Shown here: piece by piece, positions 1-64,000 of the stretch
Position numbering within the stretch: position 1 is the stretch's first letter
Layout of the letters: each line of letters starts with the position of its first letter
Assembly (NCBI GenBank): GCA_947630625.1
Contig: CANRIL010000004.1
Coordinates: 1 to 64,000, forward strand
From: an uncultured Clostridia bacterium
Lineage (GTDB): Bacteria > Bacillota > Clostridia > Oscillospirales > CAG-272
DNA: 64,000 nt
Reading direction: 5' to 3'
Notes under the pieces: model-generated
The model's database searches: none
Seen by the model: the letters and a program-made list of their open reading frames with translations, nothing else
Told to the model about the DNA's origin: nothing
Translations under genes and position numbers: made by a program

Positions 1-32
1 TCGCCGTCCCTGCATGATGCTTTTAAAAAATC

Positions 33-983
33 TCAACTTTTTTCATTTTGGGGCTTGACTTTTGTTAGCAGGTCTTTCTTTGACCGATCTTTCACTGTCA
101 GCGCTCCGTGCGGTATTTTTTTTCTGAACGATGTCGGGGAGCATCCGGCGGCGCGGGAAAACTGACGCGAGAAATGCACGGCGCTGCCATAACCGCACAT
201 CTCCGCGATCTCGGACATACTCATGTCCGTGTTGAGAAGCGCGCCCTTCGCGCATTCGACGCGGCTGTTTATTATGTCCGCCCCGCACGACCTGCCGAAC
301 GTCCTCTTGTATATCTCCTGAAAATACTATTTATTCAAATGGAAATGGTCGGCGATGTCGGCGATTTTCCAGTCCTTATCGGGGGAGCTGTATATTTCGC
401 GCCTCACTTCAAGCAGCTCGTCATGATATCTGCCGTACTTTTTCTCAGCTGGGCAAAGGTCTGACACCATGTTCAGCATTGCCCCGATCAAAAGGGCGCA
501 CGTTTCAAGCCCTCTCCGGCTGCGCGAATAAAACGTGTCCGAGATCAGGCGGAATATTGACGAGATCTCTTTTTCATGTTCGCTTTTGATAAACACAGGC
601 GTATCAAACCGAATGGAAAGGTCGTCCATAAAATTGTTAGGTCCGTCAAACTCCATCCAGTCGTTTATATAAACGCCCCCGCACGCGCGGTACTTGTGAT
701 ATGAACGTTTGTTGTAGACGATGAACGTGTTCGGCGGGATGATCCGCTCGACGCCCTCCAAAGTCATATACGCGCGCGTCTTGATGAACAGCATGAGATA
801 GCAGCCGTCTCCCCAGCCGTCCGGTCTGTCGACTTCAAATCCTACGTCTTCGACAGCATCACAGCCCATACAGAATATTTCGAACATCGCTTCATCTCCC
901 CGCCCGAAAATGATGCCTTTTTGCCAAAAAGCATCTTTCACATTTTGATTATATTCCATACATTTAAAAAAGTAAATATTCAA
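33..983 (-). pseudogene. AraC-family transcriptional regulator interrupted by an in-frame TAG
   Basis: ORFs 327..983 and 33..224 share one frame. The product reads ...IADIADHFHLNK*YFQEIYKRTFG...MSEIAEMCGYGSAVHFSRQFSRAAGCSPTSFRKK, a typical AraC double HTH with a stop inside the first HTH. Confidence 0.8.
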
Positions 984-1116
984 TCGCGGTCATGATTTAA
1001 CATATCGTCGGATTTCGCATTCACAGCGCCGGAAGTTCCGCCGCCGCTCTCGACAAGCATGCTTTTTCGTGATATATTTATATTTGCAAGCGAAGAACTG
1101 CCAAAGGACATTTGCC

Positions 1117-3591
1117 ATGACTGTCGACACAAACTGGACGCTCATTTATGACGGAAAAGAATACAGCTGCGGGAAGCTGCCCGTGTCGTGCCTCGGCACG
1201 CTGCGCGGCGTCGCCGCCCCGCCTGACTATTCGGTCGGCGAAAACCAATATGAAGCTGAAAAAATCGCCCGCCGGGACTCGATCTTCCGCACCGTTTTCG
1301 ATGCGGATACAAATATGTCGGTGCTTGTCCTGCGCGGCGTCGATACGATCGCGGACGTATACCTGAACGGCGTCCTGCTCGGGCACTTCGACAACATGCA
1401 CAGGGTCTGGGCGTTCCGCATACCGGACGGCGCTCTATATTCGGTCGGAAACGCGCTTGAAGTCAGGGTCAAATCGCCCGTCGTCTTTGCAGAGGAGGCG
1501 CACGCGGCGCGGCCGCTGTTCGGCGTGTCCTCGACTTTGCCCGGATACCAGCACATCCGCAAGGCGCACTATATGTACGGCTGGGACTGGGGCGCCGTCA
1601 TCCCCGACATGGGAATATACGGCTCGCTTGAGCTTAGGCGGGACGAATATGAGCTGTTTGCCGACATAAAGGAGGATTTCAGCGATGACTATTCCTCCGT
1701 CAAAGTAAGCGTTGCGCCCGCGCTTTATTCGCTCATAACGGGAAAACGCGCCGAATCCCATATTAGCGCGGAGATTATATTCAACAGCGAGGCGGCGCGC
1801 GCCGCCATAGGCGAAAAAGCCGTATTTGAAGTTGACGCCCCGCGCCTCTGGTTCCCGAACGGTTATGGAGAGCAGCCGCTATATGATGTAAGCATCGCCA
1901 CTGACGACGGGCGCGAGAAAAATTTCGCGATAGGTTTGCGGGAGATAAAGCTCTGCCGGGACAGGCTCGACGACGGAGGGCGCGAATTCTGCATCTCCGT
2001 CAACGGCAAAAAGATATTTGCCCGCGGCGCAAACTATATCCCGGAAGATAACATAATCCCCGACATAACGAACGAAAAAATTTACCGTACGATCTCCGAC
2101 ATGAAGGCCGCCAGCTTCTGCATGACGCGCGTCTGGGGCGGCGGGTATTATCCCGGCGATTTCTTCTACGACTGCTGCGACAGAATGGGGATCCTTGTCT
2201 GGCAGGACTTCATGTTCGCGTGCGCCGTCTACGATTTTGACGATACAGAGCTTGAAGGCATCTACCGCGAGTCGTGCGACAACATTCTCCGGATAAAAAA
2301 TCATCCGTCGCTCGCGCTCTGGGGCGGGAACAACGAGCTTGAGGAGATGTGGGAAACGTGGGGTGTCCCCGACGACAAACAGGCGAGAGAGTGTTATTTC
2401 CGGATGTTCGGCGGGGACGGCAGGCGGGGGCTTATCGAGTCCGCGATCGAATATTGCGGGAGCGACACGCCTTACTGGCCGAGCTCGCCGAGCCGGGGCG
2501 GCGGCATATATGAAGGCAGCAAATGCTTTGATCACAGCTATTCCGTCGACGACGGGGACAGCCACTACTGGCAGGTTTGGCACGGATACAAACCGATCGA
2601 GGCATTCAGGCAGAACGTGCACAGATTCTGCTCCGAGTTCGGCTTTGAGAGCCTGCCCGATTACAAGACAGTGCGGTATTTTACGGGCGAGGACGAACCG
2701 AATCTCTGCTCAAATTCTATGACCGCGCACCAGAAATGCGAGCTCGGCAATGAAAAGCTGATGTTTTATATGGCGGAGGTCATGCTGATCCCGCGCACGA
2801 TAAGGGGAATGATATACGCCTCCGAGCTCGTTCAGGCGGAGTGCATCAGGACGGATGTCGAACATCTGCGCCGCCGCAGGGGGCGCAGCATGGGCGCGCT
2901 GTTCTGGCAGTATAACGACTGCGCGCCGATGATATCATGGTCGTGCACAGATTATTTCGGGAACAAGAAGGGGCTTTACAATTATTCGAGCCGGTTCTTC
3001 TCTCCCCTGCTCGTTAGCTGCGACACGTCCGACATAAAAAATGTGACCTTCAACGCTTCAAGCGAGCTTTTGTATCCGTTTGAAGGGACGTTGAAATACA
3101 GTCTTTGCGACATCGACGGGCGGACAATTCTTTCCGGCTCGCACAAGTTTACGGCTGATCCGCTGTCGGCAAAGGATATCGAAGTTTTAAATCTCTCCTC
3201 CTTCCTCCCGGACAAAAAATCGAAACGGACGCGGTATATTGAATTTTCCGTGCTCCGCGACGGCGGAGTTTACAGCCGCGGGGTAGAGCTGTTCCTGTAT
3301 CCGAGGGAGTTTGAGTTCCGCGATTTTGTTATAACCGAAAAAATCACGGAGACGGACGGCGAGTTTTCACTGACGCTCACCGCAGACGGTTTTATACATG
3401 CCGCATCGCTCACGCATGACGAATATATTATCGAAATGTCGGACAACTGGTTTGATATTCTGCCAAACACGCCCGTAACGGTCAAAATCTCAAAGCGCGC
3501 CCGTACAATTGACGGGAAAGCAGTACTTCTGACGCCGGACGATATCGGGAAGATCAGGATAACGCACTGCGGTAATTACACAAACGCGTGA
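1117..3591 (+). CDS. Beta-mannosidase-like glycoside hydrolase, GH2 family
   Basis: Motifs MYGWDWGAVIPDMGIYGSLELR, TRVWGGGYYP and LWGGNNELEEMWETWG. ATG at 1117 preceded by AAGGA; the ORF is open from 1069. Confidence 0.85.
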   Translation: MTVDTNWTLIYDGKEYSCGKLPVSCLGTLRGVAAPPDYSVGENQYEAEKIARRDSIFRTVFDADTNMSVLVLRGVDTIADVYLNGVLLGHFDNMHRVWAFRIPDGALYSVGNALEVRVKSPVVFAEEAHAARPLFGVSSTLPGYQHIRKAHYMYGWDWGAVIPDMGIYGSLELRRDEYELFADIKEDFSDDYSSVKVSVAPALYSLITGKRAESHISAEIIFNSEAARAAIGEKAVFEVDAPRLWFPNGYGEQPLYDVSIATDDGREKNFAIGLREIKLCRDRLDDGGREFCISVNGKKIFARGANYIPEDNIIPDITNEKIYRTISDMKAASFCMTRVWGGGYYPGDFFYDCCDRMGILVWQDFMFACAVYDFDDTELEGIYRESCDNILRIKNHPSLALWGGNNELEEMWETWGVPDDKQARECYFRMFGGDGRRGLIESAIEYCGSDTPYWPSSPSRGGGIYEGSKCFDHSYSVDDGDSHYWQVWHGYKPIEAFRQNVHRFCSEFGFESLPDYKTVRYFTGEDEPNLCSNSMTAHQKCELGNEKLMFYMAEVMLIPRTIRGMIYASELVQAECIRTDVEHLRRRRGRSMGALFWQYNDCAPMISWSCTDYFGNKKGLYNYSSRFFSPLLVSCDTSDIKNVTFNASSELLYPFEGTLKYSLCDIDGRTILSGSHKFTADPLSAKDIEVLNLSSFLPDKKSKRTRYIEFSVLRDGGVYSRGVELFLYPREFEFRDFVITEKITETDGEFSLTLTADGFIHAASLTHDEYIIEMSDNWFDILPNTPVTVKISKRARTIDGKAVLLTPDDIGKIRITHCGNYTNA

Positions 3592-3651
3592 CACGGCAGT
3601 AAATTTTCAAAACAGCTTCAAAACCGAAGCCTGCAATTACGGAGGTTTTTC

Positions 3652-5919
3652 ATGAAATTCAGAAACGGACGCTGGCTCACAAAGAAGGGAGCCCGGAGCT
3701 TTTCGCCCAAAATCGCATACGAAATAAATGTATCCGGCGGCAGTGTAAAAATATTCGCCCCGTCATTCGGAGTTAATCACAGGGGGGACACGCTCGGCGG
3801 CGTCTGTTTCACGATAGAAATAAGCGCACCGTTCGACGACGCGCTCAGGATCAAAATTCATCATCACAAGGGACGCGCCGACTCCGGCGCGCATTTCCCG
3901 CTGAGCATCGCCGGCGGCGCGCTTGAGACGGAAGATACGCCGGAGCTTCTGACTGTGCGCTCCGGCAGCCTCGAACTCAAAATAAATAAAAGTGACTGCT
4001 CGATGCGGTTTTACCGCCGCGGCAAGCTCCTTACATCGTCAACAGGCGACGATCTTTCATATATAGTCGAGGACTGGCAGGGCGACGCTTATCCCGGCGG
4101 GACGGCATATATGTGCCAGCGCCTCGCGCTTGACGTGGACGAGCTCATATACGGGCTCGGCGAGAGGTTCACCCCGATTGTACGAAACGGTCAGTCCGTC
4201 TCGGTCTGGAACGAGGACGGCGGCACAAGTACCGAGCAATCGTATAAAAATGTCCCGTTCTTCCTGTCGAATCGGGACTACGGCGTATTTGTGAACGACC
4301 CCGGGCGCGTCGAATTTGAGATCGCGACCGAAACTGTGAACAGGACGGCTTTCTCCGCGGAGGGCGAGTCTCTTGACTATTTCATCTTCTGCGGCGACAC
4401 GATGAAGGACGTTCTTTACCGCTATACGGAGCTCACCGGCAAGCCTTCCCTGCCGCCGCGCTGGAGCTTCGGGCTGTGGCTCTCAACATCGTTCACGACG
4501 AACTACGACGAAAAGACTGTCATGAGCTTCATTGACGGGATGCTGGAGCGCGGTATTCCCCTTTCGGTATTCCACTTCGACTGCTGCTGGATGAAGCCGT
4601 TTCATTGGACTGATTTTCTTTGGGACAGCGACGTATTCCCCGACCCCGAAGGGATGATACGGCGAATCCACGAGCGCGGCGTCAAAGTGTGCGTCTGGAT
4701 CAACCCATATATCGCGCAGCAGTCGGCGCTTTTTGACGAGGGGTGCGAGAAGGGGTATTTTCTGAATCGCGCGGACGGCTCGGTGTGGCAATGGGACATG
4801 TGGCAGTCGGGGATGGCGATCGTCGATTTTACAAATCCCGAAGCCGCGAGCTGGTACGGCAGAGGGCTCAAAACGCTCCTTGACATGGGGGTCGACTGCT
4901 TCAAAACAGATTTCGGCGAACGCATTCCGGACGATGCCGTATATCACAGCGGCGCCGATCCTCAGAAAATGCACAATCTATATAGTTATCTATATAACGA
5001 GTGCGTTTACGGCGTTCTCACAAAATACAGGGGCGCTGATGACGCCGTGCTTTTCGCGCGTTCGGCGACAGCAGGATGTCAGAAGTTTCCCGTACATTGG
5101 GGCGGCGATTGCTGGTCTGATTACAGCGGCATGGAACAGAGCATACGCGGCGGGCTTTCGCTCACATGCAGCGGATTTTCGTTCTGGAGCCACGATATCG
5201 GCGGATTTGAAAGCTCAGCGACGCCCGACCTTTATAAAAGGTGGTGCGCGTTCGGACTTTTGTCGACGCACAGCAGACTGCACGGAAGCACCGCGTATAA
5301 GGTCCCGTGGCTTTACGGCGAGGAAGCGGTCGAGGTCCTGCGCTTTTTCACGGAGCTTAAACATGAGCTCATGCCTTATCTCTGGTCGGAGGCGCGCCGC
5401 TCAGCGTCGTCGGGCGTTCCCATGATGCGCATGATGGCGCTTGAATTCCAAGATGACCCCAACTGCCGGTATCTTGACAAACAATATATGCTCGGAGATT
5501 CTCTGCTCGTCGCGCCCGTCTTCAACAGTGACGACATCGCGCATTATTACCTCCCCGCCGGGAAGTGGACAAACTTTTTCACCGGGGAGGTCATAGACGG
5601 TGGCGTATGGCGGACGGAGCACGCCTTATATCTTTCAATTCCGCTGTTCGTGCGCGAAAACAGCATTATCCCGCTCGGAATATCGCATCCGGATCCGGTC
5701 TACGGCTTCAGGGGCAACGTGGAACTGCGCGTATTCGGCCTGACCGGACACGCGCAAACGGAGGTATACGACGATTCGGACGTTATCATCAAGGCATCGT
5801 TTGACAAAGCGGAAAACCGTTTCACGGTCACGGGCGGCGCCGGATGCAGGATAAGATACGGTGCCGCCGTAACGAACCTGACGGAAGACCGCGAATCAGG
5901 TGAACTGAACGCATATTGA
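3652..5919 (+). CDS. GH31 alpha-xylosidase/alpha-glucosidase (YicI-like)
   Basis: GH31 motifs KTDFGERIP, RSATAGCQKFPVHWGGDCWSDYSGM and GFSFWSHDIGGF. RBS ggagg upstream. Confidence 0.9.
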   Translation: MKFRNGRWLTKKGARSFSPKIAYEINVSGGSVKIFAPSFGVNHRGDTLGGVCFTIEISAPFDDALRIKIHHHKGRADSGAHFPLSIAGGALETEDTPELLTVRSGSLELKINKSDCSMRFYRRGKLLTSSTGDDLSYIVEDWQGDAYPGGTAYMCQRLALDVDELIYGLGERFTPIVRNGQSVSVWNEDGGTSTEQSYKNVPFFLSNRDYGVFVNDPGRVEFEIATETVNRTAFSAEGESLDYFIFCGDTMKDVLYRYTELTGKPSLPPRWSFGLWLSTSFTTNYDEKTVMSFIDGMLERGIPLSVFHFDCCWMKPFHWTDFLWDSDVFPDPEGMIRRIHERGVKVCVWINPYIAQQSALFDEGCEKGYFLNRADGSVWQWDMWQSGMAIVDFTNPEAASWYGRGLKTLLDMGVDCFKTDFGERIPDDAVYHSGADPQKMHNLYSYLYNECVYGVLTKYRGADDAVLFARSATAGCQKFPVHWGGDCWSDYSGMEQSIRGGLSLTCSGFSFWSHDIGGFESSATPDLYKRWCAFGLLSTHSRLHGSTAYKVPWLYGEEAVEVLRFFTELKHELMPYLWSEARRSASSGVPMMRMMALEFQDDPNCRYLDKQYMLGDSLLVAPVFNSDDIAHYYLPAGKWTNFFTGEVIDGGVWRTEHALYLSIPLFVRENSIIPLGISHPDPVYGFRGNVELRVFGLTGHAQTEVYDDSDVIIKASFDKAENRFTVTGGAGCRIRYGAAVTNLTEDRESGELNAY

Positions 5920-5954
5920 GCGGCAGAGGTTCCATAAACTTTATACAAGGCTTA

Positions 5955-6000
5955 AAGCAGAGGATCGCCGCACTTTTGCCGGTGCAGCGATCCTCTTTTT
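5955..6000 (+). terminator. Rho-independent terminator after GH31
   Basis: Stem agaggatcgc...gcgatcctct followed by ttttt. Confidence 0.7.
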
Positions 6001-6007
6001 GTTAAAT

Positions 6008-7018
6008 TCATTTTTTATAAAAATAAGGTCCGCAGAATTCTTCATGCGTTTTGGAATATGTCCACGAGAAATCGTCAGCCGTAACGGTCACGTCCGCGAA
6101 TGATTCCAATACCTCCGGCGTGAGTTCAGCGCCGCTTTCTAAATGGCAGGCAAACTGATCGATGTTGTCAAACAGCACGCAGCCTCCCCGTTCGGTCTGA
6201 GAATATGCTTTCTTTGCCTCTTCTTTTTCCTTGCAGGGCAAAAACTCATATGAAAACATATGCCAAAGAAACGTGGAAAACCGACGTGAATGCAAACACA
6301 GCTTCTTTATTTTCCGGCGGGATTCTGCCGACGGCGTATAGGAGATGACCCACGCCTTTTTATAGTCTCTGCTCTCTTTTTGGCTGAACATGCAAAAAGG
6401 TGTATGCAGCTCTTCAACAGCCCGGCAAAATTCCTGTCTTGCGGCTTCCAAATCAATTTTTTCCTGCTCGCGCCTGTCTTTTCTTTCTTTTAAGATACGG
6501 CGTATCTCCCAAAAGCGCGGCGGCTCGTACATCCGCTCTTCCGGCTCCTCGTCGAGGAGCCATTTCATATCTTCGCACCAAAAACGGATGCAGATAAATC
6601 CCTTCGGCATATCCTCCGGGATATCGTTTATCTCGTACTCTGGACACTGAAAATCAAACTGAAAAATTCCGATATTTATCCTCGGGTCGGGACGGTCATC
6701 TTCAAAGCCGTTCTCCGCTAACTGCTCGACGGTAATTAGATCTTCCGGCGGATATTCAAGGTACTCGCCGGATACAAGGTAGTATCCTCCGCACGGGAAC
6801 TCACCCTTTTTGCCAACGCCGATATGCTCTATTTCGCAGCAGATGGGGTCGATGGCGAACGCATCAAAAAATTCTCTTTCCTCGCCGCTCAAGGACTCGC
6901 AATATTTTGCGAAATTCCGATTTGCCTGCGTCTTCGGTGTCGTATAATTCCGATAGTATTCCCTTGTCTTTTCAACGTCTACGGAAATTTTAAATTCGCC
7001 GTACTGTACAGTCTTCAT
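6008..7018 (-). CDS. Hypothetical protein
   Basis: 336-aa intact ORF; no family recognised. Confidence 0.6.
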   Translation of the reverse strand: MKTVQYGEFKISVDVEKTREYYRNYTTPKTQANRNFAKYCESLSGEEREFFDAFAIDPICCEIEHIGVGKKGEFPCGGYYLVSGEYLEYPPEDLITVEQLAENGFEDDRPDPRINIGIFQFDFQCPEYEINDIPEDMPKGFICIRFWCEDMKWLLDEEPEERMYEPPRFWEIRRILKERKDRREQEKIDLEAARQEFCRAVEELHTPFCMFSQKESRDYKKAWVISYTPSAESRRKIKKLCLHSRRFSTFLWHMFSYEFLPCKEKEEAKKAYSQTERGGCVLFDNIDQFACHLESGAELTPEVLESFADVTVTADDFSWTYSKTHEEFCGPYFYKK

Positions 7019-7124
7019 GTTTTTGCCTGTATTAGTTAATTATTATAACATATTCTGCTTCAATTATATCAAAGAAGGTCATCTAAATCAATGCCGCTTG
7101 ATCGGTATTAATATTATTTAATAA

Positions 7125-7748
7125 TTAAAAAGCATGATTCGGTTTTGAAAGCCTCACGTTTTGCGAATCTAAAAATTCATACTTGATCGTAAGGCATTCG
7201 CAAAAATTAAAATAATATCCCGCCTGATTTTTATAACTGTATATTTCAAGCGCCGCAAAGCCAAAATGGTCATCGTCCTCAATAAAGACATCCGCCGGTA
7301 CCGTTAAAGCTTCGTGGTGCTTGAATGTCACCTTCCCAAGCCTGCTTACATCTACGCTGTACTCACCCGAATTGAAATCTTCCGTGCTTATAAATCCGGC
7401 GAAAAACAGCCCTTCCACATCCATGTAATCATCATAGAGGGTGTCGAATTCTATTGCCCTGTACGCTTCCTGATTGCAGAAATAAAGTGCTACGCCGACA
7501 GATACACGGTCGTCGTCATCGCTGTATTCGCTCGCCTCCCCTCCGTAATAGAAATCGAGCGTTACATCATTTATGTTGAAATCGGGGCGGTCACTTTTTA
7601 CTGCCTCCATGATCTGTGGCAAATGCGTAAAACGGCTGAATCCGATTTCAAGCGCGCCGCCGTCCCCGCAAGACGATAAACAGCATATCGACAATATCAA
7701 AGAAATTATACCTAAAGCGATTTTGAGCCTTGTGCGTGTATGTTTCAT
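7125..7748 (-). CDS. Hypothetical lipoprotein
   Basis: N-terminal signal and lipobox-like LSICCLSSCGDG. Confidence 0.65.
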   Translation of the reverse strand: MKHTRTRLKIALGIISLILSICCLSSCGDGGALEIGFSRFTHLPQIMEAVKSDRPDFNINDVTLDFYYGGEASEYSDDDDRVSVGVALYFCNQEAYRAIEFDTLYDDYMDVEGLFFAGFISTEDFNSGEYSVDVSRLGKVTFKHHEALTVPADVFIEDDDHFGFAALEIYSYKNQAGYYFNFCECLTIKYEFLDSQNVRLSKPNHAF

Positions 7749-7779
7749 TGCTGCCTCCGAAAAAATGTTGTTTACTGCT

Positions 7780-8079
7780 TTAGATTATACAATAACAGTC
7801 CCCAAAACGCAAGCCCGGCAGCCATATAAAAGCAAAAAAGCCGCCCATGCTTTTCAGAAAGCAGGTTGTTTTGGTGATTTTATCGAGGCTGCTTCCGACC
7901 GCGTCCGGAACGGCGGCTAAATTACGGATCGCCCGCTCGGTTTGCCGGGTAATGCCGCCGTCTGCCAAAACGCCGATTTCCGGCACAAGCGGAATTTGTC
8001 CGGAGGTGTAAATAAAATCACCGGATAAAATCCCCCGGGAATACGGGCTGATTGCTGCGGGAGCCCTTTTTTGTTTCAA
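7780..8079 (-). pseudogene. C-terminally truncated RidA/YjgF-family gene
   Basis: APAAISPYSRGILSGDFIYTSGQIPL...GSSLDKITKTTCFLKSM matches RidA, then degenerates. Conserved C-terminal RidA residues are absent. Confidence 0.7.
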
Positions 8080-8118
8080 TGATATAAATGAAAATCTTCC
8101 TTTTTGCCCGGCGAATCG

Positions 8119-8892
8119 TTAAATTTTTCTCTGTGCCAAATCTTTTATTACCTCTCCCGCAATGATCAAACCGACGACTGAGGGAACAAAAGCGTTGCTG
8201 CCGGGAACCTGACGGCGCTGCTTACATTTCCTTGCGGTTCCGGGCGGACAAATACAGTGCGCACGGCAGCTGATCGCCATATCGTCGATCGGTGTCAGAG
8301 GCGGTTCTTTGGAATAAACGACTTTTAGTTTCTTGATTCCGCGACGCCGCAGTTCGTATCGCATGACTTTAGCAAGAGGGCAAACGGAAGTGCTGTAAAT
8401 ATCCGCCACCTCAAATGCTGTCGGGTCGAGTTTGTTTCCCGCACCCATGGAACTTATGATCGGTGTTCCCGTGCTGTCCGCATTGACCGCGAGCGCAATT
8501 TTTCCTGTTACTGTATCTATGGCATCTACAATGTAGTCGTATTCGGAAAAATCGAATTTAGTCGCCGTTTCGGGCGTGTAAAAGGTTTTATGGATCGTAA
8601 CCTTGACATCGGGATTGATTTCGCGAATCCTTTCGGCCGCCACATCCGCTTTGTATTGTCCAACGGTTTTTCTGGTAGCGTGGAGCTGCCGATTCAGGTT
8701 TGTCAAGCATACCTTATCGTCATCGATCAGGTCGATGGCACCGATCCCGGAACGGACAAGAGCCTCCACGGTATATCCACCGACACCGCCGATTCCAAAT
8801 ACGGCAACACGGGAGGCGGCCAGCCGCTCCATCGCCTCTTTTCCAAATAATAGTTCGGTTCTTGAAAATTGGTTCAACATAATATCTTTCAA
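8119..8892 (-). CDS. tcdA: tRNA threonylcarbamoyladenosine dehydratase (ThiF/E1-like, TcdA)
   Basis: GIGGVGGYTVEALVRSGIG, LNRQ and the CPPGTARKCKQRRQVPGSNAFVPSVVGL C-terminus. Confidence 0.85.
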   Translation of the reverse strand: MKDIMLNQFSRTELLFGKEAMERLAASRVAVFGIGGVGGYTVEALVRSGIGAIDLIDDDKVCLTNLNRQLHATRKTVGQYKADVAAERIREINPDVKVTIHKTFYTPETATKFDFSEYDYIVDAIDTVTGKIALAVNADSTGTPIISSMGAGNKLDPTAFEVADIYSTSVCPLAKVMRYELRRRGIKKLKVVYSKEPPLTPIDDMAISCRAHCICPPGTARKCKQRRQVPGSNAFVPSVVGLIIAGEVIKDLAQRKI

Positions 8893-8912
8893 TCCCTGAA
8901 TTTCCGGTTGCT

Positions 8913-9122
8913 TTAACCGTGCAGATACTTTGCACGGTACTCAGCGTTGATCTCGGAGATTTCCTTTTTTCCGTCGATGTATTCCTGATACATTTTATAG
9001 GGATCCCCGCCGCCGAGACAGCAGGAGGAACAGTTTTCACAGCCGCCTCCGCCGCAGTCAAGAGCGCGGCGGATAATTTCCTCCCGCTCTTTTCGTGTCG
9101 TATCTTTGATCAAAATCTTCAT
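8913..9122 (-). CDS. Small cysteine-rich protein
   Basis: 69 aa with CGGGGCENCSSCCLGGGDPYKMYQEYIDGKKEISEINAEYRAKYLHG. Tightly linked to tcdA on the same strand. Confidence 0.6.
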   Translation of the reverse strand: MKILIKDTTRKEREEIIRRALDCGGGGCENCSSCCLGGGDPYKMYQEYIDGKKEISEINAEYRAKYLHG

Positions 9123-9261
9123 ATACCTGTTCCTTTTTTGTTTCTTTCAGTTAAAATGACGGACGTATCACTCGTCCTCTTTCCTTTACTGTTTATTAAG
9201 GAAATACCGATGCACGCGCACGTATCTGCAAAGCACAGTGCCTGTCTGCTCCGGGTCGAAA

Positions 9262-10596
9262 TCATCCGGTTTCTGTCTCCGCTGCGTCAGCTATCACATA
9301 GATCGTGCTGCGTATCATGCCCATCCAGCAGGTATAGGGGATCGAACCCGCTGCGTCCGGGGTAAAACGGATCAGATTGTCGCCGGGTTCCAGAGGGACG
9401 CTGAGGTTGAACTTGGGAATGTAGATTTCGTGGTTGCAGCTGTTGATGCGGTCTTCCTCGGCGTGGATCGTCCACTCAACAGGGATGCCAGCCCGCACAG
9501 TAATGACGGGATAGCCTCCGTAGTCCAGCTCTGAGCGGATGTACTGCACACCGTCCTGCACAATTGCTATACCATCTTCATCCGTTGGTCTTGCAGCCGG
9601 CGTTCCTGCACCCACCAGCGCCAACCCGCTCGCCAGCGCACTCACACCCATCGCGAGCACCAGCGCGGCGGAGGCGCAGCGCATTGGTCTGGCAAAGCGC
9701 TTGTTCAGCTTGCCGCTCGCCAGCCCCACGCCCAGCATCAGCGGGATCGTGCCCAGGCAGAAGCAGCACATGGACAGCGCGCCACGCCACCAGCTGCCCG
9801 CAGAAAGCGCGCAGACCTGCATAGCCTGCAACGGGCCGCAAGGCATCAAGCCATTCGCCAGCCCGATGACAAAGGAGGACTTCCCGGCAGAGCGTGCGAA
9901 CAGCCGTGCGCTCAAACCTTCAGGCAGACGGAACGTGAGCTTGCGCAGCCAGGCGAGGCTGCACAGCAGGTTCAACGCCATCAGCAACATGAACACCGCT
10001 GCGAAGATTTGAATTGCTGCCTTCGCCGTATTGGTGATGCTCAGCGCCGTACCCACCGCACCCACGATGCCGCCAATCAACGTGTAGGAGCACAGGCGGC
10101 CGAGATTATATAGAAAATTTGCCCGAGTCAACTTTACACCGCGCTGAGCCGAGACAGCGCTCTGAGACAGGTTGATACCGCCGCACATTGCCACGCAATG
10201 CAGCGATGTGGCCAGCCCCACGACAAACAACGCGCCCATGCCCATGCCCGCGCGAGCCGTCGGGAACGCTCGCATCCAGTCGGAAATGACCGTCCGCGTG
10301 AGCAGCAGGTAGAAAATTCCCGCCGCCGCGAGCGCAAAAAACAGCCGGAGGATGTCGCGCACCCACCCCGCGCACTTTGTACCGCGAACCAGGCCGTAGC
10401 CCGCCTCCCGCAGACGCGCGTCGATTTCCGCTTCATGCAGCTGCTTTTCGTCCCACAGCGCCGTCAGCGTTCCCTTTTGGAAACTCACAATGACCTCGGA
10501 AAGCCCTGCCATCCCCACAAGCGCACTTCGCACCGCAGTCTCGCAGTGCGGGCAGTGCATCCCCTCTACGCGCCAGGTCTTGCGGATCGCGCTCAT
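9262..10596 (-). CDS. Heavy-metal-associated domain / SafE-like (sulfite exporter TauE/SafE) membrane protein with C-terminal cupredoxin-like domain
   Basis: N-terminal GMHCPHCETAV (HMA CxxC), multi-TM SafE-type core and C-terminal INSCNHEIYIPKFNLSVPLEPGDNLIRFTPDAAGSIPYTCWMG. Confidence 0.8.
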   Translation of the reverse strand: MSAIRKTWRVEGMHCPHCETAVRSALVGMAGLSEVIVSFQKGTLTALWDEKQLHEAEIDARLREAGYGLVRGTKCAGWVRDILRLFFALAAAGIFYLLLTRTVISDWMRAFPTARAGMGMGALFVVGLATSLHCVAMCGGINLSQSAVSAQRGVKLTRANFLYNLGRLCSYTLIGGIVGAVGTALSITNTAKAAIQIFAAVFMLLMALNLLCSLAWLRKLTFRLPEGLSARLFARSAGKSSFVIGLANGLMPCGPLQAMQVCALSAGSWWRGALSMCCFCLGTIPLMLGVGLASGKLNKRFARPMRCASAALVLAMGVSALASGLALVGAGTPAARPTDEDGIAIVQDGVQYIRSELDYGGYPVITVRAGIPVEWTIHAEEDRINSCNHEIYIPKFNLSVPLEPGDNLIRFTPDAAGSIPYTCWMGMIRSTIYVIADAAETETG

Positions 10597-11144
10597 GAGA
10601 ACTTTTTCCAGTTGATGAAAGCGGGGGCGTTGGCTTTTAGCTCGGATGCAGGGATCACTACGCTGTCGTCCCCAACGGACGCTTCGCCCACGGGCAGAGG
10701 ATTACAGCCGCCGACTACCGCGCCGACCGAATAGAGACCGAACTGATTGCCGCAGTTCTGGCAGATCAAGAGACCGTCCTTGTAAACAAAGTAGGCGTAG
10801 GGCGAACCCGCGCAGGACTGGCAAGTGTTGTACGCAAGCCGCACCTGATCTCCATCCAGCAGCGCGATCAGCTGCATCGATGTACCATCCTGTTCCCAGT
10901 CGATAAAGCTAGGCTGAGCGCTCAGGCTGTCCAGCGGGATCGTCAGGTCGCCTGAGTCTGTCCCGGAATTTGCTGCGGCCTCATTTATCAAGGAGCCCGC
11001 CGAAGCCGCGTTCTCCGTCGGTGAAACCGCAGCTTTCGGAGAGGCCGAACCGCTGCCGCAGGCGGTCAGTATTGCCATAAGCGTCAAGAACGCAAGCATA
11101 AAGAGCATGTTTCTTTTCATTGTGGATTCCTCCTTCATCATCAT
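10593..11144 (-). CDS. DUF2318-like lipoprotein
   Basis: Lipobox LTACGSG; NTCQSCAGSPYAYFVYKDGLLICQNCGNQF metal-binding motif; 4-bp overlap with the downstream HMA-SafE gene. Confidence 0.75.
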   Translation of the reverse strand: MMMKEESTMKRNMLFMLAFLTLMAILTACGSGSASPKAAVSPTENAASAGSLINEAAANSGTDSGDLTIPLDSLSAQPSFIDWEQDGTSMQLIALLDGDQVRLAYNTCQSCAGSPYAYFVYKDGLLICQNCGNQFGLYSVGAVVGGCNPLPVGEASVGDDSVVIPASELKANAPAFINWKKFS

Positions 11145-11185
11145 TTTATCCTATCCCCTTCCATCGGCAGCCTGACTTGTGCGTA

Positions 11186-11350
11186 TCATATCCAGAAAAT
11201 ACCGATGCACGCGTGTGTCGTCGTAAAATACAGCATCACGCCTTCTACCGTCACGGAATGCCGCATGTGAAACGGTTCTTTATTCCACTCGCACAGCAGC
11301 TCCCACGCTTCGCCTTTTGCGGTTTCCTTTGACGATCTGGTCTTTCCTTC
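11186..11350 (-). pseudogene. Fragment of an HD-domain (HDIG) phosphohydrolase
   Basis: Minus-strand reading SSKETAKGEAWELLCEWNKEPFHMRHSVTVEGVMLYF resembles the N-terminus of HD-domain hydrolases; the HD motif itself is missing. Confidence 0.5.
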
Positions 11351-11481
11351 CTTTTCTCTTTTATGTCCGAGAATATGTATATTAAGTCTATCGACATAGT
11401 AAGTATTATATGCAATTTCATCCCATCTGTCAATAGCACCGAATCAAAAAGCAAAGATATTCCCTATTTTTCGGATAGAGG

Positions 11482-11510
11482 TTGACAAAAGGACTGTCGA
11501 GTGATATAAT
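11482..11510 (+). promoter_or_regulatory. Consensus sigma70-type promoter of cysK
   Basis: TTGACA-N17-TATAAT. Confidence 0.85.
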
Positions 11511-11652
11511 GCCTATATATCCGATAGGTTAAATAGCGTATTGGTGGAAAGCTGTTATCGGAACAGCCGATGATGCTGCTGTGAAGTACATCAAATTCAT
11601 CACTGCACGAATATAATATACAACAAACAAAGCCGAGAGGAGCAAAATATCA

Positions 11653-12582
11653 ATGAGAACATATGACAAGATCACCGATTTGATCGGCGGAACGCCGCTT
11701 TTGAAGCTGACGAACTACATCCGGGAAAAGAAACTGGGCGCGACTGTTTACGGCAAGCTGGAATACTTTAATCCCGCTGGCAGCGTCAAGGACAGGATCG
11801 CCAAGGCCATGATCGACGACGCGGAAGCAAAAGGCGTGCTGAAGCCCGACTCGGTTATTATCGAGCCTACCAGCGGCAATACCGGCATTGGACTCTCTGC
11901 CGTTGCAGCTGCAAGAGGATATAAAATCATTCTCACCATGCCGGATACCATGAGTATCGAGCGGCGGAATCTTCTCAAAGCCTACGGCGCAGAACTGGTG
12001 CTGACCGAAGGAGTCAAGGGAATGAAGGGCGCTATCGCCAAAGCGCAGGAACTGGCAAAAGCAACACCGCACAGCTTTATTCCCAGCCAGTTTACCAATC
12101 CCGCAAATCCGGATATCCACCGCAAAACAACCGGCCCGGAAATCTGGGAGGATACCGACGGAAAAGTGGATATCTTTGTTGCGGGCGTCGGCACCGGCGG
12201 AACGGTGACGGGTGTCGGTGAATATCTCAAGTCCAAAAATCCGAATGTTAAAGTTGTTGCCGTGGAACCGGCAGGCTCTCCCGTCCTTTCCAAAGGAACA
12301 GCCGGACCGCATAAGATCCAGGGCATCGGCGCCGGTTTTGTGCCGGATACGCTGAACACAGAGATCTATGACGAGATCATCGCCGTGGAAAATGAGGATG
12401 CTTTCGAAACGGGACGTACATTGGCACGGAAGGAAGGTCTTCTGGTCGGTATTTCTTCGGGCGCCGCGGTTTATGCGGCGACGCAGCTTGCGCTTCGGCC
12501 GGAGAACAAAGGAAAGGTCATTGTCGCTTTGCTGCCGGATACCGGTGAGAGATACCTCTCCACTCCTATGTTTGCAGAGTAA
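11653..12582 (+). CDS. cysK: Cysteine synthase A (O-acetylserine sulfhydrylase)
   Basis: [32 protein letters not shown] and [15 protein letters not shown]. Confidence 0.95.
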
Positions 12583-12599
12583 ACAAACAAAAAAGAATT

Positions 12600-12637
12600 C
12601 CGCCGCTTTTGTGTCAGGCACGAAAGCGGCGGTGATC
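12600..12637. terminator. Intrinsic terminator between convergent cysK and Rrf2 genes
   Basis: 10-bp perfect stem CCGCCGCTTT...AAAGCGGCGG. Confidence 0.65.
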
Positions 12638-12642
12638 TTTTG

Positions 12643-13080
12643 TCAGATCATATAATTGTCAATGTTTCTCGCATTTTGTTGGTCGATAATATCCTGCAAA
12701 GTAATTCCGTCAAAATATTCGTTTATCACCTTGTATAATCCCTGCCACACGGGAAGTGTCGGACATTCGGCACTGCGTTTGCATTCTTCCGGATTTTTTC
12801 CGACACACGCTACCGGGGCAAAATCTCCCTCTGTCAACCGCAAAATCTCGCCTACCGTATACTTGCCGGGTTCTTTCACGAGCATATATCCGCCTTGTTT
12901 TCCGCGGTTTGTACGCAAAAGGTCTGATCTGTTTAAGATAGGTACGATCTGTTCAAGATATTTCTTTGAGATGTCCTGCCGCTTGGCAATGTCTTTTAAT
13001 GCAATATATCCCTCTTTCCGATGCTCGGCAAGATCAATAAGCATCCGAAGCGCATAGCGGCCTTTTGTTGATATTTTCAT
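12643..13080 (-). CDS. Rrf2-family transcriptional regulator (CymR/IscR-like)
   Basis: MKISTKGRYALRMLIDLAEH...RGKQGGYMLVKEP...CVGKNPEECKRSAEC. Confidence 0.9.
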   Translation of the reverse strand: MKISTKGRYALRMLIDLAEHRKEGYIALKDIAKRQDISKKYLEQIVPILNRSDLLRTNRGKQGGYMLVKEPGKYTVGEILRLTEGDFAPVACVGKNPEECKRSAECPTLPVWQGLYKVINEYFDGITLQDIIDQQNARNIDNYMI

Positions 13081-13110
13081 AAAGAAAGACTCCTTATCAT
13101 CGCATACCTA

Positions 13111-13139
13111 ATAATAACATATATTTAATAGGTTTTCAA
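13111..13139 (-). promoter_or_regulatory. Promoter of the Rrf2 gene
   Basis: Minus strand TTGAAA-N17-TATTAT. Confidence 0.6.
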
Positions 13140-13254
13140 GGGGAATGTTATGAACCCCTCATTTTCTGCGTCCGTATTGACTTTGGAACGGTTATATGAT
13201 ATACCATGTATATAAAGCCTATCAGTAAAGTAAGAAATTAAAAGAGAACCTGCT

Positions 13255-14175
13255 ATGACACTGCAACAGATACATTACGCCATCACGATTGCCGAAAGCG
13301 GCTCATTAAACAAGGCTGCCGAAATTTTATATATTGCACAACCTTCTCTCACCAGCTCCATGCAGGAGCTTGAAAGAGAACTCGGAATTACGATTTTCAA
13401 TCGCAGTGGCCGAGGCGTTACGCTGACAGCCGACGGTATAGAGTTTTTGCAATATGCAAAGCAAATCTACAGTCAGTATGAAGATCTCATTGAAAAATAT
13501 GAGGATCCGAAAACATTGAAAAAGAAATTCGGAGTCTCCACGCAGCACTATTCTTTTGCGGTAAAAGCGTTTGTGGAGCTGGTAAAATCATTTGATACCC
13601 CCTTCTATGAATTCGCCATTCGGGAAACGAAAACAAAAGATGTTATCAGCGATGTCGCGTCTATGAAAAGCGAGATCGGCATTTTATATCTCAGCGATTT
13701 TAACCGTGCTGCGATCAATAAACTTTTGCGTACCGCGGGACTTGAATTTCATCATTTGATCAACTGCAGCGCATATGTTTATTTATGGTCAGGTCATCCG
13801 CTTTCAAAAAAGGAATCCATTCGGTTTGAGGAACTCGCGGATTACCCCTGCCTTTCTTTTGAGCAGGGTGATACCAGTTCGTTTTATTTTGCGGAAGAAA
13901 TTCTAAGCACAAGTGAATATATTCGCACAATTAAAGCAAACGACCGGGCAACGATGTTAAATCTGATGATCGGCCTGAACGGATATACCCTTTGCTCCGG
14001 TATTATCTGCGAAGAACTCAACGGCGATGATTATATTGCCGTACCGTTTGAAGCCGATTCTGTTGAAGAAAACAGTGTGATGGAGATAGGATACATTACT
14101 AGAAAGAACAGTTTGCTGAGCAATATCGGGCAGAAATATATAGAGGAAATAGAAATGTATTTGAAGATAACATAA
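13255..14175 (+). CDS. LysR-family transcriptional regulator
   Basis: N-terminal MTLQQIHYAITIAESGSLNKAAEILYIAQPSLTSSMQELERELG wHTH. Confidence 0.9.
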   Translation: MTLQQIHYAITIAESGSLNKAAEILYIAQPSLTSSMQELERELGITIFNRSGRGVTLTADGIEFLQYAKQIYSQYEDLIEKYEDPKTLKKKFGVSTQHYSFAVKAFVELVKSFDTPFYEFAIRETKTKDVISDVASMKSEIGILYLSDFNRAAINKLLRTAGLEFHHLINCSAYVYLWSGHPLSKKESIRFEELADYPCLSFEQGDTSSFYFAEEILSTSEYIRTIKANDRATMLNLMIGLNGYTLCSGIICEELNGDDYIAVPFEADSVEENSVMEIGYITRKNSLLSNIGQKYIEEIEMYLKIT

Positions 14176-14202
14176 TACCATATCACACATATAGGCTTAA
14201 TC

Positions 14203-14255
14203 TATAACTCGGCATTGACTTTCCGTATTAGACAGAAGGCAGACGCCGAGTTATA
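14203..14255. promoter_or_regulatory. 11-bp perfect inverted repeat in the metY promoter region
   Basis: TATAACTCGGC (14203-14213) and GCCGAGTTATA (14245-14255); the right arm overlaps the -10 hexamer. Confidence 0.7.
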
Positions 14256-14257
14256 AT
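14229..14257 (+). promoter_or_regulatory. Promoter of the uORF-metY transcript
   Basis: TAGACA-N17-TATAAT. Confidence 0.75.
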
Positions 14258-14287
14258 CATATTGTAAACAAAAAGGAGACGAAAACA

Positions 14288-14368
14288 GTGAGAAAAGAAT
14301 CCTGTCGGAGGAATATTTCCTGCATTTCATTTTCCGTGCTGCTGAGCCTTGATCGAATGTGCGGATGA
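14288..14368 (+). CDS. Putative 26-aa leader peptide (uORF) upstream of metY
   Basis: AAGGAG then GTG; translation MRKESCRRNISCISFSVLLSLDRMCG*. Lies just downstream of a consensus promoter. Confidence 0.5.
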   Translation: MRKESCRRNISCISFSVLLSLDRMCG

Positions 14369-14460
14369 GTTCTCTGTCGATCCCAAACATCAACCACGTT
14401 AAAGTTAAAATAAAAATTGAAGCGGCATGACAAGCGGCATTGCCGCAGGAGGATAAAACT

Positions 14461-15765
14461 ATGGGGAACATTCATGATCCTAAGAACTGGAGCTTTGAAA
14501 CCAGACAGTTACATATCGGTCAGGAGAAGGCTGACCCTGCAACCGACGCAAGGGCGGTGCCGATTTACGCGTCCACCTCATTTGTATTTCACAATTCACA
14601 GCACGCGGCAGACAGGTTCGGTCTAAGAGATGCAGGCAACATCTATGGCAGACTGACAAATCCGACACAGGACATTTTTGAGCAGCGTATTGCATCGCTT
14701 GAAGGCGGCACGGCGGCGCTGGCAACCGCCTCCGGTGCAGCGGCGGTCAACTATGCAATCAGCGCGCTTGCGAGAAGCGGCGAACATATCGTTGCGTCTA
14801 AGACAATTTACGGCGGCACATACAATCTGCTGGCGCATACGCTCCCGCTTTCGAGCGGCATCACAACGACTTTTGTCGACCCCGATGAGGACGGCTCCTT
14901 TGAGGCGGCGATCAGGGAAAACACGAAGGCGATCTTCATTGAAACGCTCGGCAACCCGAACTCGAATATCATTGATATTGAAGCTGTCGCCGCTGTGGCT
15001 CACAAGCATGGCATTCCGCTGGTCATTGATTCCACCTTTGCGACCCCGTATCTCATTCGCCCGATCGAATACGGCGCGGATATCGTCGTTCACTCCGCGA
15101 CGAAGTTTATCGGCGGTCACGGAACCGCCATCGGCGGCGTGATCGTGGACGGCGGACATTTTGACTGGAAGGCTTCCGGCAAATATCCGTGGATCTCCGA
15201 GGCGAATCCCAGTTATCACGGCATTTCCTTTGCCGATGCGGTCGGCCCTGCCGCCTTCGTCACATATATCCGCGCAATTTTGCTTCGTGATACGGGCTCG
15301 ACACTTTCACCTTTCCACGCGTTTTTGTTCCTGCAAGGCCTGGAAACCCTCTCCCTGCGTGTAGAGCGTCACGTCGAAAACGCGTTGAAGATCGTGGAAT
15401 ATCTCGATCATCATCCGCAGGTGGAAGCGGTGCATCATCCCTCTCTCGAAAGCGAACCGAGCCACAAGCTGTATCGGAAATACTTCCCGAACGGGGCGGG
15501 ATCAATCTTTACTTTTGAAGTCAAGGGGAACGCTGCGACAGCGCAAAAGTTCATTGACAATCTCGCGATCTTCTCTCTGCTAGCCAACGTCGCCGACGTA
15601 AAGTCTTTGGTGATACATCCGGCCAGCACGACCCATTCGCAGCTTACCGAAGACGAGCTGCTGGATCAGGGCATCAAGCCGAATACCATCCGCCTGTCCA
15701 TCGGCACGGAAGATGTAAAGGATTTGATCGCAGCCATCGACGAAGCGTTCAAGGCAATCGAGTAA
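14461..15765 (+). CDS. metY: O-acetylhomoserine aminocarboxypropyltransferase (sulfhydrylase)
   Basis: Cys/Met metabolism PLP enzyme: FETRQLHIGQEKADPATDARAVPIYASTSFVF and DIVVHSATKFIGGHGTAIGGVIVDGG. RBS aggagg before ATG 14461. Confidence 0.92.
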   Translation: MGNIHDPKNWSFETRQLHIGQEKADPATDARAVPIYASTSFVFHNSQHAADRFGLRDAGNIYGRLTNPTQDIFEQRIASLEGGTAALATASGAAAVNYAISALARSGEHIVASKTIYGGTYNLLAHTLPLSSGITTTFVDPDEDGSFEAAIRENTKAIFIETLGNPNSNIIDIEAVAAVAHKHGIPLVIDSTFATPYLIRPIEYGADIVVHSATKFIGGHGTAIGGVIVDGGHFDWKASGKYPWISEANPSYHGISFADAVGPAAFVTYIRAILLRDTGSTLSPFHAFLFLQGLETLSLRVERHVENALKIVEYLDHHPQVEAVHHPSLESEPSHKLYRKYFPNGAGSIFTFEVKGNAATAQKFIDNLAIFSLLANVADVKSLVIHPASTTHSQLTEDELLDQGIKPNTIRLSIGTEDVKDLIAAIDEAFKAIE

Positions 15766-15872
15766 AATGCTCTGAAATGCGCCGGACTTTCAAGCGAAGA
15801 AGCGGCAGAACAGAGCGAAATAATCTGTACTGCCGCAAACAAAGACTTATTTAACATCCTTTAAGAAAACAA

Positions 15873-15920
15873 CAAACCCGAACGTTTCACCAATAGTTAA
15901 AACGTTCGGGTTTGAATGCT
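15873..15920. terminator. Intrinsic terminator between metY and tRNA-Leu
   Basis: 15-bp perfect stem CAAACCCGAACGTTT...AAACGTTCGGGTTTG. Confidence 0.75.
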
Positions 15921-15924
15921 TTAA

Positions 15925-16008
15925 TGCGGGTAAAAGGACTTGAACCTTCATGAAGTTGCCCTCACTAGAACCTGAATCTAGCGCGTCTGCCAATTCCGCC
16001 ATACCCGC
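15925..16008 (-). tRNA. tRNA-Leu (anticodon CAG)
   Basis: Reverse complement GCGGGTATGGCGGAATTGGCAGACGCGCTAGATTCAGGTTCTAGT...GGTTCAAGTCCTTTTACCCGCA folds as class II tRNA-Leu; anticodon loop TTCAGGT. Confidence 0.93.
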
Positions 16009-16019
16009 GAACTTTGTGA

Positions 16020-16130
16020 GCGGGTATGGTGGAATACTTGCACCAACTTGTTGGTGCTCACATACCCGCGAATTCTATGAGCGGGTGTGGCGAAATTTTT
16101 GCACCAGCTTGCTGGTGCCCACATACCCGC
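16020..16130. repeat. Two tandem 50-bp palindromic units (61-bp period) in the leader of tRNA-Leu(CAG)
   Basis: Units 16020-16069 and 16081-16130. Outer stem GCGGGTRTGG/CATACCCGC, inner stem GCACCARC/GYTGGTGC, 11-bp spacers starting GAA. Confidence 0.85.
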
Positions 16131-16162
16131 GAATGTTACGTCGGTTTTATCCGACGCGTGAT

Positions 16163-16191
16163 ATTATACACTATTCCGCCCGATTTGTAAA
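16163..16191 (-). promoter_or_regulatory. Promoter for tRNA-Leu(CAG)
   Basis: Minus strand TTTACA-N17-TATAAT. Confidence 0.75.
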
Positions 16192-16401
16192 CCCCTTTTT
16201 TCAAAAAAATCAAAATCGAACGTCCAGTCATCGCTCGCAGCGTGCCGGGACAGTCTGCGACTGTCCCATACATGCCGTTATTGCAGCGCAGGCTGCATTC
16301 AGCATCTCGCCTTACATCCTTGCGCCGTAAATAGGGGAAACTTCCCCCGGAAGCTTCCCCTGCAAAAAATCATTATTTATAAACCGTCACCGAACGGGTC
16401 A

Positions 16402-18084
16402 TCAGAACAGCCCCGTTATCTTTCCCGTGTCGTCGACATCAATGCGCTCGGCGGCAGGGGACTTCGGGAGCCCCGGCATTGTGAGTATATCACCGGTGAG
16501 AACGACGATGAATCCCGCGCCCGCGGAAACCTTGACATTCTTGACAGTGACCGTGAAATGCTCTGGCGCGCCGAGCTTTGTCGGGTCGTCGGAGAAGCTG
16601 TACTGCGTCTTCGCTATGCACACAGGCATCCCGCCGAAGCCGAGCTTCGTCAGCTCGTCTATCTGCTTTTTCGCTGCGGGAAGAATGCTCACGCCGTCCC
16701 CTCCGTAAATGCGGCGGACAACAGCCTCGATCTTTTCCTCGATGCTCGCGTCAAGCTGATATGAGAACGAAAACTCTTCCTTTACTTCCCCTTCCTCGCA
16801 GAGGCGGACGACCTCGCGCGCCAGCGCTTCGCCACCCGCGCCGCCGTTCTCCCAAACGGTCGAGAGCACCGCATTGACGCCGAGCTCTGCGCACTTTTCA
16901 ATTATAAACTTAATTTCCGCATCCGTGTCTGTCGGGAAACGGTTGACCGCGACGACACACGGGAGATGGTAAACGTTTTTGATGTTCGAGACGTGGCGCA
17001 GCAGGTTCGGTATTCCTCTTTCGAGCGCCGCGAGATCCTCCGTCGCAAGCTCTGTCTTTGCGAGCCCGCCGTGCATTTTGAGCGCGCGGATTGTCGCAAC
17101 GACGACAACGGCGTCCGGCACAAGTCCCGCCGCGCGGCACTTGATATCGAGGAATTTCTCGGCTCCGAGGTCAGCGCCGAAGCCTGCCTCAGTGACCGTA
17201 TAATCGCCGAGCTTGAGCGCCGTCTTCGTCGCGATCACGGAGTTGCAGCCGTGCGCGATGTTCGCGAACGGTCCGCCGTGGACGAACGCGGGCGTTCCCT
17301 CAAGCGTCTGCACAAGATTCGGCTTTATCGCGTCGCGCAGAAGCGCCGTCATCGCGCCGACCGCGTTGAGCTGTCCCGCCGTGACAGGCTCGCCGCCGTA
17401 TGTATACGCGACTATCATCCGCGAGAGGCGCGCTTTCAGGTCGGAGATGGACTCGGCAAGGCAGAAGACCGCCATTATCTCGGTCGCGACCGTTATATCA
17501 AATCCGTCCTCGCGCGGCATTCCGTTCGCCTTGCCGCCAAGCCCGTCGACGATGAAGCGAAGCTGACGGTCGTTCATATCGACGCAGCGACGCCACGTGA
17601 TGCGGCGCGGATCAATTCCGAGAGAGTTGCCCTGCTGGATGTGGTTGTCTATCATCGCGGCGAGCAGGTTGTTAGCCGCACCTATTGCGTGAAAATCTCC
17701 GGTAAAGTGAAGGTTGATGTCCTCCATCGGTACGACCTGAGCGTATCCGCCGCCGGCAGCGCCGCCCTTGACGCCGAACACGGGACCGAGCGACGGCTCA
17801 CGGAGCGCGACCGTCACCTTTTTCCCTATTCTTGAAAGCCCGTCCGAAAGTCCTATCGTCGTCGTTGTCTTTCCCTCTCCGGCGGGAGTCGGCGTGATCG
17901 CCGTCACGAGGATGAGCTTTCCGTTTTTAAGATCATCCCGGTTCATAATGTCAGCTGACACCTTCGCCTTGTATCTTCCGTACTGCTCGATGTCCTCCTC
18001 GCGTATGCCCGCTTTCGCAGCGATCTCTGTGATCGGTCTTAATTCACAGCTCTGAGCGATTTCAATATCTGTCTTGTAAGCCAT
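16402..18084 (-). CDS. fhs: Formate--tetrahydrofolate ligase
   Basis: [43 protein letters not shown] and [11 protein letters not shown]. Confidence 0.96.
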
Positions 18085-18146
18085 TGCCGTTCCCCTTTCG
18101 TTGTCCGAAATCGGTTCTGATTTTTATTTTCTATTCTTATAAAGTC

Positions 18147-18686
18147 TTAGAGCGCATACTGCATATAAATTTCACCGTCGAGCGTCTTCCAAAAGAAGCC
18201 CCCGTCCGTGAGCGTCATGTACCCGCGCTTTGAGCTCCCCTTCGGTATCGACACCGAGCCCGGATTCATGTATATGAAGTCGCCGTGGTCGGCGCACTTC
18301 GGTATATGCGTGTGCCCGGTCAGAAGGATGTCGCCGTTTTTGTGCGGAGGCGGCGCGTCTTCGCTTGCGTGATGTCCGTGCGTCGCGTATACGAGTCTGT
18401 CCCCCGCGAACAGCAGGACGGACTCCGCCGTTATCGGGAAATCGAGCACCATGCCGTCGACCTCAGAGTCGCAGTTGCCGCGGACGCAGACTATATCGTC
18501 CTTTATCCCGTTCAGCATTTCGGCGACCGTCTTCGGATCATAGCAGCGGCGCGGATTGCGCGGCCCATGATAGAGTATGTCGCCGAGAAGAAGCAGCCTG
18601 TCGGCTCCCTCGCGCGCGTATGCGTCAAGCAGCTGCCCGCAATATTTCGCCGAACCGTGTATGTCGGACGCGATCATTAAATTCAT
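18147..18686 (-). CDS. yfcE: YfcE-type metallophosphoesterase
   Basis: MNLMIASDIHGSAKY...LLLGDILYHGPRNP...RGNCDSEVD...THGHHA...GHTHIPKC...NPGSVSIPKG. Confidence 0.85.
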   Translation of the reverse strand: MNLMIASDIHGSAKYCGQLLDAYAREGADRLLLLGDILYHGPRNPRRCYDPKTVAEMLNGIKDDIVCVRGNCDSEVDGMVLDFPITAESVLLFAGDRLVYATHGHHASEDAPPPHKNGDILLTGHTHIPKCADHGDFIYMNPGSVSIPKGSSKRGYMTLTDGGFFWKTLDGEIYMQYAL

Positions 18687-18796
18687 AGCTTTTCCCTGTC
18701 TTTTCCCGAAATATTCGATCATGACGGTTTCCACACATCCATCATACCATAAATCACCGCCCATATCAAGCACGATATTGTCGCGTTAACGCCAAT

Positions 18797-18822
18797 AAAA
18801 CGCGCGCGGACGCGCGTTTTTT
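18797..18822. terminator. GC-rich hairpin with poly-T, likely terminator
   Basis: AAAACGCGCG...CGCGCGTTTTTT. Confidence 0.5.
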
Positions 18823-18943
18823 CGGTTATTTTGCAGTAATGCGGATCATACCGACGATGCCGACGGCACCGACAAGTTTATATTTTTTGTATGCGTCCCG
18901 CGCAATACAAAAGCGAGCGGCTGACACCCGTGCGCATCAAAAA

Positions 18944-18982
18944 ACAAAACTCCGGAGGATATATCATCCCTCGGAGTTTTGC
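18944..18982 (-). terminator. Terminator of the CotF-like gene
   Basis: Minus-strand stem CAAAACTCCGA.../...TCCGGAGTTTTG followed by T-rich sequence. Confidence 0.55.
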
Positions 18983-18999
18983 TTTACTTTATGCGGTTT

Positions 19000-19452
19000 T
19001 TACGCCTGCATGCTGTTGGCCTTCATATAATCATATATGAGCTTGCCGTGATTCTGCTCCTGCCCCTGGATCGAATTGAGGCACGTGCGCGCGTTCTCGT
19101 CGTTGAACTCGAAAACGCACGTGTCGTAAAGGTGCGAGGCGTGCTTTTCCGCCGTCAGAAGGTCTGTGCAGAGGTAGCAGTCGTTCTGCTTTTCGGGAGT
19201 CTCCGCCATCGTGTACGTCGGGTGGAATGTCGGGTTATACTGTCCGCCGCCGTTTCCCTGAGGGACGTTTCCGTTCTGCATATCCGTTATCATCGTAAGA
19301 TGCGTCTTCTCCATCTTCGCGATCTCCGAGAACAGGCTCTTCAACTGCGGGTCCTTCGCGCAGTCGGAATGGCGCGTGTATTTGTCGACGCAAAGCTTCT
19401 CCTGTGTCGACAGGTCTTTCAAGAGGTCAACTTCTTTTTGTGTGAGCTGCAT
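19000..19452 (-). CDS. Spore coat protein CotF family
   Basis: MQLTQKEVDLLKDLSTQEKLCVDKYTRHSDCAKDPQLKSLFSEIAKMEKTHLTMITDMQNG. Confidence 0.75.
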   Translation of the reverse strand: MQLTQKEVDLLKDLSTQEKLCVDKYTRHSDCAKDPQLKSLFSEIAKMEKTHLTMITDMQNGNVPQGNGGGQYNPTFHPTYTMAETPEKQNDCYLCTDLLTAEKHASHLYDTCVFEFNDENARTCLNSIQGQEQNHGKLIYDYMKANSMQA

Positions 19453-19586
19453 TTTGATTTTCTCCCTTTGTTTTTTGATCTGGCTCCGCCAGACTCCGGC
19501 GTGCCGTCGCGATTATTGTGTGCAGAATTTTACATAACTATTCAGCCGCGCGCGGCGGAATACTAAAAGAAAACGAGGTGATAAAA

Positions 19587-19805
19587 ATGTACGACAAGGA
19601 CAAACACAACATCACGATCACAACGCGCGACAGGCTCATGTGCGCGTGGCGCGATTCGATGGAACTGACGCGCAATTTCGAGATTTTTTCAAAAGAGTCA
19701 AACGATGAACGCGTCTCCTCAATGTTCGCGGATTTTGCCGAGGATGAAGGGCTCCATTCGGCAAAGCTGCTCAGCCTGCTAGAAGAATATGACACGTTCG
19801 CCTGA
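19587..19805 (+). CDS. Small acidic helical protein, possibly spore-associated
   Basis: 72 aa, RBS gaggtg upstream of ATG 19587; divergent from the CotF-like gene. Confidence 0.55.
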   Translation: MYDKDKHNITITTRDRLMCAWRDSMELTRNFEIFSKESNDERVSSMFADFAEDEGLHSAKLLSLLEEYDTFA

Positions 19806-19904
19806 AAACGGCGGCGCTGACCTTGACGGACGCCGTGCCCCGAACAGGGCACGGCGTCCTCTTTTGCAATTCATAAAACGGACAGGCGCTCATATACATA
19901 TACC

Positions 19905-20783
19905 ATGTACATCACAAAAGAAAAATACATCAAAGATAATTCTTTGTCAGTCGCGCTCGGCATCCTGCCGCCGCCAGTGCGCGCTGAAATTATGTGCACC
20001 GTCGACGCCTCCGGCGTCTCGGCAGACGAGGTAACGGATATACGGCTGCGGCGCGGCGGCGCGTCATTTTTTACCGCAAACGGGCGCTCATATCCGCTCG
20101 GCGGCAACATCTCCCCGCGTGAATTTGACGATATAATCTTTTATCTGACAGGCGGCTCGCTTTACGCGCACGCGGAAACAATACGCGAGGGCTATATCAG
20201 CGCCGGCGGGATACGGTGCGGCGTCTGCGGGCGCGCAGTCATGAAGGACGGCAAGATCGGCGAGGTCACCGACATCACCTCCGTCGTGCTCAGGGTCGCG
20301 CACGACATCCCGGGGTGCGCCGACCGCGTGTATAGCCGCATTACACGCGGCGACGCGGTTTCGGGTGCGCTCATATATTCTCCGCCGGGCGGAGGGAAAA
20401 CGACGCTGCTGCGTGACCTCATCTTTCATTTGTCGGAGGCGGATCGTCAGTTTGCCGTCGTCGACTCGCGGCGCGAGCTCGGCGGCGCGTGCGAGGGCGG
20501 GTGCGCCGACATCCTTACCGACTATCCGAAATACGACGGGATCATGTGCGCCGTGCGTTCCCTCTCCCCCGAACTCATAATCTGCGACGAGCTTTCAGGT
20601 GAACGCGACGCAGACGCGGCGCTGTACGCGTTCTCGTGCGGCGTTCCGATCGTCGCGACCGCTCATTCCGGGAGCGAAGATGAGCTGCGTTCGCGGCACG
20701 ATATGCGCGCGCTGCTCGACGCGGGCGTGTTCCCGCACATCTTCGGGCTTGACCGGCGTCATCACATCATAACGTCGCCATGA
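19905..20783 (+). CDS. spoIIIAA: Stage III sporulation protein AA (ATPase)
   Basis: YSPPGGGKTTLLRDLI Walker A; VVDSRRELGGACEG; first gene of the spoIIIA operon. Confidence 0.92.
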   Translation: MYITKEKYIKDNSLSVALGILPPPVRAEIMCTVDASGVSADEVTDIRLRRGGASFFTANGRSYPLGGNISPREFDDIIFYLTGGSLYAHAETIREGYISAGGIRCGVCGRAVMKDGKIGEVTDITSVVLRVAHDIPGCADRVYSRITRGDAVSGALIYSPPGGGKTTLLRDLIFHLSEADRQFAVVDSRRELGGACEGGCADILTDYPKYDGIMCAVRSLSPELIICDELSGERDADAALYAFSCGVPIVATAHSGSEDELRSRHDMRALLDAGVFPHIFGLDRRHHIITSP

Positions 20784-21310
20784 ACGTCATATACCTTTAC
20801 AAAGCGATCGGCGCCGTGCTCGTCATATTCGCCGGGATATACATATCGCTTGATTATTCAAGAGCCGTCCGCGGCGAGCTTTCCGCCGCCAAAGACGCGG
20901 AAAAGCTCGTGCGCCACATCCGCGACAGCATCACTTACGGCGGCGGAAACGTCCGCGACATTATAAGCTCGTATTGCGACGCCTGCGGCGCTTTTTCCGC
21001 TGATTCTCAAACCGCCTCCGGCGGCTCGCCGACTGATGAGATCTGGCGGCGAGCATCTGAAACTTCGCTTTCGGAGGCGCTCAAACTTCCGAATCTCCCG
21101 TTTGACTCGGCAACGCTCGGAATAATGACCGAGTTCGCCTCACAGCTCGGGCGCGGATACAGGGAACCGCAGACAGAGCTCTGCCGGGCAACGGAATCAC
21201 GGCTTGCCGCGCGGATTTCGGAGCTCGAATCGTCGAAAAAGGACAGGCTCCGCGTCAGCTCGGCGATCTGCGTCTTTGTCTGTCTCTCCCTCGTCATCCT
21301 GCTCTTATGA
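20780..21310 (+). CDS. spoIIIAB: Stage III sporulation protein AB
   Basis: Position and membrane topology; overlaps spoIIIAA. Confidence 0.85.
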   Translation: MNVIYLYKAIGAVLVIFAGIYISLDYSRAVRGELSAAKDAEKLVRHIRDSITYGGGNVRDIISSYCDACGAFSADSQTASGGSPTDEIWRRASETSLSEALKLPNLPFDSATLGIMTEFASQLGRGYREPQTELCRATESRLAARISELESSKKDRLRVSSAICVFVCLSLVILLL

Positions 21311-21424
21311 CAAACGAAACCGAAACATTGACAAAGCCCCCGGCAAACGCTGAGGAAGCTGTCACATACATGAAAGGAAGTCTTTGCGGCGGTAAACCGC
21401 ACACGCAAAGCACGGTTAATTATT

Positions 21425-21622
21425 GTGTCGGACGTTTCACTTTTACTGAAGATCGCCGGGATCGGCATGATAGCAGCTGTCATCTGTCAGATCCTCTCAA
21501 AATCAGGACGCGATGAACAGGCGACGCTCGTCTCCGTCGCGGGGATCATCATCGTTCTTTCGATGCTCGCCGACAAGCTCAGCGGACTGTTTGACGCGCT
21601 GCGGAACATATTCGGGCTTTGA
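21425..21622 (+). CDS. spoIIIAC: Stage III sporulation protein AC
   Basis: 65 aa, LLLKIAGIGMIAAVICQILSKSGRDEQATLVSVAGIIIVL; GTG start. Confidence 0.88.
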   Translation: MSDVSLLLKIAGIGMIAAVICQILSKSGRDEQATLVSVAGIIIVLSMLADKLSGLFDALRNIFGL

Positions 21623-21623
21623 C

Positions 21624-22001
21624 ATGCTGAAATTCATCGGTATCGCAATTCTCTGCGCGGCGGCAACGCTGCTTCTGCGCGAGAGCGGAAGCCCGCTTTC
21701 GCGGTTCCTGCCCGTCGCCGCGGGAATTTTTATACTTGCGTTCGCGTTTTCGGTGCTGGAAGAACCTATTTCAAAGCTCACATCTCTGACAGACGGAACG
21801 GCAGTCTCAGAATACATGGGCACGCTTCTGCGCGCGCTCGGGATCGGATACGCGGCTGAGCTCACATCAGACGTTTGCCGGAGCTGCGGGGCTGAACCTG
21901 CCGCCTCAGCGATCCTTATGCTCGGCAAGGCGGAGCTCGCGGCGCTTGCCTTCCCTCTGCTCGCCAGACTTTTGGATGCTGCCGCCTCGATTCTGCCGTA
22001 A
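21624..22001 (+). CDS. spoIIIAD: Stage III sporulation protein AD
   Basis: MLKFIGIAILCAAATLLLRES...GIGYAAELTSDVCRSCGAEPAASAILMLGKAELAALAFP. Confidence 0.9.
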   Translation: MLKFIGIAILCAAATLLLRESGSPLSRFLPVAAGIFILAFAFSVLEEPISKLTSLTDGTAVSEYMGTLLRALGIGYAAELTSDVCRSCGAEPAASAILMLGKAELAALAFPLLARLLDAAASILP

Positions 22002-23272
22002 TGAAAGCGATCATAACTGCCGCAAACGCGATTTTGCTTCTGCTTGCGCTGACGCTTCGATCGCCGATGAAAGCCGCCGAGAGCGCGCCGACCGTCTTTG
22101 AGGCAATTGAAGCGGTCACAGACTCAAAAAAAGTGCTCAACACGTACAAGATCGAAATCGGCGATCCGGCTGTTCTTGCTGCGGCGGACAACACCGCCGG
22201 CAAAGCGGCTTCCACGATTTCAGAGGATGCAAACGGGGACGATCCGACAATACCACTGCCAAAGGAAATTTTGCCGCTTTTGCCGGACGAGCTCGCAGAC
22301 GGCGATGTGACGACGGAGAAGATCGCCGAAACAACGGGCATCGACTACATTTTCGGCAAGCTCGGCGAGATGCTGCGCGACGCGCTGCTTCCGGCGGCAG
22401 GAACGCTTTCCGTAATTCTCGGCACGATCATGATCTCCTCCGCCGTAAACGTCATGTCGCGCGATCTTTCCGGCGGCAAAATTTCGGGGGCAGTATCAAT
22501 GATAACGACGCTCGCGCTCGCCGTCTACGTCGTCAGTATCGAGGAACGGCTTGCCGATGATATAAGCACGTTTGCGGGCGCCCTCTCGACGTTTTCCGGT
22601 GCGATGGTGCCGATGATGGCGGGGCTGCTCTCCGCCTCGGCAAACAACGCCGGCGCTGCCGTCGCCTCGTCCGGGCTGCTTTTTTTCTCCGCCGCCGTTG
22701 AATACGTCGTAACGTATATATTCATTCCTTTATTCAGATTCACGCTCGCGCTCGCGGTCATTTCGTCTGTCGCCTCGCCTGAATCGGGCGTCGGCGGAAT
22801 ATGCGGGTTGATCAAGCGCGCGTTCACGTGGCTGACGGCGGGCGCGGCAACAATTTTCTCGGCGGTGCTCTCATATCAGACACAGCTTGCGGCTGCCGCG
22901 GACACCGCGGCGGCGCGCGGCATCAAATATACGGTCGGCAGCGCTATCCCCATCGTCGGCGGCGCGCTCGGGGACGCGGTGCGGACTGCCGCCGCCGGGC
23001 TCTCCGTCATAAAGAGCGGAGCCGGTACCGTCGGCATCGTGGCGCTTATATTCCTGACGTGCCCGCTTTTGATATCGCTTTTTTATACGTCGCTGTCGCT
23101 TGGGATCGCGTCGTTCGCGGCGTCCGTCTGCGGATGTTCGCGTGAATCGTCGCTTCTCTCGGAGCTGAAATCGGCGACAGGATTCGGTATCGCGCTCGTC
23201 GCGCTCGTCTCGTTCGTATTCTTCTTCGCGCTCGCGCTGTTTATGAAGACTGCGCCCGCGCTCTACGCATGA
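22001..23272 (+). CDS. spoIIIAE: Stage III sporulation protein AE
   Basis: Multi-TM protein in spoIIIA order; YQTQLAAAADTAAARGIKYTVGSAIPIVGGALGDAVRT. Confidence 0.92.
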   Translation: MKAIITAANAILLLLALTLRSPMKAAESAPTVFEAIEAVTDSKKVLNTYKIEIGDPAVLAAADNTAGKAASTISEDANGDDPTIPLPKEILPLLPDELADGDVTTEKIAETTGIDYIFGKLGEMLRDALLPAAGTLSVILGTIMISSAVNVMSRDLSGGKISGAVSMITTLALAVYVVSIEERLADDISTFAGALSTFSGAMVPMMAGLLSASANNAGAAVASSGLLFFSAAVEYVVTYIFIPLFRFTLALAVISSVASPESGVGGICGLIKRAFTWLTAGAATIFSAVLSYQTQLAAAADTAAARGIKYTVGSAIPIVGGALGDAVRTAAAGLSVIKSGAGTVGIVALIFLTCPLLISLFYTSLSLGIASFAASVCGCSRESSLLSELKSATGFGIALVALVSFVFFFALALFMKTAPALYA

Positions 23273-23751
23273 GCGCGTATATGTCCGCCGTGCTCGTCTG
23301 CGCGGCGGTGACGGCTCTGTGCGCGATCATGGCGCCGGATAACGACTCGATCAGCCGGTACATAAAATATATATCGGGGCTCGTATCCCTCGCCGTCCTG
23401 CTGACGCCGCTCGTCGGCGTGATCCGTTCGCCCGATTCGCTGCCTCAATTTAGTTTCGGGACTGAAACTGTCGGTGAATACGACGCCGATATGGATGAAG
23501 CAATAATATCCGAGGCGGAACGTACAGTTTCAAAGTCGATTCGCTCGACGCTGGCAAATTATTTCAATATAAATGAAGACGACATCACCGTCGACGCCGT
23601 CCTCAGCCGCGACGATCCGGCGGACGTGCGGCTTCTGACCGTAACGGTGACGCTTCGGCACCGCGCGTCATGGACAGACGCGGGCGCTGTGGAAAGCTAT
23701 ATAAAGCAGAATTACGGCAAGGAAACGGAGGTAATATTCATATATGAATGA
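23269..23751 (+). CDS. spoIIIAF: Stage III sporulation protein AF
   Basis: Two N-terminal TM segments; operon position. Confidence 0.85.
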   Translation: MSAYMSAVLVCAAVTALCAIMAPDNDSISRYIKYISGLVSLAVLLTPLVGVIRSPDSLPQFSFGTETVGEYDADMDEAIISEAERTVSKSIRSTLANYFNINEDDITVDAVLSRDDPADVRLLTVTVTLRHRASWTDAGAVESYIKQNYGKETEVIFIYE

Positions 23752-24232
23752 CGGAAGTCTTTTATCGTTTATAAAGAAATCGCCAAAAAAAATATTCATC
23801 ATCGCGGCTGCTGCCGTCGGCGTCATACTGCTGATCCTCGGCGCTTTGCCGGGCAAAAACGACTCGCCGACGCAAAATTCCGGGAGCGAGCCTGACGGGG
23901 TCGAATACGCGGAATCGCTTGAAGAGCGGATCGTGAAGATCTGCGAGCAGGTCGATGGGGTGTCGCACGTGTCGGTTCTGCTGACACTTGACGGCGGGAC
24001 GGAGCACATTTACGCCGAAAACAGTTCCGGGAGCGGCGAAAGCTACGTCGTCATAAGCGTCGGAGGCGAGGAAAAGACCGTCCTTGTCCGGGACATATAT
24101 TCTTCTGTGCGCGGCATCGCCGTTGTCTGCCGGGGAGGAGACAATATCGCGGTACGGCGGACGCTGACGGAGCTTTTGTCCTGTGCGCTCGGTGTCCCGA
24201 TATCAAAAATTTCAGTCGCGGGCGCAGGATAA
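23744..24232 (+). CDS. spoIIIAG: Stage III sporulation protein AG
   Basis: EERIVKICEQVDGVSHVSVLLTLDGG...YSSVRGIAVVCRGGDN. Confidence 0.9.
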   Translation: MNDGSLLSFIKKSPKKIFIIAAAAVGVILLILGALPGKNDSPTQNSGSEPDGVEYAESLEERIVKICEQVDGVSHVSVLLTLDGGTEHIYAENSSGSGESYVVISVGGEEKTVLVRDIYSSVRGIAVVCRGGDNIAVRRTLTELLSCALGVPISKISVAGAG

Positions 24233-24307
24233 CGAAAAAACAGGCATAAGCGCGGATATCCGGTCATATAAATCGTAATACATAGGCAAAACGGAGGTCA
24301 CCAATCA

Positions 24308-24955
24308 ATGAAGATACGGGAGAAGCTCAAAAATTTTCAAATCAAAGAAAAGCTCTTATCTGTAAAGGATAAGGTCATGACAGGCATACGCAGGATCGGC
24401 GCGAAGAACATGATAATCGCGTGCGCCGTGCTCGTCTGCGGCGTCGCCATCATGCTCAATTTTATTCTTGCCGGGACAAAACCGAAGAACAATTCGGGGT
24501 ATAAGATCGACCCCGACTACTACGCAGCCCTTCTAAACGCGAAGGACACGACAAACGAAACGTCAGCGCCGGACGACGGCAAGGACGGCGACAAGGATGC
24601 TGCCGCGCGCGACGAATACTTTGACACGGCGGCATACAACCGCGACCGCGCGCGGGACGAGGCGATAGAGGTGCTCTCCTCCGTCGTCGAAAATGAAACG
24701 GCGCTCGACGAGGTGCGGAACCAGGCGGGTGACGATATCGCCGCGCTCGCCGCCAACATATCGGCTGAATCGAATATCGAAGAGCTGATAAAGGCAAAGG
24801 GCTTTGAGGACTGTGTCGCCATCATCAACGGCGACAGCATCAGCGTCATAGTTAAAACGGACGGTCTTCTGCCGAACGAGGTCGCACAGATAACCGAGAT
24901 CGTCTATGAGCAGTCCGGCATACTGCCCGCTAACATGAACATAGTCGAAAAATAA
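24308..24955 (+). CDS. spoIIIAH: Stage III sporulation protein AH
   Basis: Single TM then a YscJ-like domain; last gene of the operon. Confidence 0.85.
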   Translation: MKIREKLKNFQIKEKLLSVKDKVMTGIRRIGAKNMIIACAVLVCGVAIMLNFILAGTKPKNNSGYKIDPDYYAALLNAKDTTNETSAPDDGKDGDKDAAARDEYFDTAAYNRDRARDEAIEVLSSVVENETALDEVRNQAGDDIAALAANISAESNIEELIKAKGFEDCVAIINGDSISVIVKTDGLLPNEVAQITEIVYEQSGILPANMNIVEK

Positions 24956-25018
24956 AAAATCGTTATCCGTCCGTATAACATACGCACAGTCAAGCATAAT
25001 ATACATCCGCCTAAATAA

Positions 25019-25056
25019 AGCGTCTGCCCGGTGTAATGTCGTGCAGACGTTTTTAT
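25019..25056 (+). terminator. Terminator after spoIIIAH
   Basis: CGTCTGC...GCAGACGTTTTTATT. Confidence 0.7.
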
Positions 25057-25363
25057 TCATTTGCATTTTTAGTCATTTGCAGATTATTGACGCAATCGGG
25101 AGCAATTCGGGCGGCAAAGCTGATTGAGTACTTTTGAGCCGCGCAAATAAGTTTAACCGCGTTTTCTTAGTAAAACGGCACAAAATTGCGTTGTGGAGCT
25201 GTTGCAGCGCTTAATAATACAATTGTCGAATTCGGAACAAGTCGCAAGAGATTTTATACAGTTGACAAACTCCATGTCTTACAGCCGCATTGATTCAATG
25301 GTATTCGTCTAAATTCATTCTTGCTTTAATAGGCAAAAGCCAATGATACGTTTCCCTCCGTTT

Positions 25364-26476
25364 TCAAGTTCTCGAACGTGAGAGTTCAAGCCCCGCCGCC
25401 ATTATCGCCAGAACAAGGACGGACGAGGCGGCGTTTCCGTATGCCCCGAACGGTAGCGGTATATCAAAATACAGCGGCAGAAGACCGAGAAAATATCCGA
25501 ATGTCAAAATGCCGAGCGTGAATCCTTCCCGCCTATTATATACATCGGACGCCGCGCGCATCAATAGCGGCACTGCCATATTGAAAGCGAGCACAGCGAC
25601 GACGGCGAAAATCATTTTGTCCGACAAAAGCATCAGCGCCGACGAGATCAAAAGCGTTCCCGACGAGGCTGCCTTCATGCCGATGTTGTCCGCTAAAACG
25701 CCTCCCAGCAGCATGCCGAGCACCGCGGCGAAAGCAAGCAGAGCGTCAGCCGCCAAAGCGTCAATGTCGGCGCGCCACGCGAAGTTGAACGCGCCGCCGC
25801 AGAAAGAACGCATTGCAGCGATAACGAAAAAACAGACAAATCCAAGAAAATCGTGCGCCGGGTAGTTTACCGCGATCCCGTGCGGGAACGGCGCGACGGA
25901 TTCAAACGGATCGGACACGGGTTCGGCGAGCACTATCAAGAAAACGGTGATTATCATGAGGAGCACCGTCAGCACCATTATTAGAGGTCCCGCCAATTTG
26001 AGCGCGTCTGAAGCGCACATGCCGATGAAAATGCCGAGAGCGCCGGGCGCAAAGAACGCGCCAAGGCTTCCGCACCCTTCACACGACCGCAGCGCGAATA
26101 CTCCTCCGCCAACATGATAGCACGCGTTTCCGACGCCAAGCATGACCGCGAGGACGAACGGCGCGGGAGTCGCCACCATTGCCGCTCCGATCATGACGCA
26201 GCCGAAGATTGACAGCCCGCCTGTCCTCCCGAAATGATCCGCCGCAGCGCCTATCGGCAGCGGGAGCACGAACGCGCAGACGCCGTATGTCAGCATCGCA
26301 TACGCGAAATAATCCCCGCGAGTAAATGCGAGCATCGCGGCGCAGCAGCACATATCGACGGCGAGGTGTCCGACGGAATAGACCGCGAGCATTATATTGA
26401 CGCCGAGCCTCGGATTCCTCGCCCAGACCCGCTTTTTATGCCTTTGTTTTCCCGCAGACAAAATATCGCCCCGCAT
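25364..26476 (-). CDS. MFS transporter
   Basis: About 12 TM segments; GAAADHFGRTGGLS motif. Confidence 0.75.
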   Translation of the reverse strand: MRGDILSAGKQRHKKRVWARNPRLGVNIMLAVYSVGHLAVDMCCCAAMLAFTRGDYFAYAMLTYGVCAFVLPLPIGAAADHFGRTGGLSIFGCVMIGAAMVATPAPFVLAVMLGVGNACYHVGGGVFALRSCEGCGSLGAFFAPGALGIFIGMCASDALKLAGPLIMVLTVLLMIITVFLIVLAEPVSDPFESVAPFPHGIAVNYPAHDFLGFVCFFVIAAMRSFCGGAFNFAWRADIDALAADALLAFAAVLGMLLGGVLADNIGMKAASSGTLLISSALMLLSDKMIFAVVAVLAFNMAVPLLMRAASDVYNRREGFTLGILTFGYFLGLLPLYFDIPLPFGAYGNAASSVLVLAIMAAGLELSRSRT

Positions 26477-26680
26477 TCGTTTATCTGATTTATTTATCTC
26501 ATTCTATCAAACCGCCGCACTTTTGTCAACGTCAGATGAAAAAACGCGAACGCCGTGGCGAAAAAAACTTCCCGCATAATTTTACGGCTGACCGCCGTGA
26601 AAAAAATTCGCACGTGTTCGCGTTTGTGCTCAGACGGGCAAAAAAATTCTTCCGTAAACGCTTAAAACATTATGCGGCGC

Positions 26681-26709
26681 TTGATTTTCATAATGATAAA
26701 TGGTATACT
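26681..26709 (+). promoter_or_regulatory. Promoter for the aminotransferase gene
   Basis: TTGATT-N17-TATACT. Confidence 0.65.
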
Positions 26710-26790
26710 TTATTATATATTCTCGCACGGGCTGAAAAACGGAGATGATTCGCAAGGACCGACCGAGCGTTTTTGTCAGGAAGGTGAATT

Positions 26791-27978
26791 ATGGAGTATA
26801 ATTATTCAAAAAAGATGCGGGATCTTAAGCCCTCGGCGATAAGGGAGATATTTAAAAGTCTCTCTGACCCATCTATTATCTCCTTCTCCGGCGGCAATCC
26901 CGCGCCGGAAACGTTTCCGCTGAAAGAGATCGCCGAGATCTCCGCCGACATATATGCAAAAAGCGGCGCGTCTGCGCTCCAGTACAATATAACGGAAGGA
27001 TACCCGCCTCTGCGCGAGGCGCTGCTCCGCCGCGTCCATGATAAATACGGTATCGGCGGCGACGGCGATTCTCTGATCGTCGTTTCCGGCGGCTCACAGG
27101 GGATAGAGCTCTCGGCAAAGGTGCTATGCGACGAAGGGGACAGCGTGATCTGCGAGGACCCGACGTTTATCGGCGCACTCAACGCGTTCCGCACGAACGG
27201 CGCAAAACCCGTCGGCGTTCCTGCCGCAGGGGGCATTGACCCCGCCGCCTTGGAAGCAGCGATCATCGCGCATCCCGAAGCAAAGATGGTATATCTCATA
27301 CCCAACTTCCATAACCCCATGGGAACGACCATGCCGTTTGAAAAGCGCGCCGCAATATACGATGTCTGCCGTCGGCACGGCATTATAATTTTCGAGGACG
27401 ACCCATACGGCGAGCTGCGGTTCGGCGGCGAATACGTGCCGCCGATAAAGAGCCTTGACCGGGACGGGATCGTCATTTACTGTTCGACGTTTTCAAAAAT
27501 TCTTTCCGCCGGAATGCGCGTCGGCTACGTGCTTGCACCGACAGCGCTGACACAGAAAATGGTCGTCGCAAAGCAGGTCGAGGACGTTCACACAAACACG
27601 TTTTTCCAGATGGTGTGCCACAAATACATGACGGAATACGACATAGACGCGCACATAAAAGATATCCGCGCCGTCTACCGCCGCAAATCGTCCCTGATGC
27701 TCGATTGCCTTGATTGCGAGATGCCCCGTTATGTTACATTCACCCGCCCCGAGGGAGGCCTCTTCATCTGGTGCACGCTCCCGGAGGGAAAGAGCTCTGA
27801 CCCGGTCGTCAGCGCGGCGCTCGAACGCAAGGTCGCAGTCGTGACCGGAACGGCGTTCAACTGCGACGAATCAGCGCCTTCCCCGTCTTTTCGCCTCAAC
27901 TATTCAATGCCGTCCGACGAACAGATCGTCAGGGGCGTCACATCTCTGTCCGACGCCGTGCGCTCCGTTCTCGGTTGA
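26791..27978 (+). CDS. PLP-dependent aminotransferase, class I/II (MocR/LysN-like)
   Basis: ISFSGGNPAPETFP...LIPNFHNPMGTTM...CSTFSKILSAGMRVGYVLAP. Confidence 0.85.
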   Translation: MEYNYSKKMRDLKPSAIREIFKSLSDPSIISFSGGNPAPETFPLKEIAEISADIYAKSGASALQYNITEGYPPLREALLRRVHDKYGIGGDGDSLIVVSGGSQGIELSAKVLCDEGDSVICEDPTFIGALNAFRTNGAKPVGVPAAGGIDPAALEAAIIAHPEAKMVYLIPNFHNPMGTTMPFEKRAAIYDVCRRHGIIIFEDDPYGELRFGGEYVPPIKSLDRDGIVIYCSTFSKILSAGMRVGYVLAPTALTQKMVVAKQVEDVHTNTFFQMVCHKYMTEYDIDAHIKDIRAVYRRKSSLMLDCLDCEMPRYVTFTRPEGGLFIWCTLPEGKSSDPVVSAALERKVAVVTGTAFNCDESAPSPSFRLNYSMPSDEQIVRGVTSLSDAVRSVLG

Positions 27979-28052
27979 GGTCTTTTCAGATACTTCATAA
28001 AACGTTCAAAACGAAAGGATAAGCCTTTGCACCTCAAAGGCAAGGTGACAAT

Positions 28053-29063
28053 ATGCCGGAAGAAACCGTCATCCGAAAAAAAACCGCCCTTTCGGGCATT
28101 CAGCCGTCGGGCAATCTGACACTCGGCAACTACCTCGGCGCGCTCTCCAATTTCAGCGAATTTACGTCCGAGTACAACTGCTATTACTGCGTCGTTGACC
28201 TGCATTCGATAACGGTGCGGCAGATCCCTGCCGAGCTGCGCCGCCGCACGTATGAAGTGCTGGCGCTCTATATCTCTTGCGGACTCGACCCGGAAAAATG
28301 CACGCTGTTCGTTCAGAGCCACGTCCACGAGCACGCCGAGCTTTCATGGATGCTTTCCTGCTTCACGATGTTCGGCGAGCTGTCGCGCATGACGCAGTTC
28401 AAGGACAAGAGCGCGAAGCATGCGGACAACATAAACGCAGGGCTGTTCACTTATCCCGTTCTGATGGCGTCGGATATTCTGCTCTATCAGGCAGACGTTG
28501 TCCCGATAGGTCAGGATCAGAAACAGCATCTTGAGCTTGCCCGCGACATCGCGGAGCGGTTCAACGGCGTCTTCTCGCCCACGTTTACCGTTCCCGAACC
28601 GTATATACCTAAAATCGGCGCAAACATAATGTCGCTAGCGGAGCCGACCAAAAAGATGAGCAAATCGGACGCGAACGAAAACGCCGTCATCCGCATTCTC
28701 GACACGCGCGACGTGATCATAAAAAAATTCCGCCGCGCCGTCACCGATTCCGACACATGTGTCCGCTATGCGGACGGCAAGGACGGGATCAAGAATCTCA
28801 TGACGATCTACTCCTGCTTCACGGGCAAAAGCTATGACGAGATCGAGCGCGAGTTCGACGGGCGCGGATACGGCGACTTCAAATCCGCCGTCGGCGAGGT
28901 CTGCGCGGACGGGCTGCAGCCTGTGAAGGAAAGATTCGATAAGCTTATGGCGGACAAGCCGTATCTTGAATCCGTCATGCGCGACGGCGCGGAAAAAGCG
29001 TCGCGAGCTGCCGGTAAGACTGTCTCAAAGGTAAAGCGCAAACTTGGTTTTGTGACGCTCTGA
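28053..29063 (+). CDS. trpS: Tryptophan--tRNA ligase
   Basis: SGIQPSGNLTLGNYLGAL, PVGQDQKQHLELARDIAERFN-type motif and KMSKSDAN. Confidence 0.95.
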   Translation: MPEETVIRKKTALSGIQPSGNLTLGNYLGALSNFSEFTSEYNCYYCVVDLHSITVRQIPAELRRRTYEVLALYISCGLDPEKCTLFVQSHVHEHAELSWMLSCFTMFGELSRMTQFKDKSAKHADNINAGLFTYPVLMASDILLYQADVVPIGQDQKQHLELARDIAERFNGVFSPTFTVPEPYIPKIGANIMSLAEPTKKMSKSDANENAVIRILDTRDVIIKKFRRAVTDSDTCVRYADGKDGIKNLMTIYSCFTGKSYDEIEREFDGRGYGDFKSAVGEVCADGLQPVKERFDKLMADKPYLESVMRDGAEKASRAAGKTVSKVKRKLGFVTL

Positions 29064-29174
29064 ACCGGGGCGCGCCCTGCTTTTAAAATTTCCGGTCGGC
29101 AGCGCCGACGTGACAAAAATCAGACCGCCTAAAAAAGGCAAGGAACCTCTCTTTTGCGGAGGTACGGTACCCAT

Positions 29175-30269
29175 ATGATAGATGAAAGACTCGTATACGG
29201 AGCGGCAGCCGTCATCTGCGCGTTTCTGCTCTCGTATCTTCTGACGCCCGCCGTCCGTGCGCTCGCCGTGAAGATCGGCGCCGTGGACGTTCCGAAAGAC
29301 GACAGGCGCATGCACAAAAGGGCAATTCCTCAGGCGGGCGGCCTTGCCGTCTTTATCAGCTTTACTCTCACGACCTTTCTTTTCGGCAAAATCGGCTCCG
29401 AGCTTTACGCGATATGGATAGGCGGAACGATCCTAATCCTGCTCGGCATCCTGGACGACGTTTTTGACCTTAACCCGTGGTTAAAGCTCGCGGTTCAGAT
29501 AATCGCCGCGCTGTGTGCAATTTACGAGGGCGTGATCGTTCGCGAAGTATTTTTCTTCACGCAATATGTGAGCCTCGGCTGGCTTTCATACCCGCTGACC
29601 GTGCTGTGGATCGTCGTACTCGTGAACGCTTTCAATCTGATAGACGGACTTGACGGGCTTTCGTCAGGCGTCTGCGCCATATCGTGCGTTACGCTTGCGC
29701 TCGTCTCGCTGCTCTACGGCAGAATAGAGACGGCTCTCATAGCCGCCGTACTGTTCGGCTCGTGCGTCGGCTTTCTGCCGTTCAATTTCTATCCGGCGCG
29801 CATTTTCATAGGCAATACGGGCGCATATTTTCTCGGATTCGTGCTCGCCGTTATTTCGATCGGGGGCGTATTCAAGGTGAGCGCCGTCATCTCGTTCCTT
29901 CTGCCGGTGATGATCTTCGCGCTGCCGCTGTTTGACACCGTGTTTGCGTTCTTCCGCAGGATCGCGCACGGGCAGGCGCCGTTCTCCTCTGACAAGAAGC
30001 ACCTGCACCACAGACTGATCGAGCTCGGACTGTCGCAGCGGCACGCCGTGCTCGTGATGTACGCCGTCAGCGGGCTGTTCGGTCTGCTCGCGGTCATATT
30101 CACAGACAAGCTGCTTTTAAACGAAAAGCTGCTGAAATCCGTTGTACTTCTCGCCGCGATCGGCGCTATCTGCGCCGTTGACTATCTTGTATTGAGGCAA
30201 AATAAAAAGCACCGCGACGAAAAATCGCGGGATATCGAAGATGATCATGATGAAGGGGGGCAGGAATAA
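29175..30269 (+). CDS. MraY/WecA-family undecaprenyl-phosphate glycosyl-1-phosphate transferase
   Basis: DDRRMHKRAIPQAGG, NAFNLIDGLDGLSSG and HGQAPFSSDKKHLHHRLIELG. Confidence 0.9.
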   Translation: MIDERLVYGAAAVICAFLLSYLLTPAVRALAVKIGAVDVPKDDRRMHKRAIPQAGGLAVFISFTLTTFLFGKIGSELYAIWIGGTILILLGILDDVFDLNPWLKLAVQIIAALCAIYEGVIVREVFFFTQYVSLGWLSYPLTVLWIVVLVNAFNLIDGLDGLSSGVCAISCVTLALVSLLYGRIETALIAAVLFGSCVGFLPFNFYPARIFIGNTGAYFLGFVLAVISIGGVFKVSAVISFLLPVMIFALPLFDTVFAFFRRIAHGQAPFSSDKKHLHHRLIELGLSQRHAVLVMYAVSGLFGLLAVIFTDKLLLNEKLLKSVVLLAAIGAICAVDYLVLRQNKKHRDEKSRDIEDDHDEGGQE

Positions 30270-30614
30270 ATGTTCAAGTTTATAAAGGTGTGGACAAAGA
30301 GCCGCAACCCGCAGAGCCCGCGTTACAGGCGCGATTTCGTCCGCGAGCTTGACGGAATGAGCATCAAATACGTGACCGAGCGGCGCGGCGACAACGATGA
30401 CGTGATCGGCAAAGGCGGCGCGCTTATCGTCAAGCCTGAGACTGACACGTTCATTGTATATGCCGGTTCGGAGGTACTTTTCCGCTGCAATATACCGGAG
30501 CTTGCCGCCTGGCAGCTGCTCTCCGGCGACGGCGTTGTGCTGACGGCGCCCGATATCGAGCACGGCGGCGTCGAGCGGACGATCATCGCATATTATACGT
30601 ATTACAGGAAATAA
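30270..30614 (+). CDS. Hypothetical protein
   Basis: 114 aa, start abuts the preceding stop; co-oriented. Confidence 0.6.
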   Translation: MFKFIKVWTKSRNPQSPRYRRDFVRELDGMSIKYVTERRGDNDDVIGKGGALIVKPETDTFIVYAGSEVLFRCNIPELAAWQLLSGDGVVLTAPDIEHGGVERTIIAYYTYYRK

Positions 30615-30619
30615 TCGTT

Positions 30620-31483
30620 ATGAAAAAGCGCACCATTCTGCTCGCAGTTTCCGCGCTGATCATATTAGTCATCGCGGGCGCAGCGGTATTTTTGTGGATG
30701 AATCCGCAGTATACGTTTATCGCGGGCGAATTTTTAGGGGCGAGGCGCGAGCATGTTGAGCTCGATGTCGCCGAGCCGAACGGGCTGCGGGAATACACGC
30801 TTGACGAGCTAAAAAGCGATGATCGCGTCACGTTTGACCAGAGCATGATGCTCGTAAATACGACATACACGCTCGCGGACGATTATGTTCCGGAGGTCGA
30901 GCCGTACGGCGACACCGGCGTCATAATGAACGTCTCTATGACGGAAGCGTATAAGTCGCTGTCGTCCGCCGTCGCCGATAAAACGGGCGAACGGCTGCTC
31001 GTTTCGAGCGATTTCAGGACTGCCGAGCAGCAAAAAGAGGAATACGAAAGCTCCCCCGCCGTCGCGACCGTTCCGGGCGCGAGCGAGCACCAGACCGGGC
31101 TTGCGCTTGACGTTTACGTGCCTTACTACGCAAGCTACGGCTTTCTGAAATCGGAGGCAGGGCGCTTCGTCGACTCGGAATGCTGGAGATACGGATTCAT
31201 AGTCAGATATCCCGTCTACGGGGAGGACGAAACGGGCATCGTGTTTGAACCGTGGCACATCAGATATGTCGGCATGCCGCACGCGAAGCTGATCTATCAC
31301 AGCCGCAGCACGCTTGAAGGATATATAAGCTCGCTCGCGGACGGCGTGTGGTACAGCTGCGACGAATATATATTCTCGCGTCAGACACCGAGCGGCGGCT
31401 CGCTGCTCCTGCCGGAGACTTTCAGAAAAGCCGTGATCTCGCCTGACAACACCGGCAGATATATTGTCACGCTGACCGTCTGA
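30620..31483 (+). CDS. VanY/M15B-type D-alanyl-D-alanine carboxypeptidase
   Basis: N-terminal TM; GASEHQTGLALDV...ECWRYGFIVRYP...EPWHIRYVG. Confidence 0.9.
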   Translation: MKKRTILLAVSALIILVIAGAAVFLWMNPQYTFIAGEFLGARREHVELDVAEPNGLREYTLDELKSDDRVTFDQSMMLVNTTYTLADDYVPEVEPYGDTGVIMNVSMTEAYKSLSSAVADKTGERLLVSSDFRTAEQQKEEYESSPAVATVPGASEHQTGLALDVYVPYYASYGFLKSEAGRFVDSECWRYGFIVRYPVYGEDETGIVFEPWHIRYVGMPHAKLIYHSRSTLEGYISSLADGVWYSCDEYIFSRQTPSGGSLLLPETFRKAVISPDNTGRYIVTLTV

Positions 31484-31567
31484 AAACAGCCGAATTATCG
31501 TTATCTCCGGCAATTTACAGCCGAATTAATGGCGCGCCCATGGCTGCGCCGAACAAATTAAAAAAGC

Positions 31568-31645
31568 GTCGGGGAAAATTCCGAAAGAGTTTTCCCCGAC
31601 CGGTCTGCCGAAAAAGCACAGTTTACGGACTGTGCTTTTTTACGT
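31568..31645. terminator. Two adjacent terminator-type hairpins
   Basis: GTCGGGGAAAA...TTTTCCCCGAC and AAAAAGCACAGT...ACTGTGCTTTTTT. Confidence 0.75.
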
Positions 31646-31709
31646 AGATGCGAAATGCCTGATCATCCGCGATAATTGTGACTTTCCTCGCCGGTGTTCA
31701 TTTTTTTGC

Positions 31710-32828
31710 TTATTTCAAATAATCAATAAAATTCTTTTTGTTCTCGCTCGCCGCAGTCGTCGGTCTACCCAAATCTTTCCTTGACCCTATCGAGCATTTA
31801 ACTTCAATCAGGCAGAGTTCATTTCTAAGCTTTGCAGCTTCCAATTCGACGCCAAGGTCTTTAATGTTATCCACGCTTACCGCATTTGGATAACCGCAGC
31901 CTTTTGCAATCACCGAAAGATCTATCTTCCCTGCGACCGTCGGCATACCTCCGACCGTTTCATGCGCCCCGTTGTTGAGGACTATATGCACGATGTTTGA
32001 GGGGGCGTTCGCGCCTATCACCGCCATCGCGCCCATGTGCATGAGCGCCGCGCCGTCGCCGTCTATGATCCACACCCTTGTATCCGGCTTCTGCACCGCG
32101 ATCCCGAAAGCGATCGATGAAGCGTGTCCCATCGAGCCGACCGTCAGAAAGTCCCGTTCGTGACCTTCTCCCCGCGCCTCGCGTATCTCAAACAGCTCGC
32201 GGCTCGCCTTGCCCGTCGTTGAGACGATAGGATCGTTCCCCGTATGCTCGACAACGTGACGGATTATCTCCTCGCGCGTCATGCTGTTGCTGTTCTCATA
32301 CCTGACCTTGCCGTCGAATTCGAGCGCGCCCTTTCTGACGACGAATGCTGCCTGCTTCCCTGCGGCGAAAATTTCTCTGAATTCCGCCATTTTAGCGCTG
32401 ATCTCGTCCTCGGTCGTCTCTTTCGAGATGACGAAATGCGCGATATCCATATCCTCGAGCAGCTTAAGCGTCACCTCACCCTGATAGATGTGCTGAGGCT
32501 CATCGTGAACGCCGGGCTCGCCTCGCCAGCCGACGATGAACAGACACGGAATGCCGTATACCTTTTCGTTGAGCAGACTCGCGACCGGGTTGATGATGTT
32601 GCCCTCGCCGCTGTTCTGCATATAGACGACCGACACTTTTCCAGTCGCGAGATGATATCCCGCCGCGATCGCGGCGGCGTTTCCTTCGTTTGCCGCTATA
32701 ACATGATGATGCGGGTCGGTGCCGTACGTATAGATCAGATAGTCGCACAGCGCGCGCAGCTGCGAATCAGGTACGCCGGTGAAGAAATCGGCGCCTGTCG
32801 CGTTTATAAGTGATGTTGCCTTCATCAT
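31710..32828 (-). CDS. aepY: Phosphonopyruvate decarboxylase
   Basis: ThDP enzyme: TGVPDSQLRALCDYL, IIDGDGAALMHMGAMAVIG; adjacent to PEP mutase. Confidence 0.92.
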   Translation of the reverse strand: MMKATSLINATGADFFTGVPDSQLRALCDYLIYTYGTDPHHHVIAANEGNAAAIAAGYHLATGKVSVVYMQNSGEGNIINPVASLLNEKVYGIPCLFIVGWRGEPGVHDEPQHIYQGEVTLKLLEDMDIAHFVISKETTEDEISAKMAEFREIFAAGKQAAFVVRKGALEFDGKVRYENSNSMTREEIIRHVVEHTGNDPIVSTTGKASRELFEIREARGEGHERDFLTVGSMGHASSIAFGIAVQKPDTRVWIIDGDGAALMHMGAMAVIGANAPSNIVHIVLNNGAHETVGGMPTVAGKIDLSVIAKGCGYPNAVSVDNIKDLGVELEAAKLRNELCLIEVKCSIGSRKDLGRPTTAASENKKNFIDYLK

Positions 32829-32836
32829 TCACCTCG

Positions 32837-34135
32837 TCAAAGCTCGTCTATGAGCGAGATTATATCCTTGATCGGCATCAGCCTGCTGTCGACCTCTTTG
32901 GCGCGGTGATAGCGGAGAATGTCCTTTGCGGTCTGCTCCATCGCGGGGAACGCGCTTCTTGTGAGCTGATTTGCATAAATTACGATGTTGACGCCGTGCG
33001 CGGCGAGCTCGTCCTCCGTTATGACGTTGAAGGAGGATGGAACGACAACTATCGGTGTGTGCTTATCCTTTTCGCGGAATTTGTCGCAGAATTCGAGTAT
33101 CTCTGCGGGGTCCTTCTTGCGGCTGTGGATCATTATGCCGTCCGCGCCCGCCTCCACAAACGCATATGCCCTCGCAAGCGCGTCGTCCATTCCCTTTTCA
33201 AGGATAAGGCTCTCGATCCTTGCGATGATCATAAAATCATCGGTGAGCTGAGCGCGCTTTCCCGCCGCGATCTTCTCACTGAATTCCTCTATCGACGCCT
33301 GCGTCTGCTCGACCTCGGTGCCGAACAGGCTGTTTTTCTTCAGTCCCTTTTTGTCCTCGATTATGACGGCGGAAACGCCCATTCTCTCGAGCGTTCTGAC
33401 ATTGTATACGAAATGCTCCGTAAGCCCGCCCGTATCGCCGTCAAGGATGATCGGCTTTGTCGTGACTTCCATGATATCGTCTATGGTGCGAAGTCTTGAC
33501 GACATATCTACAAGCTCGATGTCCGGCTTTCCCTTTGCGGTGGAATCGCAGAGGGAGCTGACCCACATCGCGTCAAACTGGTCGAGCTTTCCGTTTTCTT
33601 CAACGACGGTCGTCTTTTCGGCGATAAGCCCCGTAAGACCGCTGTGCGCCTCGATGACCTTTACGATCGGGCACATGTCTATAAGCTGACGCAGACGTTT
33701 GCGGCGGTATTCCGGCATGGCGAGCTTTTCTCTTAACTGAAGATCGATCTTTTTGACGGTCTCGTTATATGTATAAGGAACATCTATAACCTGTCCGCCG
33801 TAAGAAGCCAACAAATCAGTTACGTGTGCGCGAATTACTGCCTCAGGACCGTTTATCCAGTTGTCGCCGTGTATAACGTAGTCGGGATGAATAAGCGTGA
33901 CGACATCGTCATACATCATGTCTTCCTGAATAACGACTTCTTCCACGCCGTCGATGCTGCGGTACAGCCTGATTCTTTCGCTCTGGCTTATAGTGGGAAA
34001 TTTATTATATCTGATGAGTACCTTGTCAGAAAGAGCTCCCACTATTACTTTCCCGAGCTTGTGCGCCTCCTCTATAATATTCAGATGTCCCTCATGGATA
34101 ACATCCGTACAAAAGCATGTGTAAACGGTTTTCAT
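32837..34135 (-). CDS. aepX: Phosphoenolpyruvate mutase with N-terminal cytidylyltransferase-like domain
   Basis: CFCTDVIHEGHLNIIEEA nucleotidyltransferase domain plus PepM signature EDKKGLKKNSLFG. Confidence 0.93.
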   Translation of the reverse strand: MKTVYTCFCTDVIHEGHLNIIEEAHKLGKVIVGALSDKVLIRYNKFPTISQSERIRLYRSIDGVEEVVIQEDMMYDDVVTLIHPDYVIHGDNWINGPEAVIRAHVTDLLASYGGQVIDVPYTYNETVKKIDLQLREKLAMPEYRRKRLRQLIDMCPIVKVIEAHSGLTGLIAEKTTVVEENGKLDQFDAMWVSSLCDSTAKGKPDIELVDMSSRLRTIDDIMEVTTKPIILDGDTGGLTEHFVYNVRTLERMGVSAVIIEDKKGLKKNSLFGTEVEQTQASIEEFSEKIAAGKRAQLTDDFMIIARIESLILEKGMDDALARAYAFVEAGADGIMIHSRKKDPAEILEFCDKFREKDKHTPIVVVPSSFNVITEDELAAHGVNIVIYANQLTRSAFPAMEQTAKDILRYHRAKEVDSRLMPIKDIISLIDEL

Positions 34136-34148
34136 TTTCGATCCTCCA

Positions 34149-35282
34149 TCAATCGTTATATTTTACAGGCGTTTTGACTCCGCATACCGCCAGAGCTTCT
34201 TTAAATACATTAAAGAAATCCTCAATATCCTGTTCATCTATCGCGCCAAGGGCGCAAAGCCTGAAGGTGTTCGTCGTTGAAATCTTTCCCGGGTAAATCG
34301 TAAATCCGCGCTCATAGCAATAGTCATGAACCTTTTCAAAGCTCCAGTTCGGATCGTCAGGATAGATCGCCGAAGAAACAAGTCCCGCTCGCCATTCGGG
34401 TTTTATCACCTGTTTAAAGCCGAGTTCGTCAAGACCTTTGTTGATCGCGTTGAACACTCTTGTGTGCCGTGCCCATTTTGCCTGTTCCCCCTCAGCCCAG
34501 TACTCCTTAAGCGCCTGCAATGTGGCATAGATCGTCTGGACAGGCGGGGTAAAGTGCATCTCGCCCGTCTTTTCAAAATAGTCGTATTGCAAGAACAAAT
34601 TGCAATAATATGAGTGCTTGGGATAGTCCTTTGAAGCTTCGATCACATCTCGGTTGCCGACGACAAACGACAACCCGGTAAACGCCATCAATCCTTTCTG
34701 TGCAGAAGCCATCAGAAAGTCGATATTGTCCTTTTCGATATCGATAGGCCGCATCGCGTAGGTGCTTGTCGTGTCGGTAATGAATATAGCGCCGTATCTG
34801 TGAGCAAGCGCGCCTATCTCGCGGATCGGGTTGAGTATCCCGGTGCCGGTTTCGTTGTGGGTGGTGTAAACGACGGCAATATCCGCGTTTTTCTGTAAGG
34901 TTTCCAGAACCTCCGAAAGATCGGGACGCTCGTCGACAGGATATTTCAGCTCTATATACGGCAAACCGTAATACTGACATATCTCCGTGGCACGTGTACT
35001 GTATGCGCCGTTGTTGATAACGAGAATTTTTTTATTTGCCGGCAAAAGCGAATTCAGGCAGACATCGATATTGAGCGTTCCGGAACCGCAGAACAAGACT
35101 GAGGTGTACTTTTCAAGATCGCCGTGGACGACCCGCACCAGATCCTCACGAAGCCCTTTCATCAGCGATGCAAATTCCTTCTCGCGCGGGCAGATATCGG
35201 GCACTACCTGAGCATATTTAACGGAATCGGTCGTAGTAGACGGACCGGGATTTAAAAGAACATTTCTTTTTACAGATTCCAT
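34149..35282 (-). CDS. phnW: 2-aminoethylphosphonate--pyruvate transaminase
   Basis: LLNPGPSTTTDSVKYAQ, FCGSGTLNIDVCLNSLLP and SAQKGLMAFTGLSFVV. Confidence 0.9.
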   Translation of the reverse strand: MESVKRNVLLNPGPSTTTDSVKYAQVVPDICPREKEFASLMKGLREDLVRVVHGDLEKYTSVLFCGSGTLNIDVCLNSLLPANKKILVINNGAYSTRATEICQYYGLPYIELKYPVDERPDLSEVLETLQKNADIAVVYTTHNETGTGILNPIREIGALAHRYGAIFITDTTSTYAMRPIDIEKDNIDFLMASAQKGLMAFTGLSFVVGNRDVIEASKDYPKHSYYCNLFLQYDYFEKTGEMHFTPPVQTIYATLQALKEYWAEGEQAKWARHTRVFNAINKGLDELGFKQVIKPEWRAGLVSSAIYPDDPNWSFEKVHDYCYERGFTIYPGKISTTNTFRLCALGAIDEQDIEDFFNVFKEALAVCGVKTPVKYND

Positions 35283-35293
35283 CTTAATATACC

Positions 35294-36772
35294 TCACTTA
35301 TATTCTTTCCCGAAGTTCTTTCTCTCTTTTATGTAGAAAACAAGCCCGATCGCTATCCAGACCGCAAGCATTATATAGCTCTCTTTCCCAAAGTGGACGC
35401 CCGGCAGACCGGGGATCGGGATAAGCTGCAATATCATAAATATGATGCCGAACAAAGTACCCGTCACCGCCATTGCTTTCAAAAACGCCGTCCCGTCGCC
35501 GTCACGCTTCACGGTGACAAGCGTACTTGCGCATGTGAAGAAATAACCGATCGACGCGCCTATCGCGCTCATGTCAACGAACCATCCGAGCGCCTCTCTG
35601 CCGAGTATCGGTCCCGAAAGCGAGACGATCATGCAAAAGATGATGGCGTTCTTCGGTGTTCCGTATTTACCGTCGACCTTTCCGAAAGACTTCGGAAGAT
35701 ATCCGTCACGGCTCATCGAATACATCAGCCTCGAAGACGCAAGATAGAATCCCATGATCCCGGAAAGGACGGCGCATGACACGCCGACGCCGATCAACAC
35801 CTTGCCGAATGCTCCGAGAAGCTCTTCTGCGGCAACGAGGAGCACCCACTCTCCTGCCATGACCCGCTCCGGCCAATTTTCAAGAGCCGCAGCGGCGACG
35901 GTGTTGTTGCTCGTGTATACAAAGCAGCCGAACACGATGGCGATGATCATTATGAACGAAACTTTTTTGTAACTGAAATTGAATTCCTCGGCAGCCTGCG
36001 GAATCGCATCAAAACCGACATATGCCCACGGAGCTATCGCAAACGTTGCAAGAATTGCCGAAAGGATCCCGACGGTGCCGGTGTGGGCGTAACTGCCTAT
36101 TTCGGAAGTAACGGCATTTGCCTCTATAGCGGCTTCTTTGTCAAAGCCCCAAATCGGCTGCATATTGATCCCCTTTGCCTTTGCGGAGACAACTCCGGCG
36201 ATGCAAAGCGTAATCGCACATATAACGAGAAGCGACGAAAGTATCGTCTGCACAAATCCCGCCTTCTTTACGCCCACTATATTGAGCCAGCCAAACAGGA
36301 TGAGGATCGCCATTGCCAGAAGCATTTCGCCCGCGTAGATGTCAAATCCGGCTATCGTATAGTGAAATCCCCATTTCAGAATATTCGCGGACCCGTCAAG
36401 CCCGTCGACAATAAGTCCGATCGCCGTGCTGTTCATCGGCACGTTTGTCAGATATGCGACGACCAAAAACCAGCCGCAGACAAACGCGGCGTCCTTACCG
36501 AAGCACATCTTTGTGAAAGTGAATTCTCCGCCCGCCTTCGGATATTTCGGCACCATGTAGGCATAGGAAAAAGCTATAATGATCATCACGAGCGCGCCGA
36601 GGATCATCGCTATCGCGGTTCCTGCGACGCCCGAGTTCGGCAGGAACTTTTTGCCTGGGTTGATGAAGCTTCCCCAGCCTATGACGCAGCCGAAAGCGAT
36701 CGCCCAGACGTGCATAGGCGAAAGCGAACGCTGCAGCTTCCCGTCGGAATTTTGTGTTTGTTTACTGCTCAT
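35294..36772 (-). CDS. APC-superfamily permease
   Basis: AFGCVIGWGSFINPGKKFLPNSG; about 12-14 TM; within the AEP operon. Confidence 0.85.
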   Translation of the reverse strand: MSSKQTQNSDGKLQRSLSPMHVWAIAFGCVIGWGSFINPGKKFLPNSGVAGTAIAMILGALVMIIIAFSYAYMVPKYPKAGGEFTFTKMCFGKDAAFVCGWFLVVAYLTNVPMNSTAIGLIVDGLDGSANILKWGFHYTIAGFDIYAGEMLLAMAILILFGWLNIVGVKKAGFVQTILSSLLVICAITLCIAGVVSAKAKGINMQPIWGFDKEAAIEANAVTSEIGSYAHTGTVGILSAILATFAIAPWAYVGFDAIPQAAEEFNFSYKKVSFIMIIAIVFGCFVYTSNNTVAAAALENWPERVMAGEWVLLVAAEELLGAFGKVLIGVGVSCAVLSGIMGFYLASSRLMYSMSRDGYLPKSFGKVDGKYGTPKNAIIFCMIVSLSGPILGREALGWFVDMSAIGASIGYFFTCASTLVTVKRDGDGTAFLKAMAVTGTLFGIIFMILQLIPIPGLPGVHFGKESYIMLAVWIAIGLVFYIKERKNFGKEYK

Positions 36773-36788
36773 TTTTTCGCCCTCTTTT

Positions 36789-37688
36789 TTATACATCATA
36801 AGTCGGATCGATTGCCTTTAATTCTTTGAATGTATCGATCTCGACAATGTCGGATTCCCGACAATCGCGGATCTCAACCTGATAATTTTCCTTGCAGTAT
36901 TTAAGCGGCACCTGTTCCCAATACCGTTCCTTCCCTCCCGGTGACTGGTATACTTTTGCGATATCCTCCGAAAGCCTCCTGCCGTCCTGACCGTTCCAAT
37001 AGGAAATGCCGACCATCTGCCATATGTCATTGCCCTCGCCGCCGACTTCCTGCTCAACGATAATTTCGTCCTTTACCCGAAAGCACCAGTCGTCGGAGCG
37101 GTCTTTTTTTATGCCGAGAAAGTTTGAGGTGTAATGGTATTTCTTTATTATATCCTGATTTGAAAGCAGCAGATCCGCCTCGAAAACGTAGGCGTTGGAG
37201 AGCATATACCGCGCGACAAAAGCCGAGCTTATGTTATTTGCCTCGTTATATACCGGATTTTCGAGGAAGTGGATCATAGGGTATTTATACAGAAGCTGAT
37301 CGAACTGCTCAGCCAAATAGCCTCTGACCATGTAAATTTCATTGATTCCTGCCCGCAGACAGGCGTCAATAAGGTGATCGATGATGCGCACGCCGTGGAC
37401 ACGGACGAGCGGCTTCGGGGTGTTGAAGGTTATCGGCACCATACGGGAACCGAAGCCCGCGGCGATGAATACGGCACGTTTTACGCGATATGGTTCCAGC
37501 GCATTGACACCGGAGTTTGTGATGTCGCCGTTTTTCAGATAGCCGAGGTCTGTAAGCTCCTTTGACACCTTGTTGACGGTGCCGAGCGAGTACCCGGTCT
37601 TTTCTTTAAGCTGACGCTGGGTGAGAGTGATCCTTGATGTTGCAAGCATTTCAAGAATGTCAAATTGCTTGCGGGTTAGTTCCTGCAT
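36789..37688 (-). CDS. LicC/PntC-like nucleotidyltransferase with N-terminal winged HTH
   Basis: N-terminal HTH (MQELTRKQFDILEMLATSRITLTQRQLKEKTGYSLGTVNKV) then VFIAAGFGSRMVPITFNTPKPLVRVHG. Confidence 0.85.
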   Translation of the reverse strand: MQELTRKQFDILEMLATSRITLTQRQLKEKTGYSLGTVNKVSKELTDLGYLKNGDITNSGVNALEPYRVKRAVFIAAGFGSRMVPITFNTPKPLVRVHGVRIIDHLIDACLRAGINEIYMVRGYLAEQFDQLLYKYPMIHFLENPVYNEANNISSAFVARYMLSNAYVFEADLLLSNQDIIKKYHYTSNFLGIKKDRSDDWCFRVKDEIIVEQEVGGEGNDIWQMVGISYWNGQDGRRLSEDIAKVYQSPGGKERYWEQVPLKYCKENYQVEIRDCRESDIVEIDTFKELKAIDPTYDV

Positions 37689-38113
37689 TTTTGTTATCCT
37701 TTCTTAATAAATTTTGTTCAAACTAATTGCTGACCGTTTAAAATCCTTCAAGATTTTGAGAAGATTAAAACAAAAATCACGCAAAAAAGCCGACTGCGGC
37801 GCAAGTTTTGCCCACTGTTCAAAACGTGGGCGGAAGTCAATAACACCATTAAAAATTTATAATAATAAATTCCGGTTGAGGATCAGGTTTTGCCCGCTTT
37901 ATTTTGCTGTCAAAATAATATTTTAAGCCGCGTATTCGAATTTTTAAAACTGCTCATTTGCAGCGCCTGAAGAATCCCCTTAGCTCGAGCGGATTATATA
38001 GATGCAAATATTTTCCAATAAATCCGCATGATGAAGCATCTGTGATTGCTGCATTATCTGCATAATGTAGTTCAAAAAATGAAAGACTCGAAGGTAAATC
38101 AACCACATAAATA

Positions 38114-38140
38114 AAAAAGCGCCTTCAAAAGCGCTTTTCA
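38114..38140 (-). terminator. Leftward terminator-like hairpin inside the putative invertible segment
   Basis: Minus strand AAAAGCGCTTTTGAAGGCGCTTTTTTATTT. Confidence 0.5.
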
Positions 38141-38287
38141 AACATATAAAATGAGCCCTTACAGATCTGTTCAAAAAACATCTCCGCAAGGGTTCTGTCA
38201 GCATACATAAAATTTTTAAATATGTTGTTTTTACCATCGTTGATAATAAAAACTGCGTGTTAGATTAGATTTTATGCGAAAATCATC

Positions 38288-38316
38288 TTGATTTCTACGC
38301 ATGTTTCTGTTATAAT
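38288..38316 (+). promoter_or_regulatory. Sigma70-type promoter inside the putative invertible segment
   Basis: TTGATT-N17-TATAAT, pointing right in the assembled orientation. Confidence 0.7.
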
Positions 38317-38365
38317 CTTAACGATAAAGTTTCCGGCGTGCCGCAAATACCGTTGGTTGACTACA

Positions 38366-39265
38366 TTATGCAGATAATGTGGTCCTTATTTTTGTGAAAA
38401 TCAGCTTGTTCACTACCATTTCGACGCGTTCACGGACTTCTTCTTCCGTTGTCTTTACGTATATCTTCGTCGTGTTTATGCTGCTGTGGCCGAGAAGCGC
38501 CGCAAGCTGAACGATATCATGCGTCTCCATGTAAAATGTTCGCGCGAACAGCTTGCGGAGGTTGTGCGGAAACACCTTGCTCTCTGCAACTTTCGCTTTC
38601 TTGCAGAGCCGCTTCATCTGCTTCCAGATGGCGCTCCTGTCGAGCGGTTTGCCGCTTTTCGTCCGGAATATCGGTCCCGATTCGATTTTGTTTTCCTTAA
38701 TATATGCGAGTACCTCCCGCTTCAGCTCGTCCGCCACGATCACACGGCGGTTTTTCTTTTTGCATCGGACAGTCACGCGCACCTTATCGAGCTTGCAGCG
38801 GAACGATTCCACTGTGAAATATTTCACCTCCGACACGCGTATGCCTGTCGAGAATATGACGAGCAAAAGCAGATGCAGCCGCCTGTTATCCTTCGCCGCG
38901 TCGAGCAAACGCTCAAATTCATCCTTCGTCAGATTCTTCTCTTCCGGATTGAACGGTAACTCCTGAATTCTCAGATTCGACACTGCGCAGTCGGGGCGTC
39001 CGACGAATTTGAGAAGCGCACGGATCGACGATATCATCGAATTTATGCTTGAATCGGCGAATTTACCGCATTCTAAAAGATGCGCTTTGTACGCAAGCAC
39101 CCTCTCCTTCGAAAGCGGCTCGCCGCCGAGAAAGGACGCAAAACCGGCAATGTCGCGGATATACTTATCGATCGTGAACTCGGATTTTTCTTCGGAAATG
39201 AGATAGGAACGAAAAGAAGCTATTACTTCGCTTGTGATGTACGTTTCGGCTGCGGTGCTTGACAT
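38366..39265 (-). CDS. Tyrosine-type recombinase
   Basis: SAM-like N-terminal domain; STGIRVSEV, HNLRKLFARTFY and LLGHSSINTTKIYV catalytic motifs. Confidence 0.9.
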   Translation of the reverse strand: MSSTAAETYITSEVIASFRSYLISEEKSEFTIDKYIRDIAGFASFLGGEPLSKERVLAYKAHLLECGKFADSSINSMISSIRALLKFVGRPDCAVSNLRIQELPFNPEEKNLTKDEFERLLDAAKDNRRLHLLLLVIFSTGIRVSEVKYFTVESFRCKLDKVRVTVRCKKKNRRVIVADELKREVLAYIKENKIESGPIFRTKSGKPLDRSAIWKQMKRLCKKAKVAESKVFPHNLRKLFARTFYMETHDIVQLAALLGHSSINTTKIYVKTTEEEVRERVEMVVNKLIFTKIRTTLSA

Positions 39266-39562
39266 TGTTTGAAACTCCCTTGTTCGGTGATTTTCCGCGC
39301 GTCGGCGGTTACATATATTTTAGCGAATTTATTGAATCTTGTGCAATTTAAAATCACGCAAATCTTTCGGGCTTTTCAAAAACTTTCCGTATAGCACACC
39401 TGCACGGTCGACATATCTGACCGCACGGGATTTTATCAACGTCAATTAGGTTATAATAAAAAAACGTGCCCTGCTTCCCGCATGAACACGCTTTTTTGTC
39501 AGACTGCGCCGGGGACGATTCTTTCGGAAATTTCCCCGATCGTATTATTATCTTACATCATC

Positions 39563-39979
39563 TTACATCGACTCGGCGCTGAAGCTCTGCGGGAGCAGTT
39601 CGCCAAGCGTATATGTGCTGAATTTTTTCGGCGAGCCGAGTATCACCCTGAAATCAGGCCGGCAGAACTCCGCCATAAACTGGCGGCATATGCCGCATGG
39701 CGGACATTCGCCGAGCGGCTCACCGGCAGCAATTATATCTTCCCTTCCGCCGACTATCGCTATGGCGTCAAAATCGCGCTCGCCTGCGGCGACAGCCGCC
39801 GAAAAAGCGACGCGTTCCGCGCATATCGTCGCCGGGTATGAGGCGTTTTCGATGTTGCAGCCGATATATACAGCGCCTCCGCGTGTCAGAAGCGCCGCCC
39901 CGACGCAGAAATGCGAATATGGGCTGTACGCGCGGCGCGCAGCGTCTAAGGCGCGATCTAACAGCTCCGTCTCAGTCAT
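39563..39979 (-). CDS. cdd: Cytidine deaminase
   Basis: YSHFCVGAALLTRGGAVYIGCNIENASYPATICAERVAF...PPCGICRQFMAEF. Confidence 0.93.
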   Translation of the reverse strand: MTETELLDRALDAARRAYSPYSHFCVGAALLTRGGAVYIGCNIENASYPATICAERVAFSAAVAAGERDFDAIAIVGGREDIIAAGEPLGECPPCGICRQFMAEFCRPDFRVILGSPKKFSTYTLGELLPQSFSAESM

Positions 39980-40117
39980 AAATTTTCTCTCCATTCCGCC
40001 GAGGCGCATCAGCACACTTTATAAATTCGGGATACGGCTTTGCCGGTGAAACGCGCCCGTTTTAAAACCGGATCGACGCCGTGGAGACCGGCGCTCCGAC
40101 AACGGAAGCCCGCGCCT

Positions 40118-41278
40118 TCACGCCATCGACTCCGAAAAGCTCTCCCCCGCGCCGTTCCATTCGATCCCGAGAAGCTCCGCGACCGTCGCGGCCGTATCCG
40201 CAAACGTTTTACGCACGCCGAGGCAGACCGGCTTTATTTTTTTGCCGAAGACGAGTATCGGCACGTACTCGCGCGTGTGGTCGGTGCTGACATCTCCCGG
40301 GTCGCAGCCGTGGTCTGCCGTGATTATAAGCGCATCTTCCTCGCCGAGAAGCGGCAGAAAGCCGCCGAGCCAGCCGTCAAATTCCGTGAGCGCCCGCGCG
40401 TAACCGTCTACATCGTTTCTGTGTCCGTAAAGCATATCGTAATCGACAAGATTTACAAAGCACAGCCCGCAAAAATCACGCTCCGCGAGCTTTTTTGTCA
40501 CCGCCATGCCGTCCGCGTTGCCGGACGTGTGTATCGCCTCCGTTATGCCGCGGCCTGCAAAAATATCCTCGATCTTGCCGACCGCGATGACATCCCGCTC
40601 GGCAGCCGAGAGCGCGTCAAGCACTGTTTTCCCGGTCGGCTCAAGCGAAAAATCACGGCGGTTCTTCGTCCGTGTAAAATTCGGATATTCGCCCGTATAG
40701 GGTCTGGCGATTACCCTGCCGACTCCGTGCTCGCCTGTCATTATTTCGCGCGCGGCGCGGCAGTATCCGTATAACTCCTGCGGCGGTATCAGCTCTTCGT
40801 GCGCCGCGATCTGAAGCACGCTGTCGGCGGACGTATAGACTATCAAAGCGCCGGTGCGAAGCTGTTCACGCCCGTAGTCGCGTATCACGTCCGTGCCCGA
40901 ATACGGCTTATTGCATATGATGCCTCGCCCCGTCGCACGGCGGAGCGCGTCTGTCACCTCGTCGGGAAAACCGTCGGGATATGTCGGGAACGGGCGCTCC
41001 GATATAACGCCCGCCATCTCCCAGTGACCGACCGTTGTGTCCTTTCCTCTCGAACGCTCAGCCGCCTTGCCGTAAGCGCCGAGCGGACGCGGCGTTTGTC
41101 CAATGAAGCCGAGCCCGTCTATATTGCCAAGTCCGAGCTTTATCATGTTCGGGACCGAAAAGAACTTTGAGCGCGACACGGACAAAAGCGTATTCGCACC
41201 CGCGTCGCCGAAATCGGCGGCGTCCGGCAGCTCGCCGGCGCCTACGCTGTCGAGCACGATCAAAAATACGCGCTTCAT
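40118..41278 (-). CDS. deoB: Phosphopentomutase
   Basis: FLIVLDSVGAGELPDAADFGDAGANT and TADHGCDPGDVSTDHTREYVP. Confidence 0.95.
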   Translation of the reverse strand: MKRVFLIVLDSVGAGELPDAADFGDAGANTLLSVSRSKFFSVPNMIKLGLGNIDGLGFIGQTPRPLGAYGKAAERSRGKDTTVGHWEMAGVISERPFPTYPDGFPDEVTDALRRATGRGIICNKPYSGTDVIRDYGREQLRTGALIVYTSADSVLQIAAHEELIPPQELYGYCRAAREIMTGEHGVGRVIARPYTGEYPNFTRTKNRRDFSLEPTGKTVLDALSAAERDVIAVGKIEDIFAGRGITEAIHTSGNADGMAVTKKLAERDFCGLCFVNLVDYDMLYGHRNDVDGYARALTEFDGWLGGFLPLLGEEDALIITADHGCDPGDVSTDHTREYVPILVFGKKIKPVCLGVRKTFADTAATVAELLGIEWNGAGESFSESMA

Positions 41279-42009
41279 TTTGACTGCATGACGGCTGTGC
41301 GCAGCGCTATCTCTATCATCGTCGAGAACGAATTCTGCCTCTCCTCGACAGTCGTATCCTCGCCCGTGACAAGATGGTCGGAAACCGTGCAGATCGCGAG
41401 CGCATGCTTTCCGGCGCGCGCGGCGTTCATATAAAGCGCCGCTGCCTCCATCTCGACCGCAAGGACGCCCATTTTCGCCCAGTCGAGCGAGTTTTCAACG
41501 TCGTTATAAAATCTGTCCGACGAGACAACGTTTCCGACGTGATACCGGACGCCAATGTCCTCCGCCGCTTTTGCCGCGCACGACAGCAGCTTATATGACG
41601 CGGTAGGCGCAAACGTGCCGGGGAGCGCATATTGCGCGGCATAATTTGAATCCGTGCACGCGCCGAGCGCGAGCACGACATCGCGCACATGCACGTCGCG
41701 GTGGAAGCTGCCCGCCGTGCCGACGCGGATTATATTGTCAACGTCGTAGAAATTGTACAGCTCATAGCTGTAAATGCCCATTGACGGCATACCCATGCCG
41801 CTCGCCATAACGCTGACCGGCACGCCGTCGTAGTAACCCGTGTAGCCCCCGATCCCCCGGACATTATTGACGAGTTTTGATTCGGTCAGAAACGTCTCCG
41901 CGATCATTTTCGCGCGGAGCGGGTCGCCGGGCATGAGCACCGTTTTCGCGAAATCGCCCTTGACCGCCGAATTGTGCGGAGTCGGCGTAGTTGTCTTGTG
42001 TTCGCCCAT
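41275..42009 (-). CDS. deoD: Purine-nucleoside phosphorylase, DeoD type
   Basis: TPTPHNSAVKGDFAKTVLMPGDPLRAKMIAETFL. Confidence 0.95.
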   Translation of the reverse strand: MGEHKTTTPTPHNSAVKGDFAKTVLMPGDPLRAKMIAETFLTESKLVNNVRGIGGYTGYYDGVPVSVMASGMGMPSMGIYSYELYNFYDVDNIIRVGTAGSFHRDVHVRDVVLALGACTDSNYAAQYALPGTFAPTASYKLLSCAAKAAEDIGVRYHVGNVVSSDRFYNDVENSLDWAKMGVLAVEMEAAALYMNAARAGKHALAICTVSDHLVTGEDTTVEERQNSFSTMIEIALRTAVMQSK

Positions 42010-42022
42010 GTTTTTTATCTCC

Positions 42023-42679
42023 TTATTGCTGTTCGGTCTTCATCAGCCTCACAAGCGTACTCGTTCCGAGCCTGTCAGCGCCGATGGAGAGAAACATCGC
42101 GGCGTCCTCAAACGTTTTTATTCCGCCCGCCGCCTTAATTTTGACGTGCGGCGCGCAGTAACGCTTCATCAGTTCGACATCGTGCGCGACAGCGCCGCCT
42201 CCGCCGAAGCCGGTCGATGTTTTGATGAAGTTCGCGCCGGAATCGGAGACGACGCGGCACATCGCGATCTTCTCGTCATCCGTCAGCTTGGAGCACTCGA
42301 TTATGACCTTCAGTATCCTGTCCCCGCACGCGGCCTTGACGCGTCTGATCTCCTCCGCGACCTGATCATACATTCCGTCCTTGACCCAGCCTAAATTTAT
42401 GACCATGTCCACCTCGTCAGCTCCACGGCGTATGGCGTCAGTTGCCATGAACACCTTAGCCGCCGTCGTGTCGTACCCGTTCGGGAAGCCGATGACCGTG
42501 CAGACCGCAATTTTGCCGCGCGCGTATTCGACGGCGCGCCCGACATATGATGCCGGGATGCAGACCGACGCGGTCCCGTATTTTATTCCGTCGTCTATTA
42601 TGCTCCGTATTTCATCCCACGTCGCGGTAACCGACAAAAGCGTGTGATCGACGTGCGAAAGAATCTCTTTTTTATCCAT
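42023..42679 (-). CDS. deoC: Deoxyribose-phosphate aldolase
   Basis: [33 protein letters not shown] and [13 protein letters not shown]. Confidence 0.93.
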
Positions 42680-42774
42680 GTCTGAAACTGCCTTTTTCTT
42701 ATGTAACTGCTGTATCCTGCGCGTTGAACGCAAAGGACGCCGCTGGTGCGGCGCCCTTTGAAACGCATATTCGT

Positions 42775-43056
42775 TTACGCCTCTGTGTAAACGCTGACCA
42801 GCTTTTTGCCGGTACCGGTGCGCTCGAACTTGACTTTGCCCTCAACGAGCGCAAATAGCGTATCGTCGCTTCCCTTGCCGACGTTTTCACCGGGGTGGAT
42901 CTTCGTTCCTCTCTGGCGAACGAGGATATTGCCCGCGAGAACGTGCTGACCGTCCGCACGCTTGACGCCAAGACGTTTGGACTCACTGTCACGGCCGTTC
43001 TTCGTGGAGCCGACGCCCTTCTTATGTGCGAAATACTGTAAGCTGAGCTTTAACAT
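42775..43056 (-). CDS. rpmA: 50S ribosomal protein L27
   Basis: [32 protein letters not shown]. Confidence 0.97.
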
Positions 43057-43092
43057 TTCGGTAATCTCCTTTCACCTGTCTCCCCATACGGT

Positions 43093-43458
43093 TTAATCCG
43101 CATCGGGTCTTCTTTCCTCTACCTCGACCTCGAGATAGTCGTAATACTCTTCTGTCAGGTCCATGAGCTGATAATAGTAAGCCTTGATAAGCCCGGACAG
43201 CGCGTACTGCCGCCGCTCATCCTGCTCGTAACCGGGAAGCGCGCCTCGCAAAATGAGGCTTATGTCCGCCGTATTTTCGTCAATCCTGTAATCGGCTTCC
43301 GATTCGTATGCGACCTCCGCCGCGTTGATGATAAGCATCGTCATCGCCGAAAGCGCCGCACATAAAACATCGTCTCCCGACTCCCCGTAGCCCGTGTGAC
43401 CGACTTCCTCAAAGCCGTAATAAATACCGCCGTGAGTGTAGAATGTGATCTTTGTCAC
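43093..43458 (-). CDS. prp: Ribosomal-processing cysteine protease Prp
   Basis: GHTGYGESGDDVLCAALSAMTM between rplU and rpmA. Confidence 0.92.
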   Translation of the reverse strand: MTKITFYTHGGIYYGFEEVGHTGYGESGDDVLCAALSAMTMLIINAAEVAYESEADYRIDENTADISLILRGALPGYEQDERRQYALSGLIKAYYYQLMDLTEEYYDYLEVEVEERRPDAD

Positions 43459-43469
43459 GTCTTTTGGAC

Positions 43470-43781
43470 TCAGCCGTTTATAGCCGAAATCTGAACCTTC
43501 GTATAGGGCTGACGGTGACCGATCTTCTTCTTCTCGTTCTTCTTTGCCTTATAGCGGAGAACGTGGATCTTCCTGCCCTTGACGTTGCCGAGAACGTCCG
43601 CCGTGACGGTCGCGCCGTCAACGTAAGGAGCGCCGAGCTTGACGCCGTCGTTGCCGGAGACTGCCAGCACGTGATCGAAGGTATATTTGTCACCCTCGTT
43701 TGCTCCGAGAAGCTCAACGTAAATGATTTCGCCCTCGCTTACCTTGTACTGCTTTCCGCCCGTTTCGATTACTGCGTACAC
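43470..43781 (-). CDS. rplU: 50S ribosomal protein L21
   Basis: [28 protein letters not shown] start. Confidence 0.95.
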
Positions 43782-44101
43782 GAAAAGCACCTCACTTTCA
43801 AAATAGACTCGCTGCCGACGGGCGGCGCAAAACTGCGCGCTTAAAGAGCCCGCTCACAAGCGGCATAGTATTATACCATGCCGCAAACAGACGTGTCAAT
43901 AGTTTTTTATAAAAAAACTCTGTTATGAAAAACCTTATCGCGAATTTTTACCGGCAAAAGCAGAGCCGCAGATAAATTTTTGCCGTAAAGGTTTTCAGAG
44001 GCTGTTATAAAATCCTCTATAAGTCAAAAATTGAAGTCCCGATCCAAAAAAATGACCCGCCGGATGGCGGGTCGTTTCAGTATTGCGAGTTGACGTTCCG
44101 G

Positions 44102-44962
44102 TCAGCCGCCGCAGCCGCAGTGTTTGCCGCCGGACGGTTCCCTTCCGCAGTCCCTGTCGTCATCGCGCGGGATGAAGGACGGCGGGTAGAACTCGTTTAC
44201 CGGGAAGGACATCGTGCGGAAGAGCGCGCACGGGTCGTCGTTTTCGGGGCTGACGCATTCCTTGTCGGGAACCGTATACTCGGTCGCGTTTATGAGATAC
44301 TGAGCAGGACGCTCGATCCTGACGACCGAGAAGAAGCCGAGGGACACGACGAGGACTCTCTCGTCGTCATCGTCGCAAAGTCCGCCGCCGACATCGCGGA
44401 GCACGTGTTCCGGAATATCGTCCGCCGTGCAGCAGCACATGCAGCAGCCGCAGCTCTGCGGCTCCACTATCTTAGCGCCGAGAACGATAGGATCGACCGT
44501 TTCAAGCACCGCGACCGGCATATTCGTGCCGACGCGCTTGCCGGACAGGTCCGGACGGCGGCAGGAATTGCCGTCAAACGGGTCGCTCTTGAAGATGTTG
44601 ACGTTGCCTTCGGACGCGAACAGGATGACATTCTTCTCGACGGCGGCGATGCCGACGATCTCCTGCGGCATTCCGTTGACGCAGACCTCAAACGTCACCT
44701 TGACGAAAATGCGGATGTTTATCTGATAAAACCCGCGGTTGAACGGCACGGGAGAAACGTCGAGCGTCGCCGCTACCGTTTCGGCTGACTTGGTGCGGAC
44801 AGCGCCCGCGCGGTTGATAAGCTCCTGGCCGAATGATGTCAGATATACTCTTACGTCCTCGAAGCAGTCCTTGTCACGGCATGAATCAAGAACTCTGTAT
44901 GTGTCGATACAGACCGTCTCGCGGCAGGACTGACCGTTATTGTTGTTTCTGTTCTCTTGCAT
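44102..44962 (-). CDS. Cysteine-rich conserved hypothetical protein
   Basis: MQENRNNNNGQSCRETVCIDTYRVLDSCRDKDCFEDV...QSCGCCMCCCTADD...GGKHCGCGG; good RBS before 44962. Confidence 0.65.
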   Translation of the reverse strand: MQENRNNNNGQSCRETVCIDTYRVLDSCRDKDCFEDVRVYLTSFGQELINRAGAVRTKSAETVAATLDVSPVPFNRGFYQINIRIFVKVTFEVCVNGMPQEIVGIAAVEKNVILFASEGNVNIFKSDPFDGNSCRRPDLSGKRVGTNMPVAVLETVDPIVLGAKIVEPQSCGCCMCCCTADDIPEHVLRDVGGGLCDDDDERVLVVSLGFFSVVRIERPAQYLINATEYTVPDKECVSPENDDPCALFRTMSFPVNEFYPPSFIPRDDDRDCGREPSGGKHCGCGG

Positions 44963-45298
44963 GGAGAAGCATTCCTCCTTGGAATTTGAAGCGGATGAAA
45001 ACGATGCTTTCACGATGGGAGAGCCGCGTCTACACAAAAGACGCGCTTTTTTGTCAAGCCGCGTTCACGGCGCAACTTTGTAAATCTAAAGTCCCCGTCA
45101 TCTGCCGGGTCTTCATCCGCTTTCAATTTCATGATATGCCGCCCCATGCCCATATGCCACGAATGACGAAAAAGATTTTATTCGTCCGTTAAAGGGCGGC
45201 GCAAATATATGCGCCCCGGCAGCATCTCCCGACCAAATTGGCAAAAAATCGGGAAAGCGCCGGGGCGCATATGATAAGAAAGGAGGTTAATTTTTAAA

Positions 45299-45706
45299 TT
45301 ATATGTATTTCTTCATCGTTTCCGTTGCGTCGGACGCGTCGATCGTTGAGGTGATTATGACGTTGATGCCGTGGACGTTCGCGAACGAATTCGTCTTGTC
45401 AAGGAACACGTCGAACGCCTCTTTGTCCTCGCCGCAGATGCGGAGCGCCGAATCTATGAAGATATCGGTTATGTCATGATTGCTGGCATAGATGCCGGAA
45501 ACGAAACCGTAAAGTGAATACGCGTCAGAAATGAGATACTCTTCGGCTGGGATCAGGCGGCACTGATACTTGATGTCAAAGCGAAGCTTGTCGTTGCGTT
45601 CAATACAGACGACGGAGCCCTTTGTCCGCGCGACAGCCTCATTGACGAGCTCTATCATTTGTTTTGTTTTTCCTGTTCCCTTGAGTCCGATGATAAGTTT
45701 AAGCAT
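45299..45706 (-). CDS. P-loop NTP-binding protein of unknown function
   Basis: Walker A GLKGTGKT; 135 aa. Confidence 0.7.
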   Translation of the reverse strand: MLKLIIGLKGTGKTKQMIELVNEAVARTKGSVVCIERNDKLRFDIKYQCRLIPAEEYLISDAYSLYGFVSGIYASNHDITDIFIDSALRICGEDKEAFDVFLDKTNSFANVHGINVIITSTIDASDATETMKKYI

Positions 45707-45827
45707 TGTGTGTCCTTTCGTGCCCGCAAGGCGGGCAGTTTGTGTTGCCCTTCTGTTTATATTGTATCACGTTTGATGTGTAAATTCAATAGAAAAATCG
45801 TGATACCGCGTAAATTATTTGTACCGC

Positions 45828-47171
45828 TCAAAGCTTCGAAATTCTGAGAGCGAGCTCCTTCCCGCGTTCCTCGCTGCCCTTCTTTCCAAGCAGCGCGAAC
45901 ATGTTCTTCTTGTAGCTCTCGACGCCCGGCTGGTCAAAGGGGTTGACGCCGAGCATATAGCCTGAAATCGCGCAGGCGAGCTCAAAGAAGTAGATGAGGT
46001 AACCCGTCTCGTATTCGCTCCTGTCGGGCGTTTCGAGCTTGAGATTCGGTACGCCGCCGTCCACATGGGCGAGCAGAGTGCCGAGCATTGCCTTATGGTT
46101 GATCTCATCGAGCTCTTTTCCGGCGATATAGTTGAGCCCGTCGGTGTCCTCTGGGTCAAACGGCACCTTCAATGAATCCTTCGGATTCACGATATCGACG
46201 ACAGTCTCAAAAAGATTGCGGCTGCCGTCCTGTATGAACTGACCGAGCGAATGAAGGTCTGTCGAGAAGATGACCGACGACGGATAAATACCCTTGCCGT
46301 CCTTGCCTTCGCTTTCGCCGTAAAGCTGCTTCCACCATTCGGCGAACATCGCTGCCGCCGGCTCATAGCTGACAAGTATCTCCGTCGTTTTGCCGCGGCG
46401 GTAAAGTATGTTGCGGCATGCGGCATATCTCATGGCGTCGTTGTCGGAAAAAGGTGCGAACAGGTACTGCTCCCTCGCCGCCGCGGCTCCCGCCATCAGC
46501 GCGTCGATATCTATTCCGGCAACGGCGATCGGCAAAAGCCCAACGGCGGTGAGCACGGAATATCTGCCGCCGATGTCGTCCGGGACAACGAACGTCTCAT
46601 ATCCCATTCTGTCGGAAAATTCCTTGAGCGTTCCGCGCGCTTTGTCGGTCGTCGCGAAAATGCGCTTTTTCGCCTCTTCCTCGCCGTATTTCTTTATAAG
46701 AACGTCGCGGAAAACGCGGAAAGCGATCGCCGGTTCCGTCGTCGTGCCCGACTTGGAAACGACGTTTACGCAGATGTCCTTTCCCTCGCACATGCGGAGA
46801 AGATCAGAAAGCGCGGAGGCGCTGATGCTGTTCCCCGCAAAATATATTTCGGGCGTGCCGTTTTTCACGGCGTTGTAGTTGTTCGACTTGATATATTCAA
46901 TGACTGCGCGCGCGCCAAGGTATGAGCCGCCTATGCCGATGACAACGAGAACGTCGCACATTCCCTTTATTCTCTCCGCCGCCGCCTTTATGCGGGAAAA
47001 CTCATCCTTATCATAGTCGACGGGGAGATCGACCCAGCCAAGAAAATCGCTGCCCTGACCGCATTTCGCGCGAACGAACGCAAGCGCTGCCTCAGCAGTC
47101 GGCGCGATATAATCAAGCTCATGGCTTTTTATAAACTGGCTTGCAAATTTTGTGTTAAGTTTAACGCTCAT
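45828..47171 (-). CDS. pgi: Glucose-6-phosphate isomerase
   Basis: [31 protein letters not shown] and [13 protein letters not shown]. Confidence 0.96.
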
Positions 47172-47263
47172 TATATTTTCCGCCTTCTTTCGTTATGTTC
47201 CGATGCTTTAAATATACCACAAATCGCGCGCCATTTCAAGTAGGTTCAGCCGATTTTCCGCCG

Positions 47264-48487
47264 TCAGAGCAGTATCCCGTAGAGCATCCGCAGCAAAAGC
47301 CCCCAATAGCTGATTTTTTCCACGTCCTCGACCGCGCGGACAGGGACGCTGCCTATCTGTTCTTCCCCGACCTTGTAGACGACCTCGCCGATGACATCTC
47401 CCTTTTTGACCGGAGCCGCCGCTGACTCATTGAGCGTGACAGTCTCGGTCACATTTTTCTCGTCGCCCTTCTTGAGCATCGCGGAGAACGAACCGTACTC
47501 GCCAGCGACCTCGTCGGCGACGCCGCCAGTGACCGGTATCTTGTCTGTCTGCCCGCCGTTCGCCGTATAGACGGCATAGTTTGCGTAACCGTAATCGAGC
47601 AGCGTCTTCGCCGCTTCATTTCTTATATCGCGCGTCGGCGAGCCCATAATGACCGCGATAAGCTGCATTCCGTCGCGATTTGCCGTCGCCGAGATGCAGA
47701 ACCCCGCCTTTGACGTTGAGCCCGTCTTAAGTCCCGTCGCGCCGCGATAGAAACGGATGAGCCTGTTCGTGTTTGTGAGTCCGAATGCACCGTTTCTGAT
47801 CGAATCCATCCACACCGTCGTGTATTCGAACACTTTCGGATGCTTCGTTATGAGTTCACGCGACATTATAGCGATGTCGCGGGCGGAGATCAGATGAGAT
47901 TCCGCGTCGGGCGCGTCGTCAAGTCCGTTCGTATTGACAAAATGCGTGTGCTCCATGCCGAGCTCGGCGGCGCGCTCGTTCATTCTCGCGACAAACGCCT
48001 CTTCACTGCCCGCAACGTATTCGGCAAGCGCGACCGTTGCGTCATTCGCGGACGCAATCAAAACACATTTCAAAAGCTCCTCGACGGTCATTTCCTCGCC
48101 CGGCTCAAGATAAACCTGCGAGCCGCCCATCGAAGACGCGTATTCGCTGCACGAAACCTTGTCTTCAAGCGTTATTTTGCCAGAATCGACCGCCTCCATG
48201 ATGAGCAGCACCGACATTATCTTCGTAACGGACGCCGGACGAAGCGCTTCGTCCGCGTTTGATTCATAGAGCACCGCACCCGTCGACGCCTCCATCAGAA
48301 TCGCGCTCTTCGCGTTGACCGTCAGCGACGCCGACGCGGCGCCGTCGACCGCGTTTGTTCCGCCCGCCTCATCAGATATCGGCGCAATTCCGTCCTCATC
48401 CCCGCCGTCAGCATAAAGCGGCATCACGCCTAAAACCGCGAGCAGAAGCGCCATGACAGCCGCGACCGCTTTGTATATACGTCCCAT
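47264..48487 (-). CDS. dacF: Serine-type D-Ala-D-Ala carboxypeptidase (PBP5/DacF-like)
   Basis: SAILMEASTGAVLYESNADEALRPASVTKIMSVLL and TGLKTGSTSKAGFC. Confidence 0.9.
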   Translation of the reverse strand: MGRIYKAVAAVMALLLAVLGVMPLYADGGDEDGIAPISDEAGGTNAVDGAASASLTVNAKSAILMEASTGAVLYESNADEALRPASVTKIMSVLLIMEAVDSGKITLEDKVSCSEYASSMGGSQVYLEPGEEMTVEELLKCVLIASANDATVALAEYVAGSEEAFVARMNERAAELGMEHTHFVNTNGLDDAPDAESHLISARDIAIMSRELITKHPKVFEYTTVWMDSIRNGAFGLTNTNRLIRFYRGATGLKTGSTSKAGFCISATANRDGMQLIAVIMGSPTRDIRNEAAKTLLDYGYANYAVYTANGGQTDKIPVTGGVADEVAGEYGSFSAMLKKGDEKNVTETVTLNESAAAPVKKGDVIGEVVYKVGEEQIGSVPVRAVEDVEKISYWGLLLRMLYGILL

Positions 48488-48625
48488 AAAAAATACCCCC
48501 GTACCGTTTTTTATATTTATACGGCTCCATGCGGGAGTTTATGAGTTATGAAGTTGACGGGATCAGGTTTTTATAGGCGCGGAGGCAAAACAAATCTTCG
48601 CGGAGATGTGTTCATTAAAAAATTG

Positions 48626-48773
48626 TTGATGCGATTTTCGGCGGGGCAGATAAAATGATGCGTTTCATTGCTTGGTCTGATCAAATGATGCGATTTTCGA
48701 CGGATCAGATTTAATGATGCGTTTCATTGGCGGATCAGATAAAATGGTGCGTTTCATCGGCAGGTCAGATAAA
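48626..48773. repeat. Five imperfect tandem copies of a ~30-bp repeat
   Basis: Consensus ATGATGCGTTTCATTGGCGGATCAGATAAA; units begin near 48626, 48655, 48685, 48714 and 48744. Confidence 0.9.
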
Positions 48774-48858
48774 ATGAACCGCGCACAAACATGGCAACCA
48801 CCAATTGATCAGAGCCGTAAATTCCAAAATAAAAAGGCAGCCAAAAGCTGCCTTTTTA

Positions 48859-48940
48859 TGCGGGAAACGGGACTTGAACCCGTACGGTGTGAACCACACG
48901 CCCCTCAAACGTGCGCGTCTGCCAGTTCCGCCACTCCCGC
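48859..48940 (-). tRNA. tRNA-Leu (anticodon GAG)
   Basis: Reverse complement GCGGGAGTGGCGGAACTGGCAGACGCGCACGTTTGAGGGGCGTG...GGTTCAAGTCCCGTTTCCCGCA; anticodon loop TTGAGGG. Confidence 0.93.
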
Positions 48941-49152
48941 ACACTTTATGTTGCATGCACTCTTCGTGAATGCTTTATTATTATACTAACAACAAAAGCA
49001 ATTGTCAAGTGGATTTTTCAAAAAACTTCATCTTTTTTACGTGCGGCTCGAAAAAAGCCCGAAAACCCCTGTAAAATCTGAAAAGTAGCGAGGCAGTAGA
49101 GTCGTGTGGCGCGGCGGTAGAGTGCGTTTTTCCCGCTTTAGACCCTAAAATA

Positions 49153-49181
49153 TTGACTCTCCCGCCGCCCGATGATACAAT
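49153..49181 (+). promoter_or_regulatory. Promoter for the DegV-family gene
   Basis: TTGACT-N17-TACAAT. Confidence 0.7.
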
Positions 49182-49244
49182 CAAAATAATAAAATCATCA
49201 GGTCTTCGCCGCCTTTTGACATTTTACGACAGGAGTTCATAGAC

Positions 49245-50114
49245 ATGTCCTTTGCGGTTTTCACCGATTGCAGCTCTAACCTTCCCGGATATCTTCTTCG
49301 CGATCTTGACATCAATATAATGCCATGCACGTACATGGTCGACGGCGCGCTCGTATCTTATGACGGCAATCTTGACAATTTTGATTATAAATCGTTTTAT
49401 GATTCGCTTCGCGCGGGCAGAATGATCACGACCGCACTGATGAACTTCGAATTTTTCATCGAGCATTTCACGCCGACGCTTGAGGCTGGACAGGATATCG
49501 TCTACATCGGGCTTTCAAGCGGCATCAGCGGCACATATCACGCATCGACTATGGCGGCGGCTGAATTGATGTCACGCTATCCCGGCAGAAAAGTACACGC
49601 GATCGACTCCCGCGGCGCAGGGCTCGGCGTCGGCATACTCACCTGTCTTGCCGCCGATTACAGAAACGAAGGCATGACCTCCGATCAGGCGGCCGAAAAA
49701 TTGAATTACGCCGCCGATCACCTCTGTCAGTATTTTACCGTTGACGATCTGATGTTCCTCCGCCGCACGGGCAGGATCACAACGACGATCGCCGCCGTCG
49801 GAACGCTGCTCGGCATCAAGCCGCTCTTATGGGGCAATGAAAACGGCGCGATAGTCGATATCGGCAAATTCCGCGGCCGCCGCCGCGCCATCGACGCAAT
49901 AGTAAAAAAATACGCCGAGAAGGTGCGCGAGGCGGGCGTGCAGCGCGTCGCGATCTCACACGGCGACTGCCCGGACGACGCGGAAGAGATCGCCCGCCGC
50001 GTCCGCGAGATCGCGGAGCCGCGCGAGCTCATCATCTGCCCGCACGAGCCTCTGACCGGCTCCCACGTAGGCCCCGGAATGCTCGCCCTCTTCTTCTTCG
50101 GCAAGGAAAGATAA
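49245..50114 (+). CDS. DegV family fatty-acid-binding protein
   Basis: VFTDCSSNLPGYLLRDLDINIMPCTY, YIGLSSGISGTYHAS and DDLMFLRRTGRI. Confidence 0.9.
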   Translation: MSFAVFTDCSSNLPGYLLRDLDINIMPCTYMVDGALVSYDGNLDNFDYKSFYDSLRAGRMITTALMNFEFFIEHFTPTLEAGQDIVYIGLSSGISGTYHASTMAAAELMSRYPGRKVHAIDSRGAGLGVGILTCLAADYRNEGMTSDQAAEKLNYAADHLCQYFTVDDLMFLRRTGRITTTIAAVGTLLGIKPLLWGNENGAIVDIGKFRGRRRAIDAIVKKYAEKVREAGVQRVAISHGDCPDDAEEIARRVREIAEPRELIICPHEPLTGSHVGPGMLALFFFGKER

Positions 50115-50269
50115 TATAAACAGTTTTTCAGCGATGGCGGTTCAATACATACACATTATGATTAGGATCAACCGTAAGACGACCGCCGAGTGGTTCACAT
50201 ATGCGCGTCGAAAAAACTTTTACTAAAACCGATTTGATCGATCAAAACCGCCGGCAGATCAGCAAACGC

Positions 50270-50410
50270 ACGTCACAGCTTACAGACGGGTTCGTGATAA
50301 GCGGCACACTGCCGACGCAGGCAAGCGCAATATACGTCACAGCTTACAGACGGGTTCGCGATCAGCGGCACGCTGCCGAATCAAATCAGCCACAATATAC
50401 GTCACAACTT
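50270..50410. repeat. Direct tandem repeat, ~64-bp period, 2 copies plus a partial third
   Basis: ACGTCACAGCTTACAGACGGGTTCG(T/C)GAT(A/C)AGCGGCAC(A/G)CTGCCGA at 50270 and 50334; ACGTCACAACTTA at about 50399. Confidence 0.85.
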
Positions 50411-50411
50411 A

Positions 50412-50450
50412 TTATGCCGGAGGCGACACCGCCTCCGGCATTCTTTTGCG
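50412..50450. terminator. Terminator downstream of SBP and degV (convergent)
   Basis: ATGCCGGAGGCG...CGCCTCCGGCATTCTTTT. Confidence 0.7.
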
Positions 50451-50478
50451 TTTTTTCGCGTGAGAGCTTGTCCCATGC

Positions 50479-52209
50479 TTAGTATGCGTTTTCGTCCTCG
50501 TCGACAACGACGCTGCCAAGGCGCGCGTAATTGCCGTCCGCGCCCGTCGTCCAGCGTTCGAGCACGCTCTGCGCGTCATCATAATACGAGACATCGCCGC
50601 GCGCTATAATATCGTAATTGTATATGCGCGCCTCTGCCTCAAAGACATTCGCCTTTACGGCGGACACCCTTACCATGACGCCAAGCTCAGCCAGATCCTG
50701 CTGAACCGCCTGCGCGACTGCAATGTCTGTCGCGCTGTTCGTCGTCAGGTACAAAAGCGTGAACCTGTAAGCGCGGTCGAGCATACCGTCGCCGTCTTCA
50801 TCCATGCCGAGCTCCTTTATGATCTCGCGGGCCTCCTCGCGATTCTTTTCGGTCGAGGATGAAAAATATCCGTTTTCGTCGGAAGCCGGGTACGTGTGCT
50901 CCGCAGTGTTGACCCTGTATTTGCCGTTAACGCCCGTTATCCCGTCGGGAACGATCGAATTTGACATGCGCTCGCCGTTTCTCGTGATCGACGAGGTTAT
51001 ATTTTCCCTGTCTATAAACAATGAGATCGCGCGCCGCAGCTTTGACGCGTTTGCGGCCTCCATATTGCGGAATGCGGAGCAGTTAAAGTTATACGAAAGA
51101 TAATATATACCGTTAACATCGTCGACGCGGTAATCCTCGCTGCGGCTCAGCTCGTCGTGGAGCGCCGACGGTATGAGTCCGAGATACGCGACAGCGCCCG
51201 ACTGATATAACGCGTACGCGTCGTCCGCGTTATCGCCGAGGACGACCTCAAACGTGTCTGCGGTCATTTTTCCGGCGTCATAGAAATTTTCGTTTTTCTT
51301 GTATATGTGTTTGCCGTCCGCCGTGCCGGAGAAAGAAAACGCCCCTGATACAACGTAATTCGAGCGCAGCGTCCAGGCGTCCGGGTCGATAATGTTGTCG
51401 TATATATCCATGTACCCTTCAGCCGATTCAACGCACATCTCGTTCACGGGATAAAACGCCGGGAACGCGCAGAGCTCCGTAAAATACCCGCACGGGTCTG
51501 CCAGTTTGACGGTCAGGACCGTATTCGATTCGTCTGCCGTCAGATCGAGCTTCCCGTCCTCGTCGCGTGCTATGATGTCAAACAGATACTTATACGGGCT
51601 GCCCGTCGACGTATCAGCCGCGCGCCGCCACGAGAAAATGAAGTCGGAAGCGCCGAGCGCGCTGCCGTCAGACCACAAAAGCCCCTCGCGCAGCGTAAAT
51701 TTATATGTCAGCCCGTCGCGGGAAACTTCGTATGACTCGGCGAGCGCCGGGACGATCGAGCCGTCCGCAGCGTGAGAATAAAGCCCGGAAAACGTATTTT
51801 CGACGATAGTCAGCGCGACCGTTGTTGACGCGAGCGCCGGGTCGACGCTGTCCGGCTCGGTACCGAGATATGCGGAAATCACGTTCGAGCCTGAATTCGC
51901 GTACATAAAATACTTGGCGCCGTAATGCGTCTGATAAACTCCCGTGAGCGTCGGTTTCTGCAAATACGCGTCCCTGTAGCCGAAAAGCGGCGTAACGCAT
52001 TCGGTCCCCATCAGCATATCTTCCGCGCGGTGCATCATTTCCTCGCGCACCGCCCCGTCCGATTCAGCCTTTATCGAATCTATCAGCTCGTCGTATTCAG
52101 TCCAGGCTATGCCGTCGATACCGCGGACTTTGCCGCCGCAGCCGAAAAGCACCGGCATTATAATCAAAATCGCGAGCAGCGCCGCCGCCGCTTTTATGCG
52201 CAGCTTCAA
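50479..52209 (-). CDS. SBP_bac_5-type solute-binding lipoprotein, apparently circularly permuted
   Basis: Lipobox VLFGCGG. LGTEPDSVDPALAS...IVPALAESYEVSRDGLTYKFTLREGLLWSDGS is the OppA-like core; the usual C-terminal block is at the N-terminus. Confidence 0.85.
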   Translation of the reverse strand: MKLRIKAAAALLAILIIMPVLFGCGGKVRGIDGIAWTEYDELIDSIKAESDGAVREEMMHRAEDMLMGTECVTPLFGYRDAYLQKPTLTGVYQTHYGAKYFMYANSGSNVISAYLGTEPDSVDPALASTTVALTIVENTFSGLYSHAADGSIVPALAESYEVSRDGLTYKFTLREGLLWSDGSALGASDFIFSWRRAADTSTGSPYKYLFDIIARDEDGKLDLTADESNTVLTVKLADPCGYFTELCAFPAFYPVNEMCVESAEGYMDIYDNIIDPDAWTLRSNYVVSGAFSFSGTADGKHIYKKNENFYDAGKMTADTFEVVLGDNADDAYALYQSGAVAYLGLIPSALHDELSRSEDYRVDDVNGIYYLSYNFNCSAFRNMEAANASKLRRAISLFIDRENITSSITRNGERMSNSIVPDGITGVNGKYRVNTAEHTYPASDENGYFSSSTEKNREEAREIIKELGMDEDGDGMLDRAYRFTLLYLTTNSATDIAVAQAVQQDLAELGVMVRVSAVKANVFEAEARIYNYDIIARGDVSYYDDAQSVLERWTTGADGNYARLGSVVVDEDENAY

Positions 52210-52271
52210 ATCCGTTTCTCCTCTGATGATGTGTTTTTACAAATTTATTTTACAATATTTTACGCGTATAG

Positions 52272-52703
52272 TCAAGTACCGGAGCCAGCCTCCGCCGAAA
52301 GCTGCATAAATTTGTCGCGGAAATACGAAAGCACGACCCTCCGCGTCACGATCCCGATAAAGCAGCCCCTGTCGTCCGTTATCGGCACGAACGTGCACTC
52401 GGTTATTCTTTGATAAAGCGTCTCCGACGAAACGTCTATCGTGACGGCGGGATTGCGCGTTTTATTGATTATCTCACGGATATTGACCTCTTCAAGCGCC
52501 TTCGCGCCGGGAAAATTGTGATTGACCAGGTACCATAGGCAGTCGCCCTCGCTGACCGTTCCGACGCAGTGCCCGTCGTCGGAAATGACAGGAACCGTCG
52601 TATATCCGCTTAAGCGCATTTTTTCGAGTCCTTGGCGCAGCGAGTCGTCCGCGTGGACGTACGCCACATTTATTTTAGGTATCATCAGCTTGATTATATT
52701 CAT
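52272..52703 (-). CDS. CBS-domain protein
   Basis: Two CBS repeats: TTVPVISDDGHCVGTVSEGDCLWYL and TFVPITDDRGCFIGIVTRRVVLSYF. Confidence 0.88.
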   Translation of the reverse strand: MNIIKLMIPKINVAYVHADDSLRQGLEKMRLSGYTTVPVISDDGHCVGTVSEGDCLWYLVNHNFPGAKALEEVNIREIINKTRNPAVTIDVSSETLYQRITECTFVPITDDRGCFIGIVTRRVVLSYFRDKFMQLSAEAGSGT

Positions 52704-52924
52704 TGGTGACCCCCATTATTTTCACTGTTTTTCTGCTTTCAGTTTATCACGTCTTTTAACCTTTGTCAAGGCAAGTCGTAAAGAGCGGCTGACTTACATA
52801 TCGGACATTTTGCGAAAAATATAAGCCAAAATAAGCGATTTACACAATATTCATTTAATCATATTGCGATTTTTTCAACAATATGCTAAACTATAATCAC
52901 ACAACAACGCATGAGGTAACAATT

Positions 52925-54064
52925 ATGTTAACAAGAAAACCGCCGCTCGGATGGAACTCATGGAACACATTCGGCGAGCACATCAACGAAGATCTTATCA
53001 AAGAAACGGCAGACGCAATGATTTCGACCGGGCTTCGCGATGCCGGATACGAATATATAGTCATTGACGACTGCTGGTCACTGCGCCGCCGCGGACCTGA
53101 CGGCAAAATCGTTCCCGATCCCGAAAAATTCCCCTCCGGCATGCGCGCGCTGGCAGACTATATCCACGAGCGCGGGCTCAAATTCGGCATGTATTCGGAC
53201 GCCGGAACAAAGACATGCGCCGGATATCCCGGCAGCTTCGAGCATGAATTCGTTGACGCCGAAACGTTTGCGGAATGGGGCGTCGATCTTCTCAAATACG
53301 ACTTCTGCAACAAGCCGTGGCTCCAGAACGGGCCGATCCTTTATAACAGGATGGCAATGGCGCTCAAGTCGACGGGGCGCGACATCGTGCTCTCCGCGTG
53401 CAACTGGGGCTCGGATCACGTCGAGACATGGATACGCTCGCACGGCGCGGGAATGTACCGCTCAACCGGCGACATCTGGGACAACTTCGACAGCGTGCGC
53501 CGGATCGCGCGCAGTCAGATGGACAAGATCGCGTACAGCGGCCCCGGCTGCTACAACGATATGGACATGCTTATATGCGGTATGTACAGCCGCGGCAACG
53601 TCGGCGGCGGCGAACACGGCGGCTGCACGGACATTGAATACCGCACGCATTTCGCGCTCTGGTGCATATATCAGTCGCCGCTGATGATCGGCTGCGACAT
53701 ACGCAATATGAACGAGGCGACGCTGTCGCTGCTCAAAAATCCCGAACTTCTGGCAATAGACCAGGACGAAGAGGCGCGCCCGCCCATCTTCTTCGCCGGC
53801 AACAGCGAATCAAACGTCGTCGGCATGTTCAAGCATCTCGCAAACGGCGAATACTTATTCGCGTTCGTCAATTATTCAGACCACGATGCTGGGCTTTCGT
53901 GCGAGCTTTTCGACATTGGGCTCTCGTCGCAGTCGGGATACGGGTTTGAGCTGCGCGACATCTTCACGGGAGAGGTTTCGGGGGCGTTCTGCGACTACTT
54001 CAACGTTCACCGTTTGGCTCCGCACGACATCCGCGTCTACCGTGCAAAGCTCGTCAAAATGTGA
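52925..54064 (+). CDS. Alpha-galactosidase, GH27 family
   Basis: KPPLGWNSWNTFGEHI, DDCWSLRRRGPDGKIVPDPEKFPSGM and LLKYDFCNKPW. Confidence 0.92.
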   Translation: MLTRKPPLGWNSWNTFGEHINEDLIKETADAMISTGLRDAGYEYIVIDDCWSLRRRGPDGKIVPDPEKFPSGMRALADYIHERGLKFGMYSDAGTKTCAGYPGSFEHEFVDAETFAEWGVDLLKYDFCNKPWLQNGPILYNRMAMALKSTGRDIVLSACNWGSDHVETWIRSHGAGMYRSTGDIWDNFDSVRRIARSQMDKIAYSGPGCYNDMDMLICGMYSRGNVGGGEHGGCTDIEYRTHFALWCIYQSPLMIGCDIRNMNEATLSLLKNPELLAIDQDEEARPPIFFAGNSESNVVGMFKHLANGEYLFAFVNYSDHDAGLSCELFDIGLSSQSGYGFELRDIFTGEVSGAFCDYFNVHRLAPHDIRVYRAKLVKM

Positions 54065-54066
54065 CC

Positions 54067-54270
54067 ATGACGGACGTAAAAAGCCGCTGTTTTGTCTGCG
54101 GCGCTTCCCTTTCAAATGACGAGATCGGGATCTACAAAAAAATGATAAATCGCGGCGCGACGGAATGTATGTGCCTTGACTGCCTTTCACGCGAGCTCGG
54201 CCTGCCGAAAGACGCGCTGCTTGAGCGAATCGAGCATTTCCGCCGCATGGGATGCACGCTGTTTACATGA
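54067..54270 (+). CDS. Small putative zinc-binding protein
   Basis: CFVCG...CMCLDC; immediately follows the GH27 gene. Confidence 0.6.
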   Translation: MTDVKSRCFVCGASLSNDEIGIYKKMINRGATECMCLDCLSRELGLPKDALLERIEHFRRMGCTLFT

Positions 54271-54272
54271 AT

Positions 54273-54320
54273 GACGCGGGGAAAAACTTTCTTGCAAAAG
54301 TTTTTCCCCGCGGTTTTTTC
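54273..54320 (+). terminator. Intrinsic terminator
   Basis: CGCGGGGAAAAACTTT...AAAGTTTTTCCCCGCG followed by GTTTTTT. Confidence 0.75.
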
Positions 54321-54393
54321 AGGCATATTTAATTGCGGCCGCATGGATATCGCTTTCGATCCGCGAATCAAAATTTACCGAAGCTTTGCTTCG

Positions 54394-55524
54394 CTATGCT
54401 TTCTCGCGTTCGAAATAATATTTCGTATTATGCAGCTTCACGCTTTCGACAAGTCCAAGCAGCATCCACGTCGACAGCATTGACGAGCCTCCGTAGCTTA
54501 AAAACGGCATCGTTATTCCGACGACCGGCAGCATTGCGAGACACATCCCCAGATTCTCCGTCGTCTGCGCGATCATGATCGCGACAACGCCCGCGCATAT
54601 GTACGTTCCGGTGTCCTTGCGCGACACGCGCGCGATATGTATGACGCGGATGATGAGCACCGTCATCATCAGCATGTACATAAGCGCGCCGAACAGCCCG
54701 AATTTTTCAGCCGTTATCGCGAAGAAACAGTCTGTCGTCGCGACGGGGACCTTCAGATATTCCGAGCCGCCGTTCAGCCCTTTGCCCCAGAAGCCGCCGG
54801 CGGAGATGGCGGCGCGGCTCTTCAACGGCTGATATCCGTATTTTTCGGAGATAGTCGGGTCGAATCCGGCGAGTATCCTCATCTGCTGATATAATCCGAG
54901 GTGCGGCCAGATATACGGCATTGCGACGACCGCCGCTCCTATGACGCCGACATAATACCACAGCGACAAACCCGCAGTATACATCATCACCGCAAAAATG
55001 CACATGAAGACGAGCGCGGAACCAAGGTCGTCAATGAAAATGACAAGTCCGATTATGAGCAGCGCGTGCGCGCCGACAAACAAAAGGCTCCTCGGGTGAT
55101 TTATCTTCTCCTTGACCAGGTCTATATTTTTGGAGAGCGACATGATGAACAGCATCTTTACCGTCTCTGACGGCTGCCAGTCTATGACTCCGAGGTCGAG
55201 CCACAGCCGAGGCCCGCTTGATTCTGACGGATTATACCCAAACAGCTTGACGACGATCAGAAGAGCGACCGAAACGCCGACTATCGGCAGCCACAGCTTC
55301 GTCACGATCGCGTCATAGTCAAAGAGCGACATGACGATCACGGAGACGAGCCCGAGCAGCGCCGCGACGGACTGCACGATGAACATGCGCGATCCTCCAG
55401 CGTACTGGTCCCTGATCCCGTAAAGCGTCAGCACCGACATTATCGTCATGCCGAGCGCGCAGGCAAGGATCACAAAGTCAAGCTGCTTCAGCCTTTCCTT
55501 TATTGATGTGGAAAAAACCTTCAT
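54394..55524 (-). CDS. rodA: RodA/FtsW-family SEDS protein
   Basis: GPRLWLDLGVIDWQPSE and PVVGITMPFLSYGGSSML. Confidence 0.9.
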   Translation of the reverse strand: MKVFSTSIKERLKQLDFVILACALGMTIMSVLTLYGIRDQYAGGSRMFIVQSVAALLGLVSVIVMSLFDYDAIVTKLWLPIVGVSVALLIVVKLFGYNPSESSGPRLWLDLGVIDWQPSETVKMLFIMSLSKNIDLVKEKINHPRSLLFVGAHALLIIGLVIFIDDLGSALVFMCIFAVMMYTAGLSLWYYVGVIGAAVVAMPYIWPHLGLYQQMRILAGFDPTISEKYGYQPLKSRAAISAGGFWGKGLNGGSEYLKVPVATTDCFFAITAEKFGLFGALMYMLMMTVLIIRVIHIARVSRKDTGTYICAGVVAIMIAQTTENLGMCLAMLPVVGITMPFLSYGGSSMLSTWMLLGLVESVKLHNTKYYFEREKA

Positions 55525-55618
55525 TTCATCATTTCGAATTTTGCCTCAGCCATCCCCGCCGACGTATGCCGGACAGGGCGCGGGCTCATTTCCGCATTTT
55601 TAAACTCCCTTTTATGGA

Positions 55619-57058
55619 TCAATACGCGACCGCGAAATAAACCATGTGCTGTGCAGGTTTCCCGCAGCAGACGCACTTATCGTCTAGATGTTCCTGTTCA
55701 AACGGGATGCACCGCGAGGTGACGCCCGTCTCTTCCTTGATCTTCTCCTCGCACTCCGGGTCGCCGCACCACATAAGCTTGAAGAATCCGTCTCCGCGCT
55801 CCTCCCTTATAGCCTTGACCTCGTCGAGCGTATGGCATGCGTAAGTTCTCGAGTCGCGGTTTGCGAGGGCGCGCGCGAAGAGCTGGCTGCGCACTTCCTC
55901 GAGTTTTTCTTCAACGGCAGCCTCAATATTTTCGAGTGAAACAGTCGTCTTTTCCCTGTTGTGGCGCGTTACGATGACACACTGACCTGCCTCGATATCG
56001 CGCGGTCCGAGCTCGATCCTGAGCGGGACGCCCTTCATCTCGTACTCGGCATACTTCCAGCCGGGCGAATTGTCGCTGTCGTCGAGCTTGACGCGGCACG
56101 TGCCGGCGAGCCTGTCACGCAGTGCGCCCGCGGCTTCGAGAACACCTTCCTTATGCTGTGCGACCGGAACGATAACGACCTGGATCGGCGCGACTGCCGG
56201 CGGCAGCACAAGACCGTTGTCGTCGCCGTGGGTCATTATAATTCCGCCTATCATGCGCGTCGTCACGCCCCACGATGTCTGGTACGGATAGACGAGCTTG
56301 TTTTCTTTGTCTGTATATTTGATGTCGAACGCGCGCGCAAAACCGTCGCCGAAATAATGCGATGTCCCAGCCTGGAGCGATTTGCCGTCGTGCATCAGCG
56401 CCTCTATCGCGTACGTTGCGACGGCGCCCGCAAATTTGTCGCTCTCGGTCTTTTTCCCTTTGACTACAGGGATCGCGAGGTCGTGTTCATGGAAATCGGC
56501 GTATATGTTGAGCATGCGCTCCGTTTCCTCGATTGCCTCATCAGGCGTGGCGTGCATCGTGTGCCCTTCCTGCCACAGAAATTCACGGCTGCGCAAAAAC
56601 GGGCGCGTCGTCTTTTCCCATCTGACAACGGAGCACCACTGATTATAGAGCTTCGGCAGGTCGCGGTAACTCTTTATGATGTTTGCATAGTGCTCGCAGA
56701 ACAGCGTTTCCGATGTCGGGCGAACGCAGAGGCGCTCAGCAAGCGGCTCAGAGCCGCCGTGCGTGACCCACGCCACCTCGGGCGCGAATCCCTTTACGTG
56801 ATCCTTTTCCTTTTGAAGCAGGGATTCGGGGATGAAGAGCGGCATATATACGTTCTCATGTCCCGTCGCCTTGAATTTTCCGTCAAGAATTTTCTGAATA
56901 TTTTCCCAGATCGCGTACCCGTAAGGACGGATTATCATACAGCCGCGAACGCTTGAATAGTCGATCAGATCGGCTTTTGTGCATATATCCGTATACCAGC
57001 GGGCAAAATCCACATCCATAGACGTTATGGATGAAACCATTTTCTTATCGTTGCTCAT
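55619..57058 (-). CDS. proS: Proline--tRNA ligase (short, type-3 like)
   Basis: [49 protein letters not shown] and [26 protein letters not shown]. Confidence 0.95.
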
Positions 57059-57331
57059 ATTGACCTCAAATCATGCTGCATAGCTTATTTTTATTAGTTT
57101 GGAATTAAGTATATCATATAATTCCCCCTCTGTCAACCTGATAAAAACCCGTGCCTTCCCGCATATTTTTTCAATGTAACTGCAACCGCAAATTCTACTG
57201 TTGCGTTTACTTTGAGAAGCTGCTTTTTCGCATATTTTTTCATCTCGACGCGCGCGGGGGTTGATTTATGAGGAGACATTGTGATATACTATAATATGTG
57301 ATATTTTTCCGTCGTGGGAGAATTATATATT

Positions 57332-58120
57332 ATGGCTGAAAAAAAGCGGTTCATGGATGACTTTGAGGAATACGAGGTCACAGAGGAGCACCATCCTTCG
57401 AAGCTCGGCACCGTCATCCGCTTCATTTTTTACGGGCTTATACTTCTTGTAAACGCCGCGATACTGTTCCGCGTCTGCATGGGAGGCGACCCGGCATCCG
57501 TAAAAAAGCTTACGATAAATGACACTCTCCGCGCCGCATATACTGCGTCCCCCGATGACTTTACTGTTTACACGCAGACCGTATACGATATGTATACCGA
57601 GGACGGCATATATTACGCGACAGGTATGTTCTTCGTCCCCAAGGCGGGACAGCTTCAGGTCAGCATACGCTATAACGTCCGCACCGCGGACGACGCGATA
57701 ACGGGCACGTCGATCAACGAAACGTTTTCAACGCTATTAAGCGACAGCGGACTTTTGCCGCCGTCCCCGCTCTCCGGCGCCGTTCTGCGGCGCGGAGCTA
57801 CGGTGCATCTTTCGTTTGACCAGAGCGAGCTGCGCGACTCTGATTACTTTGCGTTCCGCCTTTGCGATGATGAGGGCAACTACTATCTCGTCTCAAACGA
57901 CGAGAAATCGACGCGCCTGCTCTACGTCTATCACAAGCTCACATTTGACGGTATCCCAAGCAATGAGAGCAATCTTTACGTAGAAATATACGCGTCATAC
58001 AAGGGCATCCCCGACTATTCGACGGTGCTCGGCAGGATGAAGGTCTACAGCAACGAGCGCGCACTTGATGAATACAGGCTCTCCGGCAATCAAAAAAACG
58101 ATCTTACGGTGACAAAATGA
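57332..58120 (+). CDS. Hypothetical membrane protein
   Basis: 268-aa ORF with one N-terminal TM; overlaps the next ORF by 4 bp. Confidence 0.7.
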   Translation: MAEKKRFMDDFEEYEVTEEHHPSKLGTVIRFIFYGLILLVNAAILFRVCMGGDPASVKKLTINDTLRAAYTASPDDFTVYTQTVYDMYTEDGIYYATGMFFVPKAGQLQVSIRYNVRTADDAITGTSINETFSTLLSDSGLLPPSPLSGAVLRRGATVHLSFDQSELRDSDYFAFRLCDDEGNYYLVSNDEKSTRLLYVYHKLTFDGIPSNESNLYVEIYASYKGIPDYSTVLGRMKVYSNERALDEYRLSGNQKNDLTVTK

Positions 58121-58731
58121 ACGAACATGAACAAAATCAATATGCCGTCGACTATAGGCACCGCGCCGTAAAATCAAATAAGACGGACATTGTCTTCTCT
58201 GTCAGCGCCTATCTGTCGGCGGCGCTTCTCTACATCTACCCGCTCGTCGTTGACGGGGTGAGATTCGTTCCCGTCATGCAGTTCTGCGCTTTGGTCGCGC
58301 TTGTCATCGGGATATATATAAGCCAGCGGTATTCATGGTGCGTCTACACTTACGGCGTCATCCCGAACGAGAACAAAAACAGCGGCGAGGTAGAGGGCTT
58401 ATATTTCGTCGCGTACCGCACAGTCGGCAAACGGCAGACGTGCCTTTCGAAGATCGACATGCACGGCTTGAAAAAAATCATACGCTGCACGCACAAGGAA
58501 GATCATAAGGATGAAATTTCCGCATACGGCTCGCCGAACGTATACAATTTCTGCGCCACGATGTGCCCCGCGCAATATTACCGCGCGGTTTTTGAGGCGG
58601 ACGGCGGGATCGCCGTCATCAGCTTCGAGCCGGATATGACGCTTGCGCACATCATGAAGGCGCTTGCGCCGGAGGTGAGCGGCGAATTTTCGGACGGTAA
58701 CAGCAAAAAAAAGGACGGTGGTGACGAATGA
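58117..58731 (+). CDS. Hypothetical membrane protein
   Basis: 204-aa ORF with two TM segments; overlaps hom by 4 bp. Confidence 0.7.
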   Translation: MNEHEQNQYAVDYRHRAVKSNKTDIVFSVSAYLSAALLYIYPLVVDGVRFVPVMQFCALVALVIGIYISQRYSWCVYTYGVIPNENKNSGEVEGLYFVAYRTVGKRQTCLSKIDMHGLKKIIRCTHKEDHKDEISAYGSPNVYNFCATMCPAQYYRAVFEADGGIAVISFEPDMTLAHIMKALAPEVSGEFSDGNSKKKDGGDE

Positions 58732-59918
58732 AAATAGCAATACTCGGAATGGGAAACATAGGCGGCGGCGTCGCCGATTCGATCCTCCGCGACAGGGACG
58801 CGATAGCTCTTGCGTGCGGGGAACCGATCGAGATAAAATATGTGCTCGACCTTCGCGACTTCCCCGGCCACCCGCTCGAGGACAAAATAGTACATAACAT
58901 AGATATTATAGCGTCCGACCCCGAAGTCGGACTTGTCGCGGAACTGATGGGCGGCTCACACCCCGCGCGCGAATATACGCTCAAGTGTCTCTCCGCAAAA
59001 AAGCACGTCGTAACCTCTAATAAGGAGGTCGTCTCCCGCTTCGGCGACGAATTTACAGCCGCAGCTGAGGAAAACGGCGTTCATTATCTGTTTGAGGCGT
59101 CCGTCGGCGGCGGAATTCCGATCATCCGCCCGATAACGGATTCACTCGCCTCCGAGCGGATAACGGAGATCAACGGCATCGTGAACGGGACTACGAACTA
59201 TATCCTCACAAAAGTTGCCGAGGGCGCGCCTTTTGACGACGCACTCGCCGAGGCTCAGCGCCTCGGATACGCCGAGCGCGACCCCTCCGCCGACGTTGAC
59301 GCCATCGACGCGCAGCGGAAGATCACGATTTTGTCCGCCCTCGTGTCAGGACTTCTGCCGAAACCCGAATCGGTACGCGCCGAGACGATACGCGGCATCT
59401 CCCCTGACGTGCTATCGCTCGCGGGAGAGCTCGGCGGAACGGTCAAGCTGATCGCTCACGCGTCATTTTCCGACGATGGCAGAGCCGACCTCTTTGCCGC
59501 GCCCTGCTTTGTCCCGACATCGTCCCCGCTCGCGCACATTTCCGACGTTTATAACGGCATCCTTCTCGGCTGCTCGCGTTCTGGGGAGCTCATGTTCTTC
59601 GGCCGCGGCGCCGGAAAATATCCGACCGCAGGCAGCGTTATAGCTGACATGATCGCCGCCGTATCCGGCACCGCCCGCAGGTGCCGCAGGCTCACGCGCG
59701 CCGGTGAAGACGCGCTCTTGCCATACGGCGAGCACGTCTGCCGTCATTTCATCGCCGCAGCTCCCGAAACATGGGAGAGCATTCGCGGCACGGTCGGTGA
59801 AGGACACCTCGCCGCCGGCGGCAAGCTCGTCGGCGCGATCCTTCCGCCCGGCAAGCATTCGGACGCGGAAAAGCTCGCGAGCGCCGGCTCACACATATCA
59901 GTTTTCCGCATAATATAA
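58728..59918 (+). CDS. hom: Homoserine dehydrogenase
   Basis: ILGMGNIGGGVADSIL, VTSNKEVVSRFG and NGIVNGTTNYILTKV. Confidence 0.93.
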   Translation: MKIAILGMGNIGGGVADSILRDRDAIALACGEPIEIKYVLDLRDFPGHPLEDKIVHNIDIIASDPEVGLVAELMGGSHPAREYTLKCLSAKKHVVTSNKEVVSRFGDEFTAAAEENGVHYLFEASVGGGIPIIRPITDSLASERITEINGIVNGTTNYILTKVAEGAPFDDALAEAQRLGYAERDPSADVDAIDAQRKITILSALVSGLLPKPESVRAETIRGISPDVLSLAGELGGTVKLIAHASFSDDGRADLFAAPCFVPTSSPLAHISDVYNGILLGCSRSGELMFFGRGAGKYPTAGSVIADMIAAVSGTARRCRRLTRAGEDALLPYGEHVCRHFIAAAPETWESIRGTVGEGHLAAGGKLVGAILPPGKHSDAEKLASAGSHISVFRII

Positions 59919-59945
59919 TAAAGGCAAAGCCTGAAAAAGAAAGCG

Positions 59946-59978
59946 AAGAGCGCCGCGGCAGAAGCCGCGGCGCTTGTT
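59946..59978. terminator. Terminator after hom
   Basis: AGCGCCGCGGC-agaa-GCCGCGGCGCT followed by TGTTTATTTT. Confidence 0.7.
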
Positions 59979-60371
59979 TATTTTATATGAACAGACGAAA
60001 ATACATAGTCGACGCGATAATATGCCGCCCTGAAAGGAATATCTGCGGTATAAACGCCGTGCCCGTCAGCGTTCTCGGATGCGGCATGCGCCGTTCGCTG
60101 CCGACGATGCTTGCAATCGTTTCGTCATGCGGCAGCCGCGCGCTGTCCGCCGAGATCTCCGACATCGAGATCACCGTGACAGTCCCGTCGGCGGACGCCG
60201 TTCGCGTCGCTCACGCCATAGCCCCGCTCATCTCACGCGAACACAGATTTTTATCTCAAGACAAATCGGGTTCGTGAGCGGCGTTTTCGCGCGATATTTT
60301 AAAAGCATTGAGATGACCATCCCCAAAGATAAAAGCGTACCCGCCGTTTTGTCGGCACGTTAAAGCGCATT

Positions 60372-61298
60372 TTAAACCCACAGATCGCGGTTTTCGTAGC
60401 AGAGGATCGTTTCTTCAAGCCAGTATGCAAATTCGGTCCCCGGAGGATAGCTCGGTTCAAACGATTTTAGCGTTCTGTAAAGCTCCCTTCCGTCGCCAAC
60501 GTCGTGCCATATATCGGCGAAGATAAAGTCAAATCCCATTGCGGGCGCCTTATCCCTTGCAAACGACACAGCATCCGCGATAATGACGCTGATTTTTTCC
60601 GGGCGCGAAAACTGCGGCAGGATCACGGTGCGGAAGAGTTCCGCCGCCGCCTCCGATCGTTCAACAACGGTCACGCTCTCGACCTTGTCCGAAAGCGAGC
60701 ACATATACGCGAAATATCCGAGCCCGAGCCCATACGTGAGGACCCTGCCATGCGCTTTCCCGACGGCGGGCAGCGTCGTAACTGTTTCGTTCGGCATCAG
60801 CGTCATCCATTCCCTGCCGCCCTCGAGGACGGCGGGATACGAGAATCCGCGCATGAAAAAGCCGAGCTGCGGGATCAGCTCGCCCTGCCCCGTCAGGAGA
60901 AAATCATGGCATACAAACGCCTCGCACGGGGAAAGCGACATGATCCGCGTCTCCCAGCTGCCGATGCGTTTTTCTTCGATTTTAATATTTTTATAATACG
61001 GATCAGCTTCAAATTCCGCCGGATCGAGCTCGTGCACCATCGGGACAAAATAGTTCCGAAAATGCGCCCTGTCGGCTCCGGTCGAATCAAGGCCGCAGAA
61101 AATCGCGAGCAGCTCCGCGAATGCGCGTTCGCGGCTCATCCCGCCCTCCCGCGCGAGCTCTTCAACCATGTCGGGCTTTATCGCGTCGGGAGTTAAGTTC
61201 AGATAAAGTGAGATCAGCTCCGCCGTGCGGGAATTGAGCCGCCTTATCTCGTCGCGCGGCAAAATTCTTTTGGGCATCGCACCATTGCCGGGCGTCAT
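60372..61298 (-). CDS. Class I SAM-methyltransferase-fold (spermidine-synthase-like) protein
   Basis: GRVLTYGLGLGYFAYMCS...VTVVERSEAAAELF...FDFIFADIW. Confidence 0.65.
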   Translation of the reverse strand: MTPGNGAMPKRILPRDEIRRLNSRTAELISLYLNLTPDAIKPDMVEELAREGGMSRERAFAELLAIFCGLDSTGADRAHFRNYFVPMVHELDPAEFEADPYYKNIKIEEKRIGSWETRIMSLSPCEAFVCHDFLLTGQGELIPQLGFFMRGFSYPAVLEGGREWMTLMPNETVTTLPAVGKAHGRVLTYGLGLGYFAYMCSLSDKVESVTVVERSEAAAELFRTVILPQFSRPEKISVIIADAVSFARDKAPAMGFDFIFADIWHDVGDGRELYRTLKSFEPSYPPGTEFAYWLEETILCYENRDLWV

Positions 61299-62140
61299 TT
61301 TACATCCTTATACGAAAGAGCTGCGCCGATAACGGTTGAAAAGCTCGAATACTCCGGGATCACGAAATTTATCCCGAAATAATCTGTGAGCGCCGTGAAA
61401 ATATCGTGCGCGGGGGACGCCGTCGTGAGGTTTCCGGTGAGAACGATATCCTTCACATCGAACGAGCGCGAAGCGAAGATCGCCATCATCGCGACCGTTT
61501 CATATACCATATTGAAAAGGCCGAGCGCGATATCGGAATTCGTTGCAAATCCGCTGATGTTGCCGAAGTTTGCTGCCGTAAGCCTTGAGGAAACGCCGCC
61601 TATGTCCTTGCGCGTCATGTCCCCGACGAAAAGGTCTATATTTTCGATTTTGCCGTCCTTCGCCAGCGCCTCAATATCCTCGATATTGTCCGTGCCGAGC
61701 AGCTTTCTTGAAAGCCCCAAAAGCGTACCGCCGCCGACTCCGGTACCGCCGAGATACTGCGGCTCGCAGCCTCGCTTTGAATATACGAGCGCCGTGCCCG
61801 TGCCGAGGCTCGCGACGACGGCGCGGTCAAGCCCGGACAGATACAGCCCGCCGAGCCCGATGCAATTGAATTCGCCGGCGTGAACGCACGGGAGAGAATA
61901 GATCGGCTTTTCGATGAATGTGGAGCCGACGCCTGTAAGCATGACGCATTCGATGTCTGAAAGCGACAGCGAATTTTCGTCCGTGAATTTTCCGAACGCG
62001 CCGTAAAGCGAAGTCAGGGGGTCTGCGGCACGGACAAACAGCGGCTTTATAAGCGTATCCTCATTCATATTTTCGGCGTCGCGAAAGCCGACGATCTTCG
62101 TCGTACTTCCTCCAACGTCAATTCCTATGATCGCCCTCAT
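61295..62140 (-). CDS. coaW: Type II pantothenate kinase
   Basis: IIGIDVGGSTTKIVGF, LTGVGSTFI, ASLGTGTALV and GGTGVGGGTLLGLSRKLLG. Confidence 0.88.
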   Translation of the reverse strand: MRAIIGIDVGGSTTKIVGFRDAENMNEDTLIKPLFVRAADPLTSLYGAFGKFTDENSLSLSDIECVMLTGVGSTFIEKPIYSLPCVHAGEFNCIGLGGLYLSGLDRAVVASLGTGTALVYSKRGCEPQYLGGTGVGGGTLLGLSRKLLGTDNIEDIEALAKDGKIENIDLFVGDMTRKDIGGVSSRLTAANFGNISGFATNSDIALGLFNMVYETVAMMAIFASRSFDVKDIVLTGNLTTASPAHDIFTALTDYFGINFVIPEYSSFSTVIGAALSYKDVK

Positions 62141-62200
62141 GTATTGTCTCCGAATTTGTAAAATTATTTTGATTTTTGCATCTTTAATAATATCACAAGG

Positions 62201-62229
62201 TTGAAAAAAATGCAAGACGGTGGTATACT
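62201..62229 (+). promoter_or_regulatory. Promoter for the HAD hydrolase gene
   Basis: TTGAAA-N17-TATACT; supports a start at 62261 rather than 62201. Confidence 0.65.
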
Positions 62230-62260
62230 GTTAGAAGATAAAATGAAACGGAGACGCCAT

Positions 62261-63082
62261 ATGGTATCGCCCGAAATTTTAAGGGACAAAAAGCTCTACA
62301 TATTCGACCTCGACGGGACGATATATCTCGGCTCAAAGCCATTCGACTTTGCGGTGCGGTATATCGAGAAGCTGCGAGCGTCCGGGCGCTGTGTCATGTT
62401 TTTCACGAACAACGCCTCGCACAGCCAATCATTCTATTATACTAAGCTGTCGGCGCTCGGCTTTGACCCGCAGCGGGGCGAGATCATGACCGCGGGGGAC
62501 GTTACGGCGGAATTTATCATGCGTCGCCGCCCCGGCGCGTCCGTCTACCTGCTTGGCACGAGCGAGCTTAGAAGGGATTGGCGCGTTCGCGGCATCAGGC
62601 TGATCACGGACGACGACGTTGTCCTCGGCGAGCGCGCGGATATAGTCGTCTCAAGCTTTGACACGGAGCTGACGTATGAAAAGCTGACCCACGCCGTAAG
62701 ACAGATTCGTCTCGGCTCGGAATATCTGTGCACTCATCCTGATCGCGTGTGTCCGACCGAGGACGGCTTCATTCCCGACAGCGGCGCGATCGCTTCCGCG
62801 ATCACGACGGCTACCGGCGTGGTCCCGCAGTTTTTCGGGAAGCCGGGGCGCGAAACGATGGAAATGATCTTAGAGGTGACGCGGCGTCGCCCCTCGGAGC
62901 TGTGCGTCTTCGGCGACAGGCTTTATACTGACATTGCGCTCGGAAAAAAGAACGGCATAACGTCGTGTCTCGTTCTGACCGGGGAAACGACGGAAGCGGA
63001 ACTCCGTTCCGTGCCGAGCGACAGCATGCCCGATATCGTTCTTCCCTCGCTTGCGGAAGCAGACGAGGCGACTTTCGGATAA
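62261..63082 (+). CDS. NagD-like HAD hydrolase
   Basis: LYIFDLDGTIYLGSKPF, FFTNNASHS and VFGDRLYTDIALGKKNGITSCLVLTGET. Confidence 0.9.
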   Translation: MVSPEILRDKKLYIFDLDGTIYLGSKPFDFAVRYIEKLRASGRCVMFFTNNASHSQSFYYTKLSALGFDPQRGEIMTAGDVTAEFIMRRRPGASVYLLGTSELRRDWRVRGIRLITDDDVVLGERADIVVSSFDTELTYEKLTHAVRQIRLGSEYLCTHPDRVCPTEDGFIPDSGAIASAITTATGVVPQFFGKPGRETMEMILEVTRRRPSELCVFGDRLYTDIALGKKNGITSCLVLTGETTEAELRSVPSDSMPDIVLPSLAEADEATFG

Positions 63083-63144
63083 AATTGAATCAGATCACGC
63101 GCTTCTGGCAATAATAACCAAAACAAATAGTAAGGAGAACCGAG

Positions 63145-63915
63145 ATGGACCCGAAAAACATCGAAAGAGCCGCGATTTACACGCTGATAATTATTCTTTC
63201 CGCCGCACTTATTGCCGGGGCTGCGGCGCTCGTCGTTCATTTTTCCCGTAAAGCGCCGGATGATCCGTCAGGCAGCAATTCACAGTCTGAAATGCACATT
63301 TCCCCTGAAAATACGCAGGGCGAGCCTGAAAATACTCTCTCCACGCCCGAAACTCAGGACAATAACACAGCGGGGACAGACGAAGGAACAAATACGGCTG
63401 AGCCGCCCGCCGAAACGGAAACATCATTTGTCCCGGTCAAAGTTACGACTTATGATGAGCCGAAAACGATGTATGCGATGTATAACACAAACGCGAGAGA
63501 AAGCTATACGACGGCAAGCGTCATCCTCGGAATGTTCTATCAGGGCGATGAGATCACCGTAATAGGTCAGACTGACAACGGCTGGTATCAGGTCAAGTAC
63601 GGCACATATAAAGCATACATCCGCGCAGACCTTTTGACAGACAAAAAGGAAGAAGCCGAGACGACCATCAAAGTATACAAAACGCCGAAAATCATGTACA
63701 CCACAGGCGAAATAAACATCCGCCGGAGCCACACGACAAATTCCGAGCTTATCGCAACGGTACCATTAGGGACTGAGATCACGGTTACGGGCGAAACGGA
63801 TAACGGATGGTATCAGGTCAAATATAATGACGAAGAAGCTTATATCAAGTCCGATCTTCTCACGTCGACCAAACCCTCGGCCGACTCCCCTGCCGAAACG
63901 AATCAGCCCGCGTAA
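63145..63915 (+). CDS. Membrane-anchored protein with two SH3b domains
   Basis: N-terminal TM, Thr/Glu/Pro-rich linker, then two repeats (TVIGQTDNGWYQVKYGTYKAYIRADLLT / TVTGETDNGWYQVKYNDEEAYIKSDLLT). Confidence 0.85.
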   Translation: MDPKNIERAAIYTLIIILSAALIAGAAALVVHFSRKAPDDPSGSNSQSEMHISPENTQGEPENTLSTPETQDNNTAGTDEGTNTAEPPAETETSFVPVKVTTYDEPKTMYAMYNTNARESYTTASVILGMFYQGDEITVIGQTDNGWYQVKYGTYKAYIRADLLTDKKEEAETTIKVYKTPKIMYTTGEINIRRSHTTNSELIATVPLGTEITVTGETDNGWYQVKYNDEEAYIKSDLLTSTKPSADSPAETNQPA

Positions 63916-63938
63916 ATCGGAATCAATATGACGTAATA

Positions 63939-63966
63939 AAAGGAGCGGCGCGCCGCTCCTTTTTGC
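63939..63966 (+). terminator. Terminator after the SH3b gene
   Basis: AGGAGCGGCGCGCCGCTCCTTTTT. Confidence 0.75.
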
Positions 63967-64000
63967 TATGTTCGTATTAAAGTCCAATTAAGGCAACTTA

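Follow-up and report, generated by a model that had tools for sequence, protein, structure and literature searches.

The locus lies in a window of 64,000 nucleotides from an uncultured Clostridia bacterium (contig CANRIL010000004.1), and all features of the transcription unit described here are on the minus strand. A gene for tRNA-Leu(CAG) was identified at 15925..16008 using ARAGORN, Rfam (RF00005) and folding. It is preceded at 16163..16191 by a sigma-A type promoter, TTTACA-N17-TATAAT, which had been proposed in a preliminary description made from the sequence alone and is confirmed here; the same layout precedes the tRNA in same-genus relatives. Transcription would start near 16156, giving a presumed leader of about 148 nt between the promoter and the tRNA. 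The region from promoter to tRNA folds better than its dinucleotide shuffles (z = -6.55). A leader hairpin, CGTCGGATAAAACCGACG (16139..16156), was found by sequence and folding at the presumed transcript start and is not conserved between species. Just beyond the tRNA 3' end, a perfect 15-bp inverted repeat (window 15873-15914), followed by a T-rich stretch on the minus strand, is probably the terminator of the tRNA unit.

Two tandem units of 50 nt, each followed by an 11-nt spacer, lie between the promoter and the tRNA, and their 61-bp period, as first described, was confirmed by sequence and repeat search. In the transcript sense, the tRNA-distal unit 1 (16081..16130) reads GCGGGTATGTGG-GCACCAGC-AA-GCTGGTGC-AAAAATTTCGCCACACCCGC from 16130 to 16081. 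It consists of a left arm, GCGGGTATG (16130-16122), an optional apical hairpin (16118-16101) and a right, antisense arm, AATTTCGCCACACCCGC (16097-16081), and is followed by the spacer TCATAGAATTC (16070..16080). The tRNA-proximal unit 2 (16020..16069) reads GCGGGTATGTGA-GCACCAAC-AA-GTTGGTGC-AAGTATTCCACCATACCCGC from 16069 to 16020, with its left arm at 16069-16061, its apical hairpin at 16057-16040 and its right arm, TATTCCACCATACCCGC, at 16036-16020. The spacer TCACAAAGTTC (16009..16019) adjoins the tRNA 5' end; a TCA...TTC-type spacer is common among other units. Direct 61-bp copies at 16000-16060 and 16061-16121 share 82% identity, and CATACCCGCGAA occurs three times at 61-bp spacing, the tRNA start keeping the same register.

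The preliminary description had noted mimicry of the tRNA 5' end, and the left arm indeed copies tRNA nt 1-9. The similarity to the tRNA that it reported on the plus strand is also real, and its consequence had been missed: the 3' arm is antisense to tRNA nt 1-17 (16008-15992 in the window) and can capture it. The unit 2 right arm complements tRNA nt 1-16 with one C.A mismatch, and the segment 16020-16035 is a 94% inverted repeat of tRNA nt 1-16 (15993-16008). The tRNA 3' acceptor strand is in turn predicted by folding to be able to pair with a unit left arm. Among the tRNAs checked in the window's genome (41 found), an upstream antisense arm occurs only at tRNA-Leu(CAG) and tRNA-Leu(UAG), with scores of 13-14 against at most 8.6 at the others.

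A unit thus has a left arm, a loop (sometimes with an extra hairpin), a right arm and a spacer. The left arm repeats tRNA nt 1-9 in direct orientation, followed by one extra base and GCG, a D-stem strand; the right arm is reverse-complementary to tRNA nt 1-17, its core ATTCCGCC facing nt 9-16. Unit length ranges from 43 to 61 bp. The common short form of about 43-45 nt in same-genus relatives is GCGGGTATG-T-GCG-loop-ATTCCGCCACACCCGC-TCANNNNNTTC, and the long units of the window differ from it by a further, apical hairpin within the loop. Hairpins of this kind occur in a minority of units and are unrelated in sequence between species (e.g., GTGCCCGC-AAA-GCGGGCAC), with perfect stems. The earlier observation that a G-C pair in the inner stem is exchanged for A-T with pairing kept stands for units 1 and 2, and a second compensatory exchange in the apical hairpin separates G000 (GCACCAGC/GCTGGTGC) from G006 (GCATCAGC/GCTGATGC); the stem that bears the exchange is, however, an optional loop insertion that most units do not have. 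Both units are predicted to form hairpins, as had been proposed, but their supposed cloverleaf likeness did not hold, as ARAGORN and Rfam detected no tRNA fold in them; a tRNA pseudogene or degenerate tRNA was rejected on this ground. In the window and related leaders, Rfam gave only tRNA at the gathering score, and otherwise weak sub-threshold noise.

A covariance model of the unit matched 48 of 397 sampled genomes of the host family, with 1-5 copies each, so that the units, whose search in relatives had been suggested, proved to be conserved. In a tally of better-quality genomes, 11 of 71 genera had matches; those in genus g54 are an unrelated hairpin repeat. The units come from about 10 genera. 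The units are nearly always directly 5' of a tRNA-Leu gene, with anticodon CAG, UAG, AAG (G724, G512) or GAG (G008, G005), and a few matches run off contig ends. In an order-level sample of 396 genomes, model matches were confined to the host family, and an order-wide pattern scan gave mostly chance matches outside it. No units were found across the class in 388 genomes under stricter filters, which can lose weak matches. A scan of 85,462 species genomes returned 13 contigs, all from metagenome-assembled Clostridia (rabbit, roe deer, sheep and similar sources), and collections of phage, plasmid and viral contigs gave no match. No prior description of these leader units was found in the texts of open-access papers, and the family appears to be undescribed so far.

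Many tRNA-Leu loci of unit-bearing genomes have no units, and several sister species (G010, G002, G003 and G011) are without them; the sisters G007 and G010 differ by exactly one unit (one versus none). Because of these absences, the units are dispensable at any one locus. On the gene tree of formate-tetrahydrofolate ligase, unit presence is scattered and requires at least five changes, on a tree that is imperfect and blurred by two old gene subgroups; single loci gain and lose units freely. In the host family, this ligase (window 16402-18084; L294-L320) falls into two deep groups, with about 73-92% versus 63-65% identity to the window copy, a sequence difference that suggests old paralogues or transfer.

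Several other features were observed in the tRNA-Leu leaders of the family. A second motif, roughly CCTCGGAGnnCnCnCTCCGTGTAAAAATTAAA, is present between the promoter and the units or tRNA-Leu in several genera, often inside a larger hairpin region (L039, L148 (G062), L062 (G001), L202 (G569), L219 (G483), L224 (G378) and L264 (G709)); Rfam gave no match to it in the scanned loci. Upstream of an intact tRNA, truncated copies of the 5' portion of tRNA-Leu, about 20-43 nt long and sometimes in tandem, lie at L190 and L189 (G634, G701), L192 (G558), L209 (G560), L230 (G527), L201 (G465) and L009 (G024). Some end at the anticodon loop and some have a structured D-loop insert; they look like integration footprints or longer decoys. 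The motif CGACTATGTTGCAAGCCGT, with variants, is common to leader inserts of different genera (L009, L230, L247, L280 and L284). Downstream in L062 (696-774; G001), a second gene resembles tRNA-Leu(CAG) but has a unit-like hairpin in place of the D-arm (Rfam tRNA score 29.7). In genus g53, the spacer between tRNA-Pro(GGG) and tRNA-Leu(CAG) is occupied by units in some cases and in others by another strong hairpin, e.g., GGGTGTC...GACACCC (L259, L265, L269, L090 and L093).

We examined pairing in 55 distinct tRNA-proximal units, which are related by descent and not phylogenetically independent. The right arm pairs with nt 1-17 of its own tRNA in 801 of 935 cells, against 776.6 +/- 3.2 with shuffled partners (0 of 1000 shuffles as high), and cells changed on both sides number 35 against 14.6. 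Between the left arm and the tRNA 3' acceptor strand, pairing holds in 384 of 385 cells, against 358 +/- 2.5 with shuffled partners; the identity of the left arm to the tRNA can stem from slippage or conversion between direct repeats. The duplex energy of the right arm with its own tRNA is -26.06 kcal/mol, against -23.56 +/- 0.29 kcal/mol with swapped partners, none of 200 swaps being as good. Covariation had been proposed as a check of the unit hairpin: the outer in-unit stem did not exceed shuffles on a 16-unit alignment, and the pairings of the right arm with the tRNA and of the left arm with the 3' acceptor strand were stronger. On 55 units the outer stem does exceed shuffles, but with a left arm that copies the tRNA so does every other arrangement; the covariation is compatible with both helix sets. 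In cells where left arm and tRNA differ, 49 favor pairing with the tRNA, 0 with the left arm, 12 both and 3 neither, a count biased by the pattern-based choice of the core. When units were defined by the left arm only, core complementarity was at least 7/8 in 53 of 55 loci, most of which had been fetched with the unit model.

Individual substitutions in the tRNA are matched in the adjacent unit. The tRNA change G13A (GGCGAAAT; g53, G697) faces a right arm ATTTCRCC, with C changed to T, and C11T in G519 (GGTGGAAT) faces ATTCCACC, with G changed to A. For G5A in G665 and G619, the tRNA sequence GCGGATG faces CATCC, and both arms are changed. In G008 and G005, a unit with the genus-typical loop precedes tRNA-Leu(GAG) and is rematched on both arms to the bases specific to the GAG tRNA, including positions 6 and 16, with one bulged G (AGTTCCGCCAC-G-TCCCGC versus GCGGGAGTGGCGGAACT); position 16 falls outside the in-unit stem. 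Conservation within the right arm is uneven: the part facing nt 9-16 is best kept, that facing nt 1-8 is looser and position 17 is free. The 97.5% conservation of the core is inflated, as the core was part of the search pattern and the unit model. The inserted base after left-arm nt 9 is retained in 55 of 55 units, and A.C at position 7 is frequent.

Folding was predicted with equilibrium models that include neither tertiary structure, modification, proteins nor co-transcriptional order. The hairpin of right arm and tRNA is predicted to be more stable than the in-unit hairpin in 55 of 55 cases, and the minimum-energy fold of almost all unit-bearing loci is several kcal/mol more stable than the combination of unit hairpins and cloverleaf. 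In this fold, the tRNA 5' end is paired with the last right arm, and a unit left arm substitutes for it against the 3' acceptor strand; GCG often pairs with the 3' strand of the D-stem, and the whole looks like a tRNA whose D-arm holds a giant insert. On its own, the tRNA forms the native acceptor stem with a predicted probability of about 0.95-0.99; with the leader this value drops to near 0, but in the unit-less sister G010 it stays at 0.92. Of 55 left-copy loci, 53 have a value below 0.1. Dinucleotide-shuffled leaders also fell below 0.1 in about 24-62% of cases, only 0-4% being as strong as the real leaders, and taken alone, this modelled equilibrium result is weak evidence. The leader RNA is predicted to be bistable, with two mutually exclusive folds in nearly every unit locus tried.

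We tentatively favor the reading, although short of even confidence, that the units use decoy 5' ends to brake or switch tRNA-Leu maturation in cis; each left arm would serve as a decoy tRNA 5' strand and each right arm as antisense to tRNA nt 1-17. We infer here the transcription of the leader, the folding kinetics, the outcome of RNase P action and the regulation. In the productive fold, each unit would form its own hairpin and the tRNA its cloverleaf, and RNase P would cut before the tRNA. In the trapped fold, the last right arm would hold tRNA nt 1-17, with a left arm replacing them at the 3' acceptor and D-stem strands. During transcription, the unit hairpins would form first and the tRNA would fold afterwards; prompt cleavage by RNase P would fix the productive fold, and slow processing would allow the right arm to invade by branch migration from the core toward the more stable trapped fold. 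The leader would thus brake tRNA-Leu output with a strength set by unit number and processing speed. The genes still have to supply tRNA, so there must be a way out of the trapped fold. We saw no sign of a terminator, ligand or sensor. An inverted duplication of the tRNA 5' end is the probable origin of the units, which are probably gained and lost by slippage on the GCGGGTATG direct repeats. A more far-reaching form of this reading seems to us rather doubtful: maturation would be set by competition between the true 5' end and the tandem decoys for a built-in antisense arm, so that leucine-tRNA supply would respond to transcription speed, RNase P capacity or a leader-remodelling factor.

The main rival is that the units are a neutral by-product, an account that we consider a serious possibility without thinking it probable. 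A template switch at the tRNA 5' end would generate the inverted copy, slippage on GCGGGTATG would multiply or remove it, conversion with the adjacent tRNA would keep the arms matched, and RNase P would remove the leader with little effect. Template switching is known to create and maintain hairpins, its reverse-complement copies making perfect stems with apparent compensatory changes (PMC8794818), and could explain part of the unit pattern. The right arm is an inverted copy of nt 1-16/17 of the neighboring tRNA, as a template-switch product requires. The clean difference between G007 and G010, the 1-5 homogenized copies per locus, the left arm identical to local tRNA nt 1-9 and the apical hairpins that are perfectly stemmed yet unrelated in sequence all agree with this account. 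It fits less well that the right-arm part opposite nt 1-8, nearest to the tRNA and easiest to re-copy, is least conserved while the nt 9-16 core is kept, and that the inserted base and frequent A.C at position 7 persist, as frequent re-copying would erase such constant defects. The confinement to Leu tRNAs across about 10 genera and the reach of the GAG-locus rematch to position 16, beyond the in-unit stem, also speak against it. The retained defects, the uneven conservation and the GAG rematch point to selection, and some selection on the units is probable; the free loss of units from single loci speaks for weak or conditional selection.

Released leader pieces of about 45 nt might instead act in trans as sponges or antisense RNAs that base-pair with nascent tRNA-Leu or with its 5' halves. 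The core is complementary to tRNA nt 9-16 common to several Leu isoacceptors, each transcript has several unit copies, and the 3' external transcribed spacer of Escherichia coli leuZ is a precedent for a sponge cut from a tRNA precursor. We regard this as very unlikely, as each right arm fits the tRNA next to it and not a sequence common to all (none of 200 swaps was as good), and cis pairing is far more favorable. The least probable origin in our estimate is a small MITE- or REP-like mobile hairpin that inserts at the tRNA-Leu 5' end and restores it. Patchy presence, units bordered on both sides by direct repeats of the tRNA 5' end and, next to them in some leaders, truncated tRNA 5' copies that contain inserts would suit such an element. 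The units have no coding capacity in their 43-61 bp, no match in phages, plasmids or viral contigs, and no dispersal: the search of the window's own genome found only the tRNA locus and a 14-nt chance match, and almost all model matches in the family are at tRNA-Leu, so a dispersed repeat was rejected. The four matches elsewhere, in G278 of genus g54 (L240, L241), are false for the unit model and belong to an unrelated dispersed repeat, TTACTTTCTTGCGTGCCAAGAAAGTAACCAAAGAAGGCATACGGGGGTGAGGG...CCCCCACCCCCGT, with a CCCCCAC hairpin.

Among known systems, the tyrT tandem repeats of E. coli (rtT RNA) lie 3' of the tRNA, are about 178 bp long and repeat the tRNA 3' end in direct orientation. The units described here are likewise tandem repeats within a tRNA transcription unit, each with a piece of the tRNA's own sequence, but they lie 5' of the tRNA, are 43-61 nt long and combine a direct and an inverted copy of its 5' end. 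In T-box riboswitches and classical attenuators, too, helices of a leader RNA compete, and one of them binds a part of a tRNA or mimics it. Here, the downstream gene is tRNA-Leu itself instead of an aminoacyl-tRNA synthetase or amino-acid gene, and the leader has no terminator; a T-box was rejected, with no Rfam match in the window and none convincing in related leaders. A leader RNA with mutually exclusive helices, as predicted from sequence and folding, would be of a known kind, its unusual target being the tRNA itself. Unlike the template-switch hairpins described previously (PMC8794818), the units are tandem, are confined to tRNA-Leu leaders of a single family, retain constant defects and fit the tRNA next to them. 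Another report describes a disease-linked mutant tRNA in which pre-tRNA misfolding impairs RNase P processing (PMC8915964). As in the case described there, precursor folding is predicted here to affect 5' processing; in contrast to that mutant, the pairing is recurrent, matched to the tRNA and present in many bacterial species.

The units are real and recur within a single family of uncultured gut Clostridia. The usual view of bacterial tRNA genes is that control lies at the promoter and that RNase P removes a short, passive leader. If the units are neutral, they offer a clear natural series in which to measure how RNA hairpins that falsely look selected are built and maintained by template switching and slippage. 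If the cis-acting brake or switch is correct, tRNA maturation itself would be a possible control point in these bacteria, with a recurrent leader that is antisense to its own tRNA, is predicted to disrupt the cloverleaf and tracks the changes of that tRNA across isoacceptors.
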